Translations under genes and position numbers: made by a program
In this document: positions 1 to 49,660 of the stretch, piece after piece
How the letters are laid out: each line of letters starts with the position of its first letter
How positions within the stretch are numbered: position 1 is the first letter of the stretch
The notes under the pieces: generated by a model
The model's input: only the letters and a program-made list of their open reading frames with translations
The model's database searches: none
What the model was told of the DNA's origin: nothing
Source: Actinomycetes bacterium
GTDB lineage: Bacteria; Actinomycetota; Thermoleophilia; RBG-16-64-13
Assembly: GCA_021372435.1 (NCBI GenBank)
Contig: JAJFUK010000080.1
Span: 1 to 49,660 of the forward strand
Length of the DNA stretch: 49,660 nucleotides
Reading direction: 5' to 3'

Positions 1-29
1 GGCCGCGGCTTCATTTTGAAACGAGTTCT
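1..29 (+). repeat. Right end of a 165 bp inverted-terminal-repeat element (copy C, truncated by the window edge)
   Basis: These 29 bases match the last 29 bases of the full copy at 49229-49393 with one difference and end in the same GAGTTCT. Read in reverse complement they also match the left terminus of the full copies, so this is one inverted terminus. An imperfect hairpin (about 30-57) follows immediately, as a hairpin does at the other copies. The element lies upstream of the secD promoter and therefore outside the secD transcript. Confidence 0.85.
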
Positions 30-80
30 AGGTCCAGGGTCGGGCCCTGTGGTCCTACGTCCGTGAAGCGACGGGATTCG

Positions 81-109
81 TTGACACCGCGGACCGGGTG
101 ACCTATCCT
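81..109 (+). promoter_or_regulatory. Sigma-70 promoter for secDF
   Basis: A perfect -35 box TTGACA (81-86) is separated by 17 nt from TATCCT (104-109). The predicted transcription start near 115-117 lies about 75 nt before secD. No other promoter-like pair this good is seen upstream of secD. Confidence 0.75.
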
Positions 110-117
110 CGTTCGTT

Positions 118-140
118 GCGGCCCGGGGCCGCCGGGCCGC
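118..140 (+). promoter_or_regulatory. Hairpin at the 5' end of the secD leader
   Basis: GCGGCCCGG (118-126) and CCGGGCCGC (132-140) form a perfect 9 bp stem with a 5 nt loop. It begins within a few nt of the predicted transcription start, so it would cap the mRNA. There is no T-tract, so it is not a terminator. A 5'-end stabiliser is a possible role (inference). Confidence 0.5.
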
Positions 141-190
141 GGTCGTGCAGCTCACAAACGGATCGAACTGTTCCTTAGGAAGGTGCGCCC

Positions 191-1597
191 TTGTCCAGAG
201 TAAGGCGTGACGCCGCAATACTGGTCCTGGTGGCGATCCTGCTCGGAGTCGCCGCCTATTTTGCTTTTCCCCTTTCCAAGACCAATCTCGGCCTCGATCT
301 GCAGGGAGGGCTGTCGGTCATTCTCGAAGCGAAGGACGCCACCGATGAGCAGATGGACCAGGCGGTGGACATCATCCAGAACCGCGTGAACAAGCTGGGC
401 GTGGCCGAACCCGAGATCCAGCGCCAGGGCACCACCAAGATCAGCGTGCAACTCCCCGGCATCGACAATCCCGAGGAGGCTCTGGAGATCATCGGCAAGA
501 CGGCGGTCCTCGAGTTCTATGACGTCAGAGACTTCGGTGAACCGTACCCCAGCCTGGCCGACGCTCTGGCGGCGGCCGGCGTCACGTCTGAGGAGGAGTT
601 GCCCGAGGGGACCCGGATCGTCCACTGGTCGCAGGAGGCCGGCAACAGCAGCGACCAATGGTTCGTGGTGACGGCGCCCCCCGTTTTGGACGGCTCCATG
701 CTGAAAGGGGCGCAGGCCTCCTTCGATCAGTACAACCGACCCAAGGTCGACATGCAGTTCAACGACGAAGGGGCCCAGATCTTCTCCGAGGTGACCAAGA
801 GGATGGCCGAGACCGCTCAGATCACCGGGCAGGACCAACTTCTGGCGATCGTGCTCGACAACAACGTGGAGTCGGCGCCGCGCGTGCTCGAGCAGATCGA
901 GGGTGGCGATGCTGAGATTACCGGTGACTTCACGACCACCGAGACCAAGAACCTCGCCTTGGTGCTGCAGACGGGCGCTTTGCCGGTCAATCTCGAGCCC
1001 GTCAGCCAGAACACGGTCGGCGCCACTTTGGGCAAGTCCGCCCTCAACCAGGCCTTGCTGGCCGGCGGCATAGGGATGCTGCTCATCATGGTGTTCATGA
1101 TCGCCTACTATCGTCTGCTCGGGGTGGTGGCCGACATCGCCCTGATCATCTATGCCGTCCTTTTCATCGGCATCCTCAACGGCATCGGGGTGACCATGAC
1201 CCTTCCCGGTATCGCCGGCATGATCCTGACCTTCGGTATGGCCGTCGATGCGAACGTGCTCATCTTCGCCCGGATGCGCGACGAGGTCGCCGCGGGCAAG
1301 ACGGTAGGCGCCGCTACCAGCGCCGGCTTCAGGAAGGCGTTCAGAGCGGTGTTCGACTGCAACATGACCACCATCATCACGGCGGTCATCCTCTTCTGGG
1401 CGGCGAGCGGCGCGGTGAAGGGCTTCGCCCTCACGCTGGGGATCGGCGTTGCGCTCTCCATGTTCACAGCCGTTCTGGTGAGCCGGTCGATGCTCAGTCT
1501 GCTGAGCGGATGGAAGCCCTTCCGTAACCTCAAGCTCCTGGGTCTGCACGTTCCTCGAGGCAAGGTGTTGCCGGCCGACGAGGGGGGGCGGCTGTGA
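191..1597 (+). CDS. secD: Protein translocase subunit SecD
   Basis: SecD is a membrane subunit of the SecDF complex, which uses the proton-motive force to help pull proteins out through SecYEG. The 468-residue protein has one N-terminal membrane helix (about 9-26), the family signature LGLDLQGGLSVILEA just after it, a large external P1-type domain, and five helices in the last 170 residues. The RND-family segment GMAVDANVLIFARMRDE is present. The start is a TTG preceded by AGGAAGGTG (177-185). The stop overlaps the secF start by 4 nt (GTGA). No yajC gene is visible upstream within the window. Confidence 0.97.
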   Translation: MSRVRRDAAILVLVAILLGVAAYFAFPLSKTNLGLDLQGGLSVILEAKDATDEQMDQAVDIIQNRVNKLGVAEPEIQRQGTTKISVQLPGIDNPEEALEIIGKTAVLEFYDVRDFGEPYPSLADALAAAGVTSEEELPEGTRIVHWSQEAGNSSDQWFVVTAPPVLDGSMLKGAQASFDQYNRPKVDMQFNDEGAQIFSEVTKRMAETAQITGQDQLLAIVLDNNVESAPRVLEQIEGGDAEITGDFTTTETKNLALVLQTGALPVNLEPVSQNTVGATLGKSALNQALLAGGIGMLLIMVFMIAYYRLLGVVADIALIIYAVLFIGILNGIGVTMTLPGIAGMILTFGMAVDANVLIFARMRDEVAAGKTVGAATSAGFRKAFRAVFDCNMTTIITAVILFWAASGAVKGFALTLGIGVALSMFTAVLVSRSMLSLLSGWKPFRNLKLLGLHVPRGKVLPADEGGRL

Positions 1598-2712
1598 GAG
1601 TCATCCCCTTCATGCGCTACAAGTGGTGGTTTCTCGTCTCCCTGGGGGCGGTCACCCTCTTCGCCATCATCGCCATCTTCATCGTGGGATTGGATTTCGG
1701 GATCGACTTCGTCGGTGGGGTACGGATGCAGGTAGGTCTTGAACAGGAGGCCAGCGTCGACGACGTCCGCTCACTGGTCAGCGATCTGGGTGTCAAGGAC
1801 CCCGTGGTCCAGTCGGTCAGCGGTTCGAGCGGCACCAACGCGTTCCTAATCACCGCGGAGGAGATGACCGAGGAGCAGCAGGATCAAGTCAGGAGCGCGC
1901 TGGATAGCTCGTACGGGGTCGCAGAGGGATCGGTCGGCGTCGAAGAGGTGGGGGGCAGCTTCAGCAGCGAGACGACCAATCGGGCCTTGATAGCCATAGC
2001 CATCGCCGTGGTGGCCATCATCGCCTACCTGACTCTCCGGTTCGAGTTCAAGTTCGCCATCCCCGCCATCGTCGCTTTGGCGCACGACCTGGGGCTGACG
2101 CTGGGTATCTACGCCGCCACCAACCGGCTGGTGACGGCGGCCACTGTGGCGGCGATCCTCACCATCCTTGGTTATTCGGTCCACGACACCATAGTCGTGT
2201 TCGACCGGATGCGCGAGAACGCCAACTACATGAAGAAGGAGACCTACGCGGATATGGCCGACCTCTCCATCGCCCAGACGATGGTCCGGTCGATCAATAC
2301 CTCGGTAGCCATCCTGCTGCCCTTGGTGGCCATCCTGATCTTCGGCGGACCTACGCTGACGGACTTCGCGTTCGCCCTCACTATCGGCGTCATCACCGGG
2401 ACATATTCCTCCTTCTTCGTCGCAACGCCTCTCGCGGTGCTCTGGAAAGAGAGGGAGCCGCGCTACCGCAAACGCCTGGCAGCCGCGGCGGCGGGCGGCG
2501 CGGTGATCGACGATGCCGAGGTGATCGTTCCGGAGACGGCGGTCCCCGCGGCCAAGAGCGGCACCGGCGGAGGCGCGGCGACCGGCAGGCCGGCCGCGGG
2601 CAGGCCGGCCGCCGGGAAAGCGGGCCGGGCCGGGGTTTCGCCGAAGCCTAAAAAAGGAAAGACTGCAGGCAGGCGACCCGCAGGAAAGAGCACCAAGCGT
2701 ACTACTCGATGA
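1594..2712 (+). CDS. secF: Protein translocase subunit SecF
   Basis: SecF is the partner of SecD in the accessory export complex. The 372-residue protein has the family segment LDFGIDFVGG after its first membrane helix, four more helices, and the motif YSVHDTIVVFDRMREN. It overlaps secD by 4 nt, so translation is probably coupled. After the last helix a low-complexity tail of about 80 residues is rich in Ala, Pro, Gly, Arg and Lys and includes a short GRPAA direct repeat. A basic cytoplasmic tail of this kind could contact ribosomes or lipid head groups (inference). Start codon is GTG. Confidence 0.96.
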   Translation: MRVIPFMRYKWWFLVSLGAVTLFAIIAIFIVGLDFGIDFVGGVRMQVGLEQEASVDDVRSLVSDLGVKDPVVQSVSGSSGTNAFLITAEEMTEEQQDQVRSALDSSYGVAEGSVGVEEVGGSFSSETTNRALIAIAIAVVAIIAYLTLRFEFKFAIPAIVALAHDLGLTLGIYAATNRLVTAATVAAILTILGYSVHDTIVVFDRMRENANYMKKETYADMADLSIAQTMVRSINTSVAILLPLVAILIFGGPTLTDFAFALTIGVITGTYSSFFVATPLAVLWKEREPRYRKRLAAAAAGGAVIDDAEVIVPETAVPAAKSGTGGGAATGRPAAGRPAAGKAGRAGVSPKPKKGKTAGRRPAGKSTKRTTR

Positions 2713-2726
2713 TAGGGGAGGACGCC

Positions 2727-3128
2727 ATGACCGACGAGACCCAGGACAAGAAGGTAGACGATTCCAGAAGCTTCACGGGCCAGAGTATCCGAGAACTGAT
2801 CGAGAAGACGTTCCTGGCCGGTATGGGCGCGGCGGCCCTGACCAAAGACCGGGTGCAGGAACTGGTGGAGGATCTCGTGTACCGCGGTCAGCTGAGCAGC
2901 GAGGAAGGCCGGGAAGTAGTCGAGAGGCTGGTAAGCCGTAGCCGCGAAGAGGCCCGCTCGGTGCTTAAGAAGGCCGATTCCTCGCTGCAGGGCGCCTACC
3001 GTGACATCGGGCTGCCGACCAGGCGCGAGTTTGAAGATCTCGACTTCCGCCTGCGACAACTCGAGATGCGTGTGCAGCTCCTCGAAAAAGCCGCTGAGGC
3101 GCAGGCAGAAGACAGACCCGGCGAGTAG
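2727..3128 (+). CDS. Phasin-like coiled-coil protein
   Basis: A 133-residue soluble, mostly helical, charged protein. The order is a short hydrophobic patch (FLAGMGAAALTKDRVQEL), a segment LSSEEGREVVERLVSR, the phrase GLPTRREFEDL, and a C-terminal coiled coil. This resembles proteins annotated as polyhydroxyalkanoate-synthesis regulator/phasin family; their role in lineages without PHA is unclear. An in-frame ATG at 2709 overlaps the secF stop, but ATG 2727 follows AGGGGAGG (2714-2721) at good spacing and is preferred. It sits between secF and a UbiB-type kinase; no functional link can be read from the sequence. Confidence 0.65.
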   Translation: MTDETQDKKVDDSRSFTGQSIRELIEKTFLAGMGAAALTKDRVQELVEDLVYRGQLSSEEGREVVERLVSRSREEARSVLKKADSSLQGAYRDIGLPTRREFEDLDFRLRQLEMRVQLLEKAAEAQAEDRPGE

Positions 3129-3239
3129 GCGCGGGGGCGCGCGGGCGACCGCGGCAGGAGCTCGGTTCTTGGACACCTACCAAGGCCGAGTGGGTTAGCT
3201 ATAGGTTCGGGCGGACGGGTCTTCAGGCGTCGGAGGGGA

Positions 3240-4925
3240 GTGGCTGTGCCGACAGTCCAGATGAGACACCCGGGCGTGCTCACTCGCGTGCGCTATCTGG
3301 AGCGGATGCGGGAGATCTCCGCGGTAGCCGTCCGCCACGGTTTCGGCTATCTCTTCGAGCGATATCGTCTTTTCGGGCTGCTTCCCCGTTGGCGTAGGGG
3401 TGGCGCTCATCCTCCCGCGCAGCGGGGCCGGCATGTGCGCGAGATGTTGGAGGAGCTGGGGCCCACATTCGTGAAGTTCGGCCAGCTGCTGAGCACGCGG
3501 CCCGACATCATGCCTCCCGACGTCGTGCAGGAACTGGTCAAGCTGCAGGATGCGGTCGAGCCTTTCGAGTTCTCTATCGTTAAGGCGGTGGTCGAGGAAG
3601 AGCTCGGATTGACCCTCGGCCAAGCGTTCATGAGTTTCGACTCTGAGCCTTTGGCGGCCGCCTCCATCGGGCAGGTGCACGCAGCCGTGCTTCCCGGAGG
3701 GCAGAAGGTGGTCGTCAAGGTCCAGAGACCCGAAGCGGCCAGGCAGATCCGAAAAGACGTCGACCTGCTCATGGAGTTCGCGGAACTGGTGGATGCGCGC
3801 ATGAACCTGGCCTTCTCGGCTGTGGATCTCGTCCGGGAGTTCTCCCGCTCGCTCGACAGGGAGCTCGACTACGTCCTCGAGGCGCGCAACGCGATACGCT
3901 TCGCCACCAATCTCGAGGACAACGAGGCGGTGCGGATCCCGAAGGTGTATGTCCGCTACTCCAGCAGCCGCGTGCTGACGCTGGAACGCATCGAAGGGCC
4001 CACGCTCAACAGCCCGGAGGTCGCCGCGCTCCCACTAGAGGAACGGAAGCTCCTCGCCGAGTCGATCTCTTCCTGCTGGTTCAAGCAGATCCTTCACGAC
4101 GGCTTCTTCCACGCCGACCCGCATCCGGCGAACATCGTGTACTTGGGGGAAGGCAGGGTCGGTCTCCTCGATTTCGGCATGGCCGGGTCCCTGAGGGCCG
4201 ACGACCTTGAGAACGGCACCAGGCTGTTTCTCTATGTCATGCGGTCCGATATCTCCGGTATCAAGCGGTCGCTCAAGCGGCTGGGGATCCATTGGAGCCC
4301 CTCTGTGGACACCCTGGTCTCGCAGGCGATCGAGGAGGCCTTCGCCCGCTACTTCGGCATGTCCCTCAAGGGCATCGACATGCGCTCGCTGTTCCGCCAG
4401 GTGTTCGACGTCGTGTATTCGCTGCGATTACATCTGCCCAGCCGGTTCTTGATGTTGGACAAGGCGCTGCTCACCCTCGAAGGGGTCGTGAGCCAACTCT
4501 ACCCCGATCTCAATCTCTTCGAGATGGCCGACCGCTACGCGGGCGAGCTGAAAAGGCGGCTTGTCGACCCCCGCACGCTCTCGATCCGGGCCCGGCGGTA
4601 TGCCGCCGAATATACGCAGGTGCTGGGCGAATATCCGCTTCAGCTACATGACCTGTTGGAGGAGTTGCGCTCAGGTGAACTCGAAGTCAAGTACAGGCAC
4701 ACGGGTCTTGAGGACGTCACCCACAGGCTCGATGTCATCACCAACCGGCTGGTGGTGGCTCTGGTCACCATCGCGTTGGGGGTGACCGGCACGGCGGTGG
4801 GGATCCTGGTGGAGGGTGGACCACACGTGGCCGGGCTATCGGTGTGGGGGCTGCCGGGTTTCGCGGGTTCGCTGTTCTTCGGGGCGTGGCTCATTTACGC
4901 GATCGTCCGTTCCGGACGTCTGTGA
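3240..4925 (+). CDS. UbiB/AarF/ABC1 family atypical kinase
   Basis: UbiB-family proteins are membrane-tethered atypical kinases/ATPases linked to quinone or lipid metabolism. The 561-residue protein carries the family hallmarks: the KxGQ segment FVKFGQLLSTRPDIMP, the Ala-rich loop AAASIGQVH in place of a Gly-rich loop, the Lys in VVVKVQRP, the HADPHPANI loop and the LLDFGMAG metal site. Two membrane helices lie at the C-terminus (about 505-528 and 535-556), as usual. Start GTG 3240 is close behind GGAGG (3232-3236); GTG 3246 is a possible alternative. Its substrate cannot be read from the sequence. Confidence 0.92.
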   Translation: MAVPTVQMRHPGVLTRVRYLERMREISAVAVRHGFGYLFERYRLFGLLPRWRRGGAHPPAQRGRHVREMLEELGPTFVKFGQLLSTRPDIMPPDVVQELVKLQDAVEPFEFSIVKAVVEEELGLTLGQAFMSFDSEPLAAASIGQVHAAVLPGGQKVVVKVQRPEAARQIRKDVDLLMEFAELVDARMNLAFSAVDLVREFSRSLDRELDYVLEARNAIRFATNLEDNEAVRIPKVYVRYSSSRVLTLERIEGPTLNSPEVAALPLEERKLLAESISSCWFKQILHDGFFHADPHPANIVYLGEGRVGLLDFGMAGSLRADDLENGTRLFLYVMRSDISGIKRSLKRLGIHWSPSVDTLVSQAIEEAFARYFGMSLKGIDMRSLFRQVFDVVYSLRLHLPSRFLMLDKALLTLEGVVSQLYPDLNLFEMADRYAGELKRRLVDPRTLSIRARRYAAEYTQVLGEYPLQLHDLLEELRSGELEVKYRHTGLEDVTHRLDVITNRLVVALVTIALGVTGTAVGILVEGGPHVAGLSVWGLPGFAGSLFFGAWLIYAIVRSGRL

Positions 4926-4967
4926 CCGCAGAGGACGAGACCGGCCCACAGCGTCCGCGCCGGTCGC

Positions 4968-4973
4968 TATAGT
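4968..4973 (+). promoter_or_regulatory. -10 box placed for a leaderless recJ transcript
   Basis: TATAGT (4968-4973) lies 9 nt before the recJ ATG, and no Shine-Dalgarno sequence lies between. A transcript would start at or within 2-3 nt of the ATG. No convincing -35 box is seen. Confidence 0.45.
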
Positions 4974-4982
4974 GTTTCTGCG

Positions 4983-7544
4983 ATGAACGATCCCGATCCC
5001 GCAGACCGCCCGGTGTGGGCGGTCAATCCGTACTCCTGGCAGACGGCCGAGAAGCTGGCCGCCGGCCTCGGCCTACCACTGGTCGCGGGTATGGTGCTCG
5101 CGGGCAGGGGCTTTGGCGACCTGGAGGCGGCCCGCCGGTTCCTGGAGTGCGACATCCCGCTCCCCGACCCCTTCCTGTTCGGAGACATGGACCGGGCAGT
5201 CGAGACCATATCCCGGGCCATCGAGCAGAAGGGCCGCGTGGTCGTCCACGGCGACTATGATGCCGACGGTATCACGGCGACCGCGGTGATGCTTCTCGGC
5301 CTGCGCGACCTGGGGATGCAGGCGGAGTGGTATCTGCCCAGCCGCTTCAACGAAGGGTACGGCCTCTCCCGCCGGGCGGTGGATGCCATCGCGGCCGGAG
5401 GACCGGCCGTGCTCATCACCGTCGACTGCGGCGTGAACTACCCCGACGAAGTCGCCTACGCCCGGAGTCTGGGGCTCGAGGTCATCGTCGTCGACCACCA
5501 CCGGCCCGGGCCGCGGCTTCCCGAGTGTCAGGTCGTGCATGAGGTCGTCGGCGACTATCCGCACGGCGATCTGTGCGGGGTAGGCCTTGCCCTCAAGGTG
5601 TTGCACGCGCTCCACGTCCGGCGCTCAGGAGCGAGACGGGACGCGCTGCCGGACGACCTGCGGGGTCTGCTCGACCTAGTGGCGCTCGGGACCGTCGCCG
5701 ATCTGGCTCCGCTGCGCGGGGAGAACCGCTACTACGTCAAGGAGGGTCTCAAGCTCATCGCGATCGGGCAGCGATTGGGCCTGCGCGCCCTCTGCTCGGT
5801 GGCGGGCTGCGCCGGCGTGGCGGACTCCGGTGTGGTGGCGTACCGGTTGGCTCCGCGGCTGAACGCGGCCGGGCGTCTGGCCGACCCTTCGCCGCCGCTC
5901 CGGCTGCTCCTCACCGACGATGAGGAGGAAGCGGCCACTCTGGCTGCTAGGCTGCACGAGCTGAACGGCGCACGGCAGGACGTCGAGAGACAGATACTCG
6001 AAGAAGCGCTGAGACAGGTGGAAGGCCTTACCGAACTGCCACCTGCCCTGGTACTCGCGGGAGACGAGTGGCACGAGGGCGTGGTCGGCATCGTGGCCTC
6101 GCGACTGGTAGAGCGCTATCACCGCCCCGCTGTCCTTCTTGGCATACGCGATGGCGTCGCTAAGGGCTCAGGGCGCAGCATCTCCAACTACGATCTGATG
6201 GGCGCGCTGAACGCCTGCGCAGATTGTCTGAAGGTCTACGGAGGACACACGCAGGCCGTGGGTCTCACCCTAGAAGCCGAGCGGGTGGACGAGTTCAGTC
6301 GCGCCATGGAGGCCCACGCGGCCCGGCTTCTGGGTCCGGGCGACTTCGCTCCGGTCTATCGGGCCGACGCCGTGCTGAGAGGCGAAGACATCAATGCCGA
6401 CACGGCCACCGCGCTGGCGGCACTTGGGCCCTTCGGGAGCGGGAACCCGAGACCGAGGCTCCTGCTGGTCGGAGCGGGGATACAACAGGCCGAAGCGACC
6501 CGCAACGGGGCCCATCTGCGCTGCACGGTGTGTCTCGATGGGGTCAAGACGCGGGGCATCGGGTTCGGAATGGGCGCCATGGCGGCGGCCCTGCGGGAGG
6601 CTCCCGGGCCGCGGGTGTTGGGTGTCGAGTTGCGGGTCGATCATTGGCAGGGCACGCTGCGGCCCGAGTTCCTACTGGAGCAGATCGGCCCTGTGGGTGA
6701 CGGCGCCCTCTGGCTGGAGGGGGGCGCCGGCTGTGCGTCCGTGAGACCGGCTAAGCCGGTCTCCGCCCGGCAGAGTGCGGAGTGCACGAAAAGCCCGGGT
6801 CACCGGAGCGGGCCCGGCACGGCCGACCCGGTGGAGAGGCTCTATCTGCCGAAGGCCAGGGACCTCCGGGATGCCCGGGGGACCTTCGCCACGGTGGCTC
6901 AGGTGCTCGGTTCCGGCGAGCGGGTCATGCTCGTAGCCTGCTCTATCCCTCAGTGTCTGGCCGGGCTGCGAGAGCAGGCCGGCCTGCGTGACCTATGGAG
7001 CGAGGAGGTACGGTGCGCAGGACGGGGGAGCAGCAGGGAAGATCTCGACCGCTTGGTATCAGCCCGGGTGGCCATGACCGAGTGGGAGGTCGCCGGCAGC
7101 GTCTACGAGGTTGCCGCTCCTTGGGAGCACCTGGTGGCGCTCGCCCCTCCTTTTCGGGCAGGCCACGTGGCCCTCCTACGTAGGGCCGAAAAGGAGAACC
7201 ACGTCGTTCATCTGTGCTACGGCCAAGCGGAGAGGGAGGCGACGGCCCGTATCCTGCGCTACCTGGTGCACCCACGTTTCGCGATGGTGTGTCTGTATCG
7301 CGCCATGCAGGAAGGGGGGCGGACCCAAGCGAGGCTCTTCACGCGCGCCGCCGAGATAGGTTGGCAGGAAGCAGAATTGGTCCTCACCTGGACGGACCTC
7401 GAGCGCGCCGCTTCGATCCTTGACGAACTGGGTGTCGAACGGCTTTCTTCGGGAGAAGCTAAACTAGAAGCACGCAGCATCTCCGCCTACGCCCTCGCGG
7501 AGGCGGACTACGAGGAGTGTGCGAGGCTTTGTCTGATCCTGTGA
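4983..7544 (+). CDS. recJ: Single-stranded-DNA-specific exonuclease RecJ
   Basis: RecJ degrades single-stranded DNA 5' to 3' during recombination and repair. The 853-residue protein has the DHH-family motifs in order: HGDYDADGITA (motif I), TVDCGVN (II) and VVDHHRPG (DHH). The DHHA1 region follows (KGSGRSISNYDL, YGGHTQAVGLTLE), then an OB-like domain. The C-terminal extension of about 270 residues starts after a low-complexity linker and resembles the long C-terminal domain of Gram-positive RecJ. The downstream rel gene overlaps its stop, and a -10 box sits right before the ATG. Confidence 0.95.
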   Translation: MNDPDPADRPVWAVNPYSWQTAEKLAAGLGLPLVAGMVLAGRGFGDLEAARRFLECDIPLPDPFLFGDMDRAVETISRAIEQKGRVVVHGDYDADGITATAVMLLGLRDLGMQAEWYLPSRFNEGYGLSRRAVDAIAAGGPAVLITVDCGVNYPDEVAYARSLGLEVIVVDHHRPGPRLPECQVVHEVVGDYPHGDLCGVGLALKVLHALHVRRSGARRDALPDDLRGLLDLVALGTVADLAPLRGENRYYVKEGLKLIAIGQRLGLRALCSVAGCAGVADSGVVAYRLAPRLNAAGRLADPSPPLRLLLTDDEEEAATLAARLHELNGARQDVERQILEEALRQVEGLTELPPALVLAGDEWHEGVVGIVASRLVERYHRPAVLLGIRDGVAKGSGRSISNYDLMGALNACADCLKVYGGHTQAVGLTLEAERVDEFSRAMEAHAARLLGPGDFAPVYRADAVLRGEDINADTATALAALGPFGSGNPRPRLLLVGAGIQQAEATRNGAHLRCTVCLDGVKTRGIGFGMGAMAAALREAPGPRVLGVELRVDHWQGTLRPEFLLEQIGPVGDGALWLEGGAGCASVRPAKPVSARQSAECTKSPGHRSGPGTADPVERLYLPKARDLRDARGTFATVAQVLGSGERVMLVACSIPQCLAGLREQAGLRDLWSEEVRCAGRGSSREDLDRLVSARVAMTEWEVAGSVYEVAAPWEHLVALAPPFRAGHVALLRRAEKENHVVHLCYGQAEREATARILRYLVHPRFAMVCLYRAMQEGGRTQARLFTRAAEIGWQEAELVLTWTDLERAASILDELGVERLSSGEAKLEARSISAYALAEADYEECARLCLIL

Positions 7545-9793
7545 AAACTACTCAGCCCGCAGTTTCCCACGCTCGCGAGGCGGCGTCGAGCGCGGAGGAG
7601 GTCGTTGCCCGGCACCGGGCGCTGCTCGACGGGCTGTTCGGCAAGATCGAGCAGTACAATCCGGGGTTCGACCGCGACCTGTTGACCCGCGCGTTCGAGG
7701 TGGCCGCCGTCCAGCATGACTCTCAAGTGAGGGCCAGCGGAGAAGCCTACCTCAACCACCCGGTGGGCACGGCGTCCATCTGTGCCGACCTGGGGCTTGA
7801 CAACGCGACCCTCGCGGCGGCCCTCCTGCACGACGTAGTCGAAGACACCGGGATGCCCATCGAGGCAGTGCGGCAAGATTTTGGGGACGAGGTGGCTCTG
7901 CTGGTGGACGGGGTGACAAAGCTGTCACAGATGTCCTTCAGCACCGTGGAGGAGGAGCAGGCCGAGAACATCCGCAAGATGATCGTAGCCATGGCCAAGG
8001 ATATCCGGGTGATCCTTATCAAGTTGGCCGACCGCCTCCACAACATGCGCACGCTTGGCTATCTGGGTAAAGAGAAGCAGATCCAGAAGGCCAGGGAGAC
8101 CCTGGAGGTCTATGCGCCCCTTGCGCACCGGCTCGGTATCGAGTCCATCCGGTGGGAACTCGAAGATCTGGCCTTCGCGACCCTCCACCCGCGCAAGTAC
8201 GCGGAGATCCAGCACATGGTGGCTCAACGCCGCGCGGACCGCGAACGCGACATGGAAGAGGCGAGGGCCATCCTTTCCCGAGAGCTGGCGGCGGTCAACA
8301 TCGAGGGCGAGATAGCCGGACGCGCCAAGCACTTCTACTCCATCTACACCAAGATGGTACGACGCGGCAAGGAGTTCAACGAGATCTACGACCTCATCGC
8401 CCTGCGGGTGCTTGTCGACTCGGTGAGAGACTGCTATGCAGTCCTCGGTATCATCCACTCACTGTGGAAGCCTGTGCCGGGGCGCTTCAAGGACTACATC
8501 GCCATGCCCAAGTTCAACATGTACCAGTCGCTTCACACGACGGTCATGGGTCCACAGGGCAAGCCGCTCGAGATACAGATCCGGACGAAGGAGATGCACG
8601 AGACCGCGCAGTACGGCATCGCCGCCCACTGGATGTACAAGAAGGGAGGCCGCTTTTCCCAGCGCGACGATGCCCACGTGGAGAAGTTGCAGTGGCTGCG
8701 ACAGATCATGGAGTGGCAGTCGGAGACCAAGGATCCCGGCGAGTTCATGGAATCCCTGCACATCGATCTCTTCCGCGACGAGGTGTACGTTTTCACGCCC
8801 AAGGGCGACGTCAAGAGTCTGCCGGCGGGCTCGACTCCCGTCGATTTTGCGTATGCCATCCATACCGACGTGGGGCATCGCTGCGTAGGAGCCAAGGTCG
8901 ACGGGCATATCGTGCCCCTGACCTACAAGCTGCAATCGGGCGACATCGTCGAGGTGCTCACCTCCAAGACCGCTCAAGGACCTTCGCGCGATTGGCTCCA
9001 GTTCGTGGCCAGTTCGGGCGCGCGCAACAAGATCAGGCAGTGGTTCAATCGGGAACGCCGGGAGGATTCCGAGCACCTGGGCCGCGAAGCCCTTCTGGAG
9101 GCCTTCCGCAAACAAGGGCTTCCGGCTCAGCGGCTGATCGGCTCGGACATCTTGAGCGAGATCGTCAAAGAGGCAGGCTTCGCGAAGAAGGAGGATTTCT
9201 TCATCGCGGTCGGGTCTGGGAAGCTCAGCGCGCAGCACATCGTCCAGCGTGTCATCCAAGGTCTCAACCGCGAGGGGGAAGTCGCGGCTCTCTCCGTGCC
9301 CGAAACAGTCACGAGGGAGCTCAAGGGCGTACCCTCGGCCCACCAGTTGGGGATCAGGGTCGACGGTATCGACGATGTGGCCGTGCGGCTGCCCCAGTGC
9401 TGCCGGCCGGTGCCCGGCGACGACGTCGTGGGGTACATCTCCCTGGGCCGCGGCATCACGATCCACCGCCGGGATTGCCCCAACGTGAAGGCACTGGAGA
9501 AGAACCCGGAGCGCTTCGCCCGCGTCGAGTGGGACACCGAGGCGAAGGCGCCGCTACGCGTCGAGGTGCAGATAGAAGCGTACGACCGCACCCATCTGCT
9601 CGAGGATATCTCCCGCACTCTGAGTGAAAGCGGCATCAGCATCATCGCCGCCCAGATCACCACAGCCCGGAACAACATGGTAAAAGACCGCTTCGTCTTC
9701 GATGTGCCGGGGATCGACTATCTCGAGACCGTGCTGCAGAGGATCCGCCGCATCGACACCGTGTATGACGCGTACCGGGTCACTCCCCATTAG
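7541..9793 (+). CDS. rel: Bifunctional (p)ppGpp synthetase/hydrolase Rel
   Basis: It makes and degrades the stringent-response alarmone (p)ppGpp. About 750 residues contain an HD hydrolase domain with an intact HDVVEDTG motif, a synthetase domain with GRFKDYIAMPK and YQSLHTTV, a TGS domain (VYVFTPKGDVKSLPAG), a Cys-containing RIS segment (PQCCRPVPGDDVVGYI) and a C-terminal ACT domain. The RFKD sequence is of the RxKD type found in bifunctional rather than synthetase-only enzymes. The start is uncertain: GTG 7541 overlaps the recJ stop as GTGA but lacks a clear ribosome site; GTG 7517 is in frame. Confidence 0.95.
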   Translation: MKTTQPAVSHAREAASSAEEVVARHRALLDGLFGKIEQYNPGFDRDLLTRAFEVAAVQHDSQVRASGEAYLNHPVGTASICADLGLDNATLAAALLHDVVEDTGMPIEAVRQDFGDEVALLVDGVTKLSQMSFSTVEEEQAENIRKMIVAMAKDIRVILIKLADRLHNMRTLGYLGKEKQIQKARETLEVYAPLAHRLGIESIRWELEDLAFATLHPRKYAEIQHMVAQRRADRERDMEEARAILSRELAAVNIEGEIAGRAKHFYSIYTKMVRRGKEFNEIYDLIALRVLVDSVRDCYAVLGIIHSLWKPVPGRFKDYIAMPKFNMYQSLHTTVMGPQGKPLEIQIRTKEMHETAQYGIAAHWMYKKGGRFSQRDDAHVEKLQWLRQIMEWQSETKDPGEFMESLHIDLFRDEVYVFTPKGDVKSLPAGSTPVDFAYAIHTDVGHRCVGAKVDGHIVPLTYKLQSGDIVEVLTSKTAQGPSRDWLQFVASSGARNKIRQWFNRERREDSEHLGREALLEAFRKQGLPAQRLIGSDILSEIVKEAGFAKKEDFFIAVGSGKLSAQHIVQRVIQGLNREGEVAALSVPETVTRELKGVPSAHQLGIRVDGIDDVAVRLPQCCRPVPGDDVVGYISLGRGITIHRRDCPNVKALEKNPERFARVEWDTEAKAPLRVEVQIEAYDRTHLLEDISRTLSESGISIIAAQITTARNNMVKDRFVFDVPGIDYLETVLQRIRRIDTVYDAYRVTPH

Positions 9794-9851
9794 GCGCCGG
9801 GTTACGGCGGGCGAAGCCCGGCCCTGCCGCGGACAGTGGGACCGCTCCCTC

Positions 9852-9860
9852 TGGTAGAAT
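9852..9860 (+). promoter_or_regulatory. Extended -10 promoter (TGG-TAGAAT), leaderless arrangement
   Basis: TGG followed by TAGAAT (9855-9860) is an extended -10 element. The ATG of the next gene starts 8 nt later with no Shine-Dalgarno sequence, so the transcript probably begins at the start codon. A short CGGGC-gaa-GCCCG hairpin (9808-9820) lies upstream, after rel. Confidence 0.5.
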
Positions 9861-9868
9861 CTCGCCTC

Positions 9869-10504
9869 ATGAAGATACTCTGTGCCCCGGTAGGGGTGAA
9901 TCAGGCGAACTGCTATCTGGTGTACGACGATGAACGTCGCGCCTGCGCCGTCGATCCGGGGGACGAGCCGGACCGTCTCCGACAGATCATCGAGAAGGAA
10001 TCCCTCGTCGTGGAGGCGATCCTGGTCACTCACGGTCATTTCGACCACATCGGAGGGGTCAAGGGCCTGGTGGAGACCGTCGGGGCGCCGGTGTACTGCG
10101 GAGCCGAGGTGGCGCCGGTGTTGCGGGGTCTCGAGGAGTGCCCGCCTTTCGGACACCGCATGCATGCGGTGGACGCATCGACCGTGAAGGTCGTCGGAGA
10201 TGGCGACATGCTGGAGGTGGGGAGCCTCTCGGTCAAAGTCATCAGTACCCCTGGGCATGCTCCGGGTTCGCTCACGTTCGAGATAGACGGCTACCTCTTC
10301 TGCGGCGACCTTATCTTCTACCGCTCCGTGGGAAGGACCGATCTCCCCGGCGGGGATTTCACCACCCTCCTCGCTTCCGTCGAGAAGCTCGCGAGGCTCT
10401 ATCCGGCATCGACCCCCGTCCTTCCGGGTCACCAATGGTCGACCACTTTGGGCGAGGAGCTGGCTGAGAACCCGTTCCTCCGGGGTCTGAAGGTCTATGA
10501 CTGA
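9869..10504 (+). CDS. Metallo-beta-lactamase-fold hydrolase (glyoxalase II-like)
   Basis: A 211-residue protein with the binuclear-metal motif VTHGHFDHIGG, a second His in STPGHAPGS, the Asp in FCGDLIFYRSVGRTDLPGGD, and a last His in LPGHQWST. This pattern is typical of small hydroxyacylglutathione-hydrolase-like enzymes. Many of them in organisms without glutathione act on unknown thioesters, so the substrate is left open. The ATG at 9869 is preferred over a GTG at 9836 because the promoter lies between them. It overlaps hisS by 8 nt; the rel-hydrolase-hisS-aspS order suggests co-expression. Confidence 0.88.
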   Translation: MKILCAPVGVNQANCYLVYDDERRACAVDPGDEPDRLRQIIEKESLVVEAILVTHGHFDHIGGVKGLVETVGAPVYCGAEVAPVLRGLEECPPFGHRMHAVDASTVKVVGDGDMLEVGSLSVKVISTPGHAPGSLTFEIDGYLFCGDLIFYRSVGRTDLPGGDFTTLLASVEKLARLYPASTPVLPGHQWSTTLGEELAENPFLRGLKVYD

Positions 10505-11771
10505 GCCGCTCAGCGCCCCGAAGGGCACCTACGACATCCTCCCCGAAGACCAGCCGCTGCGACGCCGGGTCATAGACCGGGCCGAGGACGTCTTCGGGCG
10601 GTATGGCTACAGCCGGATCGACACGCCTATGTTCGAGGACACCAGGCTCTTTTCCAGAGGTGTGGGAGAGTCCACGGATATCGTGCGCAAGGAGATGTAC
10701 ACCTTCCAGGATCTGGGGGGACGGAGCATGACGCTGCGTCCCGAAGGCACGGCTCCTGTGGCCCGCGCCTACGTCGAGCATGGGATGCACACCCTGCCGC
10801 AGCCGGTGAAGCTCTACTATCACAGCCCCATGTTCCGGTACGAGAGCCCTCAGTCGGGGCGCTACAGGCAGCATTACCAGTTGGGCGTCGAAGCGTTCGG
10901 CTCCGCGGCGCCGGAGATGGATGCCGAGGTCATCGGAGTGTTGGCGACCCTGTACCGGGAACTAGGGCTTCAGGGCCTCGATCTAAGGCTCAACTCGATG
11001 GGCTGTAGGGAGTGCCGGCCGGCATATTCGGTCCTTCTGCGCGAGTACCTGGACGAACATGCGGACGCCTTCTGCCCCGAGTGCGGCGAACGGGCCCGTT
11101 TGAACCCGCTGCGCACCTTCGACTGCAAGGTACCGGGGTGCCGGAGCGCCTTGGAGGTCGCTCCCCGTCTTACCGAGCACCTGTGCCCGGCGTGCGCCGC
11201 GCACCACGTCCGGGTCCAGGAGGGCCTCGCGATGCAGGGCCTCACGTTCATGACCGATCACACTCTGGTCCGAGGTATGGACTACTACACGCGCACGACG
11301 TTCGAATTCCAGTCGTCGTTGCTGGGGGCGCAGTCCGGGGTGGGGGGAGGAGGCCGATACGACGACCTGGTGGAGGCCATAGGCGGTCCGCCCACCCCAG
11401 GCGTCGGTTTTGGCACCGGCGTCGAGCGCATCGTCCTCGCTTTGTCGCGCTGCGGGGTGACTCCCCCGCCGCCTCGGAGGCCGGTGGTGTATCTGGTGGC
11501 TTTGAACGGCGACGCGCGCCGGGCGGTGTTCGCCCTGGCGCACGAGCTGCGCGCCCGCGGGGTGGCGGCCGATCTCGACTACATGGCTCGGAGCCCCAAG
11601 GGCCAGATGAAGCAGGCCGGCCGCAGCGGTGCCCGGTATGCGTTCATCATCGGTGAAGAGGAACTCATCGGCGGGGCCGTGACGGTGCGAGATCTATCGT
11701 CAGGGGAGGAGAGATCCCTGGAGAGCGCAGAGGCGCTCTCTCTGGCCCTGGCCGCGGTGACCGGCGTCTGA
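10497..11771 (+). CDS. hisS: Histidyl-tRNA synthetase
   Basis: It charges tRNA-His. The 424-residue class II enzyme shows motif 2 (FRYESPQSGRYRQHYQLG), the histidine-specific loops (GMDYYTRTTFEF and GGGGRYDDLVEAIGG) and motif 3 (GVGFGTGVERIVLAL). A Cys-rich insertion (CPECGERA, CKVPGC, CPACAAHH) lies between motifs 2 and 3, as in many bacterial HisRS. The C-terminal anticodon-binding domain follows. It starts inside the end of the upstream hydrolase gene, and aspS follows 37 nt downstream. Confidence 0.97.
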   Translation: MTEPLSAPKGTYDILPEDQPLRRRVIDRAEDVFGRYGYSRIDTPMFEDTRLFSRGVGESTDIVRKEMYTFQDLGGRSMTLRPEGTAPVARAYVEHGMHTLPQPVKLYYHSPMFRYESPQSGRYRQHYQLGVEAFGSAAPEMDAEVIGVLATLYRELGLQGLDLRLNSMGCRECRPAYSVLLREYLDEHADAFCPECGERARLNPLRTFDCKVPGCRSALEVAPRLTEHLCPACAAHHVRVQEGLAMQGLTFMTDHTLVRGMDYYTRTTFEFQSSLLGAQSGVGGGGRYDDLVEAIGGPPTPGVGFGTGVERIVLALSRCGVTPPPPRRPVVYLVALNGDARRAVFALAHELRARGVAADLDYMARSPKGQMKQAGRSGARYAFIIGEEELIGGAVTVRDLSSGEERSLESAEALSLALAAVTGV

Positions 11772-11808
11772 CCGCGTCGATACATACAAAACGAGCAAAG
11801 GACCGACC

Positions 11809-13563
11809 TTGGCATACAGAGACGAATGGTGCGGGAACATCGGCGAAGAGGCCGTTGGCCGCCGGGTGAGGGTCGCCGGCTGGGTGCACCGCAGGCGCGA
11901 CCACGGCGGCTTGATCTTTGTCGACCTGCGTGATCGCGCCGGCATCGTGCAGCTTGTCTTCGAGGAAGAGACGGGGCCGTCGGTGCACTCCCAGGCGCAG
12001 AGTCTGCGGAGCGAGTTCGTGATCTCAGCGGCAGGCAAGGTGGTCGCCCGCTCTCCGGAGCGCGTGAACCCGAACCTGGCGACGGGGGCGGTCGAGATCG
12101 TGGTGGACGAGCTCGACATCCTGGCTGCTTCGGACACCCCGCCGTTCCCGCCCGAAGACGATGTCGATGTCGACGAGACCCTGAGGCTCAAGTACCGCTA
12201 TATCGACCTTAGACGGCCGCGCATGTTCCGCAATCTGCTGCTCAGGCACCAGGTGGTCCAGACCGTCCGGCGCTACCTGGGAGAGCAGGGGTTCATCGAG
12301 GTGGAGACCCCGATCCTGACAAAAAGCACCCCAGAAGGCGCGCGCGACTTCCTGGTGCCCAGCCGTCTTCGTCCGGGGGAGTTCTACGCCCTGCCGCAGT
12401 CGCCGCAGTTGTTCAAGCAGTTGCTCATGATCGGGGGGTTCGAGCGGTACTACCAGATCGCTCGTGCGTTCCGCGATGAGGACCTGCGGGCCGACCGGCA
12501 GCCGGAGCACACGCAGATCGACATCGAGATGAGCTTCATCGATGAAGAAGACATCCAGGACGTGGTGGAGGGCATGTTCGTCGCGGCCTTCCGGTCGGCC
12601 CTGGACATCGAGATATCCAGACCCTTTCCCCGGCTCACGTACGGCGAGGCCATGGCCCGCTTCGGCAGCGACAAGCCCGATCTGAGGTTCGGCATGGAGA
12701 TCGTCGATGTCGGCGACCTCGCAGCGACGACGGAATCCCGGGTATTCACCGATACGCTCTCGAGGGGCGGCGTGGTGAGAGGCATACGGGCGGAGGGCGG
12801 GGGCCGTTTCTCCCGTAAAGATATCGATGATCTGGCCGCAGAGATCGCCGTCTTTGGGGCCAAGGGGCTGATCCCGGTGTGGATCGAAGAAGTCGGGGTG
12901 CGCTCCCCTCTGCAGAAGTCCACCACCCCCGGACAGATGCAGGCGTTGATAGAGCGTTTTGCCGGTCGTCCCGGCGACATCCTGCTTTTCGTGGCCGCCG
13001 AGAAGGCTGTGGCCGAGCCCAGTCTGGGAGCGCTGCGCCTGGCTCTGGCCTCCCGCCTAGGGGTCGAGCGGAAGGGGTGGCGGTTCGTCTGGGTGGTCGA
13101 TTTCCCCATGTTCGAGTACGACGAGCGGGAGAAGCGGCTGCAGGCCCAACACCACCCCTTCACCAAACCAAGGCTGGAGCGCCTAGAGGATCTGCAGGAG
13201 AGACCTCTGGAGTTGGGGACGTATGCATATGACCTTGTTCTCAACGGCGTGGAGTTGGGAAGCGGATCACTGAGGATCGCCGATCCACAGTTGCAGAAGG
13301 CGGTCTTCACGGCCCTTGGATTGACCGAGGATGAGATCAAGCTGAAGTTTGGATTCCTGGTGGAGGCGATGGATTATGGGATCCCGCCTCTCGGGGGCAT
13401 AGGCCTGGGACTCGACCGGACGGTCATGCTCATGGCCGGAGAGTCATCCATCCGAGACGTGATCGCGTTCCCAAAGACCGCCAGCGGCTCCTGTCCGCTG
13501 ACCGACGCACCCTCCAGGGTGGGGGACGACCAACTGCGCGAACTCCGCATCCGGACCTTCTGA
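11809..13563 (+). CDS. aspS: Aspartyl-tRNA synthetase, possibly non-discriminating
   Basis: It charges tRNA-Asp. The 584-residue bacterial-type enzyme has an N-terminal OB anticodon-binding domain, class II motifs (FRDEDLRADRQPEHTQIDIE and GGIGLGLDRTVMLM), the FKQLLMIGGFERYYQIAR segment and an inserted GAD domain (about 285-420). His32, in RRRDHGG, matches the His31 that contributes to relaxed tRNA recognition in Pseudomonas aeruginosa AspRS. The enzyme may therefore also charge tRNA-Asn with Asp for the GatCAB route (inference). Start TTG follows AAAGGA (11797-11802). Confidence 0.96.
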   Translation: MAYRDEWCGNIGEEAVGRRVRVAGWVHRRRDHGGLIFVDLRDRAGIVQLVFEEETGPSVHSQAQSLRSEFVISAAGKVVARSPERVNPNLATGAVEIVVDELDILAASDTPPFPPEDDVDVDETLRLKYRYIDLRRPRMFRNLLLRHQVVQTVRRYLGEQGFIEVETPILTKSTPEGARDFLVPSRLRPGEFYALPQSPQLFKQLLMIGGFERYYQIARAFRDEDLRADRQPEHTQIDIEMSFIDEEDIQDVVEGMFVAAFRSALDIEISRPFPRLTYGEAMARFGSDKPDLRFGMEIVDVGDLAATTESRVFTDTLSRGGVVRGIRAEGGGRFSRKDIDDLAAEIAVFGAKGLIPVWIEEVGVRSPLQKSTTPGQMQALIERFAGRPGDILLFVAAEKAVAEPSLGALRLALASRLGVERKGWRFVWVVDFPMFEYDEREKRLQAQHHPFTKPRLERLEDLQERPLELGTYAYDLVLNGVELGSGSLRIADPQLQKAVFTALGLTEDEIKLKFGFLVEAMDYGIPPLGGIGLGLDRTVMLMAGESSIRDVIAFPKTASGSCPLTDAPSRVGDDQLRELRIRTF

Positions 13564-13878
13564 TCGCAAGGTATCGGCCGGCCGGCTGCCCGTCCTCAAG
13601 GTCGGCGGCCTTCCGGACGAATAAGCATGTTGACGGGCGCTTTGCCGGCGAGGGTCTGGACCGGAGGCGCATTGCCGGGCGGGAGGTGGTGTGCTACCCT
13701 CTGGGTGCTCGACCTTGTGCGTGATCTGGCTCAAACTTGAGCCAACACATTTCGCTTGGGAGGCTTGTTCGCCTGGACGGCGTATATCCTTTCGGGGACG
13801 GCCACCCACCTGCTTCGGCAGGTTCAAGCGCCCGCCAGACACGGCAAGGTGGAGCATTCTTATATAGGAAGGGAAGCG
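13564..13878 (+). other. Non-coding stretch between aspS and the lipoprotein gene
   Basis: This 315 nt stretch holds no convincing gene. Visible structure: a perfect 8 bp palindrome TGGCTCAA-ac-TTGAGCCA (13727-13744), an AGGC-ttgttc-GCCT stem (13761-13774), and a hairpin ACCTGC-TTCG-GCAGGT (13808-13823) with the very stable UUCG-type loop. These lie in order toward the lipoprotein start and may form a structured leader. No T-tract follows any of them, and no known riboswitch consensus (GEMM, TPP, cobalamin, SAM) was recognised. Confidence 0.5.
13727..13744. promoter_or_regulatory. Perfect palindrome, candidate operator
   Basis: TGGCTCAA and TTGAGCCA are perfect reverse complements separated by 2 nt. 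The size and symmetry fit a dimeric repressor site. A small bidirectional terminator is the alternative, but there is no T-tract. The binding protein is unknown. Confidence 0.35.
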
Positions 13879-14382
13879 ATGTCCGGACGAAGTAGACAGC
13901 AGTTTGGCGTCCTTGTCCTGGTTCTACTTCTAGCGCTGACCGTCTGTGGTTGCGGCGGCGGAGGTGAAGAGACCACGACGACCGGTATCCCGGTCGCCAC
14001 CACCGGCCCCTCCAGCCCCGGCACCACCGTCGCCGACCTCGTGGGGAAGAGCATCGAGCCTACCGAGGACACCCCGGCCGAGTTCGTCGACGCATATGGG
14101 GTGCGTCCGATCGTGCTTCTCTTCTATGCGCCGGGCGGCACCGACGACACCAGCGTCTCCGAGGCTGTGGACGGCCTCTCCTCGTCGTTCGACAATTACC
14201 TGTTCCTGATCTACGACTACAAGACGCCGGAGGCCTACGGAGACCTTCCTTCGCTGCTGCAGGTCGGGTACCCTCCAGAGCTGATCCTTATCGACAGAGA
14301 AGGGGTCATCCAAGGGATATGGAACGGCTACGTCGACGAGGGCACTATGAACCAAGCTCTTGTGAATCTCGACCGGATGTAG
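13879..14382 (+). CDS. Secreted lipoprotein with thioredoxin-like domain
   Basis: A 167-residue protein starting MSGRSRQQ, then a hydrophobic stretch (about 9-22) ending in VCGC. The second Cys fits the lipidation site of a lipoprotein signal peptide. A Thr/Pro/Ser-rich linker follows. The rest reads like a thioredoxin fold without the CxxC site: PIVLLFYAPGGTDD, YLFLIYDY, VGYPPELILIDREGVIQGIWNGYV. A redox role is unlikely without the cysteines; a binding or structural role is possible. The start is fixed by AGGAAGGGA just upstream. An extended frame back to 13756 exists but lacks a ribosome site and would bury the signal peptide. Confidence 0.7.
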   Translation: MSGRSRQQFGVLVLVLLLALTVCGCGGGGEETTTTGIPVATTGPSSPGTTVADLVGKSIEPTEDTPAEFVDAYGVRPIVLLFYAPGGTDDTSVSEAVDGLSSSFDNYLFLIYDYKTPEAYGDLPSLLQVGYPPELILIDREGVIQGIWNGYVDEGTMNQALVNLDRM

Positions 14383-14412
14383 CGGTCTGCGCCGGCACAG
14401 GACGCTGCGCAA

Positions 14413-14577
14413 AAGACTCGTTTCAAAATGAAGCTTCGTCGCAAGGGACGAGCCGGGCGGACGCGAGAGGAGGGAGCAGGGAGCGTGAATCGCGGCGCTA
14501 TTTGCGCGACCGAGGACGCGCTGTCGTGCCGTCGGGCGCGCATCGGGCGGTCACCGCTTCATTTTAGAAGGAGTTCT
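14413..14577 (+). repeat. 165 bp inverted-terminal-repeat element, copy A
   Basis: It is identical in length to copy B (49229-49393) and matches it at 140 of 165 positions with no gaps. The outer 19 positions at each end pair (17 of 19 here, one as a G-U). The interior can fold further: 46-53 with 127-134, a hairpin at 76-90 and a CGCG-type hairpin at 105-116 (element numbering). Substitutions between the copies show no third-codon bias in the shared open frame (10, 7 and 7 at codon positions 1, 2 and 3), so it is not protein-coding. Type: MITE-like element or structured RNA, undecided. Confidence 0.85.
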
Positions 14578-14600
14578 AAGGCCGGTTTTCCCGGCCTTTT
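14578..14600 (+). terminator. Intrinsic terminator abutting repeat copy A, 21 nt before mnmA
   Basis: AAGGCCGG (14578-14585) and CCGGCCTT (14591-14598) form an 8 bp stem with a 5 nt loop and end in TTTT. It begins at the first base after the repeat element. It would end transcripts from the lipoprotein gene, yet it leaves almost no room for an mnmA promoter, so it could instead act as an attenuator. Confidence 0.7.
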
Positions 14601-14621
14601 GTGTACATGAAGGGGCGGACG

Positions 14622-15716
14622 TTGGCCGTCGACAAGCAGGCCGGAGTGGAGGAGAGGGGCGTTCTGGTCGGCATCAGCGGAGGTGTCGACAGCGCCGTAG
14701 CGGCCCTGCTGCTGAAAGAGGAGGGGTACCGGGTCACCGGTGTGACTCTCCGCCTGTGGAGCGATCCCGCCTCCGTCGATCGACGGACCGCGTGTTCGGT
14801 AGAAGCGTTGGAGCACGCGAAGAGCGTGGCCGCGACCCTGGGGATCCCTCATCTGATCGTGGACGCTTCTGAGGCCTTCCAGGCAGCGGTGGTGCGGTAC
14901 TTCATACAAGAACACGAAGGCGGGCGCACTCCCAACCCTTGTGTCAAGTGCAACTCTCGCTTCCGTTTTGGGCTCTTTTCAGATATCGCCCGCCGGGAGG
15001 GTTTGGCCCATATCGCGACCGGTCACTACGCGCGCATGATCGGTGATCCGCCCGGCCTGGCCCGCGGCGTGGACCCGGGCAAGGACCAGTCCTACGTGCT
15101 GGCTGAGGTGGCGCCGGAGCTTCTCAGGCAGTGCATCTTTCCACTGGGCGGCATGAGGAAGGCCGCGGTCAAGGCCCGGGCGGAGAAGGCCGGGCTCGCC
15201 GGGCGCGTGGTCCCGGAGAGCCAGGAGATATGTTTCATCCCCGACCATGATCACCGCCGGTTCTTGAAGGAACGTCTCGGGGAGCGGCCGGGGGCGCTGG
15301 TCGACGGCGCCGGCCGGAGGCTCGGGAAGCATTCGGGCGTATACAACTTCACCATCGGTCAACGAAAACGGTTGGGGATCGCCGGCGCCGGACCTCTGTA
15401 CGTGACCGAGGTGATCGGGGAGCGGGGGGAGGTGGTGGTCGGACCGGCCGCGAAGCTGGCCGTGGGGAGTCTCGAGATCGGTGACGCCGTTCACCATCGC
15501 GCTGCCGCCGGTGAGAATCTCACGGTCCAGTGGCGCTCCAGTGGGGATGCCCTACCGGCGCGCTTAGCCGGTCCACGGACCATCCTTTTGGACCGGCCGG
15601 CGATGGCGGTCTCGCCCGGCCAGACCGCGGTGCTGTACGACGGAGACATGGTCGTGCTGGCGGGTACGATACTATCCACCAGGCCGTGGCCCGGATCAGC
15701 TCACCGATCCACCTGA
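14622..15716 (+). CDS. mnmA: tRNA-specific 2-thiouridylase MnmA
   Basis: It adds sulfur to uridine 34 of Lys, Glu and Gln tRNAs. The protein has the PP-loop SGGVDSAVAA for ATP, the segment NPCVKCNSRFRFG with the first catalytic Cys, GHYARM, and the second catalytic Cys in ESQEICFIPDHDH. The C-terminal KRLGI and beta-barrel parts are complete. Start TTG 14622 follows AAGGGG (14610-14615) at 6 nt; GTG 14601 and ATG 14607 are in frame but lack ribosome sites and would lie at the very foot of the terminator. No sulfur-donating cysteine desulfurase gene is adjacent. Confidence 0.94.
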   Translation: MAVDKQAGVEERGVLVGISGGVDSAVAALLLKEEGYRVTGVTLRLWSDPASVDRRTACSVEALEHAKSVAATLGIPHLIVDASEAFQAAVVRYFIQEHEGGRTPNPCVKCNSRFRFGLFSDIARREGLAHIATGHYARMIGDPPGLARGVDPGKDQSYVLAEVAPELLRQCIFPLGGMRKAAVKARAEKAGLAGRVVPESQEICFIPDHDHRRFLKERLGERPGALVDGAGRRLGKHSGVYNFTIGQRKRLGIAGAGPLYVTEVIGERGEVVVGPAAKLAVGSLEIGDAVHHRAAAGENLTVQWRSSGDALPARLAGPRTILLDRPAMAVSPGQTAVLYDGDMVVLAGTILSTRPWPGSAHRST

Positions 15717-15736
15717 AGGGCCGCGAATAGGGCCTG

Positions 15737-15745
15737 TGGTATAGT
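15737..15745 (+). promoter_or_regulatory. Extended -10 promoter (TGG-TATAGT) for the DUF948-sigma-alaS-mltG run
   Basis: TGG plus TATAGT (15740-15745) lies about 35 nt before the next ATG, which has its own AAAGGGG ribosome site (15768-15774). No -35 box is evident, as expected for an extended -10 promoter. It probably drives the long gene run to 21836. Confidence 0.55.
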
Positions 15746-15780
15746 CGTGCAGTCCAGCGCTCACCAGAAAGGGGCTTGAC

Positions 15781-16158
15781 ATGGAGTGGGATGGCGATGC
15801 CATCATGAAGATCGCCATCGGCGTCTTCTTCGTGCTTTTCGGGGTGGGGATCGCGTATGCGCTTTTCCGTCTCGGCGCCGTCTTCAAGCGGTTGAGCGGC
15901 ATACTCGCCGATGCGAACACACAGGTGTTGCCGTTGCTCACGCGCATCGAGACTACACTCGACAACGTCAATGCCGAGCTCGGGAAGGTCGACGACATCA
16001 CGGGTTCGGTGGCGGGTATCGTGAAGACCGCGGAGCAGACCACCACGGCCGTGCAAGGAGCCGTAGCCAAGCCTCTGAAATGGGTCGCGGGCGTGGCGGC
16101 AGGAGTGAGTGAAGGAGTAAGGTCGTTCTTCAGGACTGGAACAAGGAAGGAGAGATGA
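15781..16158 (+). CDS. DUF948 (YtxG-like) membrane protein
   Basis: A 125-residue protein with one N-terminal membrane helix (about 9-28) and then a long helical region with evenly spaced polar and hydrophobic residues (TLDNVNAELGKVDDI, VKTAEQTTTAVQG). It ends in a basic tail. This is the layout of the DUF948 family, which in Bacillus is part of a general-stress operon. It overlaps the next gene by 4 nt (ATGA), and the anti-sigma-like and sigma genes follow, which suits a stress or envelope role (inference). Confidence 0.8.
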   Translation: MEWDGDAIMKIAIGVFFVLFGVGIAYALFRLGAVFKRLSGILADANTQVLPLLTRIETTLDNVNAELGKVDDITGSVAGIVKTAEQTTTAVQGAVAKPLKWVAGVAAGVSEGVRSFFRTGTRKER

Positions 16159-16415
16159 TGGGCACGTTTCGGTCATTGATCGTTCTGGCCACCGGGGCGG
16201 CGATCGGAGGGGCGGTATTGATCGCCTATCGCATATCGCAAGAAACGGGCAAGCCGCTCCAGGAAGCGTTCTCCGACGTTCCGGCCGAGGCGCAGCGCAT
16301 CCTCGCCGATATCAAGGGCCGAGCCACCGAGGCTATCGATCGCGGGCGTGAGATGTATGTAGAGAAGCAGCAGGAGATGCAGGAGAGACTGGGCGAGGAT
16401 GACGCCGTTCTGTAA
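16155..16415 (+). CDS. YtxH-like small membrane protein
   Basis: An 86-residue protein with an N-terminal Gly/Ala-rich membrane helix (about 6-25) followed by an amphipathic charged helix. This matches YtxH-domain proteins, the usual neighbours of DUF948 proteins. It is translationally coupled to the preceding gene. Function is unknown; DUF948 and YtxH proteins probably form a membrane complex (inference). Confidence 0.7.
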   Translation: MMGTFRSLIVLATGAAIGGAVLIAYRISQETGKPLQEAFSDVPAEAQRILADIKGRATEAIDRGREMYVEKQQEMQERLGEDDAVL

Positions 16416-16432
16416 GGACTCTGATCGCCGGC

Positions 16433-16840
16433 TTGGTGAGTGAATCTCGCGACATCGTCACGCTCAGCATCGGGCGGGGCGCTTCGGCGTTGCCCGTGAT
16501 CCGCGTGCTCATAGGCGGGATGGCCTCTCGCAACGACCTTCCCCTCGACCGGCTTGACGACGTGATACTGGCGGTGGAGTCTTTGCTGGCGGAGGAATCG
16601 GAAGTGGGAAGCGAGCTGGTTCTGGAGGTGTGCCGTTCAGACGCCGGGTTCCGGGTCTGCCTGGGAGGCTTGGAGAACCAGAGAGTGAAGGCCGCGCTGC
16701 TGGGGACCGGGCCGTTTCGACCCCGCGAGGGGTGCCCGCTCGATGTGCGCCTGCTGGTCGGTTCCCTGGTGGAAAGCTTCAAGGTGATCGAGACGGGACC
16801 TGCTTCGTTCGCGGTCGAGATGGAGAAGCAGGCATCCTAG
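16433..16840 (+). CDS. RsbW-like anti-sigma protein lacking visible ATP-binding motifs
   Basis: The 135-residue protein abuts a SigB/F-type sigma gene with no gap (TAG then GTG). The opening (LSIGRGASALPVIRVLIGGMAS, then LPLDRLDDVILAVESLLAEE) matches the start of GHKL-fold anti-sigma kinases such as RsbW and SpoIIAB, where a similar phrase leads to the N-box. Here the catalytic Asn is replaced (SLLAEE), and no DxGxG or GxGLGL box is seen. It may still bind the sigma factor without phosphorylating a partner. Start TTG 16433 or GTG 16436 is weakly supported. Assignment rests on fold-like similarity plus context. Confidence 0.6.
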   Translation: MVSESRDIVTLSIGRGASALPVIRVLIGGMASRNDLPLDRLDDVILAVESLLAEESEVGSELVLEVCRSDAGFRVCLGGLENQRVKAALLGTGPFRPREGCPLDVRLLVGSLVESFKVIETGPASFAVEMEKQAS

Positions 16841-17689
16841 GTGTTGGACGTGGATAGAGACAGACCGGGTGGTCGTCAGGCTGTACCGGCGGCCCGGTAT
16901 GGCGAGCGACCGGAGTCGCTATCGGAGCGGGAGTTGCTTCGGCGGCTCAAGGAGCAGGGCGATCTTGCCGCCCGCGAAGAGCTCATCACCCGCTATCTGC
17001 CCTTGGTGAAGAGTCTCGCCAGACGATTCGCCTCGCGCGGCCAGCCGGTCGAGGACCTGATCCAGGTGGGGTCTATCGGTCTGATCAAGGCGATCGATCG
17101 CTTCGATCTGGGCAGGGGCGTGGAGCTCTCTACGTATGCCACTCCCACCATCATGGGGGAGATCAAGCGGTATTTCCGTGACAAGGGCTGGGCGGTGAAG
17201 GTGCCGCGGGCCCTGCAGGATCTGAATGTGCGGCTCAACCGGGTGATCGAACAACTGACCGTCGAACTGCGCCGTTCGCCGACCATCGCCGAACTGGCCA
17301 CGGCGACCGGGGTGAGCGAAGAAGAAGTAGTCGAGGCGCTGGAGAGCGGCCGGGCCTACAGCTCGGTCTCGATCTTTTCCGGGGGGACGGGCGAGGACGA
17401 CGAGTCCCTCGAGCTGCTGGACTATCTGGGAAGTGAGGAGGAAGCCTACGAGGTTTTCGAGCAGCGGCGCGTGCTGGCGCCGGCCATGGCCCGTCTCGAT
17501 CCTCGCGAGCGACTCATCCTGCACCTTCGCTTTTTTGAGGGCATGACGCAGACCCAGGTGGCGGCCCGCGTGGGTATCTCTCAGATGCACGTGTCGCGCT
17601 TGATCAGGAAGTCCATCGACAACCTGCGCAGGTACATGACTGAAGACGAGGCCCTGGCCGAATCCGCCGGGGGGAGAGACGAGGTCTGA
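16841..17689 (+). CDS. SigB/SigF-family RNA polymerase sigma factor
   Basis: A 282-residue alternative sigma factor. Region 2 includes DLIQVGSIGLIKAIDRFD and a TYATPTIMGEIKRYFRDKGW stretch typical of the SigB/SigF/SpoIIAC group. Region 3 has LRRSPTIAELATATGVSEEEV, and region 4 ends in a helix-turn-helix, MTQTQVAARVGISQMHVSRL. An acidic insert (about 180-205) separates regions 3 and 4. It starts directly after the stop of an anti-sigma-like gene, so the two are probably made together. No RsbV-type antagonist gene is seen nearby. The regulon is unknown. Confidence 0.9.
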   Translation: MLDVDRDRPGGRQAVPAARYGERPESLSERELLRRLKEQGDLAAREELITRYLPLVKSLARRFASRGQPVEDLIQVGSIGLIKAIDRFDLGRGVELSTYATPTIMGEIKRYFRDKGWAVKVPRALQDLNVRLNRVIEQLTVELRRSPTIAELATATGVSEEEVVEALESGRAYSSVSIFSGGTGEDDESLELLDYLGSEEEAYEVFEQRRVLAPAMARLDPRERLILHLRFFEGMTQTQVAARVGISQMHVSRLIRKSIDNLRRYMTEDEALAESAGGRDEV

Positions 17690-17692
17690 CCC

Positions 17693-20311
17693 TTGAAGAC
17701 GGCCGAACTGCGGAAGATGTTTCTGGACTACTTCGTCGAGCGCGGGCACCTCCTGATAGCGAGCGCCCCACTCGTTCCGTACAAAGACCCCTCGGTGCTC
17801 TTGACGACGGCGGGCATGCAGCAGTTCAAACCCTACTTCATGGGCCTGGCGGAGCCGCCGTGCAGACGGCTGACCAGCGTGCAAAAGTGCTTTCGAACAT
17901 CCGACATCGACAAGGTCGGGCTGACCGCGCGGCATTGCACCTTTTTCGAGATGTTGGGCAACTTCTCCGTGGGCGACTATTTCAAAGAAGGGGCGATCCA
18001 CTACGCGTGGGAGTTCTCGCTCGACTACCTGGGTCTGGACCCCGGCCGCCTGTGGATCTCGTACTTCGAGGGTGACGAGGCCATCGAGCCCGACGAGGAG
18101 GCGGTGGCCCTCTGGGCTGGGGTGGGAGTGCCGAAAGAGCGCATGGTCGGACTGCCCCGCAGCGCCAATTTCTGGGGGCCGGTCGGTCCGAGCGGGCCCT
18201 GTGGACCGTGCTCGGAGTTGTACTACGATCGCGGGGCCGAATACGGGTGCGGCCGCCCTGACTGCCGGCCGGGCTGTGATTGCGACCGGTACGTCGAGTA
18301 TTGGAACCTGGTCTTCACGGGCTACAACATGGACGAGAACCAGGTCTTGTCCCCGCTCCCGGCGCAGAACATCGACACCGGGATGGGTCTCGAGCGGGTG
18401 GCCGCTCTCAAACAAGGCGTCTCGTCCGTGTTCCTGACCGATGTCTTCAAGCCGCTCATAGAGCTGGGGGAGGAGATAGCCGGTGTGCCTTTCGGAAAAG
18501 ACGCGGATGTGGACGTGGCCCTGAGAGTGCTCGCCGATCACTCGCGGGCGATGGCGTTCCTGGTGGCCGATGGAGTGCTTCCGAGCAACGAGGGGCGGGG
18601 GTACGTCCTGCGGCGGGTCATCCGGCGGGCCGCTCGATTCAGTCGTTCGGCAGGTATGGAGCCGCCGTTCCTACGACGCTTCGCCGAAAGGGCCATCGAG
18701 CTGATGGGCGGCGTGTATCCCGAGCTCGTCGACCGACGGGAGACCATCCTACGCGTGGCGCACACGGAGGAAGAGAGATTCAACCGGACGCTCGACCAGG
18801 GTCTGATCCTGGTCGAGGAGGCCGTCTCCCGGGCGCTGGAGGAGGGGACACGGCGGTTCCCAGGGAGCGTGGCCTTCATGTTGCACGACACCTACGGCTT
18901 CCCTGTGGAGGTGACACGGGAGATCGTCGAAGAGCGGGGTCTCACGTTGGATCTGGGGGAGTTCGAGGCCGCTATGGAGACGCAGCGCCAGCGTGCGCGC
19001 AGCGCGCAGAAGGGTGGCGACGCTCTGCAGGAGGTGATCGTCCGCTTCGCCAGGGATACGGTGCATGCCACCGAGTTCCAGGGTTACGAGCGTGAAGACC
19101 TCTACACGGTCGTGGAGAACGTAGAGTCGCTCGATGACGGACGGATCGTCCTGGCGCTGCGGGAGAGTCCTTTCTACGCCGAGATGGGGGGCCAGACGGC
19201 GGATACGGGCCTCATCGAGTCCGATGAGGGCAAGGCCGCCGTCGAGGACGTGCAGCAGCACGGCCGGGTGCAGGTCATCGTGGCCCGTCTCATCGACGGC
19301 CGGATCGAAGCCGGGACCCGGGTCAAAGCCACGCTTTCCTCCGGCTATCGGCATGATGTGGCCGCCAATCACACCGCCACCCACCTGCTCCACTACGCCC
19401 TGCGGGCCCGTCTGGGGAAAGACGTCACCCAGGCCGGCTCATCGGTACGCGCCGACAAGTTCCGGTTCGACTTCGCCTACCATGAGCCTCTGGGTCCGGA
19501 ACGGCTCGCCGAGATCGAGGAGCTGGTCAACCGGCGGATCGTAGAGAACCACCCCGTGCGCACTTTCACGACGAGTCTTGACCATGCGCGCGACTTGGGT
19601 GCTATGGCCCTCTTCGGCGAGAAGTACGAGGACTTCGTCCGGGTCGTCGAGATCGACGACTTCAGCCGGGAGCTGTGTGGGGGCACGCACGTGGGGTCGA
19701 CCAGCGAGATAGGGATCTTCAAGATCCTTTCGGAGGGGAGCGTAGGAGCGAACGTCCGTAGGATAGAAGCGATCACGGGACGGGCCGCAGTCGCCTATTT
19801 TCGCGAAAGGGACCGGATCGTGACCCGCGCGGCGGCGGCTCTGGGCACGACCGAGGGGGAGATACTCGGAGCCCTCGACAGGCTCCAGGCCCGGGTGGAG
19901 AGCCTCGAGACGGAGGTGAAGGGCCTGCTCTCGGAGAACGCGAAGGACACCGTTCCTGCCCTGGTGGCCGGAGCCGCTCGGTACGGGGAGGTCTCCATCG
20001 TGGCCGAGGTCGTCGGCGCCCGCGATATGGACCATCTGCTGTCACTTGTGGACCAGGTCCGGGATCGGATACGCCCGGGAGTGGTGATACTGGGGGCGGC
20101 GCTCCAGGGCAAAGGGGCCTTGGTGGTGAGCGCGACTCCTGGTCTGAACGGTATCGATGCGGGGGCGATAGTCAAGTCGGCCGCGCGGGAGTTCGGTGGC
20201 GGTGGCGGCGGGACCGCCCAGCTCGGACGGGGAGGAGGAGGGGACCCGAGCAGGCTGGGCGAGGCGGTCTCCGCTGCTCGAATCGCCGTCGTCAACGGTC
20301 TAGGCGTCTGA
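17693..20311 (+). CDS. alaS: Alanyl-tRNA synthetase
   Basis: It charges tRNA-Ala and clears mischarged tRNA. The 872-residue class II enzyme has an N-terminal catalytic domain (LTTAGMQQFKPYF, SCR-type segment FFEMLGNFSVGDYF), a short Cys-rich insert (CGRPDCRPGCDCDRYVEYW), the editing domain zinc ligands (NHTATHLLHYALR and LCGGTHVGSTSEIGIFKI) and a C-Ala region ending in a Gly-rich stretch. Start TTG 17693 lies 3 nt after the sigma factor stop. ruvX begins at the base after its stop. Confidence 0.97.
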   Translation: MKTAELRKMFLDYFVERGHLLIASAPLVPYKDPSVLLTTAGMQQFKPYFMGLAEPPCRRLTSVQKCFRTSDIDKVGLTARHCTFFEMLGNFSVGDYFKEGAIHYAWEFSLDYLGLDPGRLWISYFEGDEAIEPDEEAVALWAGVGVPKERMVGLPRSANFWGPVGPSGPCGPCSELYYDRGAEYGCGRPDCRPGCDCDRYVEYWNLVFTGYNMDENQVLSPLPAQNIDTGMGLERVAALKQGVSSVFLTDVFKPLIELGEEIAGVPFGKDADVDVALRVLADHSRAMAFLVADGVLPSNEGRGYVLRRVIRRAARFSRSAGMEPPFLRRFAERAIELMGGVYPELVDRRETILRVAHTEEERFNRTLDQGLILVEEAVSRALEEGTRRFPGSVAFMLHDTYGFPVEVTREIVEERGLTLDLGEFEAAMETQRQRARSAQKGGDALQEVIVRFARDTVHATEFQGYEREDLYTVVENVESLDDGRIVLALRESPFYAEMGGQTADTGLIESDEGKAAVEDVQQHGRVQVIVARLIDGRIEAGTRVKATLSSGYRHDVAANHTATHLLHYALRARLGKDVTQAGSSVRADKFRFDFAYHEPLGPERLAEIEELVNRRIVENHPVRTFTTSLDHARDLGAMALFGEKYEDFVRVVEIDDFSRELCGGTHVGSTSEIGIFKILSEGSVGANVRRIEAITGRAAVAYFRERDRIVTRAAAALGTTEGEILGALDRLQARVESLETEVKGLLSENAKDTVPALVAGAARYGEVSIVAEVVGARDMDHLLSLVDQVRDRIRPGVVILGAALQGKGALVVSATPGLNGIDAGAIVKSAAREFGGGGGGTAQLGRGGGGDPSRLGEAVSAARIAVVNGLGV

Positions 20312-20719
20312 GTGCGGATCCTAGGAATAGACCTGGGTCGTAGCCGCACCGGGATCGCGCTGTCGGATCCCGTGGGGTTGACATGCCGTCCTTTTGGTAT
20401 TGTGGCCGAACGAGATGAGGCCGGGCTGATCGCGAAGATCGCGGCCATAGTGCGGGAGGAAGAGGTGGGGCAGATAGTCATAGGCCTGCCGCGGCCGCTT
20501 TCGGGAGGGACCAACCGGCAATTGGAGAGCGTGTTGTCGTTTTCGGAACGTCTGCGGCGACAGTCCTCGGTGCCGGTCGTGATGTGGGACGAGCGTTTCA
20601 CCACCAAGCTGGCGGAGGCAGGCCGGCCGAAGGGCGAGGCGCAGGACGCCGTGGCCGCCTGTTACATGCTCCAGAGCTATTTGGACGCCGCCCGCGGCGA
20701 TAGCACGGAGGAAACGTAG
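20312..20719 (+). CDS. ruvX: YqgF/RuvX family nuclease
   Basis: A 135-residue RNase H-fold protein involved in 16S rRNA 5' maturation in some bacteria and suggested as a Holliday junction resolvase in others. Acidic residues fit the active site: LGIDLGRSRTGIALSDP at the start, IVIGLPRPLSGG in the middle and MWDERFTTKLAE near the end. The GTG start follows the alaS stop with no gap. The alaS-ruvX-mltG order is common in Gram-positive genomes. Confidence 0.93.
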   Translation: MRILGIDLGRSRTGIALSDPVGLTCRPFGIVAERDEAGLIAKIAAIVREEEVGQIVIGLPRPLSGGTNRQLESVLSFSERLRRQSSVPVVMWDERFTTKLAEAGRPKGEAQDAVAACYMLQSYLDAARGDSTEET

Positions 20720-20723
20720 GCGC

Positions 20724-21836
20724 ATGGAGGACTGGTATCCACGACCCGGGGGCGGCGAAGGACGGCTGCGTCCGCAGAGATATCGCACGATACGCCGCTG
20801 GACTACGCGCCTGGTGGTCGTCGGCGCCTTCCTCGGCTTCGTGGTCGGCGTGACCTACTTCGTCACTTGGAGCCTGGATTGGTACCACGAGCGCTCGACC
20901 ACGACCACGACCGAGGTCGCGCATGGGCCCGCGGTCACGGTCACCGTGGACCCGGGGATGACCGCCACCGAGATCGGCCGGTTGCTCGAGGAGAAGAAGG
21001 TCATCGGCTCGTCGGCGGCTTTCGTCGATCTCGTGAAGAAGAGGGGCAGCGAGAACGATCTACGTCCCGGCATCTACCAGTTCTATGAAGAACAGCCCCT
21101 CCTGGAGGTCGTCGACATGCTCGAGCGGGGTGAGGGATCGCCCAGTTTCAAGATCATGATCCCGGAGGGATTGGCGGTGAGCCAGATCGGTGAGCTGTTG
21201 AAAGACGACGGGTCCATCGACGGAGCCGAGTACGTAGAGCTGTGTGCAAAGCCCGAGAAGTTCGTCGTTCCCGAGATAGGGGGCACCACCCCGAAGATAA
21301 CCACGCTCGAGGGCCTGCTCTTCCCGAGCACGTACTATCTCCTCAAAGGCGACGGAGCCACCGAACTGATCGGGGCTCAACTGAAGGGCTTCCGGGAGAA
21401 GACGGCGTCGTTACCCTGGGAGGACGCCGAGGAGTTGGGCATGACGCCCTACGAGGTCGTGATCGTCGCCTCGCTCATCGAAAAGGAAGCGAGCGTCGCC
21501 GAGGAGAGGGCCAAGATCGCGGCCGTCATCTACAATCGCATCAAGGCGGATATGACCTTGGGCATCGATGCGACCGTGCGCTATGCGGTCGACAAGTGGA
21601 CCGGCGACCTCACCGCCGAAGACCTGGCCACCGATTCTCCTTACAACACGCGGCTGGTGAAAGGACTTCCACCCACGCCTATCTCGAACCCGGGCATCGC
21701 GGCGCTCGAGGCGGCTCTTGAGCCGGCCGACGTCGACTACCTCTACTATGTCCTCAGCGACACTGAGGGACACCACTTCTTCACGGCCTCATACGAGGAA
21801 TTCCTCAAGGCCAAGGAGAATCAACCGGACCAGTAG
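20724..21836 (+). CDS. mltG: Endolytic murein transglycosylase MltG (YceG)
   Basis: It cuts newly made glycan strands at the membrane. The 370-residue protein has a short basic cytoplasmic start, one membrane helix (about 29-52), a Thr-rich stretch, a LysM-like domain (VTVDPGMTATEIGRLLEEKKVI) and the YceG catalytic domain. The catalytic Glu lies in SLIEKEASVAEER, followed by IAAVIYNRI and SPYNTRLVKGLPPTPISNPG. It is the last gene of the run; a hairpin (21839-21860) follows its stop. Confidence 0.95.
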   Translation: MEDWYPRPGGGEGRLRPQRYRTIRRWTTRLVVVGAFLGFVVGVTYFVTWSLDWYHERSTTTTTEVAHGPAVTVTVDPGMTATEIGRLLEEKKVIGSSAAFVDLVKKRGSENDLRPGIYQFYEEQPLLEVVDMLERGEGSPSFKIMIPEGLAVSQIGELLKDDGSIDGAEYVELCAKPEKFVVPEIGGTTPKITTLEGLLFPSTYYLLKGDGATELIGAQLKGFREKTASLPWEDAEELGMTPYEVVIVASLIEKEASVAEERAKIAAVIYNRIKADMTLGIDATVRYAVDKWTGDLTAEDLATDSPYNTRLVKGLPPTPISNPGIAALEAALEPADVDYLYYVLSDTEGHHFFTASYEEFLKAKENQPDQ

Positions 21837-21838
21837 CC

Positions 21839-21860
21839 CGGCTGCCGGCCGGCGCAGCCG
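21839..21860 (+). other. Hairpin after mltG
   Basis: CGGCTGC and GCAGCCG form a perfect 7 bp stem 2 nt after the mltG stop. No T-tract follows, so it is a transcript 3' end or processing barrier rather than a classic intrinsic terminator. Confidence 0.4.
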
Positions 21861-21931
21861 CCGAGCCACGGGAACCGCGGGGAGCCGGCCCACCAATGTC
21901 CGACCTTGGTATCAGGCGCGCAACCCTGAGG

Positions 21932-21940
21932 TGCGATAGT
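21932..21940 (+). promoter_or_regulatory. Extended -10 promoter (TGC-GATAGT) before aroE
   Basis: TGC plus GATAGT (21935-21940) predicts a start near 21947 and a leader of about 37 nt ending in the strong GGAGGAGG ribosome site (21971-21978). No good -35 box at normal spacing. Confidence 0.45.
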
Positions 21941-21983
21941 CTCCATGTCCACGGTGCAAAGACCGGTGCCGGAGGAGGTTCCG

Positions 21984-22850
21984 ATGCACGAACGAGAATC
22001 TACGATCACGGCGAGCACGGGTCTGGTGGGAGTGATGGGACACCCTGTCGGCCATTCCTTGTCTCCCCGTCTCCATAACGCCGCGTTCAGGGCCCAGGAC
22101 GTCGACATGGTCTATCTGGCCTTCGACGTCCCGCCGGAGCTTCTCACGGATGCCTTCCGGGGGATCCGCGCTCTGGCCATGCGCGGGGTCAATATCACCC
22201 TTCCTCACAAAGAGGCCGTCTTGGAGTTGGTGGACGACGTAGACCCGCCGGCGGCCCGCGTGGGAGCCGTCAATACGGTGGTGAACGACGGTCGGCGCCT
22301 CATCGGCTACAACACCGATGTCGCCGGCTTCTCCGAGGCGCTCAGGACGGTGCTGCCCAATGGCGCTCGGGGTTCGCGTTGCGTAGTGGCCGGCGCCGGA
22401 GGCGCAGCCCGGGCGGTCCTCGCCGCGCTCGTCGCTGAGGGCGCTACGCGCGTGTCGGTCTTCAACCGCACTTTCGAGCGCGCGGTGGCACTGTGCCGGG
22501 CGGCGACCACGTGGGGTACGACCGAGTGCGAGGCCGTATCTGAGACGCGACTGCGGGCCGTCGCCCCGAGCGCCGACGTACTCGTGAATGCCACTTCCGT
22601 AGGGTTGGCAGCGGAGGTCAAGGACTTGCCGGTGCCTGTCGATATTCTGCACAGCGGCCTCGCTGTGATCGATCTGGTGTACGGAAAGGGCCCGACCCGG
22701 CTCGTTCAAGTGGCTCGAGCGCACGGGGCACGGGCTGTGGACGGCATCGAGATGCTCCTGATGCAGGCGGGGCAGGCCTATCGATTGTGGACGGGCAATG
22801 AGCCGCCCATGGATGTCATGAGGGCGAGTCTTGAGCACGAAGAAGGGTGA
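21984..22850 (+). CDS. aroE: Shikimate dehydrogenase
   Basis: It reduces 3-dehydroshikimate to shikimate with NADPH. The 288-residue protein has substrate motifs GHSLSPRLHNAAF, NITLPHKE and GYNTDVAGF, the Rossmann GAGGAARAV loop, NATSVGL and the closing DGIEMLLMQAGQAYRLWTG. ATG 21984 is chosen because GGAGGAGG lies 5 nt before it; ATG 21945 is also in frame. It lies directly before pilB, away from the other aromatic pathway genes at 38710-42264 on the opposite strand. Confidence 0.96.
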   Translation: MHERESTITASTGLVGVMGHPVGHSLSPRLHNAAFRAQDVDMVYLAFDVPPELLTDAFRGIRALAMRGVNITLPHKEAVLELVDDVDPPAARVGAVNTVVNDGRRLIGYNTDVAGFSEALRTVLPNGARGSRCVVAGAGGAARAVLAALVAEGATRVSVFNRTFERAVALCRAATTWGTTECEAVSETRLRAVAPSADVLVNATSVGLAAEVKDLPVPVDILHSGLAVIDLVYGKGPTRLVQVARAHGARAVDGIEMLLMQAGQAYRLWTGNEPPMDVMRASLEHEEG

Positions 22851-22860
22851 CGGATCGTCT

Positions 22861-24591
22861 ATGCAGGCTGCGCGAGAGGAGAAACTGCAGCACAGGAAGC
22901 TGTACGGCAGGCGGACGGGGGAGATACTCGTCGACATGGGAGCTCTTACCACCGAGCAGGTCGACGCGGCCCTTGCCGAGCAACTGGAATCGCATGAGCG
23001 CATCGGGGAGATCGCCCTCGCGAAGGGCTGGATCACAAAGGGCCAACTCGTAGAAGCGCTGGGCAAGCGCATGGGGGTCAAGTACCTCGATCTGGCAGGC
23101 GCTACCGTCGATCCGGTGGCGGCGGACCTCATCTCCGAGAAGGAAGCCCGGAGGTATGCGGCCGTCCCCGTCGCTTTCGTCAACGAGCACACGTTGCTCG
23201 TCGCGATGGCCGACCCTTCGAACATCGTCGCGATCGACGACCTGAGGATCCTGACCGGGTTCGACATCGAACCGGCGATCGCCAGCGCAGAAGACATCAA
23301 CGTCATGCTGGCCAACCTTCGCCGCGCCGAAGACGGCATCTCCGAAGATCTGGACACTCGGTCCATCCCCGGGGACGAAGAGACCACCTCGGTCGAACTG
23401 CGCGACATCAGAGAGCAGGTCGACGCGGCGCCGGTGGTCAAGCTGGTCAACGGCATCATCGCTCGGGCGGCCGACGAATCAGCGTCGGACATCCACTTCG
23501 AACCGCAGGCCAAAGATCTCCTGATCCGGTTCCGCCACGATGGCGTTCTGCACGAGATAATGACCATCCCGAAGCGATTGCAGGCCGGGGTGCTCTCTCG
23601 CCTGAAGATCATGGCCGACCTCGACATAGCCGAGCGGCGCGTCCCCCAGGACGGCCGCATCGGGCTGGTGGTCAGCGGCCGTCCCATCGACATGAGGGTC
23701 GCGTCGTTGCCGACCGTCTACGGGGAAAAGATCGTCATCCGTCTCCTGGACCGCTCGAACGTCATGCTCCGGCTCGAGGACCTGGGCTTTTCCGAGACCG
23801 CCTTGGTGCGGTACACGCGCTCCTACACTAAGCCGTACGGCGCTGTGTTGGTGACGGGTCCCACCGGTTCGGGCAAGTCGACCACGTTGTACGGGACCCT
23901 CAATATCCTCAACACCTCCGAGAAGAACATCATCACCGTGGAAGACCCGGTCGAGTACCGCCTGGCCCGTATCAACCAGGTGCAGATCAACCCGAAAGCC
24001 GGACTGACCTTCGCGTCGGGGCTCCGGTCGATCCTCCGCTGTGACCCCGATATCATCATGGTGGGCGAGATCCGAGACCGAGAAACGGCTCAGATAGCGG
24101 TCGAGTCGGCCCTCACCGGCCACCTGGTCCTCTCCACCCTCCACACCAACAATGCTCCTGGGGCGCTCTCGCGGCTGACCGAGATGGGGGTCGAGCCTTT
24201 CCTCACGGCGTCCGCGGTCGATTGTGTGATCGCGCAGCGCTTGGTGCGCAGGTTATGCGAGTACTGCAAAGAGTCGTACCCAGTGACGCGCGAGATGCTC
24301 GAACGCCTCGATTTTCCTGAGAAGGTGGTCGAGAACTGGAAGGACATCACCTTGTACCGGGCCGTGGGCTGCGCGCGCTGCAACCACACCGGCTACAAAG
24401 GGCGCATGGGGATCTACGAGGTCATGACGGTGAGCGAAGCCATCGAGAGGCTTATCGTCGAGCGGAAGAGTGCCGATGAGATTATGCGGGTGGCGGAAGC
24501 GGAGGGGATGATCACCCTCCGGCAGGATGGCCTCGAACGGGTCGTGCAGGGACTGACGAGCATCGAAGAGATCTCCCGGGTCATCGTGTAG
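22861..24591 (+). CDS. pilB: Type IV pilus assembly ATPase PilB (GspE family)
   Basis: The extension motor of type IV pili. It has an N-terminal GspE_N domain (RRTGEILVDMGALTTEQVD), a linker, Walker A GPTGSGKSTTLYGTL, Asp-box residues, Walker B with DPDIIMVGEIRDRETAQIA, the His-box GHLVLSTLHTN and a four-Cys zinc site (LCEYC and CARCNHTGY). ATG 22861 follows GAAGGGTGA; TTG 22831, overlapping the aroE end, is an alternative. pilT and pilC follow, but no pilin, PilM-Q or prepilin peptidase gene lies in the window. Confidence 0.95.
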   Translation: MQAAREEKLQHRKLYGRRTGEILVDMGALTTEQVDAALAEQLESHERIGEIALAKGWITKGQLVEALGKRMGVKYLDLAGATVDPVAADLISEKEARRYAAVPVAFVNEHTLLVAMADPSNIVAIDDLRILTGFDIEPAIASAEDINVMLANLRRAEDGISEDLDTRSIPGDEETTSVELRDIREQVDAAPVVKLVNGIIARAADESASDIHFEPQAKDLLIRFRHDGVLHEIMTIPKRLQAGVLSRLKIMADLDIAERRVPQDGRIGLVVSGRPIDMRVASLPTVYGEKIVIRLLDRSNVMLRLEDLGFSETALVRYTRSYTKPYGAVLVTGPTGSGKSTTLYGTLNILNTSEKNIITVEDPVEYRLARINQVQINPKAGLTFASGLRSILRCDPDIIMVGEIRDRETAQIAVESALTGHLVLSTLHTNNAPGALSRLTEMGVEPFLTASAVDCVIAQRLVRRLCEYCKESYPVTREMLERLDFPEKVVENWKDITLYRAVGCARCNHTGYKGRMGIYEVMTVSEAIERLIVERKSADEIMRVAEAEGMITLRQDGLERVVQGLTSIEEISRVIV

Positions 24592-24626
24592 GACCGCTCA
24601 AAAACGACGGGCAAGGGGCGAGAAGG

Positions 24627-25691
24627 GTGGACATAGGCGGAATCCTCAAAGAAGTGATCGATAAGGAAGCATCGGACCTGCATCTGGCGGTGGGCGTGCC
24701 CCCGGTGGTCCGAATCGACGGACGTCTTGAGAAGCTGGACTATCCCGTCTTGACCGCCGGCGACAGCCGGGAGCTGATCTACAGCATCCTTTCCCAGGAT
24801 CAACGGCAGAAGCTCGAGACCGAGTGGGAAGTCGACTTCTCCTATGCCCTGTACGGCATGGGCCGCTTTAGAGTGAACGCGTGTTTTCAGCGGGGCACGC
24901 TCAGCGCCGCTTTCCGCCTGATACCGACTGCCATAAAGACCATCGACGATCTGGGCCTGCCGAAGGTGCTACACACGTTCAGCAGCAAGCCGCGTGGGTT
25001 CATTCTCGTGACCGGCCCTACAGGCTCAGGCAAGTCCACCACCCTCGCCGCGATCATCGACGAGATCAATGAGAGCCGGTGCGACCACATCGTGACTATC
25101 GAGGATCCGATCGAGTTCCTGCACCGCCACAAACGGTGTGTCGTGAACCAGAGAGAAGTGGGCAGTGACACCAAGGCGTTCCCGACGGCGCTGCGCTCTG
25201 CCCTGCGGCAGGACCCGGACGTCATCTTGATAGGCGAGATGCGCGACCTGGAGACCATCCAGATCGCTCTGACCGCCGCGGAGACCGGGCATCTGGTGTT
25301 CGCGACCCTTCATACCCAAGACTGCCCGCAGACGATAGACCGGATGATCGACGTCTTTCCGCCCCACCAACAGGAGCAGATCCGGGTGCAGATAGCGGCT
25401 ACGCTGGAAGGGGTCGTCACTCAGCAGCTGTTACAGAATGCCGGCGGCAAGGGCCGTACGGTGGCCTGCGAGGTCCTGATCTGCACCCCGGCGACACGCA
25501 ACCTCATCCGTGAAGGCAAAACCCATCAGCTTTACACGGTGATGCAGACGGGCACCCAGCACGGGATGCAGACGATGAACTCGTGTCTCGCCGATTTGGT
25601 GCGACGCGGTCACATCACCAAGGAACTGGCCATCCGGCGTTCGTCGGTCCCCGACGAGCTCGAGCGCCTTCTTCTCATGGGGGCGGCCTGA
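24627..25691 (+). CDS. pilT: Twitching motility ATPase PilT
   Basis: The retraction motor of type IV pili. The 354-residue protein starts DIGGILKEVIDKEASDLHL, has Walker A GPTGSGKSTTLAAI, Walker B DPDVILIGEMRDLETIQIA, GHLVFATLHTQD and the PilT segment TIDRMIDVFPPHQQEQIR. It lacks the N-terminal domain and zinc site of PilB, which separates the two. GTG start follows AAGGGG (24613-24618). Its presence implies that pili can retract, supporting twitching or DNA uptake. Confidence 0.95.
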   Translation: MDIGGILKEVIDKEASDLHLAVGVPPVVRIDGRLEKLDYPVLTAGDSRELIYSILSQDQRQKLETEWEVDFSYALYGMGRFRVNACFQRGTLSAAFRLIPTAIKTIDDLGLPKVLHTFSSKPRGFILVTGPTGSGKSTTLAAIIDEINESRCDHIVTIEDPIEFLHRHKRCVVNQREVGSDTKAFPTALRSALRQDPDVILIGEMRDLETIQIALTAAETGHLVFATLHTQDCPQTIDRMIDVFPPHQQEQIRVQIAATLEGVVTQQLLQNAGGKGRTVACEVLICTPATRNLIREGKTHQLYTVMQTGTQHGMQTMNSCLADLVRRGHITKELAIRRSSVPDELERLLLMGAA

Positions 25692-25726
25692 GACGGCGAT
25701 CTGCGGCCTGGGACGGCGACCTGCGG
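25692..25726 (+). repeat. Two-unit direct repeat directly after pilT
   Basis: GACGGCGATCTGCGG (25692-25706) and GACGGCGACCTGCGG (25712-25726) differ at one base with a 20 nt period. The first unit begins at the base after the pilT stop. A similar short tandem array follows pilC. Origin by slippage is likely; no function is visible. Confidence 0.6.
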
Positions 25727-25847
25727 TGGAGACGGTCACCAAAGGGGCGGGGAGCGCCGGTGCGCGCTTCAGGCCTCGCCTCTAGTGGTCGATACTAGGA
25801 GAAATACGCAAACTGCTCTACGGAGCGTAAAAGAGGAGTAAAGCGGA

Positions 25848-27062
25848 GTGGCGACCTACACATATACGGCTAAGCGCGAGCGGGGCGCACCGTTCAGCGG
25901 AGAATTGGTTGCCGACAGCAAGGCGGCGGTGGTCGCGCAGTTGCGTCGCAAGGGCCTGACCGTTCTCAAGCTCGAAGAGAAGCGCACCTCGGTCGGTTTG
26001 AAGGAGATGCTCGAGAACTCGAAGCGGATCAAGACGCGCGACAAGGCCGTCTTCGCCCGCCAGTTCGCGACCATGATCAATTCTGGGCTTGCCGTACTGC
26101 GTGCGCTCTACGTTCTTGAGGAGCAGACCGAGAACTCCCGATTCAAGAAGATAATCGCCGCGGTGCGTGAAGACGTCGAGGCCGGTATGCCGCTTTCCGA
26201 CGCGATGGAGCGCTATCCGGCGGCTTTCGACCGCCTTTACGTGTCGATGGTGCGGGCCGGCGAAGCCGGCGGCGTGCTCGACCAGACGCTCAACCGGCTG
26301 GCGGGGCAGTTGGAGAAAGACGACAGCCTACGCCGGACGATCAAGTCGGCGATGGCATACCCGGTCCTCATCGCCGGGTTCGCCATTCTGGTCATGTTGG
26401 GCATGCTGGTCTTCATCATCCCGATCTTCGCCGACATGTACGCCGACCTCGGTGGTGAGCTTCCAGGGCTGACGCAACTGATGATGAACATCAGCAACAT
26501 GCTCAAAGACTACTGGTTCATCATCTTCCCCGTCCTGGGGATCGTCATCTGGGGAGTGATGAAGCTCAAGAACACCGAACAGGGCCGCCGGTACTGGGAC
26601 CGCATGAAGCTGAAACTGCCCATGAAACTCGGCCCCGTCATCCAGAAGATCGCGCTGGCGCGCTTCAGCCGCACGCTGTCTACCCTTGTGAGTTCTGGAG
26701 TGCCGATCCTTCAGGCGATCGACATAACCGGGAAGACCTCCGGCAACTGGGTGATCGAGGAGTCCATGGTGGACGTCAAGGAGAGCGTGCGCAGCGGAGA
26801 GCCGATCGCCAAGCCGTTGTCACGTGTCTCGGTGTTCCCGCCGATGGTCACGCACATGATCTCCATCGGTGAGGAGACCGGCGCCCTTGACGCCATGCTG
26901 GGGAAGATCGCCGATTTCTATGAGGACGAGGTGGATGCCGCGGTCAAGTCGTTGACTTCTATCATAGAGCCGATAATGATGCTGTTCGTCGGCGGGTTGG
27001 TCGGCCTGATCGTGATCTCCATGTACCTGCCCATGTTCAACATGATGAATCTGGTGCAGTAG
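25848..27062 (+). CDS. pilC: Type IV pilus inner-membrane platform protein PilC
   Basis: PilC anchors PilB and PilT at the inner membrane. The 404-residue protein begins YTYTAKRERGAPFSGEL and carries two T2SSF domains (about 65-190 and 270-395) with AVFARQFATMINSGLAVLRAL and FSRTLSTLVSSGVPILQAID. Three membrane helices are visible (about 170-195, 220-240 and 375-398). The GTG start has GAGGAG upstream. It ends the pil run; downstream are a tandem repeat and a strong stem shared with the converging apt gene. Confidence 0.95.
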   Translation: MATYTYTAKRERGAPFSGELVADSKAAVVAQLRRKGLTVLKLEEKRTSVGLKEMLENSKRIKTRDKAVFARQFATMINSGLAVLRALYVLEEQTENSRFKKIIAAVREDVEAGMPLSDAMERYPAAFDRLYVSMVRAGEAGGVLDQTLNRLAGQLEKDDSLRRTIKSAMAYPVLIAGFAILVMLGMLVFIIPIFADMYADLGGELPGLTQLMMNISNMLKDYWFIIFPVLGIVIWGVMKLKNTEQGRRYWDRMKLKLPMKLGPVIQKIALARFSRTLSTLVSSGVPILQAIDITGKTSGNWVIEESMVDVKESVRSGEPIAKPLSRVSVFPPMVTHMISIGEETGALDAMLGKIADFYEDEVDAAVKSLTSIIEPIMMLFVGGLVGLIVISMYLPMFNMMNLVQ

Positions 27063-27113
27063 CCACGAGGCACCAGCCACGAGGTACAGTCACGAGGTAC
27101 AGTCACGAGGCAG
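27063..27113 (+). repeat. Four-unit 13-14 nt tandem repeat directly after pilC
   Basis: Units begin at 27063, 27077, 27090 and 27103 and share the core YCACGAGGYA-C-AG. The first is 14 nt and the next two 13 nt; the last is cut short. The array starts at the base after the pilC stop. It is too short and regular in spacing for a CRISPR (no spacers). Confidence 0.75.
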
Positions 27114-27149
27114 CCGCTCTTGTGCGGCCGGAGACGGTTCCGGTGATCC

Positions 27150-27185
27150 GAGGCCGGCGCACTCCGATGGACGTGCGCCGGCCTC
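27150..27185. terminator. Strong stem-loop between convergent pilC and apt
   Basis: GAGGCCGGCGCAC (27150-27162) and GTGCGCCGGCCTC (27173-27185) form a perfect 13 bp stem with a 10 nt loop. A long T-tract is lacking. The position after pilC, facing apt, fits a bidirectional transcription end point. Confidence 0.65.
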
Positions 27186-27195
27186 TACTCTCCCG

Positions 27196-27224
27196 AATAA
27201 AATCAATGCACGATAATGTGCATT
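27196..27224 (-). terminator. Intrinsic terminator for apt in an AT-rich patch
   Basis: Read on the minus strand, AATGCAC-attatc-GTGCATT is followed at once by GATTTTATT, about 29 nt after the apt stop. The patch is strikingly AT-rich for this genome. An operator is an alternative reading of the palindrome. Confidence 0.6.
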
Positions 27225-27252
27225 ATGTAAAGTAGGAGGCGCGTAGCACCAC

Positions 27253-27771
27253 TCACACCTCGTACTGCAGGAGGCTGAACACCTCGTAGCCTTTCAGCCT
27301 CTCCCTCCCCTGAAGGTCGGTCAACTCGATCAGGAAGGCCAGTCCTGCCACTACGCCGCCTGCCTGCTCGACGAGCCGTATCTTCGCCTCAGCTGTGCCA
27401 CCGGTCGCCAGCAGGTCGTCGTGTATCAGCACGCGCTGGCCGGGCCGGATGGCGTCGGAATGGATCTCCAACGCATCGGTGCCGTATTCCAGGTCGTACT
27501 CGCAACGCGTGACGGTCCAGGGCAGCTTGCCGGGTTTGCGCGCGGCGGCGAAGCCTACCCCCAAAGCGTAGGCCAGAGCGGCACCGAGGATGAAGCCCCG
27601 GGCCTCCGCCCCAAGGACGAGATCCACCTCCCTCTTGCGGGCGAATTCCGCCAGCTCGTCCACGGCGTACCGCAATGCTTCAGCATTCTGTAGCATAGGC
27701 ATGATGTCGTGAAACAGGATGCCTTCTCTGGGAAAGCCGGGGATATGGCGGATGTAATCCTCGAGTTTCAT
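27253..27771 (-). CDS. apt: Adenine phosphoribosyltransferase
   Basis: It salvages adenine to AMP using PRPP. The 172-residue protein has the usual short N-terminus (MKLEDYIRHIPGFPREGI), FHDIMPML, AEARGFILGAALAYALGVGF and the PRPP loop VLIHDDLLATGGTAEA. The start follows AAGGAG at 4 nt; a longer frame upstream to 27894 has no ribosome site and crosses the promoter. It follows an ftsR-like gene but has its own promoter. Confidence 0.95.
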   Translation of the reverse strand: MKLEDYIRHIPGFPREGILFHDIMPMLQNAEALRYAVDELAEFARKREVDLVLGAEARGFILGAALAYALGVGFAAARKPGKLPWTVTRCEYDLEYGTDALEIHSDAIRPGQRVLIHDDLLATGGTAEAKIRLVEQAGGVVAGLAFLIELTDLQGRERLKGYEVFSLLQYEV

Positions 27772-27870
27772 AGCGCTCCTTGTGGCCTGTAGTGCCTGTG
27801 ATCTGTCGCGTCCGATGCGGCACTCCCCCGAGGCCGGGCCGGGCCGGTCCGGAAGGCTCGTGGCAGAGAC

Positions 27871-27899
27871 ATTGTACGACGAGCGCTCGGTCATGAGAA
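27871..27899 (-). promoter_or_regulatory. Sigma-70 promoter for apt
   Basis: On the minus strand TTCTCA (27899-27894), 17 nt, TACAAT (27876-27871). The predicted start near 27864 gives a leader of about 93 nt. Confidence 0.55.
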
Positions 27900-27933
27900 C
27901 CGCCGCCGGGGAGTGACCGACGTGGCACAGGCG

Positions 27934-28686
27934 TCAGAGGGCCCCGCGCAGCCTCCTGTACAGGAGAAAGTGCATCAGTTGCGAGTAGAGGGCTCCGAGA
28001 TCCCCCAACACCTGCTCTCCGTATTCCCGCTTGTCGGGATGGGTGGAGCGTAGCGAGGGCGCCGCCACCTGTTCAAGAACGGCCGCCTCTCGCTCTACGG
28101 ATGAGCTCAGAAGCCGCAGATTGCGCGGCTCCACCCCAAAACGGGCGAGCACCTGGCAGATGCGTGCGATCTCGGCGTCGGATTCGGTGAAGACCCGCCC
28201 ACTCTGAGCGGAAGGTTCTATCAGGCGATACTCGACCAAGACCCGCAGGAACCCGTCGTTGACACCGGCCTGCTGGCACAGTTCCGCCCAGGTGAAGGAC
28301 GGCTCCTCTTTCTTCAGAGTCGCGTTCGAGCGCAAGGGCGCAACGAGGGAGGCCGGTGTCTGTCCCGGGCCTAGAGGTCCCAGGCGGTCAAGGCGCTCTC
28401 GGATGACCTCGAGCGGCAGGTAATCGTCGCGCTGCAGGGCGAGTATGGTGCGAAGCCGGCGGACGTCGGCCGTGCTGTACTTGCGGTAGCGGCCTTTGCT
28501 GCGGGCCGGGGACAGAAGGCCCCGGTCTTCAAGGTAGCGGATCTTGGTGATGCTCAGCTCGGGGAACTCCGGCTGGAGTTGAGCGACCACCTGCCCGATG
28601 GTGAGCGGACTCTCGTTGAGGCTGCCCGGGCCGGCCGGCGGGCCTGCGTCATCGGCGGATGCGGTACGTTTGGCGGCGTCGTCCAT
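27934..28686 (-). CDS. MerR-family regulator, FtsR-like
   Basis: A 250-residue protein with a disordered N-terminus, then a MerR-type DNA-binding domain (LTIGQVVAQLQPEFPELSIT, KIRYLEDRGLLSPAR, YRKYSTADVRRLRTIL) and a helical C-terminal region. The shape and its place next to an FHA protein match the FtsR group of Actinomycetota; FtsR of Corynebacterium activates ftsZ. No Cys-rich metal or redox sensor is seen. Translation starts 13 nt after the FHA gene. Target genes here are unknown. Confidence 0.8.
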   Translation of the reverse strand: MDDAAKRTASADDAGPPAGPGSLNESPLTIGQVVAQLQPEFPELSITKIRYLEDRGLLSPARSKGRYRKYSTADVRRLRTILALQRDDYLPLEVIRERLDRLGPLGPGQTPASLVAPLRSNATLKKEEPSFTWAELCQQAGVNDGFLRVLVEYRLIEPSAQSGRVFTESDAEIARICQVLARFGVEPRNLRLLSSSVEREAAVLEQVAAPSLRSTHPDKREYGEQVLGDLGALYSQLMHFLLYRRLRGAL

Positions 28687-28699
28687 GGATCGGCCGGGC

Positions 28700-29485
28700 T
28701 TAGATCTGTTCCACTTGCTCGATGAACGCCAGTTTGTATTTGCCGATCTGCAACTCGTCGCCGTCGGAAAGCCGGTGTCGCCCTACCCGCTTGCGGTTCA
28801 CATATGTGCCGTTCAGACTGTTAAGGTCTTCGACCAGGAAGTCGTTCTCATCCCGTATGATCCGGGCGTGATGGCGCGAGACGGTCACGTCGTCCAGAAA
28901 CAGATCACTATGCGGGCTGCGGCCGATGGTCAGCACATCGCCCGTCAGACCGACCGCCTCGCCCTCCCGGCCTCCGCCGGCCCGGATCACGAGGAAGGTC
29001 CCGGAGACGGCGGCTGCCGGAGAGGACAGACCCGCCCCCGTGTCCTGATCGCCCAGGGAATAGGCGAGGGTGACCTCGGAGGGATCGAACGAGACCAATC
29101 TGGCCCCGCAATGGCGGCAGAAATTGGAGTCGCTGGTGTTGACCGTCCCGCACGAGCTACAGGAAAGCGAGCCGTCCGGTCCGCGGGCCGGCTCGGGAGG
29201 CCGGCCGCCCGCCGCGCTCCCGGTCACTGAACGGTACCCGGCGAACTCCTTCTGCAGCTCCTCTTCGATGGCCCTGATGACGGCAGGATTCTGCAGTATC
29301 TGGGCTCTATGGACGTCGCTGGTATGTGTCGCGATGTAGGGGTCGCTCATGACCTCGTCGATCTTGCGCCCCTGTCCCAACTGATTGACGATATAACGGA
29401 TGATCCGTTCCTCGCGCACATCCACGGAAAGGTCGCGGAAGCGCTTCTGGATGCCGCGGACGACCGGTTCGATGTCATCGGGCAT
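28700..29485 (-). CDS. FHA-domain protein with zinc ribbon
   Basis: A 261-residue protein in three parts: an N-terminal helical domain (about 1-85; IQKRFRDLSVDVREERI, IAIEEELQ-like helices), a four-Cys zinc ribbon (CSSCGTVNTSDSNFCRHCGA, about 109-128) and a C-terminal FHA domain with LTIGRSPHSDLFLDD, VSRHHARI and LNSLNGTYVNRKRVG. FHA domains bind phosphothreonine peptides, so it probably links to Ser/Thr kinase signalling. The neighbour is FtsR-like, as for GarA/OdhI, but the long N-terminal domain differs from those proteins. Confidence 0.85.
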   Translation of the reverse strand: MPDDIEPVVRGIQKRFRDLSVDVREERIIRYIVNQLGQGRKIDEVMSDPYIATHTSDVHRAQILQNPAVIRAIEEELQKEFAGYRSVTGSAAGGRPPEPARGPDGSLSCSSCGTVNTSDSNFCRHCGARLVSFDPSEVTLAYSLGDQDTGAGLSSPAAAVSGTFLVIRAGGGREGEAVGLTGDVLTIGRSPHSDLFLDDVTVSRHHARIIRDENDFLVEDLNSLNGTYVNRKRVGRHRLSDGDELQIGKYKLAFIEQVEQI

Positions 29486-29491
29486 GGGCGC

Positions 29492-29782
29492 TCACCTCTC
29501 TTCTCCGGCATCCTCGGATGGGAATCCACGGCCGCTCAGTATGTCGGTGAGCACCGCCAGATCGCCATCGCGGACGAGGCCGCCCTCGGTCTTGTTTCTG
29601 TCTCGCAGCCTTCTGACCGTCTCGGCCCGGAGGATGTCCAGCTCCGCGTGCAGCAGGCGCCTACGCATGGAGATCTCCCGCTCCTCCTCGGTGAGACGCG
29701 CGTGCAGGGCCTTCAACTCCTCGTCGGTGTAGGACTGGATGTTGATCAGGCGTTCGAATGATGATTCGTCCAAGGCGTTCAC
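29492..29782 (-). CDS. RsiG-like anti-sigma protein with one c-di-GMP motif
   Basis: A 96-residue, mostly helical protein. Residues E34, S38, R41, H45 and D49 fit the RsiG c-di-GMP signature E-x3-S-x2-R-x3-Q-x3-D with His in place of Gln; the surrounding EEREISMRRRLLHAELDILR is typical of RsiG/AmfC proteins. In Streptomyces RsiG holds the sigma factor WhiG when bound to c-di-GMP and has two motifs. A single-motif form works as a homodimer in Rubrobacter. No WhiG-type sigma gene is in the window. GTG 29782 is chosen because the -10 box TATAGT lies 6 nt before it; GTG 29806 is upstream of the promoter. Confidence 0.7.
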   Translation of the reverse strand: MNALDESSFERLINIQSYTDEELKALHARLTEEEREISMRRRLLHAELDILRAETVRRLRDRNKTEGGLVRDGDLAVLTDILSGRGFPSEDAGEER

Positions 29783-29788
29783 ACTTCC

Positions 29789-29794
29789 ACTATA
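29789..29794 (-). promoter_or_regulatory. -10 box for a leaderless RsiG-FHA-FtsR transcript
   Basis: TATAGT on the minus strand ends 6 nt before the GTG of the RsiG-like gene, with no ribosome site between. The transcript would start at the start codon. Confidence 0.5.
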
Positions 29795-29884
29795 GCCTCT
29801 CGGCACCGAACCTTCAATCTAAACTGGAGGTCTGCAGCGAGCACCTGCTTGCGGGGCTGCGTCTCCCCTTGGGCTTGAGGGGTC

Positions 29885-30268
29885 CTACTCCAGACCGGCG
29901 ACCAGCTCCGCGTACTCTTCTTCGGACATGAGATCATCGATCTCGCCTGGATCGGAAAGCTTGATCTTGATCAGCCACCCGTCGTCGTAGGGACTCTCGT
30001 TGATGATCTCGGGCGCATCGACGACCTCTTCGTTCACTTCGATCACGGAACCGCTCAGCGGCGCATACACCTCAGACACGGCCTTGACCGACTCGACCTC
30101 GGCATACGGCGTCCCCGCAGTGACCTCGGCGCCTACCTCGGGGAGTTCGACGAAGACTATGTCGCCCAGTGTCTCCTGGGCGTAGTCGGTGAGACCGAAG
30201 ACGGCGGTATCACCATCCACGTAGGCCCAGTCGTGCTCCCTGTGGTACTTGAGGTTTTTTGGGTTCAC
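29885..30268 (-). CDS. gcvH: Glycine cleavage system H protein
   Basis: A lipoyl carrier that shuttles the aminomethyl group in glycine cleavage. The 127-residue protein has [12 protein letters not shown] at the start, the lipoylated Lys in [17 protein letters not shown] and an acidic C-terminus. The GTG start follows AAGGAG. No gcvT or gcvP genes are adjacent; stand-alone gcvH may also serve in lipoate metabolism. It is divergent from the Roadblock-MglA pair. Confidence 0.95.
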
Positions 30269-30303
30269 ATGCGCTCCTTTCTCGCCACTATCGGCTGGCC
30301 GTC

Positions 30304-30309
30304 ATGATA
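30304..30309 (-). promoter_or_regulatory. Extended -10 promoter (TGC-TATCAT) for gcvH
   Basis: On the minus strand TGC immediately precedes TATCAT. The predicted start is about 30 nt upstream of the gcvH GTG. No glycine riboswitch fits in a leader this short. Confidence 0.45.
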
Positions 30310-30366
30310 GCACAGCAGTTTTCGGGCCTCCCTGCCGGCCGATCGCCAGGGGGCTTCGGGTGCTTG

Positions 30367-30372
30367 TATACT
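30367..30372 (+). promoter_or_regulatory. -10 box for the Roadblock-MglA pair
   Basis: TATACT lies about 44 nt before the GTG start of the Roadblock gene, in the 147 nt divergent gap with gcvH. No clear -35 box. Confidence 0.4.
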
Positions 30373-30415
30373 GTGGAGACGTGGGGTGCGGCCGGATGCT
30401 GAAGGAGGATCTGCC

Positions 30416-30922
30416 GTGACAGGTCGCAGAGGCCTCGTTATCAATGACGAGCAGATGCAGATGATCGACGGCGTCCTCACCAAGCTGCAGCGTGTCACTG
30501 CCTCGAAGTTCGTGGCTCTGGTGTCGACCAGTGGGCAGCCGATAACCACCTCTCCCCCCCACGCCGACGCCGACATTCTTTCTCTGGCCGCCCTCGCGGC
30601 TGGTTCTTTCGCGGCGACGCGCCAGCTGGCCGCGGTCCTGAAGGAGCGGGAGTTCAGCCTACTGTTCCATGAAGGCAAGGAATCCAACCTGCATGTCATG
30701 CAGGTGACTGAGCGGATCCTCCTGCTCATCACGTTCGGCCACGAGACCCAGGTGGGCCGCGTACGCCTGTATACGGGCAGGGCGGTCGAGGTGCTCAAGC
30801 CTATTTTCGAAGCTGCCGAAAATACCACAGGGGAAGAGCGGATCATCGACCGTGACTACTCTCGTGAGGCCGGGTCGGCCATCGACTCCTGGTTCCCCGG
30901 CGAAGGCGACAGGCAGGGATAG
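30416..30922 (+). CDS. Roadblock/LC7 domain protein (MglB-like)
   Basis: A 168-residue protein whose core (about 10-120) matches the Roadblock/LC7 fold: INDEQMQMIDGVLTKLQ, then TASKFVALVSTSGQPI, DADILSLAALAAGSFAATRQL and LHVMQVTERILLLITFG. Such proteins act as GTPase-activating partners of MglA-type GTPases. The MglA gene follows at 11 nt, so they form a pair. The GTG start has AAGGAGG (30402-30408) at 7 nt. The C-terminal tail is acidic and probably disordered. Confidence 0.9.
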   Translation: MTGRRGLVINDEQMQMIDGVLTKLQRVTASKFVALVSTSGQPITTSPPHADADILSLAALAAGSFAATRQLAAVLKEREFSLLFHEGKESNLHVMQVTERILLLITFGHETQVGRVRLYTGRAVEVLKPIFEAAENTTGEERIIDRDYSREAGSAIDSWFPGEGDRQG

Positions 30923-30932
30923 GGAGCGACGA

Positions 30933-31517
30933 GTGGCACTGATCAATCTAGCGGCGCGAGAGATCAACTACAAGATCGTCTACTACGGTTGCGGGCTCTG
31001 TGGTAAGACCACTAATATCCAGTATATCTACCGCCGCGTGAACCCGGCTGCGAGAGGCCGCCTGGTCAGTATCGCGACCGAAGAAGAACGCACTCTCTAC
31101 TTCGACTTCCTCCCTTTATCGCTCGGTACGGTCAAGGGGCTGCGCACGCGCTTCCATCTGTATACGGTGCCGGGGCAGTCTTTCTACAACGCTTCGCGGA
31201 AGCTGGTCCTACAGGGGGTCGACGGCGTGGTCTTCATCGCCGACAGCCAGATCTCCCGGCTGGACGAGAACGTCGACAGCTATCTCAACCTCTGGGAGAA
31301 CCTTATGGAGCAGGGCGAGGACGTCAACAACCTCGGCATGGTCCTTCAGATGAACAAACGCGATCTAAGCTCGATCTTCTCGGTGGCCGACCTGACCGAA
31401 TTGCTCAATCACACGGGTTCGCCCGTGATCGAGGCGTGCGCGATCAGTGGAGTGGGCGTCTTCGAGACGCTGAAGACGGTGTGCAAGCAGGTCATCGCGA
31501 AGAGCTCGCAGCCTTAG
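30933..31517 (+). CDS. mglA: MglA-type small Ras-like GTPase
   Basis: A 194-residue cytoplasmic GTPase. It has the P-loop GCGLCGKT (19-26), the MglA phrase REINYKIVYYG before it, TRFHLYTVPGQSFYNASRK (switch 2 lacks the usual DxxG Asp, as in MglA) and the G4 motif NKRDL. In Myxococcus MglA sets cell polarity for pili and gliding. GTG 30933 with AGGGAG upstream gives the same length as Myxococcus MglA. The nearby pilB-pilT-pilC genes suggest control of pilus polarity (inference). Confidence 0.93.
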   Translation: MALINLAAREINYKIVYYGCGLCGKTTNIQYIYRRVNPAARGRLVSIATEEERTLYFDFLPLSLGTVKGLRTRFHLYTVPGQSFYNASRKLVLQGVDGVVFIADSQISRLDENVDSYLNLWENLMEQGEDVNNLGMVLQMNKRDLSSIFSVADLTELLNHTGSPVIEACAISGVGVFETLKTVCKQVIAKSSQP

Positions 31518-31573
31518 GACTCGACCCAGGATGAAGCAACGCGGCCCACGAGACTCTGTTCTGAGCCGGGTCC

Positions 31574-34084
31574 TCAGCTTGACACTGAGTCTCTGACCGC
31601 GGTCTCCACAAGAGCGCGGTAACTTTCCGCCAACTCCTGGGCCCTCTCATCCCCGGCCGCCTCGGCGTAGATGTGAAAGAGCGGCTCCTCCGCGTCGGGC
31701 AGCACGAGGGCCCACTCCGAATGATCGAGGAATACCTTGATGCCGTCTACGAGAGACACCCGGCCGTGGCGGAGCTTCTCCATCATGCGGCGCATGACGG
31801 CTCCCTTGAGATCCCACGGGCATTCGGACGTGAGGTGGACCACGTGCGCCACCGGGACACGGGCGGCGAGCTGGGAGAGCGGTGCATCGGACGTCGAGAC
31901 CAGTTCGAGCACCTTCCCCAGCGCGAACAGGCCGTCCATGGAGGCAAGCACCGACGGATAGATGTATCCGCCATCGGTGCTGGCGGCGAAGATCGTGTTG
32001 GGCCTGGTGGCTTCGGCCATGAGAGCGGCCTTCGAATACTTGGTGCGCCTGATGGTCACCCCGGTAGAGGCCACCACCTGCTCGCCGAGGCGCGTCGCGT
32101 GCAGCGGTAGGGCGGCCACGCCCGAGCCGGCCTCCCGAGCCGCCTGCTGCAGGAGCAGGAGAAGCAGAGTCGAGGAAGAGATGAGCTCGCCCTTCTCATC
32201 TACGATGTACAGGTACTCGGCTCCAGGGTCAAGGATCGCTCCCAGATCCGCCTCCATGGCCCGGACCAACTCCCCCACCCGCGCCGCCGCCGGCGGCAGA
32301 CTATCGGCCGGAGTGAATCGGGAGCGCATGCGAGAAAACGTATTCAGCGCCATCGTCTCGACGCCCAGATTGTCCAGTGTGGACGGGAAGAAGAACGCGG
32401 GCGCGGACGACGAGTAGTCGAGCACAAGGCGGGGCTGGCGCCCTCTGATGGCCACCGTGTTCCAATTCTCGAGGAGCGAGTTGGTGTAGGTCTCGATGAC
32501 CCGGGGCGGATACACGACCTGGCCCATCTCTTCGAAGGGGGCCCGACGGAAGTCCTCGCGAAAGTAGAGGTTCTCGATGGCCCGCTCCCGCCGGCCGTCC
32601 ACCGGAACACCGGGGGGCTCGGAAAACAGCAGCTCCACCTGCTCGGGGTTTTCCAAGCTCATGCGTACGTGGATGCCCCCGACCGCGTTGCCGCTTTTGA
32701 TGTCGAAACGGTTGACCGCCAGTGGAGCGGTTGTGAGATCGCGGACATTGACCCCGGTCGAATTGAGGCCGCTGATGATGGCCCGCTTGAGGACCCGGCA
32801 GGCCTGGTGCGTGTCCCGGCTGGTGGTCACGTAGGTGCCCTTGCCGACCAACGTGCCGTAGGACATGGCGAGACGCATGGCCATCTCGGGCGTGACATCC
32901 ACGTTCGCGAGGCCGCGTACACCGTTGTGCCCGAAGAGGGTGCTCGGTCCCCGCGTCTCCCATACGATGGACGACCGCACGGTGGAACCCGGTTCGATGT
33001 TCTTGAAGGGATAGATCTTGACGTTGTTGGCGACCACGGCGTTCCGGCCGATGATCGAGCGGTCGCCCACCACGACTCCCTCCGCGAGGTGGGCGTTCTC
33101 GTGCACCTCGACCGCGTTGCCGACTATGGCGCCGCTCACCGACGCCCCGGAACCGATGTAGACGTTCTCCCCCAGGACGGAGTCCCCCACCTGAGCGCCG
33201 GCGCGCAGGACCGTGTTGTCTCCCAACACGGTGTGGGAAAGGACCCGCGCTCCTGCTTCTATGCGGACGTTCTCGCCTATCACTGCGGGTCCCTCGACAT
33301 CGTCGAGAGTGTCAAGGGATGCTCCCTGCGCTACCCAGATGTTGCCGCGCAACCGGACCCCGGGCGGTGTGACCTTGACCTTTCCGTCGAGTGCGTCCCG
33401 GTTGGCCTGCAGGTACTGCTCCAGGCTGCCGATATCCTGCCAATAGCCGTCGCAGATGACCCCGTACAACGGCTTCTGCATATCGAAGAGTTTGGGGAAG
33501 AGCTCATGGCTGAAGTCGTAGGGCTGTCCTTCGGGGATATGATCGAGCACCTGAGGCTCGATCACATATATGCCGGTGTTGACGGTGTCGGAAAAGACCT
33601 GGCCCCAGCCGGGCTTTTCCAGGAAGCGTTGGATACGCCCCTCATCGTCGACTATGACCACCCCGAACTCGAGGGGGTTGGCCACGCTCTTGAGGGCGAT
33701 CGTCACGGTGGCCTCCCGCTCTTTGTGAAATGCGACGATCTTGCCCAGGTCGAAGTCGGTGAGGGCATCGCCGCTGATGACGAGGAAGGTGTCGTCGAGC
33801 AGGTCCTTGGCGAGACGGATGGATCCGGCCGTGCCCGCCGGCGTTTCTTCCACCGTGTAGTCGATGCGCAGACCGAGGCTGCTGCCGTCGCCGAAATGAT
33901 TGCGGATGAGCCTGGGCAAGAAGGCCAGGGTCATGACGACTTCATTGATGCCGTGTCTTTGGAGCAGTTCCAAGATGTGCTGGATGGTGGGCTTGTTAAC
34001 CACGGGCACCATGGGCTTGGGCTGGTTGGAGGTGAGTGGCCGGAGACGCGTGCCTTGGCCTCCGGCCATGACTACTGCCTTCAC
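31574..34084 (-). CDS. Mannose-1-phosphate guanylyltransferase fused to a degenerate phosphomannomutase domain
   Basis: An 836-residue fusion. Residues 1-235 are a nucleotidyltransferase with [22 protein letters not shown] and [10 protein letters not shown]. Residues 240-375 are left-handed beta-helix hexapeptide repeats. The remainder resembles a phosphomannomutase, but key sites are altered: the TASHNP region reads VRMSLENP (473-480) and the metal loop DGDGDR reads DPGAEY (619-624). Mutase activity is therefore doubtful; a sugar-binding or regulatory role is possible. The GTG start follows AGGAGG at 5 nt. It would supply a nucleotide sugar for cell-surface glycans. Confidence 0.9.
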
Positions 34085-34284
34085 ACAAGCCTCCTATCGA
34101 ACGTCGCGACCGTCATCTTAGAGTGGCTATTGCACTACGGCGAGTCCGACTGGAATCGTAGCACGGAGGGTCCGAGACCGCCGCGGCGCGTGTGCCGTCA
34201 CCGCCGAGCTCGGGCTTTTCACCGGGTCTTTGTGGAGCCGGGAGTGTGCACGACGAACGCTCCGCGGCTCGTCACGCTTTCAAG

Positions 34285-34358
34285 TCGGGACGGCCGGATT
34301 TGAACCGGCGACCTTCCGGCCCCCAGCCGGATGCGCTACCAAGCTACGCCACGTCCCG
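34285..34358 (-). tRNA. tRNA-Pro (anticodon GGG)
   Basis: The 74 nt gene folds as a complete cloverleaf: acceptor CGGGACG pairs with CGTCCCG, discriminator A, D-arm GTAGCTTGGTAGC, anticodon stem TCCGG/CCGGA around loop CTGGGGG, and T-arm GCCGG-TTCAAAT-CCGGC. The C at position 1 is typical of proline tRNA. CCA is not encoded, so it depends on the CCA-adding enzyme also found in this window. Confidence 0.95.
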
Positions 34359-34370
34359 ACGTTCCTGACC

Positions 34371-34376
34371 AGTATA
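34371..34376 (-). promoter_or_regulatory. -10 box for tRNA-Pro
   Basis: TATACT on the minus strand lies 12 nt before the tRNA 5' end, predicting a leader of about 6 nt. No clear -35 box at 17 nt. Confidence 0.45.
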
Positions 34377-34468
34377 GCGCGCGGCCCCGGCCCGGGCCAC
34401 AAAGAGGTGTCGCGGGTCAGAACCCCGGGTACGACGGGCGCCGGCCGTCGCACCCGAACGGAGAAACG

Positions 34469-35167
34469 TCACTTCTCAGCGTCCTGCTTCGACGTTTTCA
34501 GATCCGGATCGGTGGACTCTAAGCGTCTCTTGTTCCATGGGAACACCACCCGGGGCTCGGTGTGGCGCCACAATCTGACGAAGTTGCCGCGATGAGCCCA
34601 TAGGATGACGACGGACATCAGGCAGCAGACGACGATGTACGGCAGGGGCTGATCGAGAACGACGGCGGTCACCGGGAAGACGATGGTGCAAACGATGGAG
34701 GCTACGGAAACGATCCGAACGGTGAGCAGCAGGACGATGAACAGCCCCACTATGAAGGCCATGGGGATGGGCATCATCCCGATGGCCGCGCCGGCCCCGG
34801 TCGCCACTCCCTTGCCGCCCTTGCCGCGCAGGAAGATGGAGTAGTTGTGCCCGGCGATGCAGGCCAGGGCGACGAACACCGTCACCAAGGCGATCTGCGA
34901 ATCCGATGCTTCCGTATAACGAGCGAGGAGCAACCGGGCCAGCAGTACCGGGACGGCGCCCTTGAGAAGGTCGGCGATGAGGACCGCGATACCCAACGGC
35001 ACTCCCAGGACTCGGAAGGCGTTGGTCGTGCCGGCGTTGCCGCTCCCGTGTTCGCGGACGTCGAGGCCCTTGAAGGCTTTGCCGAAATAGACGCTGGGAG
35101 ACAAGGACCCGACGAGGTAGCCGAAGAACACCAAGCCGATCGCCGCCAGGATGCCTCCAGTGGTCAC
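34469..35167 (-). CDS. plsY: Acyl-phosphate:glycerol-3-phosphate acyltransferase PlsY
   Basis: It makes lysophosphatidic acid, the first step of phospholipid synthesis. The 232-residue membrane protein has five to six hydrophobic helices and the three PlsY loops: VGSLSPSVYFGK, HGSGNAGTTNAFRVLG and AGHNYSIFLRGKGGKGVATG. A polar C-terminal tail of about 35 residues is longer than usual. It overlaps der by 4 nt (ATGA). plsC, as a fusion with cmk, lies three genes upstream in the same run. Confidence 0.95.
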   Translation of the reverse strand: MTTGGILAAIGLVFFGYLVGSLSPSVYFGKAFKGLDVREHGSGNAGTTNAFRVLGVPLGIAVLIADLLKGAVPVLLARLLLARYTEASDSQIALVTVFVALACIAGHNYSIFLRGKGGKGVATGAGAAIGMMPIPMAFIVGLFIVLLLTVRIVSVASIVCTIVFPVTAVVLDQPLPYIVVCCLMSVVILWAHRGNFVRLWRHTEPRVVFPWNKRRLESTDPDLKTSKQDAEK

Positions 35168-36483
35168 GAGTATCTCTCTTCTTTACCCTCGAAGTCGATG
35201 ACGAGGGGGATCCCCCACATCTGGTGGTCCTCGCGCAGGCGGTTCTCCAGGTAGTACGCGAACGACTTGTTGACCAGAGCCCGCGCGTTCACCATGACCT
35301 TGAACCGCGGCGGACGAACGTCGTACTGTACCATGTAGAAGGTCTTGATCACCTTACTCCCCTTCGCCGCGGGCGGGTGCTTAGAGCGCAGCTCGTCCAG
35401 CCAGCGGTTGAGCTCGGCGGTGGGGATGCGGCTGCTGTATCGCCGGTGCAGGTCGCACGCCAGCGGTAGGATGCGGTCGACTCCCCGACGAGTAAGCGCC
35501 GAGACCGTGAGCCAGGGCGGCTTGAGCTGGGCCTTGGCCTTGAGACGGGCCGTGGCCTTGGGCAGGTCTAGGGTGCTGATGTCCCATTTGTTGAACAGAA
35601 CGGCTGTGGCGCACTTAGCGCGCTGGGCCTCGTACACCACCTGCAGGTCCAGATCGACCAGGCCTTCAGAGGCGTCCACTACGACCAAGGCGATATCACT
35701 GCGCTCCAGGGCCTTGAGCGCCCGTAGCGAGCTGTAGTACTCCACGTCGGTGGTGGTCCGCCTGCCCGGGCGCCGCAGACCGGCCGTGTCCACCAGAGTC
35801 ATCGCGGTGCCCTCGAAGATCAGCTCTGTGTCGATGGCGTCTCGAGTCGTCCCCGGGACCGAGCTCACGATCGTCCGCTGGTCGCCCAGGAGGGCGTTCG
35901 CCAGCGAGCTCTTGCCGACGTTGGGTCTTCCCACTATGGCGACACGGATGGGCGCGGCTTCGCTCTGGACCGCCGCCTCCTCAGGGAGGACCTTCACTAC
36001 CTCATCGAGCAGGTCGCCCACTCCCAGACCGTGCTCCGCCGACACGCCGATGGGCCCGCCGAGGCCGAGTTCCCAGTATTCGTTGAGATTGTCGCGGGCC
36101 ACCCGCGTGTCCTGCTTGTTGACGGCCAGGACTACCGGTACGCTACCCTTCCTGAGGAGCTGAGCGATCTCATGATCCTGAGGGACTACGCCGGACCGGC
36201 CGTCCACCAGAAAGATGACCACGGCCGCCTCTTGGAGGGCCAACTGGGCTTGTTTCCGGACCTCCTCCCCCAGAGGCCGGTCGCTTTCAAAGTCGATGCC
36301 ACCGGTGTCGACCACTACGAAGGAGCGGCCGTTCCAGTCGGCCTCCCCTTCTTTGCGGTCGCGGGTGACGCCGGATTCCGGCGCGACGACGGCCTCGCGC
36401 GTACCCGTGATGCGATTGAAGAGGGTCGACTTGCCCACGTTGGGGTATCCGATGATGGCTACGCGTGGCTTGGAGGTGTTCAC
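35164..36483 (-). CDS. der: Ribosome-assembly GTPase Der (EngA)
   Basis: It is needed for 50S ribosome assembly. Two tandem GTPase domains are visible, the first with GYPNVGKSTLFN, DTGGID and NKQD, the second with GRPNVGKSSLANALLG, DTAGLRR and NKWD, followed by a KH-like C-terminal domain (RPPRFKVMVNARALV). At 439 residues it has the usual length. GTG 36483 overlaps the ispH stop (GTGA) and has AAGGA upstream; a longer frame to 36582 would run into ispH without support. Confidence 0.96.
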   Translation of the reverse strand: MNTSKPRVAIIGYPNVGKSTLFNRITGTREAVVAPESGVTRDRKEGEADWNGRSFVVVDTGGIDFESDRPLGEEVRKQAQLALQEAAVVIFLVDGRSGVVPQDHEIAQLLRKGSVPVVLAVNKQDTRVARDNLNEYWELGLGGPIGVSAEHGLGVGDLLDEVVKVLPEEAAVQSEAAPIRVAIVGRPNVGKSSLANALLGDQRTIVSSVPGTTRDAIDTELIFEGTAMTLVDTAGLRRPGRRTTTDVEYYSSLRALKALERSDIALVVVDASEGLVDLDLQVVYEAQRAKCATAVLFNKWDISTLDLPKATARLKAKAQLKPPWLTVSALTRRGVDRILPLACDLHRRYSSRIPTAELNRWLDELRSKHPPAAKGSKVIKTFYMVQYDVRPPRFKVMVNARALVNKSFAYYLENRLREDHQMWGIPLVIDFEGKEERYS

Positions 36484-37328
36484 GGATCGATCCTTCGCAG
36501 GGCGGCCGCTACTGCTTCGATCTGCAGAGGCGGCGTGGAAGCCCCGGCCGTGACGCCTACCGTCCGCAGTCCCCGGAACCACCGGGGCTCTATCTCCTCA
36601 GGAGATTCGACGTGATAGGTGCGGGGCTGCTTAGCCGCGCAGAGCTCCGCCAGGCGCCGCGTGTTGCCCGACTCCTTGCCGCCGACGACCACGACGGCAT
36701 CGACCTCCGAGGCCATCGCCGTGGCCGCGCTCTGGCGTTGCTGGGTGGCGTTGCATATCGTGTTGTGGACCAGCAGCTCGCGCGCGCGGGGAGCGAGGCC
36801 GGCGACCAACTCCGCCAGGCGTTCCTCGGACTGAGTGGTCTGCACCACCACGCCGATGCGCTTCCCGGGAAGCTTCGCAGGCAGGTCCCCCGGGGATTCG
36901 ACCACCAGCGAGTCCTCGCCCGCGTAAGATCGGATGCCCAGCACCTCGGGATGGTCCGGCTCCCCAAGGATGACTACCAGGTACCCGTCCTCTTTCAGGC
37001 GTGCGGCCTTCTGCTGGGCCGCGGTGACAAAGGGGCAGGTCGCGTCGATGATCACGGCGTCGCAGCCATCAAGGATCTCCCTGGTATCCCGCGGGACCCC
37101 GTGTGAGCGAAGGATCACCGTCCCGCCCCGGATCCGGGCCGCGTCGGAGACCACCCCTACTCCCCGGGCCCTCAGGTCGGCGACCACCCCGGGATTGTGG
37201 ATGAGCGGGCCGAGGGTGTTGACCGGCGCCGGAGCCTCCTCCGCCGCCTGGTACGTCATCTCCAGGGCGCGCTCTACTCCCCAGCAAAAACCGGCACAGT
37301 CTGATATCCGGACGTCGAGTGGGCTCAT
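36480..37328 (-). CDS. ispH: 4-hydroxy-3-methylbut-2-enyl diphosphate reductase IspH
   Basis: The last enzyme of the MEP isoprenoid pathway, a [4Fe-4S] protein. The 282-residue sequence has the cluster cysteines in SDCAGFCWGV, DATCPFV and NTICNATQQRQ, plus LRSHGVP, GEPDHPEVLG and GGKESGNTRRL. It overlaps both neighbours by 4 nt, so it is part of a coupled chain from cmk-plsC to plsY. It has no S1 domain fusion, unlike some Gram-positive forms. Confidence 0.96.
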   Translation of the reverse strand: MSPLDVRISDCAGFCWGVERALEMTYQAAEEAPAPVNTLGPLIHNPGVVADLRARGVGVVSDAARIRGGTVILRSHGVPRDTREILDGCDAVIIDATCPFVTAAQQKAARLKEDGYLVVILGEPDHPEVLGIRSYAGEDSLVVESPGDLPAKLPGKRIGVVVQTTQSEERLAELVAGLAPRARELLVHNTICNATQQRQSAATAMASEVDAVVVVGGKESGNTRRLAELCAAKQPRTYHVESPEEIEPRWFRGLRTVGVTAGASTPPLQIEAVAAALRRIDP

Positions 37329-38713
37329 GTCCGGCCGGAGGTCTCCGAGAGCAGGACCTGGAAGGCTTCGACCAGACGCTCCGTCGCCACGGCGGCCCGC
37401 TGGGAACGCGGCAGCTCGTCGCCCGGCACTTCGACCGCGGGGCCGAAGGTCACCCGCACTCTGGAGAACCGTGGCAGGCGGTCTCGGACCACCCGGTCCG
37501 TGCCTCTCATGACGACGGGGATCGTCGTCACCCCCTCCCGCAACGAGAACATGGCCACCCCCGCCTGGATCTCTCCGAGGTCCTTCTCGCGCTGCCGCCG
37601 GCCCTCGGGGAACAGGCCCAGCACGGCGCCGGCGTCGAGCACCTCAAGCGCGCGTCTCACCGCCCCGCGATCTGCCGCTCCTCGCTTCACGGGAAAGGCC
37701 CCCAGCTTCTCGATGATCCAACCGAGAGGCTTGAAGCTCCATAGTTCGGCCTTGGCCATGAAGTGGATCATGCGGGGCGAGGAGACGCCGAGAAAGAACG
37801 GATCGAGGTTCGACCGGTGGTTGCTTGCAAGCACCACGGGACCGATGGCCGGCACGTTTTCAGCTCCGGTGATCTCCATGCGATAGAGGAAACGAACCAT
37901 TTCAGGGACGAAGAAGAACAAGAACCGGTAGAGCAACGTGTCGAGCGGTCCGCGGACCATGCCGCAGAGCGGCCATTTCGTGCCCCAGCGGGGGTCGACC
38001 GGCGGCTCCGGCGCTTTTGCCGGCCCAACCAGGACGGTAGGGGCGCTCTCGCCGCCCTTTCGGGCGGCGAGAGCGCACACGGCGGCCACCACTTCCTCTA
38101 TGGTCATGCCGGTAGTGTCGATCTCCACCGCGTCGGCGGCCTTTCGGAGGGGGGCCAGGGCGCGCCTCGAGTCGTAGGCGTCGCGGGCGGCGATGTCGGC
38201 GATCAACTCGTCGAGAGGTTGCCACACACCCTGGACTTGAAGCTGGAGCTGCCGTCTGCGGGCCCGCTCCTCGATACCGGCAGTGAGAAAGACCTTGACG
38301 TCGGCCTCGGGCACCACCACCGTGCCCATGTCGCGGCCTTCTAGGATAACGTTGCCCTGTACCGCCTCCTGCCGCTGTTTTTCGGTGAGGACCGCCCGTA
38401 CGGCCGGCTCGGCGGATACGGCCGAGACGTTCTGACTGACCAGGCGGCCGCGTATCTCGTCGGTGACCTCCCGCCCGCCGACGAAGACCCGGGTGAGGTC
38501 GTTCTCGCGCTCTTCGAGGCGTAGTGGGGCCGTAGCAGCCAAAGCACCTACATCGGCGATACGGTCGGGGACCAGTCCCGCTTCCAGCGCCAGCAGAGTC
38601 ACGGTCCGGTACATGGCTCCCGTGTCCAGGTAGCGGAGGCCGAGCCTCTTGGCCACTTCCCGGGCGATGGTGCTCTTGCCGGAGCCGGCGGGACCGTCGA
38701 GGGCTATGATCAC
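37325..38713 (-). CDS. Fusion of cytidylate kinase and 1-acylglycerol-3-phosphate acyltransferase
   Basis: A 462-residue two-domain protein. The first part (about 1-215) is Cmk, with the P-loop GPAGSGKST, YLDTGAMYRTVTLLAL and LEGRDMGTVVVPEADVKVFL. After a Pro-rich linker comes PlsC, with LASNHRSNLDPFFLG (the HxxxxD motif) and PEGRRQREKDLGE. The fusion joins CMP phosphorylation with phosphatidic acid synthesis; CTP is used to make CDP-diacylglycerol, so a link is conceivable (inference). GTG 38713 overlaps the aroA stop; the in-frame start at 38731 is less likely. Confidence 0.92.
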   Translation of the reverse strand: MIIALDGPAGSGKSTIAREVAKRLGLRYLDTGAMYRTVTLLALEAGLVPDRIADVGALAATAPLRLEERENDLTRVFVGGREVTDEIRGRLVSQNVSAVSAEPAVRAVLTEKQRQEAVQGNVILEGRDMGTVVVPEADVKVFLTAGIEERARRRQLQLQVQGVWQPLDELIADIAARDAYDSRRALAPLRKAADAVEIDTTGMTIEEVVAAVCALAARKGGESAPTVLVGPAKAPEPPVDPRWGTKWPLCGMVRGPLDTLLYRFLFFFVPEMVRFLYRMEITGAENVPAIGPVVLASNHRSNLDPFFLGVSSPRMIHFMAKAELWSFKPLGWIIEKLGAFPVKRGAADRGAVRRALEVLDAGAVLGLFPEGRRQREKDLGEIQAGVAMFSLREGVTTIPVVMRGTDRVVRDRLPRFSRVRVTFGPAVEVPGDELPRSQRAAVATERLVEAFQVLLSETSGRT

Positions 38714-40098
38714 GTGTGCACCTCGGAGCATGCTCTGGAAGCGTCCGTTGTGGGATGGACGGTTCTACTTGTACCGCCCAAGGCGGCGAAGGCATCGACG
38801 AAGCCTGGGTACGACACCCCGATGCACTCGACGTCGTCCACCTGGACCCCCTTCCGGGAGGCCGCTCCGGCGACGGCTCCCACCATCGCCAGGCGATGGT
38901 CGGCATGCGAGGCGACCTGTCCTCCCTGCCAGCCGTCCGGACGGCCGGTGACGTCCATGCCGTCAGAGTGTTCGACTATCTCCACGCCCAAGCTCGTCAG
39001 CAGCCCGGCCATCGCCCTCAAGCGGTCGCTCTCTTTGGCGCGCAACTCCGCGGCTCCCCGCAGTCGGGAGGTTCCCCGCGCCTTAGCCGCGGCGAGCAGA
39101 AACAAGGGCAGTTCGTCTATCAATGCGGGCACTTCGGACCGATCGACGTCGGTGGCGGTCAGGTCGCTTGTGTGGGCGCACACTTGGCCGACGGGCTCGG
39201 GCCCGGCCGGGGGTCCTTGTTCTACGTGTATCTGCGCCCCCATACGTGCCAAGACCTTGAGAAGACCGGTCCGGGTAGGATTCAGTCCCACATTTGGAAG
39301 CCTCACCTCGGAGTCGGGGACCAGGAGGGCGGCCACTATGAAGAACGCCGCCGAGCTGATGTCACCCGGTACGGCGACGTGCTCCATGTGAAGTGACTCT
39401 ACCGGCCACACCCGGACCGTGCCGGGGCCGTCCGGCGCGCCCTCTCGCTCGACACGGCCTCCCGCGTATCCAATCAGCCGCTCGGTGTGATCCCGGCAGA
39501 GGGCCGGCTCGTATACCGCCGTCTCCCCGTGCGCCCGCAGACCCGCGAGAAGTATGCAGGACTTGACCTGCGCAGAGGCTACTTCCAAGTGGTGTGTCAG
39601 TCCCTTGAGCAGGGCACCCCGCACCGCGATCGGCGGCAGGGTCCCGCCCCGGCGTCCTGTCACGGAGGCTCCCATGGCGGCCAGCGGCTGCAGAACGCGC
39701 GCCATGGGACGGCGTCTGATGCTGGCGTCGCCGGTAAGGATGCACAGGAAGTCGCGAGAGGCCACCAATCCTGGTACCAGCCGGATCAGCGTACCCGAGT
39801 CGGCTACATCGATCACATCTTCCGGCTCGGCCAGACCTTCCCAGCCCCGGCCGTGCACCACGAGCCGGTCGCCCTGCTCCGCCACCTCTACGCCCAAGGC
39901 CCGCACCGCGGCTACCGTCGCCCGGGTGTCGGCCGAACGTAGAAAGCCGGTCACCGTCAACGGACCGCTGTTGACGGCTCCCAAAAGGACCGCCCGGTGT
40001 GATACGGACTTGTCCCCCGGTACCTGCAGCGTCCCTTTGATCCCATCCGTTGCCGGGAGGAAGACGGCTCCGGCGGGAACGTCACTCACTGTCATCAC
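38710..40098 (-). CDS. aroA: 3-phosphoshikimate 1-carboxyvinyltransferase (EPSP synthase)
   Basis: The sixth shikimate-pathway enzyme. The 462-residue protein has VPGDKSVSHRAVLLGAV, SGTLIRLVPGL, VPGDISSAAFFIVAALL, LRAKESDRLRAMAGLL and DHRLAMVGAVAG, with phosphate- and PEP-binding residues in place. It overlaps the upstream prephenate dehydrogenase gene by 17 nt and the downstream kinase by 4 nt. The active-site phrase around Gly-Ala in the first half is not judged for glyphosate class. Confidence 0.96.
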   Translation of the reverse strand: MMTVSDVPAGAVFLPATDGIKGTLQVPGDKSVSHRAVLLGAVNSGPLTVTGFLRSADTRATVAAVRALGVEVAEQGDRLVVHGRGWEGLAEPEDVIDVADSGTLIRLVPGLVASRDFLCILTGDASIRRRPMARVLQPLAAMGASVTGRRGGTLPPIAVRGALLKGLTHHLEVASAQVKSCILLAGLRAHGETAVYEPALCRDHTERLIGYAGGRVEREGAPDGPGTVRVWPVESLHMEHVAVPGDISSAAFFIVAALLVPDSEVRLPNVGLNPTRTGLLKVLARMGAQIHVEQGPPAGPEPVGQVCAHTSDLTATDVDRSEVPALIDELPLFLLAAAKARGTSRLRGAAELRAKESDRLRAMAGLLTSLGVEIVEHSDGMDVTGRPDGWQGGQVASHADHRLAMVGAVAGAASRKGVQVDDVECIGVSYPGFVDAFAALGGTSRTVHPTTDASRACSEVHT

Positions 40099-41221
40099 CC
40101 ATGAAGCTCACCCGGGAAGGATAACCCAGACCGTTCAACAGAACGGCTGCTCCTTCGGCCACATCCCGACCCGCGACGAAGAGGACCAGATCACCGCCCA
40201 CGCTCCTACTCATATGGTGGAGAGTCAGGTCTTCGACGTTTATCTTCGCCTCGCCGAGGGCCGACATGACCCGCGATATGGAGCCGGGGACATCCGGCAC
40301 CCGTACGGTGACCTTGTGGAGCGTCTCGGGAGTGATGTCGGCGAGCTCGAGCATCTCCTCCCTGTAACGGGCCGCCGCGTCGATGGCCTCGCCGATACCG
40401 GTCTCGTCGGCCGCCCGCAGACATCCGGAGAACTCCTGGAGAGAGGCGGCTATCGCCTCCAGTGAATCGGCCAGAGCTTCGCGGTTCTCGAGGAAGATAT
40501 CGCGCCACATGGGTGGGTTGGCGCCTGCCACACGGGTCAGATCGGTGAAGCTGGAGCCGACCCACTGCAGGGCCCGTTTGCCCGCCGCGTTGAAGCCGCC
40601 GGCGTGCTCCATCAGGACATTGGCCAGCACGTGCGGCATGTGACTGATGACCGCCATGATCTGGTCATGGGCGACCGGGTCGATGAGGGTGGGCTTGGCT
40701 CCCAGATCGAGGACGAACCGCTGCAGCATCTCGTAAAGCCGCGGGAACGCCGCCCCGGTGGTGCAGAGGAAGTAGGCGGCCCTCTCGAACAGGTCGGCAC
40801 GTGCGTAGCGCACGCCGGCATCGGCCGCTCCGCACATGGGATGGCCCCCGATGAAGAGCGAGCGGGCCTCTGGTGAGAGACTGCTCATGATCACCGATTT
40901 GGTGCTCCCGGTGTCGGTGATGAGACGCGGCTTGGGTTCCGCGGCCGCGCACTCTTCGACGACTGCGGGAATGCTCCGCACGGGCGTAGAGACCACGACC
41001 AGGTCGGCGTATGCAGCCGCCTCTCCCGCACTGGCTGCCGCTTCGGTTATGACGCCGGCGTCCAAAGCCTCTTCCAGTGCGGCCGTATCGGTGTCGAATC
41101 CGACGACCTCGTCCACCTCGGCCCGGCTCTGAGCGGCAAGCGCCAGGCTGCCTCCCATCATCCCGACGCCCACCACGGCCAAACGATGTACGCCACTATG
41201 TGTCCGACGGGAATCTGCCAC
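40082..41221 (-). CDS. tyrA: Prephenate dehydrogenase with C-terminal ACT domain
   Basis: It converts prephenate to 4-hydroxyphenylpyruvate on the way to tyrosine. The 379-residue protein starts with a Rossmann VVGVGMMGGSLALAA, then VSTPVRSIP, TDTGSTKSVI, GGHPMCGAADAGV and a helical dimerisation domain. The last 75 residues form an ACT domain (LHKVTVRVPDVPGSISRVMSAL), which often binds Tyr for feedback control. GTG start lies 5 nt after the aroF stop. Confidence 0.93.
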   Translation of the reverse strand: MADSRRTHSGVHRLAVVGVGMMGGSLALAAQSRAEVDEVVGFDTDTAALEEALDAGVITEAAASAGEAAAYADLVVVSTPVRSIPAVVEECAAAEPKPRLITDTGSTKSVIMSSLSPEARSLFIGGHPMCGAADAGVRYARADLFERAAYFLCTTGAAFPRLYEMLQRFVLDLGAKPTLIDPVAHDQIMAVISHMPHVLANVLMEHAGGFNAAGKRALQWVGSSFTDLTRVAGANPPMWRDIFLENREALADSLEAIAASLQEFSGCLRAADETGIGEAIDAAARYREEMLELADITPETLHKVTVRVPDVPGSISRVMSALGEAKINVEDLTLHHMSRSVGGDLVLFVAGRDVAEGAAVLLNGLGYPSRVSFMGDDSE

Positions 41222-41226
41222 GGGCC

Positions 41227-42264
41227 CTACCCCAGGCTCTTGCCCATCCAGGCGATCACATCCTTGATGCGGGCCGCGACGGCGGCGAACTGGCGTGGAT
41301 CGAGCGATTGGACCCCATCCGACAGCGCCGTCTCCGGAGTCGGGTGCATCTCGATCATGAGGCCGTCGGCGCCCGCGACCAGCGCCGCCAGGGAAAGCGG
41401 CTCGACCAGGTCGACCTTACCTGCGGCGTGGCTCGGATCCACCACCACAGGCAGGTGGCTTCGCTGCTTGATGATCGGCACCGCCGAGATATCGAGGGTG
41501 TTCCGCGTGGCGGTCTCGAAAGTGCGGATGCCTCGTTCACACAAGATGACCCGGTCATTGCCCTCGCGGACGATATACTCGGCCGCCATCAGGAGCTCGT
41601 CTATGGTGGCGGCCAGGCCGCGCTTGAGGAGCACCGGGTTCTCCACCTGTCCTACCGCGGACAGCAACTGGAAGTTCTGCATATTGCGCGCCCCGATCTG
41701 AATGACGTCGGAGTACTCGGCGACCACCTCCAGGTGGCGCGGGTCCATGAGCTCAGTGACGACGGGCAGACCGCTCTGCCCGCGCGCCTCCGCCAGAATC
41801 TCCAGACCTTCCACTCCAAGTCCTTGAAAGGCGTAGGGAGACGTGCGCGGTTTGAAGGCGCCGCCGCGGAGCATGGTCGCCCCCCCTTCTTTTGCGATGG
41901 AGGCCGCCTCGAGCAGCTGTGCGCGACTCTCGACGGAACACGGACCGGCGATGAGCGCGATATGCCCACCACCAAGACAGGTCTCCCCCAAGGTAATGAC
42001 GGTGTCGGACCTGCGGAACTCCCTGCTCACCAGCTTGTAGGGGCGCAGAATGGGCAGGACCTTGTCCACGCCGGGGTAGGCCTCGAGGGGCAGACCGGCT
42101 ATCACGTCCCTCTCCCCCGCGATCCCGATCACGGTGACCAGATCGCTGGTCGATACATGACCGCGTGCACCGGCGCTCTCCAGCAACTCCAAGATCCGCT
42201 CGACGTCTTCGGGGGTGGCCGACTCCTGCATGACGATCATCATCTCTGTACTGCCGATGGCCAT
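41227..42264 (-). CDS. aroF: DAHP synthase, type I-beta with N-terminal ferredoxin-like domain
   Basis: The first enzyme of aromatic amino acid synthesis. The 345-residue protein has an N-terminal domain of about 75 residues (MMIVMQESATPEDVERILEL) like the Thermotoga-type enzyme, where it confers Tyr/Phe inhibition. The barrel has AGPCSVES, GGAFKPRTSPYAFQG, IGARNMQNF, LLKRG, ILCERG, DPSHAAGK and EMHPTPE. The ATG follows GGAGAG; the hisC-like stop is 1 nt upstream. With tyrA and aroA it forms one coupled run. Confidence 0.95.
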   Translation of the reverse strand: MAIGSTEMMIVMQESATPEDVERILELLESAGARGHVSTSDLVTVIGIAGERDVIAGLPLEAYPGVDKVLPILRPYKLVSREFRRSDTVITLGETCLGGGHIALIAGPCSVESRAQLLEAASIAKEGGATMLRGGAFKPRTSPYAFQGLGVEGLEILAEARGQSGLPVVTELMDPRHLEVVAEYSDVIQIGARNMQNFQLLSAVGQVENPVLLKRGLAATIDELLMAAEYIVREGNDRVILCERGIRTFETATRNTLDISAVPIIKQRSHLPVVVDPSHAAGKVDLVEPLSLAALVAGADGLMIEMHPTPETALSDGVQSLDPRQFAAVAARIKDVIAWMGKSLG

Positions 42265-42265
42265 G

Positions 42266-43423
42266 TCAACTCTCCGGGCTCAACGCTTCGGCGCTCAGAC
42301 CGTTCACGAGATGTTCGGCCGGTGCGGCCTGGACGCGGCGCAAATCGTCCATCGCCGCCAGGAACAGGTCTCCTTCTTCCACTTCACCGATGGTGACCCT
42401 TATCCACCCTGGGCAGTCCATGGCGTACCCGGAGCGCGTGAGGATGCCCCGCTCGAGCAAGGCCTGGGCGACCTCGGGTCCGGGGATGCCGAGGCGGGTG
42501 ACGTCGACCAGCAGGAAGTTCGCCTGGCTTGGGTGGCAGGCGATGCCCATGTCGCGTAGCCGCAGAGTGAGGCGGGCCCTCTCGGCGGCGACCTTCTGCC
42601 TGCGCTCCTCGATCCGCTCAGGATGCCGCAGCGACTCGAGCGCCGCAATCTGGGCGAGGGCGTCGACGTTGAACGGCTGGCGGATCTTGTCGAGGGCGTC
42701 CACGACCTGCGGGTCGGCGATGCCGTACCCGATGCGGAGCCCGGCCAGGCCGTAGATCTTGGAAAAGGTGCGTAGGATCACCAGGTTCGGGTGGTCGGCG
42801 GTCCAGCGTGCCGATTCCTCCCAGGTCGGAGAGGTGACGAACTCGCCGTACGCCTCGTCAAGGACGATCACCGTGTCTTCAGGGACCGCAGCGATGAACG
42901 GGCGGAGGACCCGTGGTTCCAGGTAGGCGCCGGTGGGGTTGTTCGGGTTGCAGATGATGAGAAGACTGGTGTCATCCCTCACGGCCTCCAGCATCGCCTC
43001 GAGGTCGTACTCCAGATCCTTGAGCGGAACGGCCGCGAACGACGCACCCTGGGCAAGCGCGATCGATCGGTACATGACGAACGAAGGATGTGGCAGGACC
43101 GCGTGGCGCCCGGGGCCGAGGAACGTCTGCCCAAGAAGCATGAGAAGCTCGCATGACCCGTTGCCGAAGACCAGGCGGTCCTCGCTCACGCCCAAGTGCT
43201 CTGCTACGAAACCGCGCAGCTCGCTGCATCCTCCGTCGGGGTACCAGTTGAGTCCGTCTAGGGCGGTTTTCAGCGCGTCGACGACTTCAGGGAAGGGCCC
43301 CCAAGGCACCTCGTTCGCCGACAGCCGGGCGACCCTCTCCAAGCGGTAGCGCCGACGGATGTCGGCCATCTGAGGCCCGGCTCGGTAGGGCGTGAGTTTC
43401 TCAAGCACAGGGTTCAGTCTCAT
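42266..43423 (-). CDS. hisC: HisC-family aminotransferase, possibly aromatic
   Basis: A 385-residue fold-type I PLP enzyme. It has LSANEVPWGP, GNGSCELLMLLGQTF, NPNNPTGAYL, VLDEAYGEF and the PLP Lys in TFSKIYGLAGLRIGYG. Sequence type fits histidinol-phosphate aminotransferase. The gene leads an operon of aroF, tyrA and aroA with no his genes, so it may act on phenylpyruvate or 4-hydroxyphenylpyruvate, as HisC-like enzymes do in several bacteria (inference). Confidence 0.85.
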   Translation of the reverse strand: MRLNPVLEKLTPYRAGPQMADIRRRYRLERVARLSANEVPWGPFPEVVDALKTALDGLNWYPDGGCSELRGFVAEHLGVSEDRLVFGNGSCELLMLLGQTFLGPGRHAVLPHPSFVMYRSIALAQGASFAAVPLKDLEYDLEAMLEAVRDDTSLLIICNPNNPTGAYLEPRVLRPFIAAVPEDTVIVLDEAYGEFVTSPTWEESARWTADHPNLVILRTFSKIYGLAGLRIGYGIADPQVVDALDKIRQPFNVDALAQIAALESLRHPERIEERRQKVAAERARLTLRLRDMGIACHPSQANFLLVDVTRLGIPGPEVAQALLERGILTRSGYAMDCPGWIRVTIGEVEEGDLFLAAMDDLRRVQAAPAEHLVNGLSAEALSPES

Positions 43424-43465
43424 GTTCGCTCCACTGGGCCGTCGTCACCGGTGGCCGTCATGCGC

Positions 43466-43499
43466 CTCGTCGTGGCAGGACGGCCCGGGCCACGACGAG
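43466..43499 (-). promoter_or_regulatory. Hairpin at the 5' end of the hisC-aro leader
   Basis: CTCGTCGTGGC and GCCACGACGAG form a perfect 11 bp stem with a 12 nt loop. It begins at the predicted transcription start. No T-tract and no leader peptide rich in aromatic codons were seen. It mirrors the hairpin at the start of the secD leader. Confidence 0.5.
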
Positions 43500-43506
43500 A
43501 TACGAC

Positions 43507-43512
43507 AGTATA
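43507..43512 (-). promoter_or_regulatory. -10 box for the hisC-aroF-tyrA-aroA operon
   Basis: TATACT on the minus strand predicts a start near 43500, giving a leader of about 77 nt. No -35 box at good spacing. Confidence 0.45.
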
Positions 43513-43582
43513 GAGCAGCACGGCTGAATTCATCGCAAGAACCTGTGGGACGGCTTCGCAAGAAGCCCGTTGAGGCGACGGA

Positions 43583-44314
43583 TCAGGGAGCAAACGCCGT
43601 GCGACGCAGGCGCTCCACCTCCTCGGGCGACAACGGCCGGGCTTGACCGACAGCCAGTCCCGCATCGGTGAGGCCGTCGAAGCGGGCCCGGTGGAGAGCC
43701 ACGACGGGGTGGCCGATCGCCTCCATCATTCGGCGGACCTGTCGCTTCCGTCCCTCGTGGATGGTCAGCCGCAGCGTGGTGGTCGCGCCGCTACCGGCTG
43801 CGCGGGACTTGGTGAGGACGTCGACCTGCGCGGGCGCGGTCTGTCCATCTTCCAGCAGGAGGCCGCGCCGAAGCCGGCCTACGGCCGCTTCGGTGACGGT
43901 GCCCCGCACGGTTACCAGGTATTCCTTATCCACGTGGTAACGCGGATGGAGGAGGCGGGCGGCCAGCTCCCCATCGTTGGTGAGCAGTAGAAGCCCTGTG
44001 CTGTCAAGATCGAGCCGTCCCACGGGGAAGACCCGCGCGCGGGCGGGTACGCAGTCGGTCACGGTGCGCCGCCCGCGCGCGTCCCCAGCCGCGCTGAGGA
44101 CGCCGGCCGGCTTGTTGAGGAGCCAGTATTCCTTGAGCTCCCTCTTGACCTGCCGTCCGTCGACGGTCACCGTCTGCACGCCGGGATCGACGGATTCCCC
44201 AAGAACGGCCACGCGCCCGTCGATCGTGACCCGACCGGCACGGATGAGATCCTCGCATCCGCGCCTCGATCCCAGCCCTGCCTCGGCCAGGAACTTCTGT
44301 AGCCTGATGCTCAC
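43583..44314 (-). CDS. rluB: 23S rRNA pseudouridine synthase RluB/RsuA family
   Basis: It converts specific rRNA uridines to pseudouridine. The 243-residue protein has an N-terminal S4 RNA-binding domain (MSIRLQKFLAEAGLGSRRGCEDLI) and a catalytic domain with the active Asp in GRLDLDSTGLLLLTNDG, plus LTIHEGRKRQVRRMMEAIG. The scpA-scpB-rluB order is widespread in Gram-positive bacteria and supports RluB over RsuA. The GTG start overlaps the scpB stop (GTGA). Confidence 0.93.
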   Translation of the reverse strand: MSIRLQKFLAEAGLGSRRGCEDLIRAGRVTIDGRVAVLGESVDPGVQTVTVDGRQVKRELKEYWLLNKPAGVLSAAGDARGRRTVTDCVPARARVFPVGRLDLDSTGLLLLTNDGELAARLLHPRYHVDKEYLVTVRGTVTEAAVGRLRRGLLLEDGQTAPAQVDVLTKSRAAGSGATTTLRLTIHEGRKRQVRRMMEAIGHPVVALHRARFDGLTDAGLAVGQARPLSPEEVERLRRTAFAP

Positions 44315-44946
44315 TCAGGGACCGCCAGCAACCCCAACCGGCGGCGCAGGTCTTGTTTCTGGTCCTCGGTCAGAGCAAAGCCCTCGAGGGCGGGCAGCTC
44401 TTCTAGGCCGGAAAGGCCGAACATGGCCTCGAACCGCGGCGTCGTCCCATAGAGGATCGCCCCGCTCCCCCCCTTCTCCCGCCCCACCTCGGTGACGAGA
44501 CCCCGCTCGATGAGGGTGCGCACGGCCGAATCGGAGTTGACTCCGCGGACCTCCGCGATCTGAGGGCGTGAGACCGGCTGCAGATAGGCTATGACGGCGA
44601 GGCACTCAATCGCCGCCCCCGAGAGTCGGGACACGTCCTCCGGGAGCTCGAAGAGCGTGGACACCACCGCCCGGCAGCGCGGATTGGTCCGGAACGCCCA
44701 CCCTCCGGCCAAACGGACCAGCTCGAAGCCCCTCTCCCCTCCCGGAGGGAATTCGTCGGCCAGCGCCGCGAGGGTATCTTCGATCGTTCCCGGCGCCACG
44801 TTCTGCCGTCCCTCAGAAGCGGGGCTTCCTTCAGCCTCAGCCTCCGCGAGCGCTCTGACCATCTCATCCAAGGATAGTGGCCTACCTGCCGCGAAAAGCA
44901 GGGCTTCCAGCTCGCGCTTCAATCCTCCATCGTCGATCCGGCTCAT
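44311..44946 (-). CDS. scpB: Segregation and condensation protein B
   Basis: It dimerises and joins ScpA and SMC in the chromosome-condensing complex. The 211-residue protein has LKRELEALLFAAGRPLSLDEM, then winged-helix segments (FELVRLAGGWAFRTN, LSGAAIECLAVIAYLQPVSRPQI, VRGVNSDSAVRTLIERGLV) and YGTTPRFEAMFGL. The ATG follows GAGAGG. It lies 73 nt after scpA, with a hairpin in the gap. Confidence 0.94.
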   Translation of the reverse strand: MSRIDDGGLKRELEALLFAAGRPLSLDEMVRALAEAEAEGSPASEGRQNVAPGTIEDTLAALADEFPPGGERGFELVRLAGGWAFRTNPRCRAVVSTLFELPEDVSRLSGAAIECLAVIAYLQPVSRPQIAEVRGVNSDSAVRTLIERGLVTEVGREKGGSGAILYGTTPRFEAMFGLSGLEELPALEGFALTEDQKQDLRRRLGLLAVPE

Positions 44947-44998
44947 AGTCGCCTCTCACTACTCGATCCAAAAAGGGAGCCGCCGCCGGGTCCGCCCC

Positions 44999-45019
44999 GG
45001 ACGCCGCGACGCGGCGTCC
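44999..45019 (-). other. Hairpin between scpA and scpB
   Basis: GGACGCCG and CGGCGTCC form a perfect 8 bp stem with a 5 nt loop directly after the scpA stop. A CTTTTT run lies about 20 nt further on, too far for a classic terminator. It may set the ScpA:ScpB ratio (inference). Confidence 0.4.
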
Positions 45020-45789
45020 TCAGCCGGTCGTCTTGGCCCCACGCGCCCTGACCACGATATCGCCGAAAGGCTCCGCCTGGGAGACCCGTATCTCTCCTCT
45101 GGACAGCAGATCCAGAAGGGCGAATATGGAAAGCGCCTGCACCAGTGGCTGCTCTCCCCCGAATATACGGTTGAACGAGAAACGGCTCCTCTTGGCGAGT
45201 ACGCCGCGGATGATGCGGATCTGGCGCTGAAGCTCCACTTTGATCTGTGTGATGTGCGACGTGTCGGGCTCAGCCTTGCCCTCGAGCAGACGGGAGATGC
45301 CGTCGCGCAACTCCATGGCGTCGCCGGTCCCCACTATCTCTTCGAGCGGCGCCAGCCGGCGGACGGCCTCCCCCACCGGCGGCCGGAAGACGCAGCCTGC
45401 GTTCGACTCGCCCAACTCCCTGAGCCGGACGGCAGCCGCCTTGAACTTGCTGTATTCGAACAAGCGCGCAAGCAGCCTGTCCCGCGCTTCTTCCGGGGTC
45501 ATCTCCTCTTCGAGCGCCGCCTGACCTCCAGGCAGCAGCAGGCGCGACTTGATCTCGACGAGGAGGCTCATCAAGAGCAGGAACTCGGTCATCTCGTCCC
45601 AGTAGTCTACGACCCCGGCGGTCTCCATGTCTTCCAGGTAGGCGGAGATGACCTCGAAGAGGGGGACTTCCAGGAGGTCGATCTCTTCTTTCAAGACCAG
45701 CGACAGCAGCAGGTCGAAGGGCCCCTGATAGACGTCGAGGTCGATCTCCAGCGGTCTCAGCGTGGTCTCGCTCCCCAGGAGGACCTCAT
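45020..45789 (-). CDS. scpA: Segregation and condensation protein A, with apparent 5' frameshift
   Basis: ScpA is the kleisin subunit of SMC-ScpAB. An uninterrupted frame exists only from TTG 45694, but the conserved N-terminal helix lies further upstream in the same frame (VYQGPFDLLLSLVLKEE), where no ATG, GTG or TTG precedes it. An ATG at 45789 overlaps the M50 protease stop as ATGA, the junction style of this region, but is one base out of phase. One extra G in the GGGG run (minus strand, 45776-45773) would join them, giving a start MRSSWGSETTLRPLEID. The rest is normal and ends with a winged helix (FALLDLLSRGEIRVSQAEPF). Confidence 0.85.
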
Positions 45790-46421
45790 ACCAGGGTCAC
45801 GTAGCCGAGGAAGAGGTTGGCGAGCCCCAGCACGGCCCACCGTATCAGTTGGGAAAACTGTCTCTGGAACAGGATGATGAAGGCCAAGACAATCAGCATC
45901 CCAAAACGATCCAGCCCCACCCATCTCTCGTAGGCCCCGCGGGGTAGGAACGCTCCTACCACCCGGGAGCCATCGAGCGGAGGGATCGGTATGAGGTTGA
46001 AGAGGCCCAGCACGATGTTCACCTGGAAGGCCAGAAAGACGATGTCGAACCCTGTCCCGTACGGGTCCGGGTGAATCCAGTTCAAGATCAGGATCAGGAT
46101 GACCGCGATGATGAAATTCGTGACCGGTCCGGCGGCCCCCACGACGGCCATGTCGCGTTGCCGGTTCTTGAAATACCAAGGCGAGACCGGGATCGGCTTC
46201 GCCCAACCGAACAGCCAACCGCCGAAGATGTAGGTGATGAAGAACATGGCGGTCCCGAGCGGATCCAGGTGCCTGAGGGGGTTGAAGGTCAATCGCCCGG
46301 CGCGTTTGGCCGTGGGGTCGCCCAACTTATATGCGATCCAACCGTGCGCCAGTTCGTGTGCCGCCATAGACAACAGCAGGATCGGGATGAGGGTTACCAG
46401 ACCCAGCCAGTTGAAACTCAT
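45786..46421 (-). CDS. M50-family site-2 protease-like membrane protein
   Basis: A 211-residue intramembrane metalloprotease of the compact, PDZ-free type. It has the zinc motif HELAHG in helix 1, the conserved NPLRHLDPLG segment, GPVTNFIIAV, and the third metal ligand in IPIPPLDGSRV. Five to six helices are predicted. The ATG at 46421 matches the family's usual start (MSFNWLGLVTLIPIL); GTG 46451 is in frame upstream. Substrate is unknown. The neighbour scpA is a common genomic partner of this family. Confidence 0.9.
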   Translation of the reverse strand: MSFNWLGLVTLIPILLLSMAAHELAHGWIAYKLGDPTAKRAGRLTFNPLRHLDPLGTAMFFITYIFGGWLFGWAKPIPVSPWYFKNRQRDMAVVGAAGPVTNFIIAVILILILNWIHPDPYGTGFDIVFLAFQVNIVLGLFNLIPIPPLDGSRVVGAFLPRGAYERWVGLDRFGMLIVLAFIILFQRQFSQLIRWAVLGLANLFLGYVTLV

Positions 46422-46455
46422 CGCTTCGGCCCCGCAGGCTCGGCCGCGCACCCAC

Positions 46456-49170
46456 TCACGACTTCTTCTCCAGCATCCGGCGCGCAGCCTCCAGCTCGGC
46501 CTCTCGTCCCTCGATGGTCTCCAGCACGCGCATCTCCTTCAGTCGTTCCAACATCCGTCCCACCGCGGGACCTTTCTTCACACCCAGCGCAAGAAGGTCG
46601 TCTCCGCTGATGCTGAGCGTGCGGTGACGGATATCGGTGAGATACCGTCGCAGCCGGGTCTCGGCGGGACCAGGCTCCATGGACCCTAGAGCGAACACCA
46701 GCGCCTCCACAGGTGTGGTCCTGAGAGCGCGGTACACTTCCCAGTCGTTCATCTCGTCACCGGCCAGACTCGACCGCAGCAGAGGGCCCACCACCACCGC
46801 TGCGCGGATAACCGCGCTGTCGGAACGCTTGATCTTCAATTGTTCCAGCCACAGGTACAGCTCCTCGTGCTCCATGTTGCGGGTCATCGCCGCGAGGCGC
46901 AGTCGCCAGCTTACCACCTCCTCCTGGACTCCCAACTCCTTCACAAGCGTGTCCACCCGGTGGACCAGGGCAGCGGTCTTGGTCCCCGTCGCCAACTTGG
47001 GATGGACCTGCCGGGCCACCCCCAGCTCGTACAGCCTGCCCAGCGTCCACTCCACGTCGGCCTCGCTCAAGAGCGCCACCAGCTCGTCCCGCAGCCGCAC
47101 GCCCGATAGGTCGCCCACTAGGTGCATCTCGACGCAACTCCGGGCAAAACTCCTGGTCTGCTCATCCATACGGAAGCCATAACGGTTCTCGTATCGCACC
47201 GCTCGGAAGATCCTCGTCGGGTCCTCGATGAAGCTGAGGTTGTGGAGTACCCGGATGACGCCCTCCTTGAGGTCGCGGTAGCCGCCGAAGAAGTCGATCA
47301 GCGTGCCGAAATCGCGTCCCCGTAGAGAGATGGCCATAGCGTTGATGGTGAAATCCCGGCGAAGGAGGTCCTGCCGTATGGACGCATGCTCCACTCGGGG
47401 CAGCGCGGCCGGGTAGTCGTAGAACTCGGTCCTGGTGGTGGCCACGTCGACATGGAACGGCTCGTTGGTCGAACGCAGCCAGGCCGGGGTCTCCCCCAGG
47501 ATCGACGGGGGCAGCAACACCACGGCCGTCTTGAACTTGCGATGCGCGCGCACCCTCCCTCCGAGTTGGGCGGCAAGCCGCGTGGCGAACTCGATGCCGT
47601 CGCCTTCGACGGCCACATCCACATCGACGTTCGGTTGCTCCAAGACCAGATCCCGCACGAAGCCCCCGACGAGATACACGCCGGCATAGTCGTCCGAGAG
47701 GGCCGAGCAGGCCTGGAAAAGCGGCCCGAAAAAGGAGTGCTCCGTCAATGCCTGCACCGCGTAGATTTGGGGAGCCGCGGCTTCCGCCTGCTCTTGCTCC
47801 CAGCGCCCGTGGTACGCGGCCAGAACATCGGTGCGCGTGGCGATGCCTATGACATCCTCCACCGGAGCGCTGCCCGTCGCCACAGCGTCGTCATAGGCTT
47901 CGTCGACCACCACGGGGACCCGGCCTATGTTCTTCTCGACCATGATGCGCCGCAGATCATCGATCCCGGTCGAGGCGCGGGCGAAAGCGAAGTTGCGCGT
48001 CATCACTCCCTTGACGGGGGCGTGTCCAAGACCGTGGCGGATGGCCTTGTCCAGATCGCGCCGGGCCACGATCCCCACCACCCGCCCGTCTTCGCGCACG
48101 CAGATTCCGGAGTGACCGTAACGTTGCGCCGTCACCAACGCCTCGGTGACCGGCGTGTCGGCGTCGATGAACCGCACCGGACGGCTCATGATGTCGCCGG
48201 CGCTAGGAACGCGAAGGTCGGTCTGCGAAAGCGCGCCGACCAGCCTGTCTATGACGTCCTGCGGGGAGGCTCCCCTCACGACCGCGGAGGCGGCCTGGGC
48301 GTGACCTCCGCCGTCCACCGTCTGCAGAAGGGCACCCACGTCCACGGAGCCTGCACGCGAGCGGGCGGTGACGAACACCCGGTCCTCCATCCCGACCGCC
48401 TGCAGCAGGATCTCAGCATTGATCAACTCCATGAGCTTGTGCGCGATCACGCTGAGGCCGTCGACATACGCAGGCACGCCCAGCGCGACCACATGCACGT
48501 CGATGCCCCCGATCCGTTCGACCTTGACCACGTCGACCATCCGCGTGAGGAGCTCCCGCTGCTCCTTGGTGAGCGCGCTGTGGAGGTAACGCTCGATCAA
48601 GGGCTGCGACGCCCCCAGGCGCATCGCCGCCGCGAGCATCTCGGCGTCTCGGATGGTCGTACGGGGATACGTGAGCGAGCCCGTGTCTTCGTGGATGCCG
48701 AGGGCGAAGATCGTCGCTTCCAGACGAGAGATTTCGACTCCGCGCTCCCGCAGCAGGTACAGCATCGAGGTGGCCTGCGCCCCGTCGGAGGAGAGAACCC
48801 AGTTCCGGCCTTTGACGAAGGCCGGCCTCTGAGGATTCTCGGTCTGATGATGATCGAACACCATGGTCTCGACATCCTTGCGGCCGCACAGCTGTCCCAA
48901 GTCCCCGATCCTCTCCGGTTCAGCAGTGTCGACGATGATGAGCCGGCGGATCTTGGCTTGGTCGATCAGGCGGAGGCTGACGATCGGCAGGCTTTCTCCG
49001 TGGAGGGAGACGAACTCGCGTACATTGGGGTTGAGGGACCCACTGAACACTATCCTCCCCTCGGGGTAGAGCAGCGCTGCGCCCAAGGCTGCGGCCAGGG
49101 CATCGAAATCGGCGTTCTGGTGGGTCGTGATGACCGTCGGGACGTCGAGCAGTGAAGGCGAAGCTGTCAT
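46456..49170 (-). CDS. CCA-adding enzyme/polyA polymerase fused to DHH and CBS domains
   Basis: A 904-residue multidomain protein. Residues 1-310 are a DHH/DHHA1 phosphoesterase (THQNADFDALAAALG, DHH at 106-108, GGGH at 287-290). Two CBS domains follow (about 323-455). The C-terminal half is a class II nucleotidyltransferase with VGGFVRD (501-507), the metal Asp pair at 516 and 518, RRDFTINAMA and RIFRAVRYENRYGF. It should repair or add tRNA 3' CCA; the DHH part may degrade short RNA, and CBS may sense adenosyl nucleotides (inference). ATG 49170 lies just after a -10 box; the longer open frame reads into a repeat element. Confidence 0.92.
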   Translation of the reverse strand: MTASPSLLDVPTVITTHQNADFDALAAALGAALLYPEGRIVFSGSLNPNVREFVSLHGESLPIVSLRLIDQAKIRRLIIVDTAEPERIGDLGQLCGRKDVETMVFDHHQTENPQRPAFVKGRNWVLSSDGAQATSMLYLLRERGVEISRLEATIFALGIHEDTGSLTYPRTTIRDAEMLAAAMRLGASQPLIERYLHSALTKEQRELLTRMVDVVKVERIGGIDVHVVALGVPAYVDGLSVIAHKLMELINAEILLQAVGMEDRVFVTARSRAGSVDVGALLQTVDGGGHAQAASAVVRGASPQDVIDRLVGALSQTDLRVPSAGDIMSRPVRFIDADTPVTEALVTAQRYGHSGICVREDGRVVGIVARRDLDKAIRHGLGHAPVKGVMTRNFAFARASTGIDDLRRIMVEKNIGRVPVVVDEAYDDAVATGSAPVEDVIGIATRTDVLAAYHGRWEQEQAEAAAPQIYAVQALTEHSFFGPLFQACSALSDDYAGVYLVGGFVRDLVLEQPNVDVDVAVEGDGIEFATRLAAQLGGRVRAHRKFKTAVVLLPPSILGETPAWLRSTNEPFHVDVATTRTEFYDYPAALPRVEHASIRQDLLRRDFTINAMAISLRGRDFGTLIDFFGGYRDLKEGVIRVLHNLSFIEDPTRIFRAVRYENRYGFRMDEQTRSFARSCVEMHLVGDLSGVRLRDELVALLSEADVEWTLGRLYELGVARQVHPKLATGTKTAALVHRVDTLVKELGVQEEVVSWRLRLAAMTRNMEHEELYLWLEQLKIKRSDSAVIRAAVVVGPLLRSSLAGDEMNDWEVYRALRTTPVEALVFALGSMEPGPAETRLRRYLTDIRHRTLSISGDDLLALGVKKGPAVGRMLERLKEMRVLETIEGREAELEAARRMLEKKS

Positions 49171-49176
49171 GGCCCT

Positions 49177-49182
49177 AGTATA
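49177..49182 (-). promoter_or_regulatory. -10 box for a leaderless CCA-enzyme transcript
   Basis: TATACT on the minus strand ends 6 nt before the ATG, with no ribosome site. The transcript would start at the A of ATG. Repeat copy B begins 46 nt upstream of this box. Confidence 0.5.
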
Positions 49183-49228
49183 CCGAGGCGGAGGTCGACG
49201 ACATCCGCGGGGCGATCCGACCGGCCTC

Positions 49229-49393
49229 AAGACTCGTTTCAAGATGAAGCTCCGCCGCAAGGGACGAGCCGGGCGAGTGCGAGAGAAGGACGGAGGGAGC
49301 GTGAATAGCAGCGCTATTGGCGCGACCGAGGACGCGCTATCGCGCCGTCGGGCGCGCACTCGGCGGCCGCGGCTTCATTTTGAATCGAGTTCT
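49229..49393 (+). repeat. 165 bp inverted-terminal-repeat element, copy B
   Basis: It matches copy A (14413-14577) over the full 165 nt at 140 positions without gaps. Termini 4-22 and 144-162 pair at 18 of 19 positions with one G-U. The stem 46-53/127-134 is perfect here, and AATAGC-agc-GCTATT (76-90) forms an apical hairpin. The right end overlaps the last codons and stop of the purine nucleoside phosphorylase gene. A TGGGC-ac-GCCCA hairpin follows immediately. Same internal orientation as copies A and C. Confidence 0.85.
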
Positions 49394-49660
49394 TGGGCAC
49401 GCCCAGGCGAGTCCGCCGCGTCGGACGCAGCCTCCCTGCCGGATGACGTGGCCCAGGCGGCAAAAAGGGTCTCGACCGTCCGGGCGAGGGCTGCACCTGC
49501 GCGGGCGACCCCGGCCAGAACCTCGTCGTGAGTGGTATCCCCGGCATTGGCCACGACGGTCAGGACCGCCGCGCCCATCTTCTCATCGTGTGCGGCCCTG
49601 AGCTCACCGGCCGGCGACATGCTGACGGTATGCACGCCGAGAGTCCGCAACAGCGCGAGT
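49375..49660 (-). CDS. Purine nucleoside phosphorylase, C-terminal part (window edge)
   Basis: The 5' end lies beyond the window. The visible 94 residues match the end of trimeric purine nucleoside phosphorylases: LRTLGVHTVSMSPAGELRAA corresponds to the MS-x-x-x-E purine/ribose-binding segment, then VLTVVANAG and THDEVLAGVARAG. A tail of about 25 residues (from about TSSGREAASD) is beyond the usual fold. Its last codons and the TGA lie inside the right terminus of repeat copy B. It probably salvages purines by phosphorolysis. Confidence 0.75.
   Translation of the reverse strand, partial: LALLRTLGVHTVSMSPAGELRAAHDEKMGAAVLTVVANAGDTTHDEVLAGVARAGAALARTVETLFAAWATSSGREAASDAADSPGRAQELDSK

Follow-up and report, generated by a model that had tools for sequence, protein, structure and literature searches.

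What kind of element recurs between the genes of a 49,660-nucleotide stretch of DNA (henceforth the window) from an actinomycete of the class Thermoleophilia? The window corresponds to contig C59 in an assembly of 2.8 Mb and 197 contigs, and a preliminary description had noted in it two equally long copies of a 165 bp non-coding sequence, together with a third right end at positions 1-29. The gap-free alignment of 14413-14577 with 49229-49393 was borne out, at 85% identity, as was the right end at the window start, which has a complete counterpart on contig C44. Because the outer flank of the C44 copy (C44:112-282 of G000) equals the window start, we regard the two as the same copy. The three copies and their parts are located as follows.

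14413-14577, plus strand: copy 1 (core extent 14415-14576)
14415-14434, plus strand: copy 1, left terminal inverted repeat, GACTCGTTTCAAAATGAAGC
14470-14485, plus strand: copy 1, left strand of the conserved unpaired core, GAGGGAGCAGGGAGCG, a mutated form of AAGGACGCAGGGAGCG
14486-14506, plus strand: copy 1, apical hairpin region, the covarying stem of the family
14507-14518, plus strand: copy 1, right strand of the conserved core, CGACCGAGGACG
14556-14576, plus strand: copy 1, right terminal inverted repeat, GCTTCATTTTAGAAGGAGTTC
14577-14580, plus strand: copy 1, right-hand portion of the target motif, TAAG, facing CAAAA on the left, a decayed duplication
49229-49393, plus strand: copy 2 (core extent 49231-49392)
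49231-49250, plus strand: copy 2, left terminal inverted repeat
49286-49301, plus strand: copy 2, left strand of the conserved core, AAGGACGGAGGGAGCG
49323-49334, plus strand: copy 2, right strand of the conserved core, CGACCGAGGACG
49372-49392, plus strand: copy 2, right terminal inverted repeat
1-28, plus strand: right end of the third copy, truncated at the contig edge (terminal repeat at 8-28; complete at C44:112-282)

Copy 1 is flanked by the stop codon of an ORF without assigned function and by mnmA, and copy 2 lies upstream of a minus-strand DHH/CBS/PolyA-polymerase gene; the scanned genes adjoining the window copies are housekeeping genes. A 6S RNA (RF00013, 68.6 bits) is encoded at 13704-13859 on the plus strand, directly upstream of the copy 1 region. 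At the other end of the window, a minus-strand frame (49375-49659) terminates within the right terminal repeat of copy 2 (its product ending in AQELDSK), and the stop codon of that gene (AAATGA) apparently comes from the element.

The preliminary description had left room for a sequence confined to these places, which is not so. A blastn search with copy 1 returned 42 matches in the window's genome, two of them reverse matches inside copies, giving at least 40 separate copies that are 78-87% identical to copy 1 and mostly more than 90% identical to the consensus. The best E value, the query itself excepted, was 5e-54, and an 18-nt end motif matched 123 times (58+65) with up to three mismatches compared with zero matches for the reversed motif, so that a chance origin of the repeat is excluded. 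Within the same GTDB family 11 of 18 genomes carry the repeat, with no matches in the other seven, and the 4.6 Mb contig of Thermoleophilia bacterium FR_37 (henceforth G010) holds about 300 first-look candidate copies. A scan of about 85,000 species with a core pattern revealed 93 stretches, all titled actinobacteria and most of them Thermoleophilia, Gaiellaceae or unclassified Actinomycetota. A covariance model built from 44 diverse copies found matches in 131 of 299 sampled Thermoleophilia genomes, representing 59 of 114 genera, and the loci examined comprise 242 non-redundant copies. Outside the class, weaker matches to the model occurred in seven genomes from a sample of 396 actinobacterial genomes (families f13, f35 and f49); these have the same core, with entirely different ends and apical stems. 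Rfam 15 contained no credible match at gathering or permissive thresholds, so that the preliminary description, which had recognised no named family, holds for that collection and is not undercut by membership of a known RNA family. Searches of plasmid, phage and viral-contig collections likewise gave no match, and we did not meet the family in the literature searched.

When 156 copies are placed on a core tree, the genome of origin changes only 30 times; copies thus group by genome, a pattern like that left by lineage-specific amplification. Two copies from G011 (L121 and L124) share a 12-nt insertion at one and the same position on the core's 3' side and possibly form a separate sub-lineage. 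Single copies in two other Thermoleophilia genomes (L307 in G071 and L310 in G020) combine the same core with very different ends and apical stem, and could be remnants or another sub-family.

How is the element built? The preliminary description had reported inverted termini of about 20 nt. Terminal repeats are indeed present, but the inverted repeat is longer than that, the entire element of about 162 bp forming one palindrome. In a structure-free covariation analysis nearly all strong pairs of non-neighbouring positions fell on one diagonal (i+j=168), running from the ends (7-161) via the middle (57-111 and 58-110) to the apical stem (CG 52 and AT 35 at 77-91; GC 53 and AT 39 at 78-90). It follows that the element is a single, bulge-free imperfect palindrome over its full length. 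In the model-fitted alignment 94% of cells pair, compared with 35-43% when the partner is slid, and none of 500 shuffles reached the observed covariation scores. The stems enclose a nearly invariant core (ARGGACGCAGGRAGCG / CGACYGAGGACG) with near-invariant non-canonical loop positions (A63.A105, G65.G103, C66.A102, A67.G101, G70.A98 and A71.G97), the last two forming a tandem G.A.

A typical MITE has conserved ends and a drifting middle. This repeat reverses the pattern, a point against the MITE-like reading: its core is better conserved than its terminal repeats, mean column entropy rising from 0.27 bits in the core loop through 0.85 in the arms to 1.12 in the terminal repeats. ORFs running through the copies are overlapping frames without support, and conservation follows the palindrome rather than codons. 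Since the core and the covarying stems were kept while the terminal repeats diverged, the element has probably been under selection for single-strand folding, either as a transcript or as single-stranded DNA. On the plus strand of a structure-blind alignment of 48 copies, G.U combinations outnumber A.C combinations (204 versus 73; 36 versus 14 pairs) under a strand-symmetric selection rule, and a smaller excess appears in the family-level set (222 versus 124), both being counts over related and hence not independent copies. This excess suggests that the plus strand is the folding one; it is compatible with RNA and single-stranded DNA alike and does not tell them apart.

The flanks of the copies record how they came to their sites. 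They prefer a palindromic, CTNAG-like target, and the copies fall into two main end types, GAACTCG (the window's own) and CAGGCTG. Copies ending in AACTCG or AGCTCG (n=92) have flanks that agree in a single register, at the T and the middle base of TNA (z 6.5), the middle base matching in 71% of the GAACTCG type versus 33% expected, which indicates a 3-bp TNA duplication for this type. For AGGCTG-ended copies (n=66) the agreeing register is YTAR, with weaker agreement (z 2.6), and many target duplications have decayed. Direct evidence of insertion comes from G010, where complete copies are nested inside other copies at outer model position 60 (L241; also L202, L222 and L162) and both outer halves (positions 4-60 and 60-166) continue on either side of the inner copy. 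These nested copies are the empty-site evidence, and their junctions carry small changes; several of the junctions resemble one another and may derive from a single event. The same near-complete genome contains head-to-tail and nested arrays with repeated 56-nt left pieces (L162, L101, L103 and L245), made by repeated nested insertion and end-to-end insertion.

By simple ORF-based gene calls, most copies are intergenic and near gene 3' ends. A co-directional upstream gene has its 3' end at a median distance of 51 bp from the copy, an opposite downstream gene at 6 bp, and among the 119 cases with a gene end within 150 bp, the closest such end is a 3' end in 74. The same calls gave no orientation bias relative to the flanking genes (++ 36, -- 47, +- 27, -+ 20).

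A major question is which transposase moves such elements. From the alignment we had suspected frequent exchange of ends between copies. This was rejected, as the main end types need only two changes on the core-only tree and are, for the same reason, deep sub-families; mosaic copies are few (L173 and L229). G010 harbors 13 nearly identical copies (L313-L331) of a recently active insertion sequence (IS) of 1.43 kb, whose transposase comprises DUF772, DDE_Tnp_1 and DDE_Tnp_1_6, a make-up that we take to be IS1182-like; the assignment to IS1182 is by domain make-up. The ends of this IS are CAGGCTGCTGAAAAAG and CAGGCCGCTGAAATACC (described also as CAGGCTGCTGAA ends), and its insertions are mostly flanked by exact 4-bp YTAR duplications (TTAA/TTAA, CTAG/CTAG, TTAG/TTAG, CTAA/CTAA). 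G010 also has CAGGCTGTTGAA-ended repeats, and the CAGGCTGTTGAAG-ended repeats have their ends and YTAR target in common with the IS. These matching ends and targets within one genome make an IS1182-type element the most likely helper of the CAGGCTG sub-family. A second IS of this type, L071, has CTAG-GAGCCTGTCGG ends that resemble the AGCCTGTCGGG ends of other repeat copies; for AGCCTGTCGG, the match in ends to an autonomous element is a looser one. The larger transposase-bearing element with the same termini that the preliminary description had called for thus exists for the CAGGCTG sub-family, but did not turn up for the window's own GAACTCG type.

For the latter, no IS with GAACTCG ends (GAACTCGTTTC) was found in the 18 genomes of the GTDB family, and none of the PF01609, PF05598 and PF13340 transposases checked has such ends. 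The window's genome encodes no DUF772 transposase, neither of its two other DDE_Tnp_1 genes has matching ends, and none of the single GAACTCG ends read there is part of a repeated IS-sized element. Since no helper was found and the TNA register differs from YTAR, the GAACTCG type implies a different transposase, and we infer that it uses a related one. As contigs end in repeats, the helper IS could be hidden in the assembly gaps of the window's genome.

Taken together, the copies are short sequences without coding capacity, bounded by terminal inverted repeats and target-site duplications, and dispersed in large numbers at mostly intergenic sites with evidence of insertion, as MITEs are. They represent a new, class-wide MITE-like family whose kind is known and whose single conserved folded core, combined with several end and duplication types, is unusual. 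We consider it probable that this is an old family of non-autonomous elements of Thermoleophilia moved in trans by DDE transposases, with a core selected as a folded single strand. The mobilisation in trans that the preliminary description had proposed is supported by the copy number, the target-site duplications, the nested insertions and the resident IS of the CAGGCTG sub-family. A DDE transposase supplied by an IS would recognise the terminal repeats and insert the element at CTNAG-like sites, which often overlap stop codons in these GC-rich genomes, and would thereby duplicate TNA (GAACTCG-ended) or YTAR (CAGGCTG-ended); an IS1182-type element would serve the CAGGCTG sub-family, and the folded core may act in the element's own propagation. 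A bolder version, which we hold to be a long shot, is that the core, folded as non-coding RNA or single-stranded DNA, is itself selfish: it would act in the element's own mobilisation and be carried long-term by transposases that differ in ends and duplication lengths, a bacterial counterpart to the way SINEs depend on a structured core, with DDE transposases as the machinery.

Could the copies instead be primarily structured non-coding RNAs, or RNA elements of 3' UTRs, that serve the host and were only incidentally dispersed? The covarying stems, unmatched by any of the shuffles and sharply worse in slid registers, the near-invariant A.A, G.G, C.A and A.G positions with their tandem G.A, and the plus-strand excess of G.U over A.C in the structure-blind alignment all speak for an RNA, as do the many copies that directly follow stop codons. 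Yet the flanking genes are both co-directional in 36 cases and both opposite in 47, we noticed no conserved gene partner and no Rfam match, the G.U excess shrinks in the family-level set, and the dozens to hundreds of copies per genome, their insertion into one another and the target duplications also speak against it; we consider this reading unlikely. The structured RNA that the preliminary description had offered as the alternative to a MITE therefore survives as a possible additional layer (the covarying fold, the invariant non-canonical positions and the G.U excess), but not as a cis-acting RNA, given the lack of orientation bias.

A host DNA element, its core a protein-binding site for nucleoid or chromosome architecture, its palindrome a cruciform and its mobility incidental, strikes us as improbable. 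Bulge-free dyad symmetry along the entire length, a core sequence conserved whichever orientation the copies have, and two GGACGC motifs 42 bp apart in the alignment would suit it; strand-asymmetric pairing, by contrast, is unexpected for a cruciform. Moreover, nearly identical genomes of the same family lack the repeat (the seven of 18 without matches), which is therefore not essential.

IS200/IS605-type transposition leaves no target-site duplications. A REP/BIME-type element moved as a single-stranded hairpin by a Y1 (HUH) transposase such as RAYT would share the hairpin form between genes, the strand-asymmetric pairing and the head-to-tail arrays of G010, but it is largely refuted and very improbable, as Y1_Tnp (PF01797) genes are absent from all 18 family genomes while control genomes were positive, and target sites are duplicated. 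The palindrome is also ten times longer than in REP/BIME elements.

With the MITE-like reading preferred, known mobile repeats offer closer comparisons. ERIC and similar palindromic MITEs are likewise short, intergenic and largely palindromic with a conserved core, and PMC10969869 gives their copy numbers, tens to hundreds and very different from one genome to the next, as seen here. However, ERIC is unrelated in sequence and host group, whereas the present repeat unites several terminal-repeat sub-families and two duplication lengths around one core and has a likely helper IS for one of them. Correia elements of Neisseria are also intergenic MITEs with terminal inverted repeats and more than 100 copies, and RNase III can cleave their transcripts at these repeats (PMC10969869, passages on these elements). 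Unlike our repeat, they have another target and other ends, and those passages of PMC10969869 do not describe a nearly invariant non-canonical core. The IS1182 family, which includes IS1272, combines DUF772 and DDE_Tnp_1, and its G010 member matches one repeat sub-family in ends and YTAR target; the repeat, by contrast, has no gene and no sequence in common with that IS beyond the outer 12-20 bp. IS1272 leaves no duplications, but the G010 IS does. PMC5678879 describes stem-loops as the targets of IS1272 and the family as heterogeneous, which makes a link between an IS1182-type transposase and a hairpin plausible.

A repeat family absent from Rfam is thus carried by almost half of the genomes sampled from one bacterial class. 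The repeat breaks assemblies, contigs ending in its copies, and it supplies the 3' ends of genes. That its core is far better conserved than the ends a transposase recognises turns selection keeping a non-coding mobile element folded into a testable question.
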